Source of the DNA: a virus
Direction: 5' to 3' (one strand)
DNA length: 33,587 nucleotides
IMG/VR virus record: IMGVR_UViG_3300025721_000002
Span: 1-33,587 of that record
Shown: one piece after another, positions 1 through 33,587 of the stretch
Numbering within the stretch: position 1 is the first letter of the stretch
Layout of the letters: the number at the start of each line of letters is the position of its first letter
The notes under the pieces: generated by a model
The model's database searches: none
What the model was told of the DNA's origin: nothing
The model's input: only the letters and a program-made list of their open reading frames with translations
Translations under genes and position numbers: made by a program

Positions 1-46
1 ACCGTTACGCGAGAGATACGCCAATACGTATCTCTCGCGTAACGGT
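1..46. repeat. Perfect 20-bp inverted repeat with 6-nt loop
   Basis: Bases 1-20 (ACCGTTACGCGAGAGATACG) are the exact reverse complement of bases 27-46, separated by CCAATA. It starts at the very first base of the window and has no following T-run, so it is not a typical intrinsic terminator. It could be a regulatory palindrome, a cruciform, or a fold-back artefact at a contig end. A shorter GCGTAACG copy recurs at 131-138. Confidence 0.8.
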
Positions 47-136
47 GGCGGCACAGTGGAGCGAGCGACGGCCTCGCTCTGGCTGTACGACGGTGACGAA
101 ACCATCACTGTCCAGCGCCGCGAGTTGTGCGCGTAA
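1..136 (+). CDS. 3' end of an unrecognised gene (cut by window edge)
   Basis: A frame read from base 2 is open from the window edge to a TAA at 134-136 and encodes 44 residues ending LWLYDGDETITVQRRELCA. The C-terminal part looks like ordinary protein sequence (alternating beta-type residues, no low complexity). It precedes the next plus-strand gene by 36 nt, so it is probably the tail of an upstream operon member. The first 46 bases are a perfect inverted repeat, so the first 15 or so residues may not be genuine if that repeat is an assembly artefact. No family recognised. Confidence 0.45.
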   Translation, partial: PLRERYANTYLSRNGGGTVERATASLWLYDGDETITVQRRELCA

Positions 137-172
137 CGACTAGCCCCTGCACGATATAGGAAGGGACCCACC

Positions 173-487
173 ATGACACAGGAACGCACCCGCCACGAGC
201 AACACGTCGAGCACGCCACCTATCAACTGGTCGAGGCATACGGCTCTCCATACGATGAGCGGACCCTGACGGAGGTCGCCGCCGAGATCAACGACCAGCC
301 GTACGGTTGGACCTTTGACCTCCGTTATGACACCGAGGAGTACGTTGACAACAACTCCTGGACCCGTGTAACCAATATCGAATTCAGCGCAGCCACCCTT
401 GCCGCAATCGTAAAGCGTGCCCAGATGATCGTCGCCCAGGAAGTCGCGGAATACAAACGCTCGAAAAAGGAAGGTGCCCCAGCATGA
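173..487 (+). CDS. Hypothetical protein (104 aa)
   Basis: The ATG at 173 follows a good ribosome binding site (AGGAAGGGACCCACC). The product is a small acidic protein with no cysteines, signal peptide or membrane segment. It has a helical N-terminus rich in Glu, His and Arg, a central beta-like stretch (TFDLRYDTEEYVD) and a Lys/Glu-rich helical end. Its TGA overlaps the ATG of the next gene (ATGA at 484-487), so the genes are translationally coupled. Family not recognised. Genes of this size and composition are common in phage accessory operons, but that says nothing about function. Confidence 0.7.
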   Translation: MTQERTRHEQHVEHATYQLVEAYGSPYDERTLTEVAAEINDQPYGWTFDLRYDTEEYVDNNSWTRVTNIEFSAATLAAIVKRAQMIVAQEVAEYKRSKKEGAPA

Positions 488-657
488 CCCCATTCGACGG
501 CGTTACCTATCCCTGTATCTACCAGCTTGACGGCGGCAGCTATGCCTGCCCCGAATGTTGGGAGCTACTGAATGAAGACGAGAAATACCCCGCCCTGCTC
601 GTTGCCGCATGCGATGAGGACACGTGTGGCTATTGCGGAAAGGAGATCGCAGCATGA
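484..657 (+). CDS. Small CxxC zinc-ribbon-like protein (57 aa)
   Basis: Short gene joined on both sides by 4-nt ATGA overlaps (484-487 and 654-657), which strongly supports its being real. The product MTPFDGVTYPCIYQ... carries two CxxC knuckles, CPEC near residue 23 and CGYC near residue 49, enough for one zinc site, in an otherwise acidic chain. There is no membrane segment. A small zinc-binding protein of unknown role; it may pair with the following zinc-ribbon membrane protein, since the two are coupled. Confidence 0.7.
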   Translation: MTPFDGVTYPCIYQLDGGSYACPECWELLNEDEKYPALLVAACDEDTCGYCGKEIAA

Positions 658-1385
658 CGAAGTATAGCCCGCCGGTTGAATGCTCGACCTGTGGCTCGCC
701 TGTCCCGGTGGCGGCGCGCTTCTGCCCGGTCTGCGAGCGTCCGCGCACCGGAGTGGAGCAGCAGCTCCGGCACGCCGCTGAAACGACCGGGACACCATAC
801 GAAACATTGCTGGAGCGGGCACTGGATGAGGATGCGTCCAGCCCTATAGCAACGTGGCCTTCGCGGTCGATCAAAAAGCCGCTTATTGCTGTTGCAGTTG
901 TGGTTGTGCTGATCGTGATGATTGCCCTTGGTGGCAACGATTCCGGCGACTCCAATGAACGGCGTTCCGTTACGTCCGGCTCATCACGGCCGACGGCTAC
1001 CCGCTTACAACAATCGTCCACCACCAGTGAGTCGGCGTATACAAGCGCGTTGTTCACCATTACCGACGATACGGCCAGTAGTCTGGTTAGGTTCTCACGG
1101 CTTGCGGAAAACCCGCGCATAGGAGAGGGCAGTTGGAACGGGCTGGTTGCTGTCGAGTTCGTCACATGGGATACAAATTATCGAAAGCTTCAGGACCTAT
1201 CGCCACCACCACGGTTCGCCGCCGCACATAGTAAGACTCTTCAGAGCATGAGAGAACTGACCAGTGCGGCAGACGATATCTCCGCCGGGATCGACACCAA
1301 TAATGTAAATCGAATCAAGCAGGGAACGGCCAAAATCGAACGAGCCGGTCAACTCATGGAAGAAGCCGTTGATCTTATGCCGTAG
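654..1385 (+). CDS. Zinc-ribbon single-pass membrane protein (243 aa)
   Basis: Start chosen at the ATG at 654 because it overlaps the upstream stop (ATGA); a GTG at 624 would add ten residues. Domains in order: an N-terminal zinc ribbon with CSTC (about residues 10-13) and CPVC (about 25-28), a charged linker, one strongly hydrophobic helix (about residues 77-95, PLIAVAVVVVLIVMIAL), a Ser/Thr-rich stalk, and a C-terminal helical domain of about 130 residues. Predicted topology is cytoplasmic ribbon with extracytoplasmic helical domain. This layout resembles 'zinc-ribbon domain' membrane proteins of bacteria rather than virion proteins. It could be a host-envelope-acting moron or a host gene at a prophage edge. 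Function unknown. Confidence 0.75.
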   Translation: MTKYSPPVECSTCGSPVPVAARFCPVCERPRTGVEQQLRHAAETTGTPYETLLERALDEDASSPIATWPSRSIKKPLIAVAVVVVLIVMIALGGNDSGDSNERRSVTSGSSRPTATRLQQSSTTSESAYTSALFTITDDTASSLVRFSRLAENPRIGEGSWNGLVAVEFVTWDTNYRKLQDLSPPPRFAAAHSKTLQSMRELTSAADDISAGIDTNNVNRIKQGTAKIERAGQLMEEAVDLMP

Positions 1386-1399
1386 TACCAGGAGTAACC

Positions 1400-1633
1400 A
1401 TGGACGAACCCAAGGGCAACATGTACCCTCTCACGCTCAAGCAGGCTGCCGAGCGCGCTGGCATCATGCCGGACACGCTACGCCAGGCCATAAAGGCCAA
1501 ACGACTGACGGCCACGAAACTCGGGCGCGACTGGCTCATAGAGAGCTCGGAGATCGCGCGCTACATTCGCGTCCGCAAGCCAGCCCCTCGACGACCAACC
1601 GCCGCCCGCACAAAGGAGCACCCCGGCCAATGA
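1400..1633 (+). CDS. Excisionase-type helix-turn-helix DNA-binding protein (77 aa)
   Basis: ATG at 1400 follows CAGGAGTAACC, a clear ribosome binding site. Residues 10-58 (LTLKQAAERAGIMPDTLRQAIK ... TATKLGRDWLIESSEIARYI) have the winged-helix pattern of the HTH_17/MerR-like excisionase family: 'hT..eAA...G....tlr..i..g.l.a.k.gr.w.i...ei..yi'. The basic Arg/Pro-rich tail (residues 59-77) could add nonspecific DNA contacts. Such proteins act as recombination directionality factors or small transcription regulators. With no integrase in view the excisionase role is only a family expectation. It is the last gene of the plus-strand operon. Confidence 0.8.
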   Translation: MDEPKGNMYPLTLKQAAERAGIMPDTLRQAIKAKRLTATKLGRDWLIESSEIARYIRVRKPAPRRPTAARTKEHPGQ

Positions 1634-1647
1634 CGGCCGGGGTACTC
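1616..1647 (+). terminator. GC-rich hairpin at the end of the plus-strand operon
   Basis: GAGCACCCCGGCC (1616-1628) pairs with GGCCGGGGTACTC (1635-1647) around loop AATGAC, a 13-bp stem with one mismatch. The stop codon of the HTH gene (1631-1633) sits in the loop. There is no T-run, so it would be a weak intrinsic terminator or an mRNA-stabilising 3' hairpin. Confidence 0.45.
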
Positions 1648-1735
1648 CGGGAAGGAGAATTCGCGCCTTGGCAGGGCCGTTCGCCCTTGGCGCTCGGGTG
1701 GAGTTGGCTGTGGTTAGGCGCACGTTAGTGCGAGG

Positions 1736-1769
1736 GTGGGTTGGTTGTAGTATGATTCAATCAACCCAC
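1736..1769. terminator. Hairpin between convergent operons
   Basis: GTGGGTTGGTT (1736-1746) pairs with AATCAACCCAC (1759-1769), 10 of 11 positions matching, with a 12-nt AT-richer loop. It lies in the gap between the last plus-strand gene (ends 1633) and the last minus-strand gene (ends 1782), where a bidirectional terminator is expected. No strong T-run on either strand, so function is inferred from position. Confidence 0.4.
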
Positions 1770-1781
1770 CATAGGCAAAAA

Positions 1782-2165
1782 CTACGCCAGGGTCAATGTT
1801 GACGAGACAGAAATTTCCCACGTCGATCCTGAACTTTTGGTGCCTAAGGCTTCTACCTTTCTTGAATACATATTGCCCGCAGTCGCGCTATTAAATAAAC
1901 CCCATTCATTCCAAACCCAGTTGGCTTCCGCCGATGTAAACGTTGCCTGGAATGTGAGCGCGTTTGCGGCGCGTGTTGGGAAGGTCGCGTCCATCCCCTT
2001 GCGTAGTTTATTGGTAGCCGCAATCAGGTCGGTCTGCGTTGCGGCAAAGGCTGTAGAGCTATCACCGACACCCAGATTGGCGTTAGCGTTCGACAGCTTG
2101 GCGTAGGTTGTGCCACCGATAATGGCATCACTGAGAAGATCGCGGGACAAGTTAGTCAAAGGCAT
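1782..2165 (-). CDS. Phage tail-tip/fibre-associated structural protein (127 aa)
   Basis: The sequence follows a pattern seen in small phage structural proteins beside tail-fibre and lysis genes: N-terminal 'NLSRDLLSDAIIGG', then 'LGVGDSSTAFAATQTDL', then 'RKGMDATFPTR...FQATFTSAEANWVWNEWGLFNSA'. The last part, with the conserved 'A(N/F)(W/F).W.E.G(L/V)FN', suggests a beta-rich domain. No catalytic motif, membrane helix or signal peptide. It is the last gene of the minus-strand late region, 13 nt after the preceding gene, which fits an accessory virion protein. Exact position in the virion is not determinable here. Confidence 0.6.
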   Translation of the reverse strand: MPLTNLSRDLLSDAIIGGTTYAKLSNANANLGVGDSSTAFAATQTDLIAATNKLRKGMDATFPTRAANALTFQATFTSAEANWVWNEWGLFNSATAGNMYSRKVEALGTKSSGSTWEISVSSTLTLA

Positions 2166-2178
2166 TGTGTGGCTCCTT

Positions 2179-2454
2179 CTATGCTATTTTCAAACGCGCT
2201 GTTTCGTCAACGCGCACATGCTGGATATCCTCGTCAAGGGCTAACAGCGCATCGGTATTCTGCTCTGTACTACCGTTAATAAATGCGTCGATCTCGGCGA
2301 TACGCCGTGGGCAGGTGACGAGGGTATGGTCGGCCTCATAGTGCCAGGTGCGTTCGATTACTTCATCCGGCTCTCCTTTCTGTGGACGGCCCTGCCATTT
2401 TCGCAGGAGGGCCGTCTCGCGGTATGGCCCGAGCGCCGTCCGGTCATTGGGCAT
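2179..2454 (-). CDS. Hypothetical protein (91 aa)
   Basis: Start ATG at 2452-2454. Soluble, charged, no membrane segment. One Cys in VTCPRRIAEIDAFIN; the C-terminal half (ALLALDEDIQHVRVDETARLKIA) is probably helical. It lies between a holin candidate and a tail-associated protein, 13 nt from the latter, so it is in the late operon. I do not recognise the family; a tail-fibre assembly or attachment role is possible from position only. Confidence 0.6.
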   Translation of the reverse strand: MPNDRTALGPYRETALLRKWQGRPQKGEPDEVIERTWHYEADHTLVTCPRRIAEIDAFINGSTEQNTDALLALDEDIQHVRVDETARLKIA

Positions 2455-2472
2455 AGCTGCTGTCCCGTCTCA

Positions 2473-2685
2473 TTACGACGCCTTGAAACCGCCCGGCCCG
2501 AGTTTGGCGATGATTGCGGCGGCAAGCGCGCGCACCGACGCGGCGAAGACTCCAACGACCCACGGCTGCCAGTTGGTCAGTGATGTTTCATCCAGGACGG
2601 CCAATGCCGAGAAGATGGGCGTTAGAAAAACTATTACAAAAAACCAAAGTGTTTCAGCAGAAAATCTAAATGTGTAGGCAGGCAT
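2473..2685 (-). CDS. Two-helix membrane protein, holin candidate (70 aa)
   Basis: ATG at 2683-2685 is preceded by AAAAGGAGACGAT, a strong ribosome binding site. Two hydrophobic segments are visible, about residues 12-31 (LWFFVIVFLTPIFSALAVL) and 42-62 (WVVGVFAASVRALAAAIIAK), joined by a short polar loop, with a short C-terminus (GPGGFKAS). Two transmembrane helices in about 70 residues next to lysis genes is the class II holin layout. Holins form the membrane lesion that releases endolysin. Other small membrane proteins at 6065-6758 could also fill this role, so the assignment is tentative. Confidence 0.6.
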   Translation of the reverse strand: MPAYTFRFSAETLWFFVIVFLTPIFSALAVLDETSLTNWQPWVVGVFAASVRALAAAIIAKLGPGGFKAS

Positions 2686-2763
2686 ATCGTCTCCTTTTCA
2701 TTAACAGAACAAACGTGCTAGCCGGGTATCCTGACTACGGCGGCGCGCGTTGCGCACTGGTTG

Positions 2764-3630
2764 TCATGCCGCCTCCTCTGGTATTGGCAACATTGGCCGC
2801 GACTGAATATCCGCTATTCTCTGCCGCGCGATTTCGACAAAACCCGCGTCCTGCTCAATGCCAATAAAGTTGACGCCTTCGAGCAGGGCAGCGCATCCGG
2901 TTGTGCCGCTACCCGCGAATGGATCAAGCACCGTGCCTCCGGGTGCGCACGTCATGGCAACCAGGCGGCGCATAATGTCCACTGGCTTTTGGGCAGGATG
3001 GTTGTACTCGCCGGTGCGTTTGCGTTGTCCCGGCGGTAGAAACGACCAGACATTGGTGTAATTGACCTCACGTGGTGCTGATTCATATCCTTGACGGGGA
3101 TATCGAGTACCCCACGCTGGGTTTTGATGCACGTTATTCGTCCGAAACCCGTGATGGCCGTCAATTTTTCGCTGCATCTCTCCGATGTAACGGCGAATTG
3201 AATCCAACGTTGTTACATCCACGAGCACGCCGGGCAGTTTGACATCCTCATACGGACCTCGTGTCCGGTGAAACGTCCGGTGCTCGCCAATGGAGTAGAT
3301 CAGGATGGATTCATGCCCTCTTGATAATCGGTTGCCCATCGTTGCGCTGCGCTTGACCCAGCTGATGTGCTCCATAAAGTACATCCCGTTTGCCACAGCC
3401 GCCGCGTGCCAGTCCATGAGAGTGGGCATTTGTCCGAAGACAACGCAGAAGTCACGGCCAACTCTCGCCGCTTCAGCAGTGAACGCAGCAATATCGACCG
3501 GCTTATCCCATGGATTACTCTTGTCGATATTGATCCCATATGGCGGATCGGTAATAACCGCGTCAACAGACGCATCGGCCATCTCACGTATGACGGCAAG
3601 GCAATCGCCGTGGTGTAGCTCTACGCTCAT
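2764..3630 (-). CDS. DNA (N6-adenine/N4-cytosine) methyltransferase, beta-type (288 aa)
   Basis: Catalytic motif IV, DPPY, is at about residues 28-31 (VITDPPYGI). The SAM-binding motif I, DPFAGSGT, is near the C-terminus at about 236-243, followed by the acidic motif (FIGIEQD). Catalytic motif first and SAM motif last is the beta-class order. The middle (about 80-215) would hold the target recognition region. The preceding 'HPAQKPVDIMRRLV' is the usual motif X. It transfers a methyl group from SAM to an exocyclic amine of adenine or cytosine in DNA. Its start overlaps the SNase-like gene (ATGA). No restriction partner is visible, so it is an orphan enzyme, plausibly protecting phage DNA or marking it for packaging. 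Base specificity cannot be read from the sequence. Confidence 0.9.
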   Translation of the reverse strand: MSVELHHGDCLAVIREMADASVDAVITDPPYGINIDKSNPWDKPVDIAAFTAEAARVGRDFCVVFGQMPTLMDWHAAAVANGMYFMEHISWVKRSATMGNRLSRGHESILIYSIGEHRTFHRTRGPYEDVKLPGVLVDVTTLDSIRRYIGEMQRKIDGHHGFRTNNVHQNPAWGTRYPRQGYESAPREVNYTNVWSFLPPGQRKRTGEYNHPAQKPVDIMRRLVAMTCAPGGTVLDPFAGSGTTGCAALLEGVNFIGIEQDAGFVEIARQRIADIQSRPMLPIPEEAA

Positions 3631-4013
3631 GTTGCCTCCGGTTTGGCATGTCCCAGGCGCGTCATCTCGGTTGCAACATCGCGCCCGTCCTCCAGGATTA
3701 TGTCAGCTATGTATCTGCCGAAACTGGTTTTATCCTTGTAGGTGACGACCTTGACCGGCGTGCCGATGGGCACCAGATCGAGCGCTGCTTGACGCGCTGC
3801 CTGCCCTTTCTCTAGCTCGCCGGGGTCTTTCTGACCGTATATCTCCCAGGTATTTAAATTGCGAATGCGCAGCGTCTCGTAAGCGTATTTATTTAGCCCC
3901 TGGTCAATGTACGCATCGCACGTGTCACCATCTACCCAGTGCTTTAAAACCGCACGATACGGGCCGAACGGGATGTCGATAGGGTAGTTATCAAACTCCA
4001 CTGGCTTTCTCAT
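3627..4013 (-). CDS. Staphylococcal nuclease-like (thermonuclease) protein (128 aa)
   Basis: SNase fold signature: 'VDGDTCDAYID' (DGDT at residues 28-31), 'LRIRNLNTWEIYG' (about 48-60), 'VKVVTYKD' and 'FGRYIADIILEDGRDV' (GRY at 99-101). In the classic enzyme the second segment reads G-(I/V)-D-(T/A)-P-E. Here it is L-N-T-W-E, so the Ca-binding Asp is replaced by Asn, a change common in phage and mobile-element homologues, and the catalytic Glu is kept. The GRY arginine is present. No signal peptide, so it would act in the cytoplasm. Coupled by ATGA overlaps to both endolysin and methyltransferase genes. It probably cleaves nucleic acid; host DNA degradation is a guess. Confidence 0.8.
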   Translation of the reverse strand: MRKPVEFDNYPIDIPFGPYRAVLKHWVDGDTCDAYIDQGLNKYAYETLRIRNLNTWEIYGQKDPGELEKGQAARQAALDLVPIGTPVKVVTYKDKTSFGRYIADIILEDGRDVATEMTRLGHAKPEAT

Positions 4014-5380
4014 GCTGCCTCCAATGCCTCAGCGCCAAGACGTGCCAGGAGCACGCCAACTCCCGGATGCCATTCGAACTTTGCCCTCTCGAAATACTGT
4101 TGCGACCCCTGTTTTCCGTCGGGCGTCATAAAGGGCGACTCGCCACTCAAGGGATAGCCGAACACGGCAATCGACACACGGTCGTCACCGAATTGTTCCC
4201 AAAAATCTTTAAAACCTTGAGAGATAAACTGGCCTGTCGCCGAGAAGAAACGTGCCGTGGGATGTGGTTTCGGCGGTTGCGCGCCAACATCCCGCGCCTC
4301 GTTGATGTAGCGCAGCAGTGTATCCCATCTAAAATGTGGGCCCGGATCGGTATGATCGTTCGGCGGCGGCACCTGATAATGACCAATAAGATACTCACGA
4401 CTGACGGCCTTGATACCCGGATGGCGTTGCATGATGCCCGCCGAGAGTGCCGCCAGCTCGCGATAGGCTCCCTCGGTAAACCCGCCCCTGGCCGCGTAGC
4501 CCTCCAGCTCGATGTTGACACCGCGCAGGTTGTACTCACGGTTGCCGGCTGTCCAGGCCGCGTCACGTTCGCGCACGAGTTGCGCCCGGCGCTTGCCGTC
4601 CGCCGAGATAAAATAATGCGTCGAGCTGCCCTCATCCGTCGCCGTCGGCCAACGTGTTAGCCAATTAACGCCACTATCGAAACTGCCCTCGCTGGTGTGA
4701 TAGATAATGCGGTCGATGGTGATGCCATTGCGCCCCGCAGTGTCTATCGGATAGCCAAAGCAGGGGCTGTATTTCCAGTCGTAGCCGGGCTGGTCGGTCT
4801 GCGACACGGGCGGCTCTTCCTTCACTGGTTCAGCAGCCATCCATGCATTGATCCAGTCCACCATCTGCTGGGCATATTGCTCGGGCATATTTTTGTCTTT
4901 GGCTGGCGCCCATACGCGGATGTGCTCGACGATGGTGGTTGCCTTGGCGTTGCGGTAGGCATAGCCGGGCTCATCAACGCGGTACAAACCATCCTGCACG
5001 CTGTCATATGCGTTGCGGTAACGCACGTAGTCGGATCCTCGTGAGGCGTCATGGATGATTTCGGTCCGTTGTTTGAGGGCGGGATGCCGGACAGTGCGGG
5101 CGTTGGTCCAGCTATGGGTGCTGTTACGCCAGAGTACCGACGCTTGATTCGTACCGAATGAACTTTCCTTCCCCAGAATTGCCAGCCACGTTGCCGGGTC
5201 GTGTCCTTCCGCTACAATCATGCTGTAGATAGCGCGGGCCTCTTCCCGTCGCTCTGAGGGCACAGTCGGCAACCACAACGCATCGGACTCAAATGAGTTG
5301 CGGTCTGCCAGTACAGACACGAAGACTGTCTCCGAAATCCGTGGCTTTGCCTTAAATGGGGAGTGAATTGTTACCGTCAT
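4010..5380 (-). CDS. Modular endolysin: N-terminal lytic domain, amidase, wall-repeat domain (456 aa)
   Basis: Three parts. About residues 40-185 ('WLAILGKESSFGTNQ...', later 'YAQQMVDWINAW') resemble glucosaminidase-like phage lytic domains. About 215-360 form an amidase_2/PGRP domain with the expected zinc ligands: His in IIYHTSEGS, His in LIGHYQ, Asp/His in NDHTDPGP. About 375-450 ('RFFSATGQFISQGFKDFW ... FGYPL ... QYFERAKFEWHP') match a repeat found in Chloroflexota surface proteins and probably bind wall or surface polymer. It cleaves the amide bond between MurNAc and L-Ala. No signal peptide, so export would need a holin. The ATG at 5378-5380 follows GGAGAGGACGAACG, a ribosome binding site shared with the next gene upstream. 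The start overlaps that gene by 29 nt. Confidence 0.88.
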   Translation of the reverse strand: MTVTIHSPFKAKPRISETVFVSVLADRNSFESDALWLPTVPSERREEARAIYSMIVAEGHDPATWLAILGKESSFGTNQASVLWRNSTHSWTNARTVRHPALKQRTEIIHDASRGSDYVRYRNAYDSVQDGLYRVDEPGYAYRNAKATTIVEHIRVWAPAKDKNMPEQYAQQMVDWINAWMAAEPVKEEPPVSQTDQPGYDWKYSPCFGYPIDTAGRNGITIDRIIYHTSEGSFDSGVNWLTRWPTATDEGSSTHYFISADGKRRAQLVRERDAAWTAGNREYNLRGVNIELEGYAARGGFTEGAYRELAALSAGIMQRHPGIKAVSREYLIGHYQVPPPNDHTDPGPHFRWDTLLRYINEARDVGAQPPKPHPTARFFSATGQFISQGFKDFWEQFGDDRVSIAVFGYPLSGESPFMTPDGKQGSQQYFERAKFEWHPGVGVLLARLGAEALEAA

Positions 5381-6068
5381 CGTTCGTCCTCTCCATCATG
5401 TCAGGACACCCAGCAGACACAAAACGCCCCCTGATAGCCCAGTCTTTATTTGCGGGATTATTTTCCAATACCATGCGCTCGAAACATTGTGTGGTCAATC
5501 CACTATCAGCCGCGACGAATTCCTCGGTCAAGGGCAGACCGAAAATTCGTATGCCCCCGTTCGCTTCCCAATACGCTAGGAATCCGTGTCCAATACTGTG
5601 ATTCGTTTCCGTGAAGTACCGAGCATCTGCAGCAGGAGTCGGCGCTTTCGCAACTGTGACCGGCCCCGTCGTTGAGACGCTCGCCCAATTGTTGCCATCC
5701 AGCCCCAGTGTGGTGAACGCGCTCCACGACAGTTCAATTGCCCAGCGACCGAGCCACTGGTCAACGTGCTCAGCCTGAACGCTGTCACCAACGGTCGTCC
5801 AGATGCCGACCCCGTTGGCCTCAACCCAGAGTCGCGTACCCGGCGCGATGCCTGGGTAGACCGAGTAATACCCGTTCGGGTCGCAGGACCAGCCGTCAAT
5901 CGCGTTCCCCCAACTCGCGTGCAGCGCCAGCATGTTGCACCACGAGCCTCTGCTGTAGCTGGGATCGTAGAAAGCAGCGGCGCCAGACCAGCTCTCGGCG
6001 GCGCTAGTCGTCACCATTCCACCGAGCATCGGTGTCGTCAACAGCACAGCAGCCACAACCTGTCTCAT
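5352..6068 (-). CDS. Secreted DPBB/RlpA-like protein with Chloroflexota-type wall repeat (238 aa)
   Basis: Residues 1-24 are a signal peptide (MRQVVAAVLLTTPMLGGMVTTSAAES), with cleavage likely after ASA-type Ala. About 25-130 resemble a double-psi beta-barrel as in RlpA or 3D-domain proteins: an opening 'SGAAAFYDPSYS', then 'GIAPGTRLWVEANG', 'TVGDS' and 'WAIELSWSAFTTLG'. The usual IDLS Asp is Glu here, so catalytic activity is uncertain. About 148-215 ('YFTETNHSIGHGFLAYW', 'FGLPLTEEF', 'CFERMVLE') are the same repeat seen at the end of the endolysin. Probably a secreted peptidoglycan-acting or binding protein aiding lysis. Start overlaps the upstream 29-aa gene (ATGA). Confidence 0.75.
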   Translation of the reverse strand: MRQVVAAVLLTTPMLGGMVTTSAAESWSGAAAFYDPSYSRGSWCNMLALHASWGNAIDGWSCDPNGYYSVYPGIAPGTRLWVEANGVGIWTTVGDSVQAEHVDQWLGRWAIELSWSAFTTLGLDGNNWASVSTTGPVTVAKAPTPAADARYFTETNHSIGHGFLAYWEANGGIRIFGLPLTEEFVAADSGLTTQCFERMVLENNPANKDWAIRGRFVSAGCPDMMERTNDDGNNSLPI

Positions 6069-6154
6069 TGTTCGTCCTCTCCATGCCTAAACGCTATCCA
6101 CACCAGCGCGATAAACGCCAACGCCACAATGACACTACCGATCTCCTGGTTCAT
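6065..6154 (-). CDS. 29-residue single-pass membrane peptide
   Basis: MNQEIGSVIVALAFIALVWIAFRHGEDEQ in outline: a short polar N-terminus, one hydrophobic helix (residues 6-22) and an acidic tail. Its ATG (6152-6154) overlaps the upstream stop (ATGA at 6151-6154), its TGA overlaps the next ATG (6065-6068), and GGGGAAGGAACGCAGCG upstream is a good ribosome binding site. This double coupling supports a real gene despite its size. Position in the lysis module suggests a holin, antiholin or pinholin-like role. No family recognised. Confidence 0.65.
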   Translation of the reverse strand: MNQEIGSVIVALAFIALVWIAFRHGEDEQ

Positions 6155-6486
6155 CGCTGCGTTCCTTCCCCTCGTTGTCCGGCACGGTATTCCTGTACCC
6201 CGCCCAGCATGTGTTCGCAGACCAGCGCCCCGACCGAGACCGCCCCCCATAACTGCATGACGCCCAGCAGCCGCCAGACGAGCCCGAGCGTAATGGGGAG
6301 ATCGAGGAGCGACACGTCCAGGCGCAGGATGATCGTGGCGAGAATGAACGCGAACGGGCCCAGCAGTCCCCCGCTGCCGTTCGTGGCCGTGCTGTTGAAG
6401 CGATGGGCCATGAAGGCGATAAATAGCAGCTCAACCAGCAGCAGGTTGTAGCCCAGCAGCGTGATGATGTAGAGCGTCATGTCCAC
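6151..6486 (-). CDS. Multi-pass membrane protein, possible holin (111 aa)
   Basis: Three to four hydrophobic stretches: about residues 4-28 (LYIITLLGYNLLLVELLFIAFMA), 41-60 (LLGPFAFILATIILRLDVSLL) and 62-92 (LPITLGLVWRLLGVMQLWGAVSVGALVC), ending in a charged tail. It lies between the XhlA-like gene, with which it overlaps by 10 nt, and the 29-residue membrane peptide. Three helices with a polar C-terminus would match a class I holin. Several candidates exist in this module, so which one triggers lysis is unresolved. Confidence 0.65.
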   Translation of the reverse strand: MDMTLYIITLLGYNLLLVELLFIAFMAHRFNSTATNGSGGLLGPFAFILATIILRLDVSLLDLPITLGLVWRLLGVMQLWGAVSVGALVCEHMLGGVQEYRAGQRGEGTQR

Positions 6487-6758
6487 AGCGACACCGCCAC
6501 CTGAATCAGCCCGAACAGCACCATGAAGCCGAACGCCACCATGCCGATCACCCAGCTCGACACCTCCCGCCGGGTGCTGTCGGTGTGGGCCAGGGTGCGG
6601 CGAATCGCCAGTTCGATCTTGTCATCAATCGTTTTATCCAGCGTGTCCATGCGGTGGATAAGGTGCTTCTGGTTCTCTCCGAGGTGCGAAACCTTCTCGG
6701 AGATGCTGCGGAGTTGGCCCTTGATCTCCTGAATGTCAGAGACTGGTACGTTGTTCAA
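6477..6758 (-). CDS. XhlA-like coiled-coil membrane protein (93 aa)
   Basis: Residues 5-60 form a heptad-like helix (IQEIKGQLRSISEKVSHLG ... HRMDTLDKTIDDKIELAIRR). A single C-terminal transmembrane segment follows at about 69-90 (VIGMVAFGFMVLFGLIQVAVSL). This is the layout of XhlA/hemolysin-type phage proteins, membrane-anchored coiled coils that cooperate with holins in gram-positive phage lysis cassettes. It is the first gene of the lysis cluster in the direction of transcription, directly after the tail genes. Confidence 0.7.
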   Translation of the reverse strand: MNNVPVSDIQEIKGQLRSISEKVSHLGENQKHLIHRMDTLDKTIDDKIELAIRRTLAHTDSTRREVSSWVIGMVAFGFMVLFGLIQVAVSLWT

Positions 6759-6795
6759 ACCTAAACCTCGCCTCTGTCGTCATCATCTGCGATAG

Positions 6796-7242
6796 TCATG
6801 ACGCCACCCGTGCCGCGCACAGCGCGTAAAAGCCCTGCAAATAATTCTCAACTTGCGTTTGGATGCTCGCGCGCTGGGTGGCATTCGCCGTCTGCCACTG
6901 GGTTGCCACACTGATAAGCGTGTCCATCGGCACCGTGCGAACCGCTTGCAGGCCCGTCGGCAGATGGAGCACCTCGAACAGGACGCTTGCCGTGGCGAGC
7001 GTCGTGGCGTCACCCGGCAGCGCCGCCAGGTCGTCACCTGCGCCCGTCTTGCCGCGTGCCTTCTCGTTGCCCAGCCGCTCCCGCCAGCGCGCCTTCATCT
7101 CGTTATCGGCACGTATGCGCTCGGCATCGGATACATTGGTATGGATCAGCTCATACCCGAGATAGTAGTCGGCTGGTAGGAAGCCTTGTACGAGCCGGAC
7201 CAGGTTCTCAATAAGTTCGTGTGCCGGTGGTGTTGCGCTCAT
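6796..7242 (-). CDS. Hypothetical phage protein between tail and lysis genes (148 aa)
   Basis: ATG at 7240-7242 abuts the stop of the tail hub gene (TAAATG). The protein is mostly helical and soluble: 'LIENLVRLVQGFLPADYYLGYEL' at the start, a charged helix 'AERIRADNEMKARWRERLGNE' (about 41-60), and a C-terminal helical region ending 'NYLQGFYALCAARVAS'. No motif recognised. Position suggests a tail-tip or tail-assembly accessory protein. Confidence 0.65.
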   Translation of the reverse strand: MSATPPAHELIENLVRLVQGFLPADYYLGYELIHTNVSDAERIRADNEMKARWRERLGNEKARGKTGAGDDLAALPGDATTLATASVLFEVLHLPTGLQAVRTVPMDTLISVATQWQTANATQRASIQTQVENYLQGFYALCAARVAS

Positions 7243-9096
7243 TTATCCCACTCTCTGCAAAGTGCGTTGTATCTGGCGGATGTCGTTCAGCACGCGGTTA
7301 GTGCTAAGCTGCCCGGATTCCGTTTGCAAATCCAGTCGCATCACCTCACCCTGTTCGTCGATCTCGCGACTGATAATGCGTGTGAGCGTGGTTGCGCCGC
7401 TGAAACGCGCCCACGGGATCAATACCCGCAGGTAGTCGCCCTCGCGCAACGACCAGTAGTCACGCGGGACGCCGCCGGTGATAACGATCTGGGGTGTTAG
7501 GCGACGAGTAATCTCGGCTTCGGCGATGTTTTTGACATCTGACGGCCGGTCTGCCGTAATAACCTCGTGCGCCGGCCAGTTGCTATTGGCCGCCACGTCC
7601 GGCGCACTCACCGAATACGACGTGTAGTTACTGATGGCCGTCACCCGGCTGCGCTGTTCGAGGATGTCAATGCCGTAGGTAGCATCGCGAAGCTGCCCCG
7701 GAGCCATCAGGATGCCGTCATACACTGGATTGTGAATGCCGCCCCAGTTCAGCATATCGGTCTGCCCCTGTCGGTCACTGACCGTGACCGTTACCTCTTG
7801 CCCACTGATGGTCATCAGGTCGGTCAGCACCGACCAGCACGACTCGCCGTGCATCGAGTAGGTTCTGATGAGCGGCAAGCCGGCCGCAACCGTGCCCAGC
7901 GCCAGCGGATAGGTGCCGGACGCATTGGCCGCGTACTGCAACGCCATCCTGGCGATCTCGTAGGCAGGGATGTCGCTGAAATTGCGATTCAACGCAACCG
8001 GAATGTGCGAGAGGATGATGGTTGGTTGGGATGCAGTGATCGTCGTACCGTACTCATCGGCGTTCAGATTCGTCACGATACCGCTCCACGCGCCGGAGTC
8101 ATCAACAGGGGCAATGTGGACGAACGACCCGCCGTCAGGATTAACATAGGCGGTATTGGCGGCAATCGAGTCATGCGGAATCACGAAGGACGCCTCGCCG
8201 ACCTGCCCGCTGGATGGTAGCGACCAACGCCGCCGGCAAACCAGGCTAACCGTAATGGTGTCCGTGTGCGCCAGCGTAACGAGCGGGTTTTCACCGCTAG
8301 TGATCGGTCCTAATGGCTCTGACAGAGTGAGTGTCGCCGTCTCGGTAGCACTGACGACGCTCGTTGTATCTACCGCCGAGATAGCGACGAGCGTTGCCAC
8401 TGTCGCCGTCTCGGTAGCACTGACGACGCTAGTATCCGCCGCCGAGACGGCAATGCCAGCGTCGTAGTGCGCTTCGATCTGCGTGGCTGTCAGAACCAGG
8501 TCATAGACGGCGGGTTCGTCTATCAAACCCTCGAAGAAGTACGCATTCGCCGAGTCCGTCGCTGCGCCGATACGTTTCGTGCCAGAATTACTTGACGCTC
8601 CGGCAGATGACGCGGTTCCGGCAGGCTGTCCGTCAATATAGAACGTGACCGCGCCTGCGGAAGTGACCGTCACGGCAACGTGATGCCAGTTGGTGTCGGT
8701 GATCGTCCCGGTGCTATCAACCCACGCGCCGGTCGCCGCCCAGTAGTGAAGTTTGTTCCCGCTGACGTTGTAGAACATACCCCAGCCGGGATAAGGTGAG
8801 TTTTCACCATAGAAACCAAAGATAGGCTGAAGCGTGTGTGCCGTATCGCTCGTCTTGATCCAGGCTTCGGCGCTGATTTCGCCGATAATGATAGGCGCGG
8901 TGCCTACCACGACACTGCCGTCAATGCCGTCGTACTGGAAAGCCGTTGCTTTGATTCCGGCAACGCCGGGAGTCACGCTACCGACGAGCGTCCCATCGTT
9001 GGTGCTAACCTCATCATTCGCGTTCGTGCCACTGGTCTCATCGAACTTCCAGTAGGCAACCGGGCTGTCGGCAAGGACAATGTCTCGATATGCCAT
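7243..9096 (-). CDS. LamG-domain tail protein fused to tail hub/baseplate domain (617 aa)
   Basis: Residues 5-215 form a LamG/concanavalin A-like jelly roll typical of glycan-binding modules: 'SPVAYWKFDETSG', 'ISAEAWIKTSD', 'NWHHVAVTVTSAGAVTFYIDGQ', 'FFEGLIDEPAVYD'. About 215-265 are two copies of a 23-residue Ala/Ser/Thr/Val repeat (SAADTSVVSATETATVATL...). About 270-617 are a beta-rich domain resembling Siphoviridae tail-hub or ReqiPepy6 gp37-like proteins, ending 'LNDIRQIQRTLQRVG'. Expected at the tail tip, with LamG probably contacting cell-surface polysaccharide. It follows the Dit-like protein through a 25-codon coupled ORF. Confidence 0.78.
   Translation of the reverse strand: MAYRDIVLADSPVAYWKFDETSGTNANDEVSTNDGTLVGSVTPGVAGIKATAFQYDGIDGSVVVGTAPIIIGEISAEAWIKTSDTAHTLQPIFGFYGENSPYPGWGMFYNVSGNKLHYWAATGAWVDSTGTITDTNWHHVAVTVTSAGAVTFYIDGQPAGTASSAGASSNSGTKRIGAATDSANAYFFEGLIDEPAVYDLVLTATQIEAHYDAGIAVSAADTSVVSATETATVATLVAISAVDTTSVVSATETATLTLSEPLGPITSGENPLVTLAHTDTITVSLVCRRRWSLPSSGQVGEASFVIPHDSIAANTAYVNPDGGSFVHIAPVDDSGAWSGIVTNLNADEYGTTITASQPTIILSHIPVALNRNFSDIPAYEIARMALQYAANASGTYPLALGTVAAGLPLIRTYSMHGESCWSVLTDLMTISGQEVTVTVSDRQGQTDMLNWGGIHNPVYDGILMAPGQLRDATYGIDILEQRSRVTAISNYTSYSVSAPDVAANSNWPAHEVITADRPSDVKNIAEAEITRRLTPQIVITGGVPRDYWSLREGDYLRVLIPWARFSGATTLTRIISREIDEQGEVMRLDLQTESGQLSTNRVLNDIRQIQRTLQRVG
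8332..8430 (-). repeat. 30-bp exact direct repeat coding for a linker repeat
   Basis: Bases 8332-8361 and 8401-8430 are identical over 30 bp (beginning TGTCGCCGTCTCGGTAGCAC), spaced 69 bp or 23 codons. They encode the repeated SVVSATETAT segment between the LamG domain and the tail-hub domain. Such in-frame repeats can change the linker length by slippage or recombination. Confidence 0.9.
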
Positions 9097-9173
9097 CAGC
9101 TACCGCCCGTCACAGGCGAGGGACTATGCGTAATCGTGCCCACACTCGGGTTGTCGTCAATACGGTTTGGCAT
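9096..9173 (-). CDS. 25-residue coupled micro-ORF
   Basis: ATG at 9171-9173 overlaps the stop of the Dit-like gene (TAATG), and its TGA (9096-9098) overlaps the ATG of the tail-hub gene (TGATG). It encodes 25 residues beginning MPNRIDDNPSVGTI and ending PVTGGS. It fills the whole gap between the two genes. It has no hydrophobic segment. Either a genuine micropeptide or a translational relay that feeds ribosomes to the hub gene. Confidence 0.5.
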   Translation of the reverse strand: MPNRIDDNPSVGTITHSPSPVTGGS

Positions 9174-10783
9174 TATAGATACGTCCCGCGATGTTTGACC
9201 GTTACGCTACCGTCAATGGTTTCGGTGACAGTGTTGGAGCCGGGGTCAACGCTAAACAGGTCAACCTGGTCGCCGAACGTCACGCTACCCAGCATTGGCC
9301 CGCTCACCGAATTGGACAACGCGCGCTGGTTGTAGTCAATCGTGGCGGCGATAGTGAGTGTGCCGCTGCGCAAAATAAAGTTTGTGAACGTTAGTGTTTG
9401 CCCGTTGCCGCTGTTCGTTATGACGCCGTTGAGAATGCGCCAGGTAGTTGCCGTTGCGGACGAGAGCGTGGGGTAGCTAGTAAGACTTAATGTGCCTGGC
9501 CCAGGAGGGTACCAGGACAATGTCAATGACCTGTTCCCCGACGCGGTCACGTCACGATAGAGTTCCATACCCACGACAATCTCAACTGCGTCGCTAACAT
9601 CTATTGACGTAGTTGTGGTGCCATTATTTAGTGTCGACCATGCAACCGTCCATTGCCGGCTACCATATGCCCGTTTGTAGACATATGCCCGCGTATCGCT
9701 CATGTACGCCGTTACTCGTACCAGACCTACGAGCGTTCCCCCATTCGCACCAACCGCGAGCAGAAGCGCACTGGAGCCGTTATCGTAGACGGTGATGTCA
9801 GATATGTTAAAAACTGCTTCAGCGGATGCGTTCGTGGTAGACCCATAGTAAACGGCTGTCGTGCCCAGCCATCCTATGCGCACATCGGTTTCGTGCCAGA
9901 TGGCGTTACGCTCCGGTACTGTCTTTACTGACCAGGTGTCCCAGGCAAACTGTGCGTTACTCGTGTTCGCGGCTTGCAGATTGCCGATATCAAGTGTCCC
10001 GGCCAGCGGGTTCGTTACGCCCGTGTTGCGCAGAATATCCACCGTCACCGCCCCCGAGGGCGGCAGATCAACGAACACCCAATAAGAGGCACTGCTAGCC
10101 CCTTGTCGAAACGCAACGCTGTTTCCATTCACCAGCACATATGAATCAGCCTGACTGGTTGTCGGCGCAACGTCGGCAATCACGAACGGATAGTTCACCA
10201 GCCCGCGTCCCGTGGTGTCGGTGATGGTGTACTGGTTGCCGCTGATACTCGTACCGCCAGTGATCTCCAGCGTCGTCTGCGCCCGCGCGTTGCCGTTGTT
10301 CGTCACCGTGCCGCTGGTTGTGACGACCGTGCTTGTTTCCGTCAACGCCTCAAAATAGGGTATTACCGCCTGTAGCTGTACGTCGTACATATCAATCGCG
10401 CCAGGCCGTGGCGCAAGGTACACCACATGCACAGCCAGGCGTAGTACCGTCGTAGCGTCATCGCCCAGAATGCGCAGGTAGCGCGTTCCAGAGCGTCCCT
10501 TGCCAGGGTCAAACCAGCGTTTGACGTCGGTGTGGAACGTGGCAGAGGTGGTCGTGCCCGCGCTCTTCCTGGCGATCGTCATCGGGATCGTGCGACCATC
10601 AACCGAGATCGAGGTCAGCAGGGCGCTACTATTGCGGCGCGACTCCATATTGGGTGTGGCCGCGACCGCGAACGTCTGGTCCGCCAGGAACAACGCCTGA
10701 TAATCCGACGTGTCGCGCTCAATGTCGATATAGGTCCCGGACCCGACCGGGTATTCGATGCCAGTAGGGCGTAGTCCTGCCAT
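9173..10783 (-). CDS. Distal tail (Dit-like) protein (536 aa)
   Basis: The N-terminal third has features of siphovirus distal tail/SPP1 gp19.1-like proteins: a belt of beta strands and the segment 'RSGTRYLRILGDDATTVLRLAVHVVYLAPRPGAIDMYDVQLQAVIPYFEA'. The middle (about 165-440) is a long Thr/Ser/Gly-rich beta region that may be an inserted carbohydrate-binding module, and the C-terminus returns to the core ('FGDQVDLFSVDPGSNTVTETIDGS'). Start ATG at 10781-10783 overlaps the tape-measure stop (TAATG). Genes directly after the tape measure normally encode Dit, which supports the call. Length is well above a minimal Dit (about 250 aa), consistent with an evolved Dit carrying extra modules. Confidence 0.7.
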   Translation of the reverse strand: MAGLRPTGIEYPVGSGTYIDIERDTSDYQALFLADQTFAVAATPNMESRRNSSALLTSISVDGRTIPMTIARKSAGTTTSATFHTDVKRWFDPGKGRSGTRYLRILGDDATTVLRLAVHVVYLAPRPGAIDMYDVQLQAVIPYFEALTETSTVVTTSGTVTNNGNARAQTTLEITGGTSISGNQYTITDTTGRGLVNYPFVIADVAPTTSQADSYVLVNGNSVAFRQGASSASYWVFVDLPPSGAVTVDILRNTGVTNPLAGTLDIGNLQAANTSNAQFAWDTWSVKTVPERNAIWHETDVRIGWLGTTAVYYGSTTNASAEAVFNISDITVYDNGSSALLLAVGANGGTLVGLVRVTAYMSDTRAYVYKRAYGSRQWTVAWSTLNNGTTTTSIDVSDAVEIVVGMELYRDVTASGNRSLTLSWYPPGPGTLSLTSYPTLSSATATTWRILNGVITNSGNGQTLTFTNFILRSGTLTIAATIDYNQRALSNSVSGPMLGSVTFGDQVDLFSVDPGSNTVTETIDGSVTVKHRGTYL

Positions 10784-13700
10784 TACAAGGTCCTCCGGTA
10801 GTCATCAAGCATGATCTGGCGCGAGAAGCGGCCAATCTCACGACTATCAAGGATGATTGGGGAGTCGATGACGATGACCTGTCCACTGCCGCCGACGCCA
10901 CCCTCACGCATGGCCACAACCAACGCCTCGGCCACCTGCTGCGCTCCACGGCCCTCCAGCGGTACGACCGCCTCACGGCCTGCCTCGCCCATCAACGCCA
11001 GTAGCGGCTGGTCGATGACGCCGCCCATGGCCATGGGCGTGAACGCGCTATTGCCGGGCATCTTCTCGTAGCCTGGGATGGCCGGGTTGTCACGGGTGAT
11101 CCATGACGGCGGGGGATAGTTCCACCAGTCGAGCGACCGCATAAGCTCGGTGTTATTGACGAGCTTTGGGTTGCCCATGAACAGGGCGTCTACCTGCTGT
11201 CTCAGCTTGTCGGGGTTGGACCCGCTCAGGTTCCAGAACGACAGCCCGTACTTTTCGAGAATGCCTCCGTAATACATGGACATGATCGCTGACGGGTTGG
11301 GCTGCGTTTGCGCAACCGCGAGCCATTCCGCCTCGCTGTCGCTGGAGCTGAGTCCCGCTGGCGGCGCGCCCGTCCCGGCGCTACTGCCGTTCGCGTTGTC
11401 ATAGCCACCACCACCGGAAGACCCGCCACCGCCACCGCCGAAGCTACTACCGCCGCCACTTGAGCCACCACCGCCCGCACCAGGTTGCTCGCCTGATATC
11501 CACCCACCACCGGGCGACATTATGTGGCCAAATTCGTCAACGGCCCCGGTTGCAACCCCCAGCTCATCTACCAGCAGGCCCAGCAACCGCAGCTTCTCCA
11601 GGATGTCGGCTTCCAGCTCGGTGTTGCCGTCGATGATGGATTGCACGAGGTCAACCGTCAGCTGCCTCTCTATGTCTTCCAGCGCTGGGATCAGCTCGTC
11701 GCTTGCAATCTGGCCCAGCAGCCCGAACGCCTGTTCCATATCAAACGTGCCCTCGGAGAGGCCGAGCACAATGTCGTCGACGAACTGCCCGGCTATCTCG
11801 GGGGCTTCCTCGAAGATCGCAGCCACACCATCCAGAGAAATTTGGGCGATCTCCTCGACCGCCGGGATCAGGCCCGCTGCGGTGGCTACCTGCATATCCT
11901 CAATGAGCATATCCATTTCGATTTGCAGGGCAATGCGGGCCGCTTGCATCACTTGCAGCGCACCTTCGCTGGCGCCGCCTGCAACCGCCATCTGGATGGC
12001 CGCGTCCATCTCTGAGAGTTGTTCGGCCATGCGGTCGATCTGGCCTGCGGCTCCCTCGGAAAGCGCCGCGCCGTAACGCTCAAAGAGCGCGTCCGCTTCG
12101 GCATTGGCCGCGTCAAACATCGCTTCCTGTGCGGCGGCAAAATCAGCCTTGGCTATCTCCGCTTCGATCGAGCTGGTGATACCCTGCCCGATGGAGGTCC
12201 CGGCCGCGCGGCCAATCAGGTCAAGCTCCGCTTGTTTGGCGGCGATCTGTTCGTCAAGATCGGCAAGCACCGCCTCCCCCAACCCGAGAGACTCAGCGAT
12301 GGCGCGCGAGTCCCACAGGCTAGCAAGCTCTGCCTCAGCCTCGGCAACCGACGCCGGGTCAAGCACCACGTACAGGTCGCCCAGAATCTGTAAGGCGGCT
12401 CGATCCGCACCGGTCAGTTCGGGCGCGCCTTCCGTGCCCTCGGCGTACCCGCCCAGCCACGGCATGTCGCGCAGCATGGCCGCCGACTCAGGTGCGGTGA
12501 TAACCTCGGTGCCTTTCGGGAGGAAAACTAGCTCAGGGCCCTCTTCACCGACCAATCCAATACCGGATTCATTTATCGTGCCGCCGGTGGCCGCCGTAAA
12601 CCCGATTTGGCTACTGATCTGCACCGGCATAACTCTGGTCGTCGTGGCCATGGCTATCAGAGACTCAAGGGCGCCGACCGCCGCGCTAATATCGGCGGAG
12701 ATGGAAGTATCGACCGAGGGGGTAATCTGATCTTGCAGGCCAACAAATTCGTTGACCGACATATAGGCGTCGGCAGTGTCAGCCGTGATAACGGTCGGAT
12801 CAGGAGTCGGGATCGTGTCGTACATCTCGACGAGCCGGTTGCGATCCTCCTCAGCGGATGCGATATCGGCAAGCAGTTCGGTCGTGACCTCATCCGGCAG
12901 CTCTTCCAGCTCGCCACCGAAACCATCGACCAGTTGCGTACTGCCGTCGAGTCCGGGAGTGCTGACCTCAGTGGATGCTTCTTCGGGGATTAACCCGATC
13001 TCCACCATGAAATCGCGCATCTTTTCGATGACGGTTTCCATAACACCGGCGAGACTAACCTGGCCCGCAATTAACGGGTCAAGACCGCCGGCCGCCTCAG
13101 CGATGATCTGGTCATATTCCTCCTGGGAAATCTTATGATCCTTGAGTGCCTGGGTTGCTTCATCCTGGAGCTTCACGAAATCAGCGAAGGCGACATTTGA
13201 TTCAACAACAGCCGCTGCCTCATCATCAATCCCACCGATAGACCGTTCCCGTAACCAGTTGAGCGTTTCGAGCTGTTCCTGTTCCTCCGCGGACAGTTCG
13301 ATTCCGCGGTCTTGCTTATCCTGCAACAGGCCGATTGCCTGCTCAGCGCCGGACAGATGGCCCTGCCACTCGGAGACACCCTCACCGGCATTGCTGATGT
13401 TCTGCAAGAACACGTCCTGGATCGCGCCGAAGTTGCCGAACGCGCCGGTCAGGTCTTCAATGACCGGAATCGCGCCAGCGAAGGCCATCTCAGCCGCATT
13501 ACCAAACTCGGTGAAACCCTGGCCTGCGGAACTGAGACTGTTACCTGTATCGCCGAGCAGTTGGTTGACGATTTCAAGCGACCGCTGCAACGGTTCGTGA
13601 ATGAGGTTGTTGCCTAAGCCTTCCTCACCGAGCGTGCGGATGATGTCCCGACGAACATCTTCAAGCGCCGGTGTCAAGATTTCCTTAGGAAGACCGCTGA

Positions 13701-15378
13701 GGAGGTCTAGGCCCTCCTCCATTGACATTGCACCAGAGTTGATAGCCTCGGCAATCGACCCGGCAAACTCCGCGCCAACGGACGGGTCAAGCGTGAACAG
13801 TTCTTTCAGGTGCGCGGTGACTTCGGGTCGAAGTGCGAGAATTGGCCCGATGAATATCTCGTCAAGGAACGGCCCCATCATGCTGGCGTCTGGAGTGAAC
13901 ATGGAATCGAGGAACGGCCCCATCTTGGCGGGGTCAAACTGCATGGCGTCTTCCATGCTCACCCGGTAGGCTTCACCACCTTGTTGTCCCGCATCTCGAA
14001 ACTGACCGATCACGTCACCCGACACAAGGCCGCCAATAACGGCGTCGACCGGGTTGCCCCCTTTTTGTTCTTCTGCGAAATCGTGAGTCCATTTATCGAA
14101 TGCGAAGAAAGTATCGACAGGGTTTCTGACCAGATTGACAACAACATCGACCGACTTCGGGATCAATGAGAGGACCTGTATGAAATCCGTCACATCTTCG
14201 ATGCCAGCATTGATAGCCGGTCCAAACGAATCCATAAAGCCGATAGCAAGATCGTTGAGATTGTTCTTCATAACCTGAATATTGCTGGCCGTCGTCTCGA
14301 AGCGCTTCTCAGCCTCAATCGCCATGGCGCTATTTTCCTGCCATGCGTCCTTACTGACATTAAGGCTGTTTGTCAGGTTGTCAGTGTTGGATGCCAACCC
14401 GAGCAGCGTCCGGGTGATACGCACATCCTCGAACCCGAGTGCGCTTAAGACCGCGAGCTGCTGTGCCTGGTCTAGCTCGCCCAGCCCGGTGATGACGGTC
14501 TGTAGGGCCGCGCTGGCATCCTGTGCGTAGGCTTGCTCGAATGCGTCTGCCGTCATGCCCGCCGTCTCGGCCAGGATGTCGAGTTCATCCCCCGTTTCGG
14601 CAACCATTTTGGCGGTCGAAATGAAGAACGTCTGAAGCGCCGTCCCGCCCGCCTGGACCTCTATACCGAGATTAGCAACCGCCGAACCCCATGCCAGCGT
14701 CTCCTCCGTCGCAAAGCCAAGCAGCTCTGCCGCCGCCCCAACCCGTTCGGTTATGCCGAGTATCTGGCTTTCGGTCGAGGCGCCCTTGTTACCGAGATCG
14801 ACTAACGTGCTACCAAATTTCTCGTAGTCATCATTCGTTAGCCCTAAGACATTCGATAGCTGCCCCAAGCTGGTAGCGGCCTGGTCGCTGCTCACATCGG
14901 TCGTGGTGCCAATCAGAGCAGTGACACGGACGAACTCCAGGATGTCTTCCTTCTTAACACCCAACGCACCGGCCGCCTCGGCTAACCCCGCGATCTCAGT
15001 GGCCGCTATCGGCATCTCGGTCGCCATCTGGCGGATAGCGGTGCTCAGAACATCCAGTTCCGCGGCCGTGCCCTCCACGGTCTTCTCGACGCCAGCGAAG
15101 GCCGTTTCGTAGTTAATGCCCGCAGAGATAGCGGCCTTCCCCGCCATGCCGACGCCAGCGGCAAGCCCGAACATGCCGGCCCCCGCTGCAATCGCACCCA
15201 GGTTCGCCTTATTAAACGAGCCACCAAGTCTGCCCATCGAGCCAACGGTCTTGTCCGCCGTGCCGCTCGTGGTGTTGAGATGTCCCTGGGTACGGCCAAG
15301 CTCGGCGTTCAGGCTCTTCAGCTCTGCATTAGCCGTATTTTTTGCCTCGATGATGATTTGTATGTCGGTCTTCGCCAT
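10783..15378 (-). CDS. Tail tape measure protein (1531 aa)
   Basis: The N-terminal 50 residues are a coiled coil (IIIEAKNTANAELKSLNAEL). A hydrophobic Gly/Ala stretch follows (about 55-90). About 90-320 match the TP901/PhageMin_Tail region ('ETAFAGVEKTVEGTAAELD', 'MPIAATEIAGLAEAAGALGV', 'SLGQLSNVLGL'). Long helical segments follow. A Gly/Ser-rich linker (coded about 11400-11485) precedes a C-terminal region with 'AMGGVIDQPLLALMGEAGREAVVPL', a common tape-measure ending. It sets tail length; at roughly 1.5 angstrom per residue the tail would be over 200 nm. It starts nine nt after the stop of the frameshifted chaperone. There is no recognisable lytic transglycosylase motif. Confidence 0.93.
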   Translation of the reverse strand: MAKTDIQIIIEAKNTANAELKSLNAELGRTQGHLNTTSGTADKTVGSMGRLGGSFNKANLGAIAAGAGMFGLAAGVGMAGKAAISAGINYETAFAGVEKTVEGTAAELDVLSTAIRQMATEMPIAATEIAGLAEAAGALGVKKEDILEFVRVTALIGTTTDVSSDQAATSLGQLSNVLGLTNDDYEKFGSTLVDLGNKGASTESQILGITERVGAAAELLGFATEETLAWGSAVANLGIEVQAGGTALQTFFISTAKMVAETGDELDILAETAGMTADAFEQAYAQDASAALQTVITGLGELDQAQQLAVLSALGFEDVRITRTLLGLASNTDNLTNSLNVSKDAWQENSAMAIEAEKRFETTASNIQVMKNNLNDLAIGFMDSFGPAINAGIEDVTDFIQVLSLIPKSVDVVVNLVRNPVDTFFAFDKWTHDFAEEQKGGNPVDAVIGGLVSGDVIGQFRDAGQQGGEAYRVSMEDAMQFDPAKMGPFLDSMFTPDASMMGPFLDEIFIGPILALRPEVTAHLKELFTLDPSVGAEFAGSIAEAINSGAMSMEEGLDLLSGLPKEILTPALEDVRRDIIRTLGEEGLGNNLIHEPLQRSLEIVNQLLGDTGNSLSSAGQGFTEFGNAAEMAFAGAIPVIEDLTGAFGNFGAIQDVFLQNISNAGEGVSEWQGHLSGAEQAIGLLQDKQDRGIELSAEEQEQLETLNWLRERSIGGIDDEAAAVVESNVAFADFVKLQDEATQALKDHKISQEEYDQIIAEAAGGLDPLIAGQVSLAGVMETVIEKMRDFMVEIGLIPEEASTEVSTPGLDGSTQLVDGFGGELEELPDEVTTELLADIASAEEDRNRLVEMYDTIPTPDPTVITADTADAYMSVNEFVGLQDQITPSVDTSISADISAAVGALESLIAMATTTRVMPVQISSQIGFTAATGGTINESGIGLVGEEGPELVFLPKGTEVITAPESAAMLRDMPWLGGYAEGTEGAPELTGADRAALQILGDLYVVLDPASVAEAEAELASLWDSRAIAESLGLGEAVLADLDEQIAAKQAELDLIGRAAGTSIGQGITSSIEAEIAKADFAAAQEAMFDAANAEADALFERYGAALSEGAAGQIDRMAEQLSEMDAAIQMAVAGGASEGALQVMQAARIALQIEMDMLIEDMQVATAAGLIPAVEEIAQISLDGVAAIFEEAPEIAGQFVDDIVLGLSEGTFDMEQAFGLLGQIASDELIPALEDIERQLTVDLVQSIIDGNTELEADILEKLRLLGLLVDELGVATGAVDEFGHIMSPGGGWISGEQPGAGGGGSSGGGSSFGGGGGGSSGGGGYDNANGSSAGTGAPPAGLSSSDSEAEWLAVAQTQPNPSAIMSMYYGGILEKYGLSFWNLSGSNPDKLRQQVDALFMGNPKLVNNTELMRSLDWWNYPPPSWITRDNPAIPGYEKMPGNSAFTPMAMGGVIDQPLLALMGEAGREAVVPLEGRGAQQVAEALVVAMREGGVGGSGQVIVIDSPIILDSREIGRFSRQIMLDDYRRTL

Positions 15379-15387
15379 CGACTACCC

Positions 15388-15872
15388 CTAGTGTCCCTTG
15401 CGTGCCTGCATCACCTCGATAATCGGCTCAACGATGTCGTCTGGCGCGTTCATCAGGTCGTCATAGCTCCAGTGCATAAACTGGCAGATCACGACTTCGT
15501 TTTGGAGCTGGGCGTCACGGGCTTCACGTCGTTTGGGTCCGCGTCGCGCTCGATCTGATAGGTGGTAAGCACGGCAAGAATCTCCTGCGCCGTCTCCGGG
15601 TCCAGTGCGGAGATGGCATCCTGGGATACCGGCACATTTTTCCCGTTCTCATCAATCAGCGACCAATCAGTGACCCACATGCCGATGCGAATAAGGGGCA
15701 CACGCCCGAAGTCAACTTCCATTGTGCCGCCGAAACGGGTTCCGGTCAGTCCCGAGTTAGCAAGCGTCTGCTGCTCGCCGTAGGTCAGCCTGGCCTTGAT
15801 GTCAATCCAGTCGGAGTCGCTCAGCTCAAGCCGTACTGTTTCGGGTGTCACAAAACGATTCTTGCGGGCCAT
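15388..15872 (-). CDS. Tail assembly chaperone, -1 frameshift fusion (gpGT-like, 161 aa)
   Basis: Reading the zero frame from 15872 to the AAC at 15533-15531, then slipping -1, gives 114 + 47 residues ending at TAG 15388-15390. The extension reads RREARDAQLQNEVVICQFMHW..., closing with IEVMQARKGH. The Trp/Tyr-rich 'QFMHWSYDDLMNAPDD' is typical of gpT-type extensions that contact the tape measure. The extension uses the otherwise unexplained 100-nt gap before the tape-measure gene and ends 9 nt before it. Established knowledge: nearly all long-tailed phages make such a pair by programmed frameshifting. Confidence 0.85.
15489..15872 (-). CDS. Tail assembly chaperone, short form (gpG-like, 127 aa)
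   Basis: Start set at the ATG 15870-15872 because GAGAGGGAGGGAATCAACC precedes it; an upstream in-frame start at 15893 would overlap the previous gene. The product MARKNRFVTPETVRLELSDSD... is acidic and compact, typical of gpG-like chaperones lying between tail tube and tape measure. It shares its first 114 codons with the frameshift product described separately. Chaperones of this type coat the tape measure before tail-tube polymerisation and are absent from the mature virion. Confidence 0.85.
   Translation of the reverse strand: MARKNRFVTPETVRLELSDSDWIDIKARLTYGEQQTLANSGLTGTRFGGTMEVDFGRVPLIRIGMWVTDWSLIDENGKNVPVSQDAISALDPETAQEILAVLTTYQIERDADPNDVKPVTPSSKTKS
15531..15537 (-). promoter_or_regulatory. 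Slippery heptamer CCCAAAC (-1 ribosomal frameshift site)
   Basis: On the minus strand the zero-frame codons are GAC CCA AAC GAC, so C_CCA_AAC fits the X_XXY_YYZ rule exactly. After slippage the tRNAs re-pair with CCC and AAA. It lies 14 codons before the zero-frame stop and is the only in-frame canonical heptamer I found in that stretch. Confidence 0.85.
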
Positions 15873-15889
15873 GGTTGATTCCCTCCCTC

Positions 15890-16147
15890 TCAAAGAAACT
15901 CGGGTCTGCCAACAGCGTGTATCGTGAGCCGTCCACTGACCGTTACATCACGCCAGCGCCATATCCGCCGGCCTACATCCAGACGCAGCTCAAATGACGT
16001 GCCATTGTCTAGCCAGTAGTCGTTAACCTCTACCGGCTGGCACTCCAGCGTCCAGGTGTCGTCACTATCACGCATGGACCAGCGTCCAAGGTTGGCAGCC
16101 ACGCGGCCGCCAGCCCTGAGCTGTCCCGATTGGCCGGTCATCTGCAA
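15890..16147 (-). CDS. Small tail-region protein (85 aa)
   Basis: A TTG start at 16145-16147 is favoured over the ATG six nt later because GGAGG lies 8 nt upstream of the TTG, while its spacing to the ATG is about 14 nt. The product is beta-rich and Trp-rich (TWTLECQPVEVNDYWL, RIWRWRDVTVSGRLTI) with no known motif. It lies between the tail tube gene and the chaperone gene. Probably a minor tail or tube-associated protein; identity not established. Confidence 0.6.
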   Translation of the reverse strand: MQMTGQSGQLRAGGRVAANLGRWSMRDSDDTWTLECQPVEVNDYWLDNGTSFELRLDVGRRIWRWRDVTVSGRLTIHAVGRPEFL

Positions 16148-16168
16148 CTTTTAAACCTCCATTAAGCC

Positions 16169-16564
16169 TTACATTTGTCCCCATGCGTCTTTTGCGGAAA
16201 ACGAGCTACTGACACTGATCGCGCCACTCACCTCGGTGCTCGTGCTGAAATCCACCCACGCTGGGCCATAGAAGTACTTGGTCACCGCGTTGCGCGACGG
16301 GTACAGGTACATCACCACGCCGTCCGCACTGTTGGCCCCCTCGTACAGCTGGTCGCTGGTGTCGTCCCAGAAACCGGAGAGGGTCCCGGATACGTCAGAC
16401 AGACCCTGCACGTAGGTTTTGTTCGCCGCGCCAAACTCAGACACATCGAACTTATCGGTCGTGCGGTTAAGCGTCCAACCGGTGAGGCCCACGATGCTCG
16501 TGGCCTCGGTCGCTCCGCTCGGACTTATGTAAACTACCCCTGCCTTGCCGGCATACTTAGCCAC
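16169..16564 (-). CDS. Major tail tube protein (131 aa)
   Basis: GTG start at 16562-16564. Compact beta-rich protein: 'GVVYISPSGATEATSIVGLTGWTLNRTTDKFDVSEFGAANKTYVQGL', then 'SGTLSGFWDD' and a C-terminal 'VSGAISVSSSFSAKDAWGQM'. The 'T..WTL....D..DVT/SEFG....TYV.GL.D.SGT.SGF.D' pattern is typical of short siphovirus tail tube proteins that polymerise into hexameric rings. Position upstream of the chaperone pair fits the standard order. High expression would be expected. Confidence 0.85.
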   Translation of the reverse strand: MAKYAGKAGVVYISPSGATEATSIVGLTGWTLNRTTDKFDVSEFGAANKTYVQGLSDVSGTLSGFWDDTSDQLYEGANSADGVVMYLYPSRNAVTKYFYGPAWVDFSTSTEVSGAISVSSSFSAKDAWGQM

Positions 16565-16585
16565 TTGCGAACCTTGCCTTTCTTT

Positions 16586-17674
16586 TTAGATAGCCAGTGC
16601 TACGTCAGACCCCATGCCCACACGGGCGAGATCGCTAATGATTTGGGCCGCGCGAGCGGCGTAGGTGTGCCCGGCCACGGCGGCTGGTAGCGCCGCCGCA
16701 ATGCGTTGCCGTTCGGCGTCGTGCGCCAGGTAAAAACGGATGGATGATTCAAGGCCGGCGGCGTCAGCGAATGTCGGTACCAGGTCGCCGAAAACCTCGC
16801 CCACCTCCGGGCGATGATCGCTGATGGTGAACGCACCGCAAGCGGCCAGCTCGAGCGCGCGTGGATTGAGAGACTCGGCATGTTCGATACGCGGCGCATG
16901 CCGGCCAAACCCGCGCGATGTGCGGTAGAGATTCAGACCGATTTTCGCGCGCTGGTAAAGGTTGACCGCTAGTGCGTTGTCCATCACGCCACCCCGGATG
17001 TGGCGGCGTATACGCGAGCGCGAGCCGAACAGCCCCCACTCGCCGTACAACCCCAGGTCGATACCGTCCCAATCAACGCCACGTAATACGTCGCAGCGTT
17101 CTTGAAATCCAGTCCCGACGAACACCACGTCATGCATTGCCGTGTTGTCCGGCGCAGAGAGAGTGGTGTTGTGCTTGGCCGGGTCGTGGGCGTGCGGCAG
17201 GTAGTACACGTGTGGGTTGACTTGCCGCAGGTAGGGCAGACTGGAACGCTCGTTTGTCCAGGCAATATCAACGTGCTTGACGACCCGCGCCTGCGGGAGA
17301 TCGTCGTATGGACTTTCGGTCAACACCACGCCCACCCGGCGTCCAGCCCGTTTGAGCTGCACGATAATATCCGGATGCAGATACATAGCCGATACCACCA
17401 GCACAACGTCCACGTCAAAACGCAACGCTCGCTCCAGCACATCAATGCTGGCCTTGTACAGCACATCAGCTCCAGAGGGCTTCACCGTGTCCGGGTTGTG
17501 TTTGCGTGCTCTGTTGTAAGCCAGGCCCAACCACGACCCGGCGAAGGCGATACGGCTGTCCAGCGCGTAATGCACGATCTCGCAGCCCTGTGCCTCCAGC
17601 TGAGACGCAAGGCCGTCAAACACATCCGCCGTGGAATAGCTCGCGCCGGGGTGTACCAGGAGGATTTTAGGCAT
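16586..17674 (-). CDS. Glycosyltransferase, CgeB/GT-B-like (362 aa)
   Basis: Start set at ATG 17672-17674 (MPKILLVHPG), 8 nt inside the end of the upstream gene; the longer frame to 17749 is entirely overlapped by that gene. N-terminal Rossmann-like half (KILLVHPG...DVFDGLASQLEAQGCEIVHY, DVVLVVSAMYLHPD, VGVVLTESPYDD). C-terminal half with 'VVFVGTGF', 'GLYGEWG' and the donor-site region 'ESLNPRALELAACGAFTISDHRPEVGEVF', characteristic of CgeB/Glyco_trans_1-type enzymes. Cytoplasmic. It probably transfers a sugar from a nucleotide donor. Adjacency to tail tube and head-tail joining genes suggests a virion protein as acceptor. Confidence 0.82.
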   Translation of the reverse strand: MPKILLVHPGASYSTADVFDGLASQLEAQGCEIVHYALDSRIAFAGSWLGLAYNRARKHNPDTVKPSGADVLYKASIDVLERALRFDVDVVLVVSAMYLHPDIIVQLKRAGRRVGVVLTESPYDDLPQARVVKHVDIAWTNERSSLPYLRQVNPHVYYLPHAHDPAKHNTTLSAPDNTAMHDVVFVGTGFQERCDVLRGVDWDGIDLGLYGEWGLFGSRSRIRRHIRGGVMDNALAVNLYQRAKIGLNLYRTSRGFGRHAPRIEHAESLNPRALELAACGAFTISDHRPEVGEVFGDLVPTFADAAGLESSIRFYLAHDAERQRIAAALPAAVAGHTYAARAAQIISDLARVGMGSDVALAI

Positions 17675-18194
17675 TCGTACGCCCCCGACCTTGCCGGCCT
17701 GGGTTTGGTTTGACTGCCAGTGCGTACACATCGCCCGCCTGCTCGTCACGTTCGAGCGCGATGGTGTCGAACCCGGCCTCGTTTAGCCATTCAGCCAATT
17801 CGTCCGGGTCAATGTTGCGGTAGAACTCATCACCGACCGCGCCGCCATCCGACCCGTGCGGCGTGCGCTCCGGGCCAGCGGCGGTGAGCAGGAAAACCCC
17901 GCCCGGCTCCAGTATCGTGTAGGCGTTGGCAATCAGCGCCACCGCGTCGCTGGCATGCTCCAAACACTCGGTCATCACGACCGTATCCACCGGCTGCTCT
18001 GGGCTGTAGGCCGCGCCGTCCGACACAACATCAACCCCGTTACCAGGGCGCACATCAACTCCGGTGTAGTCCACGCCAGGGAACAGATCACGCACCGAGC
18101 CATTGACGTTATAGCTGCCAATCTCAATGACGCTCTTGCGCTTTGGCAGACCGGCAACGGTTCTCTGTACGTAGCTGTACGCCTCGTTGTGCAT
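17667..18194 (-). CDS. SAM-dependent methyltransferase, class I (175 aa)
   Basis: Start set at ATG 18192-18194, with GGAG upstream and 4 nt after the stop of the preceding gene. Rossmann motifs: 'SVIEIGSYNVNGS' (motif I, with the usual G.G.G altered), 'YTGVDVRPGNGVDVV' (motif II, acidic ribose ligand), 'VDTVVMTECLEHASD' (Methyltransf_11-type 'tevlEH'), and 'ILEPGGVFLLTAAGP'. No DPPY motif, so it is not an amino-methyltransferase for DNA. Its stop overlaps the glycosyltransferase start, so the two are probably one functional unit, for example sugar synthesis/transfer followed by sugar O-methylation. Substrate is inferred, not shown. Confidence 0.8.
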   Translation of the reverse strand: MHNEAYSYVQRTVAGLPKRKSVIEIGSYNVNGSVRDLFPGVDYTGVDVRPGNGVDVVSDGAAYSPEQPVDTVVMTECLEHASDAVALIANAYTILEPGGVFLLTAAGPERTPHGSDGGAVGDEFYRNIDPDELAEWLNEAGFDTIALERDEQAGDVYALAVKPNPGRQGRGRTNA

Positions 18195-18198
18195 TGTC

Positions 18199-18675
18199 TT
18201 AACTCCAGACCAGGGGGCTATCGATCTCAACGGTCACACTAATGCGGGCGCGGTGACAAAACGTGTCCGAGATCATGGCGTGGTCGGCGGTCATGCCCGC
18301 GACGGATGTGCTGTACACACGCGCCTCCGACGCTCCAAACGTCATTTTGTTCGCAAGCGCGCGCATCACGTTCTCCACCAGTTCCATAAACTCGTTTTCG
18401 GTGGCGGCCGCGTCGTTGACCGACCGGTATCCAGTGACCTCATATGTGTAGCGCCAGGCGCCTTCGCCGAATGCGGATTCCTCTAGCGCCTCGGCTAATA
18501 CAAAACGTATGAACCAGACCCGTATCTGCACGACGCCGCCGATGGTCGTGCTGGCCAACGACTTGAACCCAGCACTATCTTTCGTCAGCCGCCAGAAGTC
18601 GTAAACCTTGCCGACGCCGGTGACGGTGTTCAGTGCCGCCTCGATACCGTCACGACACGTTGCAAAACTGGTCAC
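18199..18675 (-). CDS. Tail terminator/tail completion-like protein (158 aa)
   Basis: GTG start at 18673-18675 overlaps the stop of the gp10-like gene (GTGA). The sequence begins 'TSFATCRDGIEAALNTVTGVGKVYDFWRLT' and ends with a strand pattern 'SVTVEIDSPLVWS'. Alpha/beta proteins of this size (about 130-160 aa) lying between HK97 gp10-like and tail tube genes are normally tail terminators that cap the tube. The call rests mainly on position and size. Confidence 0.6.
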   Translation of the reverse strand: MTSFATCRDGIEAALNTVTGVGKVYDFWRLTKDSAGFKSLASTTIGGVVQIRVWFIRFVLAEALEESAFGEGAWRYTYEVTGYRSVNDAAATENEFMELVENVMRALANKMTFGASEARVYSTSVAGMTADHAMISDTFCHRARISVTVEIDSPLVWS

Positions 18676-19163
18676 CGGAACGCCCGTTTAACGATCGCGG
18701 CGATGCGCCGCTCCCACAGACTCTTTATCCTGGGACTTTCGCTATCGAAAGCGCGCTCGAACATATGCGCGCCCTTGGTGCCTCGTCTACCGATAGCCCG
18801 CGCCACCAGGAAGGCCGCGCTTCTATCGCCGCCAAACTTGCGCTTGACCCACAGCTCGATGGGCGCCATGGGTGGCATCTTGCCGGGCGCGCGTCCGGTC
18901 TCCAGGCTGGCGATCTTGATCGGCTCGTCACGGCTAAAGACACGCCCGGTAAGGTTGATGCCCGACCCGGATACGTCCGTCGTCATGCTCCCGCGCGCAA
19001 GGCCGGTGGCGCCCACCGGCGTGTTATCGACAACCACCCGTTCGATCTGTCCAACCGACACATTCATCGTGGCGCGCATCTCGCTCTCCACCAGTGCCGG
19101 CGCATTCGAAAACGCGCGCTGTAACTCGCTAACCCCTTTAGCCGTAATGCGCAGCTCAGCCAT
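18672..19163 (-). CDS. HK97 gp10-like head-tail/neck protein (163 aa)
   Basis: Start at ATG 19161-19163, which overlaps the upstream stop as TAATG; a GTG three codons earlier is possible. Pattern matches the HK97-gp10_like family: 'GVSELQRAFSNAPALVESEMRATMNVSVGQIERVVVDNTPVGATGLARGSM', a Gly-containing strand region ('GSGINLTGRVFSRD'), 'LETGRAPGKMPP' and a C-terminal helix ('SESPRIKSLWERRIAAIVKRAFR'). The 'TP..TG.L..S' motif is diagnostic. These proteins contribute to neck or tail completion. Coupled to the tail terminator by GTGA. Confidence 0.8.
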   Translation of the reverse strand: MAELRITAKGVSELQRAFSNAPALVESEMRATMNVSVGQIERVVVDNTPVGATGLARGSMTTDVSGSGINLTGRVFSRDEPIKIASLETGRAPGKMPPMAPIELWVKRKFGGDRSAAFLVARAIGRRGTKGAHMFERAFDSESPRIKSLWERRIAAIVKRAFR

Positions 19164-19864
19164 TAGCGCCACCTCGAGCCGTGGGTCAAATACTCCATAC
19201 CCGATCCCGAGAACGATGAATCAAAGTCCAGTACCACCAGACCCGGTGGAACACCCTTACGGATACCCATGAGGTCCTTGTAGTCACTCTCGAAGGCGCG
19301 CGAGCGTTTGGCCGCCGACTCATCCTTCGAGTTCCGGTTAATCGCGTCGGCGTCGATGGTCGAATCCTGCTCGTGGATAAACCGGCTCGCTAGACGCGCC
19401 AGCATGCGGCTGGCCGCCAACGTCGTCACGGCCTCCTCGTGCCAGACCGGGATCGTCGTTGCGGCGGCCAGGTCAAGGTCCTGGATGGTGTGCCGCACCG
19501 TGTACGTCACCCGCATGGTGTCACCGCTGTCCGGCGTATGATGTGGCAGATCAAGCACAACCGTGCTGGTTGCCGAGCGGTAGATACGATAATCAGCCGC
19601 CTCGAGGAATGTTTGTGGCCGGCTGCCGGTAGGCAGCTCCACACTGTCGATCTGTGAGAATCCCGGAAGGAAGGCGCCCACGAATGTAAACTGGTACAGT
19701 GCGCCGTCGCCAGTGAAGTTTTCGACGATGGTGTGTGGTGCGTCCCGGTTGTAACGCGCCAGCGCCTCGCGAAACGCCTGCTCTTTATCGACTGCGGACA
19801 GCACGGCATCCTGATTCTGGAGCAGGCTCTCGGCGCGTTGTTCCAGAATCAGGTAATCGCTCAT
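19163..19864 (-). CDS. Head-tail connector/adaptor-like protein (233 aa)
   Basis: Begins with a helix, MSDYLILEQRAESLLQNQDA, then 'LSAVDKEQAFREALARYNRDAP'. A beta-rich middle follows, then helices 'EEAVTTLAASRMLARLASRF' and 'SAAKRSRAFESDYKDLMGI'. The long helix ending '...Y...L.G' and the 'ALARYNRDAP' segment are seen in phage connector or adaptor proteins (HK97 gp6/SPP1 gp15 position). Located between capsid-region genes and the gp10-like gene, as expected for the head completion protein. Start overlaps the upstream stop (ATGA-type, 19861-19864). Confidence 0.6.
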   Translation of the reverse strand: MSDYLILEQRAESLLQNQDAVLSAVDKEQAFREALARYNRDAPHTIVENFTGDGALYQFTFVGAFLPGFSQIDSVELPTGSRPQTFLEAADYRIYRSATSTVVLDLPHHTPDSGDTMRVTYTVRHTIQDLDLAAATTIPVWHEEAVTTLAASRMLARLASRFIHEQDSTIDADAINRNSKDESAAKRSRAFESDYKDLMGIRKGVPPGLVVLDFDSSFSGSGMEYLTHGSRWR

Positions 19865-20127
19865 ACGTACATCACCGATGCCACCGCGCCAGTGCCCGTT
19901 AGTGTGACGTAACCCGTGTTACCGACGACAAATGGCACACACGGGGCGAACACGGTTGACGTGCCCACGGCAGCCGCCAGTGTTAGCACCACCGTGCCGC
20001 CCGAGCCACCCATTTTCAGTGTGAGCGTGGCGGCGGCGGCGGCGGCCGTTAGCGTGATCGCCATCACCGTGTTATTCGCGCCCAGGTTGCCCGATGCGCT
20101 GAATTCAGTTATTGCAACTGGACCCAT
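19861..20127 (-). CDS. Small Ala/Gly/Thr-rich virion-associated candidate (88 aa)
   Basis: Low-complexity beta-prone sequence: 'VMAITLTAAAAAATLTLKMGGSGGTVVLTLAAAVGTSTVF', a single Cys in 'APCVPFVVGNTGYVTLTGTG'. No signal peptide or clear transmembrane helix despite its hydrophobicity. It sits just downstream of another beta-rich protein and the capsid fusion. Small beta-rich proteins here are often capsid decoration proteins, but no family is recognised and the role is inferred from place only. Confidence 0.55.
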   Translation of the reverse strand: MGPVAITEFSASGNLGANNTVMAITLTAAAAAATLTLKMGGSGGTVVLTLAAAVGTSTVFAPCVPFVVGNTGYVTLTGTGAVASVMYV

Positions 20128-20130
20128 AAC

Positions 20131-20541
20131 TCAGGCGCCCTCATATGTGACGCTAACCAACCCGGTCGGCAGCGCCAGCCCAGTGCCAACCTTCTGGTGT
20201 TGGATCTGGATCAGTGCTCCGGCGGCAAGGGCAAGCGGAGTGGACGGCTCGTAGAGCGTGACCACCGCGCCCTTTACCGCGTCAGTAGCGTTGACGTAAT
20301 CCGTGGCCGCAAGCTCGGTTGTGCCCGTCCCCGCAACGCCGGCATTAAGGACATTGACGTGCGTGGTGTTGGTGTCCGCGCCGGAAATGGCCGCATCCCA
20401 ACGCACCGTCACCGATACCAACTTGCAAGTAAACGGCGCATTGAAAACGCCGGTCGTCTCGGTAGCTGTGGCGGCGGCATGAGCCGAGAGCTGTGCCTGT
20501 TGCAGATGTCCGCCCGGAAGATCGTGAACTGAACTCGGCAT
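20131..20541 (-). CDS. Capsid-region protein, decoration protein candidate (136 aa)
   Basis: ATG at 20539-20541. Soluble beta-rich chain with 'CKLVSVTVRWDAAISGADTNTTHVNVLNAG' and 'LALAAGALIQIQHQKVGTGLALPTGLVSVTYEG'. The pattern of a strand, Gly/Ala-rich turn and 'G..L.....GTG...P.G.v.v.y' resembles small phage virion proteins placed right after the major capsid gene. No catalytic motif. The following gene starts only 3 nt after its stop, implying coordinated expression. Decoration/stabilisation is a positional inference. Confidence 0.55.
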   Translation of the reverse strand: MPSSVHDLPGGHLQQAQLSAHAAATATETTGVFNAPFTCKLVSVTVRWDAAISGADTNTTHVNVLNAGVAGTGTTELAATDYVNATDAVKGAVVTLYEPSTPLALAAGALIQIQHQKVGTGLALPTGLVSVTYEGA

Positions 20542-20602
20542 ACTGTTGTCCTTTCAGATGTGGTGGCGGGCCGGTCAGATGCCAGCCCGCTCAGTCAGCT
20601 AT

Positions 20603-22762
20603 TTACCCCGCGACGACCTGTCGGTACGCGCCACGGTGATCGAGGTTTGTCGCGCCGTAGATATGGCGGATTTTGTACGTGATTTTGTCAGCGGTGAAAT
20701 TACTGCCAATCGTTGGCTGATCCTGTACGAATAGCTCAGGCTCTTCGCGCCCGTTGAGGAAACCGACCTCCAGATTTGGGGTGTCCTGCGGGTTGGCGAA
20801 TGCATACCAGTCGGTTGCATCCGTCCAATCGTCCATCACGATGACCTCATAGCCGCCCTGGAACATGTTCGGCTCGGTCGCTGTAAAGGAAGATGCCTGA
20901 GACATCACACCGGACTGGGTAAGCCGGTACGCTGTCTCGCGTAGCTCATTCGGGATCACCAGAATCTTCGGTGTGTTGCCCGCACCCAGGACGTGGCCCG
21001 TCTCGTTGTAGGCGGTCTGGTTACGCATGGCGTTCTCGACAGCCAACAGGGCCGTCGCGCTCAACGCGGTCGTGCCGGTATTTCCATGGTTGGAGTGAAA
21101 AAGTGTCGTGGCGTCGTACGTCACCGTCGGGTTGCCGAGGATCATGTCAGTCCAGACAAAATCATGTAGCGTGCGAGCCGCCGCGCGGCCCATGCGTTGC
21201 GGCAAGCGCCGGAGGGAGCCCACGTTGTCATTAGCGATCACTTCGAGTGTTAAAGACTCCAGGTAGCCGCGCTTGGTTGGGCTGTAGGTCGCCTCTTCAT
21301 CGGTTGGGCTCGTCGTGGGCTGGTAGGTTCCACCCTCGGCCACTACCGGCAGATCGCCGTACCCGCCGAAGCGCGTGCGCCGCTGCGTGCGGAAATCATT
21401 CAGCGGCACAATGTCCGTTGTGATTTTTCGCCATGAATCGAACTGAGGATGGTTGTATTCGCGAATCATGCGCCGCGTGATCGAGTCGCCCAGTACCTGG
21501 CCCCAGCTGGTGGAGTCAATGGCCTCGGTCAACGCGCTAACCGGCGAGTACTGGGTCGCCTCGCCCAGAATCTGGAACGGGAGCTGCCCATCAATGTAGG
21601 ACAGGCTCTGACCGCTTATATCGAGGAACGCCTGTTTGATTGAGCGGTATGGCGTTACACCATCAATGGGCGCGCCTTCAAACAAGCCGTCAAGCGCTTT
21701 GCGTTGCTTATCGCGGACATCCTCGGTGATCTCGATACTTCCCGAACGCGGTTGTCCGCCGCCGGCAGCCTCAACGAGCTTTGCCGCCGTGGCGCGGTCG
21801 CGCTCAATGCGTTTCGCCAACTTGTCATGATCGAAGATCACCCCCTCAAAATCTTCGCGGATGCCAGCCTTGACCGGCTCCGGGAGTTTCGATTCGGACA
21901 ACGTTTCCGCCAGCACCAACCGGCATTCCGACATCGCGATACGCTGCTCAAAACGCTGCTCGGCTTCGGTCAGCGCGCTATCGTCCAGCGGCGCTGGCGT
22001 CGGGGCGAGCTTCACTGCCTCTGCCGATGCCTTGGCAAGCTCAGCGGGCGCTTCGGTTGCCAGCTGGGTCATCTCCGCCTCAGTCAGCGTCTCGCCCCGA
22101 CGCAGCCGGGCCAACAAGTCTTCCATGGTTCGTAAAATCCTTTCTTGGCCCGTGTCAATCGCGGCGACGAGCCCAATCAGCTCACCACCGGCACTTGGCC
22201 GCATTACAATGTCCACTGAATCAACAGCGGTAAAATCGTCTATGCGTCTCACCAGTCCCTCGGCGAGACGCCGGACTGTGCTTTTGTATTTGCCGTGTGG
22301 GACTACATGGGAGAAACCGAACGGGGTACGTCCGGTGCGCTGCGAGACGTCCCATGCGTGCAGGAACGTCTCGCGCAATTCAGGCTTGCCCTTGTTGATT
22401 TCGAAGGTCGCCTCAACGCCACGTGGATTGGGGGAGGGGTTGGTTATCCATCCGCCCACATCGCTAAACCCGCGATGTGCGGGCGAGTGGTCAGCGCCGC
22501 CGTAATATGCGGTGACGCCCTCGTATAGCCCGGCTCGCCTGTGTAGCACGTCGAGCGGGTACTCTGTCTTGTTTCTGGAAATGCCGGCCTGGATGACCTG
22601 CATGCGCCATTTCCAGCCCGCGCCATTGTCGGCAGACTCAAGCAACGCACCATCACTGAGGATGGTCACGACTTCGGCAACCGGCTCAACTGGTTCTGGT
22701 TGTGTGGTGTCTTTGTCTAACACAGAAAGAGCGCCTAACGTTAGACGCTCTGGGGCGTTCAA
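20603..22762 (-). CDS. Fused prohead protease - scaffold - major capsid protein (719 aa)
   Basis: Three regions. About residues 25-215 resemble phage prohead proteases, with candidate catalytic His in 'GGADHSPAHRGF' and Ser in 'FGFSHVV'. About 215-370 are Glu/Ala/Leu-rich and coiled, like a scaffold (MEDLLARLRRGETLTEAEMTQL...). About 370-719 are a major capsid domain of Mu gpT/HK97 type ('SWRKITTDIVPLNDFRTQRRTRFGGYGDLPVV', 'FVWTDMILGNPTVTYDATTLFHSNHGN', 'LEVGFLNGREEPELF'). Start is uncertain: TTG at 22760-22762 is preceded directly by an in-frame stop, and a GTG lies 13 codons later; neither has a strong ribosome binding site. Self-cleavage would release mature capsid protein. Preceded by promoter 22806-22834. 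Confidence 0.82.
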   Translation of the reverse strand: MNAPERLTLGALSVLDKDTTQPEPVEPVAEVVTILSDGALLESADNGAGWKWRMQVIQAGISRNKTEYPLDVLHRRAGLYEGVTAYYGGADHSPAHRGFSDVGGWITNPSPNPRGVEATFEINKGKPELRETFLHAWDVSQRTGRTPFGFSHVVPHGKYKSTVRRLAEGLVRRIDDFTAVDSVDIVMRPSAGGELIGLVAAIDTGQERILRTMEDLLARLRRGETLTEAEMTQLATEAPAELAKASAEAVKLAPTPAPLDDSALTEAEQRFEQRIAMSECRLVLAETLSESKLPEPVKAGIREDFEGVIFDHDKLAKRIERDRATAAKLVEAAGGGQPRSGSIEITEDVRDKQRKALDGLFEGAPIDGVTPYRSIKQAFLDISGQSLSYIDGQLPFQILGEATQYSPVSALTEAIDSTSWGQVLGDSITRRMIREYNHPQFDSWRKITTDIVPLNDFRTQRRTRFGGYGDLPVVAEGGTYQPTTSPTDEEATYSPTKRGYLESLTLEVIANDNVGSLRRLPQRMGRAAARTLHDFVWTDMILGNPTVTYDATTLFHSNHGNTGTTALSATALLAVENAMRNQTAYNETGHVLGAGNTPKILVIPNELRETAYRLTQSGVMSQASSFTATEPNMFQGGYEVIVMDDWTDATDWYAFANPQDTPNLEVGFLNGREEPELFVQDQPTIGSNFTADKITYKIRHIYGATNLDHRGAYRQVVAG

Positions 22763-22805
22763 TCATTGGGCGCTCTGAAGGGCACTCTGGGCTAGTATTG
22801 TCCGT

Positions 22806-22834
22806 AGTGTAGGTTATGGTTAGCGGCGTGTCAA
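22806..22834 (-). promoter_or_regulatory. Sigma70-type promoter for the capsid/tail operon
   Basis: On the minus strand TTGACA (22834-22829, full consensus -35), a 17-nt spacer, then TACACT (22811-22806, 4 of 6 for -10). It starts right after the stop codon of the preceding gene and reads into the capsid fusion gene, with an expected transcription start near 22799. This is the best promoter match I found in the window. Confidence 0.7.
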
Positions 22835-23020
22835 CTACGCCACCTGTTCTTCTTTCAGCGCGTCCGCTTCCTCCAGGATTTGATCTAAGCGGCGAACCGT
22901 TACATGCTGCTCGCCGTGGTGCCGGTCACGGTGAACGACGCACACATACCCCGCAATGATCTGTAGCTCAAAGATGGGCATATTGCACTCCTGGCAGCGC
23001 TCGATGTGCCGGTCAGTCAT
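22835..23020 (-). CDS. Small CxxC/His-rich protein (61 aa)
   Basis: Start taken at ATG 23018-23020 (MTDRHIERCQEC); a GTG at 23047 would add nine residues, and neither has a strong ribosome binding site. 'CQEC' near residue 9 with 'CVVHRDRHHGEQH' about 20 residues later offers a Cys2/His2-like zinc site. The C-terminus 'RRLDQILEEADALKEEQVA' is an acidic helix. It lies between a head morphogenesis gene and the capsid promoter. Family not recognised. Confidence 0.55.
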   Translation of the reverse strand: MTDRHIERCQECNMPIFELQIIAGYVCVVHRDRHHGEQHVTVRRLDQILEEADALKEEQVA

Positions 23021-23099
23021 GATGGCGTACGCCGCTCCATAATCCACACGACGAGGCGACTCAGCAGGGCATTAAGGTAAAGCCGCACATAATACAGCG

Positions 23100-23342
23100 T
23101 CATGCGTGGCTATTCCGAATCGTCTCAGCGCTAGGCTCCGGACGCACCTCCTTGTACGCTGCCTGTGCCGCCGCCTTGCGCCCCTCCTCAACACCGGCCA
23201 CATAACGAGCCAGCCGTTGCGCCCGTTCGCGCTTCGCCCGCGATCGTTCGAGATGCAAGCCGGCGAACACCAGGAGGTCGAAATACACAGCGAACGCGGA
23301 TAGTGCGGCGATGATCGTGAGAAAGTAGGCAATGAGTGTCAA
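23100..23342 (-). CDS. Single-pass membrane protein with basic coiled tail (80 aa)
   Basis: TTG start at 23340-23342, supported by GAGAGGACAGGCCC immediately upstream, which overlaps the preceding stop. An N-terminal hydrophobic helix (residues 2-28, TLIAYFLTIIAALSAFAVYF...) is followed by an Arg/Ala-rich helix (ERSRAKRERAQRLARYVAGVE). Membrane-anchored, most of the protein cytoplasmic by the positive-inside rule. Unusual place for a membrane protein, between the minor head and capsid genes. Role unknown. Confidence 0.55.
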   Translation of the reverse strand: MTLIAYFLTIIAALSAFAVYFDLLVFAGLHLERSRAKRERAQRLARYVAGVEEGRKAAAQAAYKEVRPEPSAETIRNSHA

Positions 23343-23354
23343 GGGCCTGTCCTC

Positions 23355-24206
23355 TCAAATGATACTCAGAGTCGGATCGACCGTAGCAGTGAAATCCATG
23401 ACAAGTCGACACAAACAGCCCACCGTTTCGGACGCCGGTAGGCGCGAATCGAGCGGACCGGGCGCCGCATACCCATTGACACTAAACATCTCCTCCCACG
23501 GGATGGTTGTGCCGTCCAACGCCACATGCGCGGGGCGTGGCCGGTACTGCCCCGGCTTCGTCTTGCCAACCATCATCCCGGTCGCATGCACCCACATCTT
23601 CCGCGTGCCAGGCACGGACGCCGCGACCTCGTTGCCTCGCTTCTGATAACCCAAGGAAAACGCCCGGCCCACCTCGGTGCGAGCTATCATCTCGGCGCGT
23701 GTCGCCACCTTGCCAAACACCGACGGGCTATCCAGATTACGACCAATGTTTTTCACCAATTCGCTGAACGACCGGCCGCCTAGCGACGCCAGTTGCAATT
23801 CCGTATTCATCCATTCCAGGGCATCGGCGGACAAGCCCTTGATTAGCTCGGCGCTGTAGCCTTGCACGATGCTGAGCGTCTGGGTCGAGATGCCCACGGT
23901 ACCGGTGCGCAGCCCGGCGGCGGCCAGCTCCGCGTCCACCACATCGTCGGAGATGTCCCACGCCAGTTGCTGGTAGCCACTGACCGTCGAAGCCAGTTGC
24001 GCCTCAAACTGCTGGGTCAACGTCTGTATCTCGATACGCAGCGCGCGGGTATCCGAGATCGTCAGGTCCGGCCGTTGCGCGATCCGCACCAGTACACGCT
24101 CGTGCAATTGGCCCAGCAGGTCGAGTACGCGGCGCACAGCGTCCGCATCGAGCTGTCCGGACTGGGCAACGAGCGCGTCAACACGCTCGGGGAACGTGAC
24201 AGACAT
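23355..24206 (-). CDS. Minor head/head morphogenesis protein (Mu gpF / SPP1 gp7-like, 283 aa)
   Basis: The helical N-terminal two thirds end at 'ARTEVGRAFSLGYQKRGNE', the hallmark 'i.rTE..ra' segment of the phage Mu F-like family. The C-terminal region shows the expected 'RPRPAHVALDGTTIPWEEMFSVNGYAAPGPLD' and 'ETVGCLCRLVM', where paired Cys normally read 'E.v.CRC'. These minor head proteins attach near the portal and assist capsid assembly or DNA ejection. ATG at 24204-24206 follows the portal stop directly (TAGATG). Confidence 0.88.
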   Translation of the reverse strand: MSVTFPERVDALVAQSGQLDADAVRRVLDLLGQLHERVLVRIAQRPDLTISDTRALRIEIQTLTQQFEAQLASTVSGYQQLAWDISDDVVDAELAAAGLRTGTVGISTQTLSIVQGYSAELIKGLSADALEWMNTELQLASLGGRSFSELVKNIGRNLDSPSVFGKVATRAEMIARTEVGRAFSLGYQKRGNEVAASVPGTRKMWVHATGMMVGKTKPGQYRPRPAHVALDGTTIPWEEMFSVNGYAAPGPLDSRLPASETVGCLCRLVMDFTATVDPTLSII

Positions 24207-25649
24207 CTACGCTACCCGCTCCTTGTCGCGCTTGCCGTTCGCCATTGCGCGTTCGATCTCGTTTGCCACCCGCTCCGGGACATCACCCTCCTTCTCGCGC
24301 TGTTCGGTCTGATTCGCGATCCTCTCGGCTTCTTCATCCGGGTCAATGTCCGGTCCGAGCTGTTGGGCAATGGCGCTAAAGATGGCGCGCGCGGTGGCCT
24401 TACTGGTGTACTCCTGCTGCTCGGCAATGACCAGCGCCTGCGTCACCTGCACGACAGTGGCCGCCAGTTGCGTCATGTCCGTCGTATCCATATCCGGAGC
24501 CACCACCTCAAAAGCCAGACGCGGGTCTATCATCTCGCCGGTCCGCTTGCCGTCCGCATTCTCGACGGCTACCTGTGCCGGGAGCGCGCCGTGGATAACG
24601 GCCTGGTCGACCACGTAGCGCAGCACGTCGCTCATAACCTGCTGCCAGTCGCGTTGCAGCCGTGACAACATTTTGATCGTTGGGGTTTCCATCACCGCGC
24701 CCACTGCGCGATTCACATCGCCGCCCGATCCAAACCAGTGCTCGGGAACGCCAACACTCCCGAGGATCAGCGTGTTGAGAACCCAGCCCATCAGCTCGGT
24801 CGCATCGTACGAATTGAGTTGCGGCGCTAGTGCCTGGTACGTCACATTCTCATTGTGGATTCGCGCGCTACCGGGACGCGGCGCGGAATAGTTTGGGTCT
24901 TGCGCGTAGCCCTTGAGGTCGTCCGGAGTTGCGCCATTGATCGTCACATCCCAGACAAACGCCCGCACCATCTGCGCTCGATCCACCTCGGAAAACGCCA
25001 TGGTATTGAGCGAGTCGAGAAAATCCGCCAGCGGGTAGAGCATTGAGATGCCGCGCAAACCGTCATCGTTGATCTTCAGAAACACACACTCGCCCTCAAG
25101 CCGACCGGACTCAGGCTGCTCGTTGATAACCGCCAGATTACGGCCCTCACGCTCGGTTGTCTCTGGCATGAGGATCACCGAGCGGACGATCTCCCAGTTG
25201 AGCGGGTCCGGACGCACCTCCTTGACCATGCGGCTGGGAATCATGCCCCAACGCACCGCGCCATCCACCTCGTTGACCCCGGCAGGCATGACGATCTCAC
25301 CATCGCGCAGGCGCAGGCGAAACATCCTCGGGCCGCGTGCGTCCCAATCGTTCACCGGGTCGTCCCAATGATCGCGTAGTAATTTCTCAACCTCAGCATT
25401 ACGGCACGTGATCTGTACTCCCTCGGCAAAGACGAAATCTGTCAAGAGGTCCATGATGCGTTTAGCAACCGGGTTGGAGCGGTCCAGATGCGCGGCGATT
25501 TTGAGCATCCTGTCGTGCTGATGCTGTGGCAGGTCGGATGTAGCCCGGCTGGTAAGCGGCCGATACAGGTAGTCGTCGCTATCAATCATGATCGATTCGG
25601 CCAGCGGTGCAAACCCGAACCAGCCCCTGATGGTGTCCCATGTACTCAT
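24207..25649 (-). CDS. Portal protein (480 aa)
   Basis: Length and order (terminase, portal, minor head) fit. 'HLDRSNPVAKRIMDLLTDFVFAEGVQITC' is the typical N-terminal portal region. 'LLRDHWDDPVNDWD', 'RDGEIVMPAGVNE', 'NSYDATELMGWVLNTLILGSVGVPEHWFGSGGDVNRAVG' and 'METPTIKMLSRLQRDWQQVMSDVL' follow the SPP1-like/DUF935-type portal pattern of clip, wing and stem. The C-terminal Glu-rich tail is likely disordered. The portal dodecamer forms the DNA channel at the capsid vertex. The start overlaps the terminase stop (ATGA at 25646-25649). Confidence 0.9.
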   Translation of the reverse strand: MSTWDTIRGWFGFAPLAESIMIDSDDYLYRPLTSRATSDLPQHQHDRMLKIAAHLDRSNPVAKRIMDLLTDFVFAEGVQITCRNAEVEKLLRDHWDDPVNDWDARGPRMFRLRLRDGEIVMPAGVNEVDGAVRWGMIPSRMVKEVRPDPLNWEIVRSVILMPETTEREGRNLAVINEQPESGRLEGECVFLKINDDGLRGISMLYPLADFLDSLNTMAFSEVDRAQMVRAFVWDVTINGATPDDLKGYAQDPNYSAPRPGSARIHNENVTYQALAPQLNSYDATELMGWVLNTLILGSVGVPEHWFGSGGDVNRAVGAVMETPTIKMLSRLQRDWQQVMSDVLRYVVDQAVIHGALPAQVAVENADGKRTGEMIDPRLAFEVVAPDMDTTDMTQLAATVVQVTQALVIAEQQEYTSKATARAIFSAIAQQLGPDIDPDEEAERIANQTEQREKEGDVPERVANEIERAMANGKRDKERVA

Positions 25650-26905
25650 GTCCAGAGTGCTCCTGTCCTGCTAGGCGCGTAGGTGTCACGGGTATCCGAG
25701 GAAATAGCAACCGACGCGGCGGGTGGCACGCTTGCCGCCTGCCATGCCAGCGCCAGCGCCATCACGCAATCGTCATGTTGTCCTCGGGGCGCGTTGTAAC
25801 GCAACAAACCGGACGGCAATCGTTCGGATTCGTAGGCCTGCAATTCGTTGATGAGGATCGGGTCATTGACTATTTTTAGGTCGCCCCGCTCAAACGCCAG
25901 CGCCAGCGCGTCAATGGCCACAGCTTTGGTTGCGTTCGTCGTCTGGAACGGAATCATGTGTATCCCCGAACGTTGAAGCTGCTCGATAAGTGGCTCGCCG
26001 ATGCTGTTGCGCTCGGGGATAACAACGGACGGGTTAAAGCGGCTATGCAGCGCCGAGAGACGCCCTAACTGAATCTGGTAGTCGATCTGGTTGAACCGAT
26101 CCATGTAGACCAGCTCGCGTGTGTTCACGTCTATCACCGCGATAACCGTCCAGTCCTGCGTTTTGCCCCAATCAACGCCGAACACGTACTGGTGCCCTGG
26201 CAAAGGCGCTTCCTGTGGCTCGGCGGTAGCAGCCTCCCGCACCCGGCGGAAGACTCCCGCACCATCTTCGATAAATACCGCCATGTACTCCTGTAGGTAG
26301 GCACGTTCGGGTAGTTCAAGACGCGCCGCCTCAATCTCAGCAGGATTGATGAACGGGTTTGCGGCTGTTGTCATAGACCAGCTCATCCACTCAGGGTAGG
26401 TGTTGTCCTGGCCACGCTGGTAGAGCGTCCAGTAATAATTACGGCCCCTGGGTGTGGACAGGAACCACGCATCACCCTCATAGTCGGTCAGAGTTGGCCG
26501 GAGAACTTCAGTCCACGCCTGTTCCAGTGCGCGGATCATGGCCGCCTCGTCGATGACCACCCGCTTGTACCGGCGGCCGCGAGCCACGTCCGGCGTATCC
26601 AACGACCAGAAGTCGATCTGGCCGCCGGTTAGCAGCTCAATGCGCTTGTCTTGTTCGGAGATCGTCCTGATAATTGGCCGCAGGATGCGCTTGGCATCCC
26701 GCCAGACTTCGGACAGCATTTTATATGTCGGACTGAACCAACCCACTGGGTAGCCTTGCAACATCTGCTCTACGGCGCGGTCAATGCCGAGCGTGGTTTT
26801 TCCTGCTCTTCGGCCTAAGTTCACAACATTGAATCTGCGAGATTCCGCAATGACCCGCCTCTGCCCAGCGTGCGGATTGGGCAGGTTAATCGTCAACGTT
26901 GTCAT
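25646..26905 (-). CDS. Terminase large subunit (419 aa)
   Basis: ATPase domain: Walker A GRRAGKTT at residues 31-38, Walker B VVIDEAAM with DE at 119-120, and coupling motif 'WFLSTPRG' at about 148-154. The nuclease domain begins with the first acidic strand, 'YVFGVDWGKTQDWTVIAVID', includes 'SVVIPERNSIG', and ends near 'QHDDCVMALALAW', giving the three expected acidic positions of an RNase H fold. It cuts concatemeric DNA and pumps it through the portal. The start overlaps the small subunit gene by 20 nt. Confidence 0.95.
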   Translation of the reverse strand: MTTLTINLPNPHAGQRRVIAESRRFNVVNLGRRAGKTTLGIDRAVEQMLQGYPVGWFSPTYKMLSEVWRDAKRILRPIIRTISEQDKRIELLTGGQIDFWSLDTPDVARGRRYKRVVIDEAAMIRALEQAWTEVLRPTLTDYEGDAWFLSTPRGRNYYWTLYQRGQDNTYPEWMSWSMTTAANPFINPAEIEAARLELPERAYLQEYMAVFIEDGAGVFRRVREAATAEPQEAPLPGHQYVFGVDWGKTQDWTVIAVIDVNTRELVYMDRFNQIDYQIQLGRLSALHSRFNPSVVIPERNSIGEPLIEQLQRSGIHMIPFQTTNATKAVAIDALALAFERGDLKIVNDPILINELQAYESERLPSGLLRYNAPRGQHDDCVMALALAWQAASVPPAASVAISSDTRDTYAPSRTGALWT

Positions 26906-27215
26906 ACACCACCCGTATCGTTATGTCGCCAGCATGCTCGATGTGGTCGCTATAGCCACGGTTCTTGGCTTGAGTCTTGAGGTAGAACTGAATAGACCAC
27001 GGTTCGCCTTTCTGGATCGCCTGCGCCAGTTTCAGCTCGGCAGTATCGCCCATCTTGCCGCGTTCGGCTTCGAGTATCGCGCGTACGGACGGCTTGTCTG
27101 CTATGCGCTTCTTGATAGTATCTGGCTTGCACCCAAGCCGCGCTGCGGCAACGTACACCATGCCTTTGGTGGCAATGAGGGCGTCGGTGATTTGTTTATC
27201 TGTGTAACTAGGCAT
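26886..27215 (-). CDS. Terminase small subunit-like DNA-binding protein (109 aa)
   Basis: ATG at 27213-27215 is chosen because it overlaps the methyltransferase stop (TGATG); a GTG one codon earlier is possible. An HTH at residues 5-40 ('DKQITDALIATKGMVYVAAARLGCKPDTIKKRI') has the usual small-terminase pattern of an AT-hook-like 'G....AA..LG....ti...i'. 'ELKLAQAIQKGEPWSIQFYLKTQAKNRGYSDH' is typical of the C-terminal part of these proteins. It would recognise the packaging site and load the large subunit. The gene order supports the call. Confidence 0.8.
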   Translation of the reverse strand: MPSYTDKQITDALIATKGMVYVAAARLGCKPDTIKKRIADKPSVRAILEAERGKMGDTAELKLAQAIQKGEPWSIQFYLKTQAKNRGYSDHIEHAGDITIRVVYDNVDD

Positions 27216-28462
27216 CACAAACCGCCACTACCGCCGCTTTGATGATCTGACACAAGCAGCGGTGTGAGCCCCATACCTGACATACGCTCCAACGCGACGG
27301 CGACATATTTGGGTTCGATCTCCATGCCGTAGCAGACGCGGCCGGTTTGCTCGGCGGCCACCATCGTTGTGCCGGAGCCGAGGAAGGGGTCGTACACGCT
27401 CGCACCCTCAGGACACACACGCCGAACAAGGTCACTAATGACGGTCATCGGCTTGATACTTCCGTGCCATCCGGCGATATCGACCTTGTTCGCGTTATCC
27501 CAATTAGCGGTGTAGCAGTCGTGGGCAAAAGGGTGAATGTCCACCCATTGTCCTGTTCCAACTGTTGACACTAAAATGGCTTCGCTTTTCAGAATCCAAC
27601 CCCTCCAGGGGAACGTAATATCGTTTGGCTTGTACATCCAAAGCATGCGTTCAAAATGATGAGCATAAGAACGGATAGCGTCTAACCATTCAGGGAACAT
27701 GCGACTCGACTGAAACGCAACAATCACCGCGTTCTCAACGGGTAGATTGCGAACAACGCCCTCGAATAGGACATGGAGACCTTCAGGGTCGTCGTTCGGT
27801 ACTCCATCACGGTTTATGCCGTAAGGCGGGTCAGTAACGACAGCATCCGCCTTTGCACCGTCCATCAACCGCGCCACGTCCTCCGCGCTCGTGCTATCGC
27901 CACACAACAGCCGGTGCGCCTTGCCGGACACGGTTAACGATGGTATCTCCCACAGCTGGCCCACAACGCAGCCCCACGCCTCACGCAGTTCGTCGGCGCG
28001 ATCGACCTGTGCGCCAGGGTCTTCGACCTTCTCTGGTTCGCTATACAGACCGTTAGCCTCTGCCAGCTCCGCAAGCATCTGCTGTACCGCCGCGTCGCCG
28101 GTCGAGATGTCCCTGAGCAATTCATCCAGCTTCGCGGTGTCCGTTGCGGCCATAGCGGACAACGGGTCAAGCGTCGCCAGAATCAACGCCTCTTCGGCCT
28201 CGTCGAGGTCAACATAGGTGACAGGTATCGTCGGCTCGTTGCGTTGCAGGGCAAGGGAGACTCTGAGGTGACCGTCAATAAGTGCCTGGTTGCGCTGATT
28301 AACGATGACACGCTGCACCCAGCCGACCTCGTTCAGCACGCCGGCTAATGCGTCTTGTTGCGCCTTGGGATGGATGCGCCAGTTCCGGGCGTTGGCCATG
28401 AGCTGGTCCGGCGCTTCTTCGCCTTCGCCTGTGATGCGGTTTTGCCATACTGCTAGTGCCAT
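27215..28462 (-). CDS. ParB-like nuclease domain fused to DNA methyltransferase (415 aa)
   Basis: ATG at 28460-28462 chosen; a TTG three codons earlier is also open. Residues 20-100 are a ParB/Srx-like domain ('NWRIHPKAQQDALAGVLNEVGWVQRVIVN' and the signature LIDGHLR at 61-67). After a helical linker, DPPY is at about 211-214 and the SAM motif DPFLGSGT at about 358-365, the beta-class order. This two-part architecture is widespread in phages ahead of terminase genes. It would methylate adenine or cytosine amines; the ParB-like part may guide it or bind a nucleotide. Preceded by a hairpin (28492-28538) and coupled to the small terminase. Confidence 0.9.
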   Translation of the reverse strand: MALAVWQNRITGEGEEAPDQLMANARNWRIHPKAQQDALAGVLNEVGWVQRVIVNQRNQALIDGHLRVSLALQRNEPTIPVTYVDLDEAEEALILATLDPLSAMAATDTAKLDELLRDISTGDAAVQQMLAELAEANGLYSEPEKVEDPGAQVDRADELREAWGCVVGQLWEIPSLTVSGKAHRLLCGDSTSAEDVARLMDGAKADAVVTDPPYGINRDGVPNDDPEGLHVLFEGVVRNLPVENAVIVAFQSSRMFPEWLDAIRSYAHHFERMLWMYKPNDITFPWRGWILKSEAILVSTVGTGQWVDIHPFAHDCYTANWDNANKVDIAGWHGSIKPMTVISDLVRRVCPEGASVYDPFLGSGTTMVAAEQTGRVCYGMEIEPKYVAVALERMSGMGLTPLLVSDHQSGGSGGL

Positions 28463-28491
28463 GCCGCTCAATCCAGATTCTTAACCACGCG

Positions 28492-28538
28492 AAAATGCCC
28501 GGCGGCGATGTGCTTCCACATTGCAAAACAGCCGGGCA
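28492..28538 (-). terminator. Two-tier hairpin with T-run upstream of the packaging genes
   Basis: On the minus strand TGCCCGGC (28538-28531) pairs with GCCGGGCA (28503-28496), followed at once by TTTT (28495-28492). The 27-nt loop itself contains ATGTG/CACAT closing a GAAG tetraloop. It lies in the 124-nt gap between the early gene set and the ParB-methyltransferase gene. Reads as an intrinsic terminator or an attenuator leader. The TTTT is short for a strong terminator. Confidence 0.6.
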
Positions 28539-28586
28539 ACCCCATACAGGATAGATTATGTCAGTTAAGTGTACATCTATGCCCTA

Positions 28587-28775
28587 TCACGCTGCCAATC
28601 GTAGCGGCCACCAGAGACGCTTATGGCAGTGTCCGCACTCCATGCGCATCCTGCCCTGTTCGACGTAGACACGCACGCCATCCAGCGGGTAGACGCCAGT
28701 CGGGGTGGCACGCGCTAAGGGCTCTCCACACTGCCGGCACGTCAACAGTTTCGGCGTGTCGTCAGGCCGCTCCAC
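28587..28775 (-). CDS. Zinc-ribbon protein, Com-like (62 aa)
   Basis: GTG at 28773-28775 is preceded by GAGGAGGCGTT, a near-perfect ribosome binding site. CRQC (about residues 13-16) and CGHCHK (about 47-52) give a four-Cys zinc ribbon; the second half 'VEQGRMRMECGHCHKRLWW' resembles the ending of Mu Com-like proteins. Com binds mRNA and allows translation of a DNA-modification gene in Mu. Here the next gene downstream is a DNA methyltransferase, which makes the comparison attractive but unproven. Confidence 0.65.
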   Translation of the reverse strand: MERPDDTPKLLTCRQCGEPLARATPTGVYPLDGVRVYVEQGRMRMECGHCHKRLWWPLRLAA

Positions 28776-28790
28776 AACGCCTCCTCAGTC

Positions 28791-29024
28791 TCACCTACTC
28801 TCGTCATCGGCACGGTCTTCCAGGCTGTCCCATTCCACCTGCTCCGACAGAATGTCAATTTGTCCAAGATACCGAAACCCATCCTTTTCAGTGCCACGAA
28901 TAACGATATTGCCGGTTGCCGTCCCCGCATGGACACGATACTCGTCGGGGATATCCTGCAATAGCGTCCTCAACTGACCGGCACTCATGTCCTTCCACCA
29001 AAACGCATCAAACCGGGCTGCCAT
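28791..29024 (-). CDS. Hypothetical protein (77 aa)
   Basis: Start placed at ATG 29022-29024 (MAARFDAFWWKDMSAG), 7 nt after the preceding stop and behind AGGGAGA; an upstream in-frame start at 29084 would lie wholly inside the preceding gene. Sequence 'LRTLLQDIPDEYRVHAG' followed by acidic strands resembles the small phage proteins with an 'L...L...PD...V' motif. No catalytic residues seen. Function unknown. Confidence 0.6.
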   Translation of the reverse strand: MAARFDAFWWKDMSAGQLRTLLQDIPDEYRVHAGTATGNIVIRGTEKDGFRYLGQIDILSEQVEWDSLEDRADDESR

Positions 29025-29031
29025 ATTCTCC

Positions 29032-29232
29032 CTATCCCTTCTCCCGTTCGGCGAGCATGTCAAGCGCCAATTCGAAGCGCGCAATCAAGAGCAACACCTC
29101 ACTCGGGTCTATCCTCCCCTTGAGCGTCTTGCGTGTCATGTCCGCACACGTTCCGTAACCATCCCGTACGAATTCCTCAATATCTTTCGCACTCACATTA
29201 GCCAAAATCGTTGTAGAGTCCGTAGCATTCAC
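29032..29232 (-). CDS. Hypothetical helical protein (66 aa)
   Basis: GTG start at 29230-29232 overlaps the upstream stop as GTGA and follows GGGTGGGA. Predominantly helical and acidic: 'SAKDIEEFVRDGYGTCADMTRK' and 'SEVLLLIARFELALDMLAERE'. No motif recognised. Part of the tightly coupled early operon. Confidence 0.6.
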   Translation of the reverse strand: MNATDSTTILANVSAKDIEEFVRDGYGTCADMTRKTLKGRIDPSEVLLLIARFELALDMLAEREKG

Positions 29233-29429
29233 ACTCCCACCCGTCCTTTCTCCCCAAGTCGCTCCCGGCGCACCTGGGCGTACTCACTCGTCATGTCAGC
29301 CTCTAACCGCCGGAGCTCCGCCACAAGACTTGCCAGTTGCGTCCAGCCGAGGGCGTCGTCATTCAGAGCCGTATAGATTGCCTGGCGGCGTGTGGCGAGG
29401 CTGTGGATGCGTGGCGGGTTACTCAACAT
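29229..29429 (-). CDS. Hypothetical helical protein (66 aa)
   Basis: ATG at 29427-29429, overlapping the preceding stop by 11 nt. Basic and helical: 'ATRRQAIYTALNDDALGWTQLASLVAELRRLEADM' followed by 'AQVRRERLGEK'. The Trp-centred helix pair suggests a small interaction domain, perhaps nucleic-acid binding. No family recognised. Its stop overlaps the next start (GTGA). Confidence 0.6.
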   Translation of the reverse strand: MLSNPPRIHSLATRRQAIYTALNDDALGWTQLASLVAELRRLEADMTSEYAQVRRERLGEKGRVGV

Positions 29430-29649
29430 ATGCGACTCGCTGATTCATTGCGACCTCCAGAAAAAACTCCCTGAACCTTTCGGCCTCATCCTCATCCCGA
29501 AAATAGGCAACCGGGCGGGCGTATCCTGGACGAACGCGCATCAGCGCCGTGCTCTTGCGGCCCGGCACACTGCCGATTTCGTAGCCCCACTCCCCGAGAT
29601 GGTCGTGTTTGGTGATCCGGTTGTAATGCCCTTCGGTATCGTCACTCAC
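29419..29649 (-). CDS. Hypothetical protein (76 aa)
   Basis: Start at GTG 29647-29649 because it overlaps the RusA stop as GTGA; a GTG two codons earlier is also in frame. Small alpha/beta protein: 'LGEWGYEIGSVPGRKSTALMRVRPGYARPVAYFRDEDEAERFREFFLEV'. The strand pair followed by an acidic helix (DEDEAERFREFF) resembles a compact ferredoxin-like half. Family unknown. Confidence 0.6.
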   Translation of the reverse strand: MSDDTEGHYNRITKHDHLGEWGYEIGSVPGRKSTALMRVRPGYARPVAYFRDEDEAERFREFFLEVAMNQRVAYVE

Positions 29650-30101
29650 GCCCACGGCCTCTCATCATCCTGCCCTGATAGCAGCGCCAATATGTCGTCC
29701 TGATCCTCAATTGCCCATGGTTCGACTGAGATGACCGTGCCCTCGCCTCCGGGAACACCGCCGACTGACACGACCTCGATTGACGCAAACACCACCTGCT
29801 GGTCGTCACGGTACGCAATCGCGTTGAGTCCATCCTCACAGGCTTTCAGCACATTCGACACATCCCAGCGGCGCTTCTCCGGCGCGTTCAGCATCACGAC
29901 CACCGTCACGCGCACGGGACCATCGACCGGCACAGCCCCGGCCTCTTTCGCGGCCCAGCCGACGGCGGCCTTGAATGCCAGGTAACGGTCCATTGCGGCG
30001 CGTTTAGGATGGTCGCGCACGAACTTGCCGCGACCTGTCATTCTGACTGCCGGGGCCGGTGGCCCAAACACCGCGAAACGTAATTGGCTACTGCTCTTCA
30101 T
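29646..30101 (-). CDS. RusA-type Holliday junction resolvase (151 aa)
   Basis: ATG at 30099-30101 chosen because it overlaps the upstream stop (ATGA) like its neighbours; a second ATG 12 nt earlier is open. RusA signature: 'FGPPAPAVRMTGRG', then 'RRWDVSNVLKACEDGLNAIAYRDDQQV' with catalytic acidic residues at D80, D90 and D99/D100. The protein would act as a dimer, cutting four-way junctions that arise during phage replication or recombination, before packaging. Length is slightly above the usual 120-140. Confidence 0.88.
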   Translation of the reverse strand: MKSSSQLRFAVFGPPAPAVRMTGRGKFVRDHPKRAAMDRYLAFKAAVGWAAKEAGAVPVDGPVRVTVVVMLNAPEKRRWDVSNVLKACEDGLNAIAYRDDQQVVFASIEVVSVGGVPGGEGTVISVEPWAIEDQDDILALLSGQDDERPWA

Positions 30102-30316
30102 AACGCCATCCATTCGTGGTCCATAAACCAGTAGGCCTGCCGTGGGTATTCCGGGTTATCCTCCGCCGAAAACACTATCCCAGCGCCACGGCGGCCATCC
30201 TTAACGGGCCTGCTGAGGTACTTGATAATCCCGATCTTGCCGTGGAACTCCGTGTTTATGGCAGTGATGCGGACGCGGGAGCCGACAGCCAGCGGAGTCT
30301 CGGTCTTCTGGTTCAT
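30098..30316 (-). CDS. Small KOW/SH3-like protein (72 aa)
   Basis: ATG 30314-30316 overlaps the upstream stop (ATGA). 'LAVGSRVRITAINTEFHGKIGIIKYLSRP' is a KOW-like beta turn (V..G..V.i......G..G.i), followed by 'RGAGIVFSAEDNPEYPRQAYWFMDHEWMAL'. Such small barrels bind nucleic acid or protein. Specific role unknown. Confidence 0.6.
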   Translation of the reverse strand: MNQKTETPLAVGSRVRITAINTEFHGKIGIIKYLSRPVKDGRRGAGIVFSAEDNPEYPRQAYWFMDHEWMAL

Positions 30317-30618
30317 GGCGTTGATTCTCCTAGCCCGACCAGCATCACCCGGCCGCCGGTCACGATAACGGTACAGGCCATCCCAGTAGGAATCATCCCG
30401 GCAGCGGCGTACAGACCAACGCGCTCCACGTCCGACAGTTGCAGCGCGGAGGCGATGCCGGTGACCATCTCGCGAGCGTCAATCAACCCGTAGCCCTCAT
30501 CATCCTCTAAGTCCAGTTTGAAGACCTCCCGCAGTGCGTTCATCAACCGCATAATGCGCAGTTCCTTGTGAAGGATCACCTCACGTAACCGATCGTTTTC
30601 CTCTGTCATGGCGCTCAT
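30313..30618 (-). CDS. Hypothetical protein, paralogue A of a tandem pair (101 aa)
   Basis: The N-terminal coiled helix (MSAMTEENDRLREVILHKEL) is followed by 'RIMRLMNALREVFKLDLEDDEGYGLID', which is shared with the gene immediately upstream. The C-terminal half ('ALQLSDVERVGLYAAAGMIPTGMACTVIVTGG') is not shared and looks like a small alpha/beta domain. ATGA overlaps on both sides. No function known; the shared block is described as a DNA repeat. Confidence 0.65.
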   Translation of the reverse strand: MSAMTEENDRLREVILHKELRIMRLMNALREVFKLDLEDDEGYGLIDAREMVTGIASALQLSDVERVGLYAAAGMIPTGMACTVIVTGGRVMLVGLGESTP

Positions 30619-30774
30619 TCTCCGGCCTCCTCATTCAGGGCGGCGCGGGCGAGTTCGGCAATCAACCCGTAGCCCTCGTCATCCTCTAAGTCCAGTTGGC
30701 CGATCTCTCGCAGTACGTCACTCAACCGCATAATGCGGCGATCCTTGTGACGGTGCGTCTTACGTAACCGATCG
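30482..30774 (-). repeat. Imperfect 114-bp direct repeat in two adjacent genes
   Basis: Bases 30482-30595 and 30661-30774 align without gaps at an offset of 179 bp, roughly 80-85% identical by eye, beginning ATCAACCCGTAGCCCTC in both. They encode the shared 'RIMRL...LREV..LDLEDDEGYGLI' block in both genes, so this is a partial gene duplication. Confidence 0.85.
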
Positions 30775-30944
30775 ACTCTGGCCTGTGCATCGGCCAGCAT
30801 GGTGTGCAGACGGTTGACCTCACCTAGCAGCCAGTACAAATCGTCCTTGCCCAGCAGCGAGACGATTCCGTCTCCACGGTTTGCTAACTGTTTGCATATG
30901 GCTGCCAGCCGTTTTGTACGGTCTGTGGCGGCATGGTTTATCAT
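30615..30944 (-). CDS. Hypothetical coiled-coil protein, paralogue B of a tandem pair (109 aa)
   Basis: Longer N-terminal helical region (TDRTKRLAAICKQLANRGDG, then LYWLLGEVNRLHTMLADAQARVDRLR), then 'RIMRLSDVLREIGQLDLEDDEGYGLIAELARAALNEE'. The last block is shared with the downstream gene. Probably a coiled-coil dimer. ATGA overlaps join it to both neighbours. Confidence 0.65.
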   Translation of the reverse strand: MINHAATDRTKRLAAICKQLANRGDGIVSLLGKDDLYWLLGEVNRLHTMLADAQARVDRLRKTHRHKDRRIMRLSDVLREIGQLDLEDDEGYGLIAELARAALNEEAGE

Positions 30945-31144
30945 GCTGTCTCCTTGCGGGTAAAGCGCCGTAATCGTCGCGCGAGAATGCTGCCGGTCAG
31001 TGTTGGGTTGTCCGGTTTTGCCGCGTAACAGACGGTCAACGTCTGGGCTGGATACGTCACCGTGACACAGTACAGGCCGTCACGTACGTGCATGGCAAAG
31101 GTTGGCGCGGTGATGGTGGCTGGGAGGGTCAGTGGCGCGGTCAT
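30941..31144 (-). CDS. Hypothetical protein (67 aa)
   Basis: Start at ATG 31142-31144 (MTAPLTLPATITAP), which overlaps the methyltransferase stop (ATGA). A short beta-rich protein, 'FAMHVRDGLYCVTVTYPAQTLTVCYAAKPDNP', with a basic end 'LARRLRRFTRKETA'. No motif recognised. Confidence 0.6.
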   Translation of the reverse strand: MTAPLTLPATITAPTFAMHVRDGLYCVTVTYPAQTLTVCYAAKPDNPTLTGSILARRLRRFTRKETA

Positions 31145-32721
31145 GAAGCTGCCTCCATAATCCACAACGTCTGTTGCGCGTTGCGCTTGATAGCCATGTC
31201 GAGATAGTCGGCGTTGATGTCGATACCGATGGCCTTACGTCCGTGCTTGCGCGCAACCAGTGCGGCCGTCCCCGAGCCTATAAACGGGTCGAGAACGGTG
31301 TCACCCTCACGGCTGCCGGCCAGGATGCACGGCTCGACCAATTTGGGAGGAAACGTTGCGAAGTGGGATGTTTTCTCGGTCTGTATGCGGTAAAATTGAC
31401 ACGTACATGGATTGGAGTCATACGATGTTTCAGTGCCATCAGTGCAGTCGGGTGTTTGAACCGAAATACAAGAGTCGGAACAAGCCTGCTCCAAAGTACT
31501 GCTCACGTGCATGTTCCCATCAAGCGCAGCGTACTCGTGTTGTGTTGACGTGTGCCCAGTGTGACCAAGACTTTGAGCGGAAGGCATACATGGCTGACTG
31601 GTCAAAAGACCGTGGCCCGTTTTGCTCATTTGATTGCTACGGCCAGTGGCAGGCGGTAAACACTCGTAGTGAAGCGAATCCGAATTGGGTTCCACAAAGC
31701 TCGGCTCGTGGTGCTGCGCAATGGCAGCGCGTTCGGCTTGCCGCTCTTGAACGTGACGGTCACGCATGTCAAGAATGCCGCTCAGATCATCGGCTACACG
31801 TTCATCACGAAACACCGTGGGAACCGAATCAGGAAGATCCGCATGGACTGGACAATCTGGTGACGTTATGCGCATCGTGTCACCGAAAACGTCACCGCTT
31901 ACCACAGGGACCAGACGGGAAGTTTCTTTCCAATCACTAAACGGCTGCGTGGCGATTGTCCAGACGGTGCGGCGATTGCGGGTGCCGGTCCCAGCAGTGC
32001 GGCTGTCGATGCCTGCTTCCTGCCGGTCAGTGATGGACTTTGCGTGCCATGCGACGCGGGATGGGTCACTGAACGACCGGCCGCGCAGCAGACCCAAGTC
32101 CAGTCCACTATCTGCGCGCTCGCTAATCGCCGCCGCATCGTAGTAATACCGCGCCTGCTTGGTCAGCAGAAAAAGGTACTCGTGCGACTTCGTGGGCCGG
32201 TCCGTGACCGACTCCGGCATCGGGTTCGGCTTCGCCCAGATTATGTCCGAACGCAGCCACCAGCCGTCGGCCTGCAACGCGAAGGCGACGCGCCACGGGA
32301 TGCCAACCATGTCTTTGGGTTTGAGGCCGAGTTCGGTTGATGATGGCTTTTGGAGAAGCATTCCCTTCGCCGCGTCGAGTTTCGGCTTGCCGCCATCAAC
32401 GAACCCGTGTCCGCCATCCCGCTTCTCGCCTCCTCCATTCCAGTACGAGTCGCCGAGATTGAGGAAGACCACGCCGTCGTCTTGAAGGACCCTGCGCACC
32501 TCGCGGAACACGGCGACCATGGTGGCGACGTAGAGTTCGGGGGTGGGTTCTAAGCCGAGTTGACCGGGCGTCAAATAATCCCGCAACATCCAGTACGGCG
32601 GCGACGTAACACACATCTGTACGGACTCGTCCGGCAGATTTCGGAGTCCTGCGAGTACATCGCAGTGATAGAGCGTCATACCCGCGTCATGGTGATACGG
32701 CGTCATGTCGTGTGCCATCAT
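31141..32721 (-). CDS. DNA (N4-cytosine/N6-adenine) methyltransferase with an in-frame antisense insert (526 aa)
   Basis: Motif IV SPPY is at residues 40-43 (VTSPPYWMLRDY). 'VFREVRRVLQDDGVVFLNLGDSY', 'GIPWRVAFALQADGWWLRSDIIWAKPNPMPESVTDRP' and 'RTVWTIATQPF' follow the usual order. Motif X (HFATFPPKLVEPCIL) begins at residue 453 and SAM motif I DPFIGSGT is at 478-485. Homologues I know join TQPF to HFATFP through a few residues. Here residues 262-452 intervene, a Cys/Ser/His/Thr-rich stretch that is the antisense of an HNH gene. The frame remains open throughout. Activity therefore depends on tolerance of a 191-residue loop. Starts at 32721, 32718 or 32706 are all possible; the repeat around 32704-32744 slightly favours 32706. 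Confidence 0.85.
   Translation of the reverse strand: MMAHDMTPYHHDAGMTLYHCDVLAGLRNLPDESVQMCVTSPPYWMLRDYLTPGQLGLEPTPELYVATMVAVFREVRRVLQDDGVVFLNLGDSYWNGGGEKRDGGHGFVDGGKPKLDAAKGMLLQKPSSTELGLKPKDMVGIPWRVAFALQADGWWLRSDIIWAKPNPMPESVTDRPTKSHEYLFLLTKQARYYYDAAAISERADSGLDLGLLRGRSFSDPSRVAWHAKSITDRQEAGIDSRTAGTGTRNRRTVWTIATQPFSDWKETSRLVPVVSGDVFGDTMRITSPDCPVHADLPDSVPTVFRDERVADDLSGILDMRDRHVQERQAERAAIAQHHEPSFVEPNSDSLHYECLPPATGRSNQMSKTGHGLLTSQPCMPSAQSLGHTGHTSTQHEYAALDGNMHVSSTLEQACSDSCISVQTPDCTDGTETSYDSNPCTCQFYRIQTEKTSHFATFPPKLVEPCILAGSREGDTVLDPFIGSGTAALVARKHGRKAIGIDINADYLDMAIKRNAQQTLWIMEAAS
31366..31938. mobile_element. Compact HNH-gene insertion within the methyltransferase gene
   Basis: Boundaries are inferred from the methyltransferase protein: its conserved frame stops after TQPF (codon ends 31939) and resumes at HFATFPP (31365). 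The 573-nt segment is a multiple of three and consists almost entirely of the HNH gene on the other strand plus a 59-nt leader. The HNH stop codon falls exactly at one boundary. No room for a group I intron core and no intein splice residues, so it looks like a bare homing-type gene. Confidence 0.65.
31425..31940 (+). CDS. HNH homing-type endonuclease, antisense inside the methyltransferase gene (171 aa)
   Basis: ATG at 31425 follows TTGGAGTCATACG, a good ribosome binding site; in-frame ATGs at 31407 and 31356 are alternatives. The N-terminal half has two treble-clef-like zinc knuckle pairs: C4/C7 with C26/C30, and C43/C46 with C67/C71. The HNH domain is at about 101-158, with C115/C118, the HH pair at 127-128 (LHVHHETPW), N144 (LDNLVTLC), C149/C152 and H153. 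These are the metal- and DNA-cleavage residues of the family. Together with multiple N-terminal zinc fingers this is typical of phage free-standing homing nucleases. It is the only plus-strand gene in the right half of the window and must have its own promoter; I saw no good one. Confidence 0.85.
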   Translation: MFQCHQCSRVFEPKYKSRNKPAPKYCSRACSHQAQRTRVVLTCAQCDQDFERKAYMADWSKDRGPFCSFDCYGQWQAVNTRSEANPNWVPQSSARGAAQWQRVRLAALERDGHACQECRSDHRLHVHHETPWEPNQEDPHGLDNLVTLCASCHRKRHRLPQGPDGKFLSNH

Positions 32722-32744
32722 GCTGCCACCAACCGCGCAACATC
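32704..32744 (-). repeat. Gene-junction repeat, copy 1
   Basis: CATGTCGTGTGCC (32704-32716) and GCTGCCACCAACCGCGCAAC... (32722-32744) match 33219-33231 and 33239-33261, the first block exactly and the second at 21 of 23 positions. It spans the start of the methyltransferase and the end of the XRE gene. Confidence 0.85.
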
Positions 32745-33221
32745 ATAGCCAACCGTCACCAGCCAGTCATCCAACCCGCTCTCAATCTGGCCAGCAACAA
32801 TCAGCACGTACTCGGCATCCAGGGTTGTATTGCCATTGACGAGGACGTTTCGTGCCTCGGTTTGCATCAGACCAAGCATGCGTGTCGCTGTTTTTATGCT
32901 GGTGTTGGCGACGGCGAGCATAGCTTCCAGGTCGAGCACACGTTGTTCAAGCTCATGTTTTGGCATCGGCTCGTCTACCCTACCAGCAGCGGCACATAGG
33001 GCCCGTGGTCCACAACCCAGCGCAACAGCCATCCGGCGTATCGTTGCCACGGCAGGCGGTGGAAACGCATTGTTTTCGATTTTGCAAATATACGTGAAAT
33101 GAATACCTGATGCCTCGGCAAGTTCGCGGAGTGTCAATCCAGCGGCGTTGCGCTGTGCACGTAGTACCCCCCCAAATGTGGTCGCGTTGTCGTCGCGGAT
33201 AGGCCGGGTTGTCATACTCAT
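32718..33221 (-). CDS. XRE-family transcription regulator (167 aa)
   Basis: ATG at 33219-33221. Residues 15-68 form a Cro/C1-type helix-turn-helix: 'FGGVLRAQRNAAGLTLRELAEASGIHFTYICKIENNAFPPPAVATIRRMAVALG', with the recognition helix around IHFTYICKIE. After 'CAAAGRVDEPMPKHELEQR' comes a coiled helix (VLDLEAMLAVANTSIKTATRML) that could dimerise and a C-terminal alpha/beta tail ending 'GYDVARLVAA'. It probably controls the early operon it belongs to. The C-terminal decapeptide resembles the end of the gene upstream, and junction repeats flank the gene. Confidence 0.85.
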   Translation of the reverse strand: MSMTTRPIRDDNATTFGGVLRAQRNAAGLTLRELAEASGIHFTYICKIENNAFPPPAVATIRRMAVALGCGPRALCAAAGRVDEPMPKHELEQRVLDLEAMLAVANTSIKTATRMLGLMQTEARNVLVNGNTTLDAEYVLIVAGQIESGLDDWLVTVGYDVARLVAA

Positions 33222-33261
33222 GTCGTGTGCCTTTCTAGGCTGTCACCAACCGCGCAACGTC
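33219..33261 (-). repeat. Gene-junction repeat, copy 2
   Basis: Second copy of the repeat at 32704-32744, spanning the start of the XRE gene and the end of the zinc-ribbon gene. The two copies lie 515-517 bp apart and frame the XRE gene as a cassette. Confidence 0.85.
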
Positions 33262-33587
33262 GCCGATCGTGCTGAATCCCGCCGCCGGTTTGGTGCGTTC
33301 GTCAATCGCTGGCTCGAGGCCTCTGAGTTCTCTTGAAAACCGATAGAGTTGGTCCATGTCAGTCGACCCGTCTGCATCACGAAACGGCGCATGCAACGCC
33401 GAGACATCCGCCCGCCTGCCAGTATCAAAACCCTCCGGCACAACGCCGCCATAACGTGCGATGCTTGCCGATTCCGTCAGCGGATTAAACTTGCCCTCGT
33501 AGGAGCAGCCTGGGCAAGCAATCAGTCCATGGTGCAAACCGTTGCGTAACCAACGCGCGCCCAGGCAGTGACCACAAACCAACCCGC
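33235..33587 (-). CDS. Zinc-ribbon protein, 5' end cut by window edge
   Basis: Open from the window edge to the stop at 33235; a TTG at 33580-33582 is a possible start but the frame has no stop before the edge. CGHC followed 16 residues later by CPGC forms a zinc ribbon within the first 30 visible residues. The middle is charged and the end 'IGDVARLVTA' resembles the ending of the adjacent XRE protein (YDVARLVAA). Similar zinc-ribbon small proteins occur in phage early operons. Function unknown. Confidence 0.65.
   Translation of the reverse strand, partial: GLVCGHCLGARWLRNGLHHGLIACPGCSYEGKFNPLTESASIARYGGVVPEGFDTGRRADVSALHAPFRDADGSTDMDQLYRFSRELRGLEPAIDERTKPAAGFSTIGDVARLVTA

Follow-up and report, generated by a model that had tools for sequence, protein, structure and literature searches.

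The usual view is that a homing gene lying within a protein-coding gene can spare its host only by means of an intron or an intein. The closest described system is the ShiLan domain, a hidden HNH endonuclease gene located on the same strand and out of frame in actinobacteriophage methylases (Gosselin 2023, PMC9957025; Arsenault, Gosselin, Gogarten 2025, PMC11855218). The element described here resembles ShiLan in several respects, as in both cases a zinc-finger HNH gene lies in a phage DNA methylase whose frame remains open, with no intron or intein signature, a scattered distribution and a loop or hairpin predicted in the methylase. However, the HNH of ShiLan is encoded on the same strand in the third frame, with a GTG start 18 bp in, a TAAC end and no detectable ribosome-binding site, whereas the gene examined here is antisense, starts with ATG, has its stop in the PF codons of the target and is provided with promoter-like elements and a ribosome-binding site, while the methyltransferase frame keeps a CxxH/CxC pair. 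The insertion site and the family also differ: Mantra gp64 is a DPPY-type methylase in which the insert adjoins EPVVVARKP, and the two HNH proteins show only a faint similarity, located in their zinc fingers. The ShiLan paper (PMC11855218) nowhere uses the terms antisense, opposite or reverse.

Antisense homing endonuclease genes have been reported in nuclear group I introns (PMC9548176); these are likewise encoded on the opposite strand, but they sit in self-splicing rDNA introns and therefore no host frame needs to stay open. Free-standing phage HNH homing endonucleases, described as intergenic (PMC2988022), have the HNH domain, the mobility and the small autonomous gene in common with the present element, but here the gene is located inside its target with an antisense overlap. 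In terminase inteins (L102-L110, L115, L123, L124, L141, L147) members of this broad HNH family likewise lie within an open frame of the host, but there the HNH shares the strand of its host, in the +2 frame, and the host protein is a self-splicing intein. A survey of the open-access literature returned no description of an antisense form inside a protein gene. An earlier note on this DNA had proposed a distinct type of silent mobile gene, should the arrangement recur; the element is indeed recurrent and shows no intron or intein signature, but its kind is partly known from ShiLan (2025, PMC11855218). The general kind was thus published in 2025, while the antisense, promoter-bearing and doubly selected form is new.

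The window, i.e. the whole stretch of DNA analyzed, is a tailed-phage contig of 33,587 bases from IMG/VR carrying terminase, portal, tape measure and endolysin families. The features of the locus are listed below.

31141..32721, minus strand: N6_N4_Mtase-family DNA methyltransferase (N4/N6), 526 aa (open reading frame; Pfam PF01555, E 1.7e-46)
31366..31938, minus strand: insert in the methyltransferase reading, residues 262-452, 191 codons (about 40 uninserted relatives compared)
31425..31940, plus strand: HNH endonuclease gene, 171 aa, with paired Cys zinc-finger motifs and a C-terminal HNH domain (open reading frame; Pfam PF01844, E 1.4e-8)
31368..31373, plus strand: -35-like element ATGTTT, 2 nt inside the insert edge (22-locus placement scan)
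31391..31396, plus strand: -10-like element TAAAAT (22-locus placement scan)
31414..31417, plus strand: Shine-Dalgarno sequence GGAG, 7 nt 5' of the HNH ATG (sequence)
31938..31940, plus strand: HNH stop codon TAA, to which the conserved Phe codon of the target (F261) contributes two bases and the S262 codon its first base
31843..31854, minus strand: CPVH in the methyltransferase frame, residues 290-293, opposite the HNH catalytic H..LDN codons
31399..31407, minus strand: CTC in the methyltransferase frame, residues 439-441, opposite the HNH leader between the -10 element and the ribosome-binding site

The HNH open frame spans 31356..31940 on the plus strand, and translation from the ATG at 31425 yields the 171 aa protein. 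A check of the reading frames reproduced to the base the coordinates given earlier for an HNH gene antisense in an open methyltransferase frame, and a near-identical record (99.98%) showed the same nested structure as the window. Motif IV (TSPPY) and motif I (DPFIGSGT) of the host methyltransferase are both intact, and its frame is uninterrupted across the insert. Two more methyltransferases are encoded by the same phage, at 27215-28471 (a ParB-like part joined to a methyltransferase) and at 2764-3630. Positions 30472-30595 and 30649-30774, located in the adjoining small genes 30313-30618 and 30615-30944, are about 82% alike and are a recent tandem duplication.

The HNH insert is absent from 43 related methyltransferases. 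In about 40 relatives without it, VW and HFA are separated by 10 aa, versus 178-236 aa in the inserted methyltransferases, and in the window 191 codons replace 3 residues of the uninserted homologues. The segment is thus an insertion, a multiple of three long, in a gene whose homologues join both sides directly, as had been supposed from the single sequence. The insertion point falls between PF.GA and HFATFP, a position that we take to lie between the target-recognition region and motif X/I, according to the motif order of beta-type methyltransferases.

Searches with the HNH family collected 22 distinct viral methyltransferases carrying this family antisense, all in one common phase and with the methyltransferase frame open in 22/22; one of them, L055, was reached from the methyltransferase side and is free of HNH bias. 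The recurrence contemplated in the earlier note was therefore found at 21 loci besides the window. The PF.GA/HFATFP site is common to 21/22 loci, the remaining one, L079, being slightly shifted. In L079 (methyltransferase frame 3438-5351, minus strand) a partial duplication of the flank PPLDYWEIPTAPY / PPDYWDIPTVGY is seen on either side of the insert, which recalls the repeat adjoining the ShiLan insert. The aligned insert starts varied too much to be scanned against the collection, so that a DNA pattern encoding SPDCPVHG took their place, and this search for the SPDCPVH-type antisense suggested earlier returned 12 matches, consisting of 5 unrelated short frames, the known class and L171, a further contig bearing the L080 element. 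Scanning genome contigs with five HNH sequences gave no match, while a scan with 13 HNH sequences gave distant relatives only, mostly un-nested, which served as controls. Isolated phages and plasmids contain methyltransferase homologues, none of which covers the insert. The sequence comparisons indicate that the nesting in methyltransferases is not a chance overlap, and it is the recurrence, not the single case, that proves the class.

The HNH gene was then considered as a protein-coding sequence. Its third codon positions, corresponding to second positions of the methyltransferase frame, differ most (0.54-0.63 versus 0.25-0.48 at positions 1 and 2), and the zinc (Cys/His) and HNH residues are invariant in 22/22 sequences. 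The frame has homologues among Pfam, PDB and phage HNH proteins, the best PDB sequence match being 5h0m, which the family profile hits at E 1.2e-9. The AlphaFold2 model showed a mean pLDDT of 89.8; Foldseek returned no match to this model at E<=0.001, the best being McrA at 0.023, a weak result that is probably due to the zinc-finger arms. Codon-position variation and invariant Cys/His residues across the 22 sequences agree with the expectation that the HNH frame evolves as a protein, and indicate that the insert is evolving as an HNH gene.

Stop avoidance in the methyltransferase frame was evaluated by a shuffling test in which the HNH protein sequence and codon usage were kept fixed and synonymous codons were permuted. 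Across the 22 nested HNH genes 0 stops were observed versus 60.3 expected, a difference whose formal P-value would overstate the case because the loci are related and the counts are not fully independent. Synonymous sites are near saturation between most of the 22 loci. In the control set of 19 relatives not nested like this, 108 stops occurred versus 118.8 expected in the same frame. The HNH gene of the window alone showed 0 stops versus 2.25 expected, an outcome with a chance of about 5%, so that the single case is suggestive only. The idea that the antisense frame is kept open through avoidance of certain codon pairs (codons ending in TT, CT or TC followed by A) thus holds over the 22 genes, and the counts indicate that the openness of the methyltransferase frame is selected across the class.

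The product of the methyltransferase frame was analyzed in the same genes. In inserted genes, purifying selection acts on the methyltransferase section downstream of the insert, and motif I is kept. Within the insert, the overall protein similarity in the methyltransferase frame exceeds that of codon shuffles only modestly because most of the loop is free, and the excess is concentrated opposite HNH residues 140-151 (z 19), where the methyltransferase reads SPDCPVHG. The CxxH in this segment and a CxC near the other insert end are both present in 21/22 loci, the sole exception, L070, having neither. In the HNH gene, the codon of the motif His is CAT in 21/21 cases versus 131/230 elsewhere, and the codon preceding the catalytic Asn ends in C in 22/22 versus 143/314 for Asp/Asn elsewhere; neither preference is present in relatives not nested like this. 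These frequencies indicate that opposite CxxH the HNH gene is held to the codons from which Cys and His are read on the other strand, and that the methyltransferase frame is itself under selection within the insert. The dual-frame constraint, for which a substitution analysis had been suggested, is therefore visible as HNH-type variation together with fixation of the CxxH/CxC codons in the methyltransferase frame.

AlphaFold2 modelling of an inserted methyltransferase returned a confident core, with strands 264-273 and 443-452 forming a beta-hairpin at the insert base at modest confidence (pLDDT about 55-75), and predicted residues 297-434 to be disordered, a loop of about 140 residues. To judge from the residue pattern alone, the CxxH/CxC pair probably acts as a zinc staple closing this loop. 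The previous description of the insert as a long Cys/Ser/His-rich loop was thus appropriate as far as the loop is concerned, but the insert is not merely passive, CxxH and CxC being under codon-level selection. We consider it rather probable that the element represents bifunctional antisense coding, in which the codons of the endonuclease active site would also spell the zinc ligands (CxxH) of the host-loop staple, both proteins being selected on the same bases and the host being protected without splicing.

The edges of the insert were examined for expression signals. Of 225 combinations of offset and spacing scored for sigma-70 hexamer pairs, the highest sum across the 22 loci was given by an offset of +2 from the insert edge with a 17-bp spacer, corresponding in the window to ATGTTT-17-TAAAAT followed by GGAG and ATG. 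Strong promoter-like pairs occur in L006 (TTGACT-17-TAGAAT), L062 (TTGTTT-17-TATAAT), L065 (TTGTTT-17-TAGAAT) and L074 (TTGACA-18-TATTAT), and a promoter is not obvious in about half of the 22 loci. Several relatives carry TTGTTT or TTGACT as the -35 element; ATGTTT of the window is weak, and a promoter scan of the window only was not significant, the top pair in the region being a different one (p 0.23). The conserved residues FY...TEKTSH of the methyltransferase frame simply correspond to the opposite strand of the promoter-like element. At the other edge, the HNH stop is found at the same place in most of the 22 loci (TTY-A or CTT-A), completed in most of them by the conserved Phe codon of the target (TTY-A). 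These signals indicate that the element is self-contained, with promoter-like elements and a ribosome-binding site at one edge and a target-completed stop at the other. The earlier reading, which had overlooked the embedded promoter-like elements, the Shine-Dalgarno sequence and the borrowed stop, is amended in this respect.

Mobility was assessed from phylogenies and from pairwise comparison of the elements. Inserted and uninserted genes interleave in the methyltransferase tree, with 7 changes of which at least 3 are forced by strong branches, and clades of the HNH tree are rejected on the methyltransferase tree and vice versa (pAU 0.0076 to 1.7e-61). Comparison of L171 with L080/L167, metagenome contigs of which one ends about 90 bp from the common stretch, showed an insert identical over 525/525 nt within methyltransferases whose DNA identity is 63% upstream and 70% downstream. 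Identity reaches about 55-60 bp into either flank and is followed by abrupt divergence, the pattern expected from repair-driven homing. The pair indicates a recent homing-like transfer between clearly different host genes, although other recombination might also account for it. The tree conflict and the identical insert of L171 and L080 show that the element is mobile, as had been proposed. The sequence characters of a homing endonuclease gene were found here as one conserved site, uninserted alleles and host-to-host movement with common flank tracts, and the HNH protein would be expected to cut uninserted methyltransferase genes.

Other explanations were weighed against these results. If an HNH gene had simply disrupted the methyltransferase, the antisense frame being open by chance or base composition, zero stops in the window alone would have a probability of about 5%; however, 22/22 loci are open, with 0 versus 60.3 stops and controls that are not open, CxxH/CxC is kept and the downstream methyltransferase is under purifying selection. 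Recurrence and downstream conservation already refute this fortuitous openness, which we regard as extremely improbable. A pseudogene reading was considered and rejected. Alternatively, the real product could be a zinc-binding extra domain of the methyltransferase and the HNH frame a spurious antisense open reading frame, as the conservation of CxxH/CxC in the methyltransferase frame might suggest. The Pfam, PDB and phage homologues, the invariant Cys/His, the confident fold and the protein-like codon-position variation of the HNH argue against it, as does the predicted disorder of about 140 loop residues in the methyltransferase frame; refuted by the HNH-frame homology, this possibility retains practically no probability.

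Removal of the insert as an intron or intein of an unrecognised type would fit the distribution, which is intron/intein-like, and a real intein does occur elsewhere in some of these methyltransferases (L006). However, with excision at the RNA level there would be no selection to keep a frame open or to retain CxxH/CxC codons; Rfam gave no match, either at E<=1 in the window or at the gathering score in nine relatives, and Intein_splicing gave no match in the methyltransferase, though the same library detects it in the terminase inteins. The absence of intron or intein signatures in Rfam and Pfam had been anticipated, and we consider removal very improbable. The HNH might also be a restriction enzyme partnered with the surrounding methyltransferase in a one-locus restriction-modification system, since restriction enzymes of the HNH type are known and the weak structural matches include McrA-type HNH folds. 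Most methyltransferases of the family, however, are without HNH, and the HNH travels between methyltransferases separately; because exact insertion in one conserved methyltransferase motif is a homing signature, a restriction partner is disfavoured and very improbable.

The best explanation, to which we assign a probability of about 0.85, is a mobile antisense HNH homing gene at one conserved site of phage N4/N6 methyltransferases, readable in both directions and sparing its host without splicing. The gene would enter this site in antisense orientation, its protein would cut uninserted methyltransferase genes, and the inserted copy would serve as template for repair of the break, i.e. homing. 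The codon choice of the HNH gene leaves the opposite-strand methyltransferase frame open, so that the host protein may be synthesized in its entire length, the insert forming a disordered loop whose base would be closed by the beta-hairpin and probably a zinc ion. As the loop would be closed at its base, the enzyme could still fold, and an element readable from both sides would spare the host gene.

Further inserts were observed in the course of the analysis. HNH relatives on the same strand and in the +2 frame occur in large, open, terminase-like frames with an intein (L102-L105, L107-L110, L115, L123, L124, L141, L147; Pfam-confirmed for three), a group showing 0 host-frame stops versus 70.5 expected by codon shuffling. 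In L118 (3206-5611, minus strand) a ShiLan-type methylase frame (DPPY, TVARKPL) bears an HNH relative antisense in another phase. A second, different antisense HNH lies between GSSYAS and K.KDL of the same methyltransferase frame in L065 (4892-5467) and L083 (4922-5458), again with the frame open. At other sites of the same methyltransferase family, L006 has an intein-like insert, and inserts of the LAGLIDADG-like type occur in frame in L054 and L074. This methyltransferase family is a hot spot for mobile elements.

The recurrent element described here appears to manage without splicing, from the opposite strand, through dual coding. It provides a natural example in which two genes overlap in antisense and both are measurably selected, with un-nested relatives as a control, so that the evolution of overlapping genes and of hidden mobile elements becomes a testable question. 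Annotation pipelines may call the host gene only and miss the nuclease.
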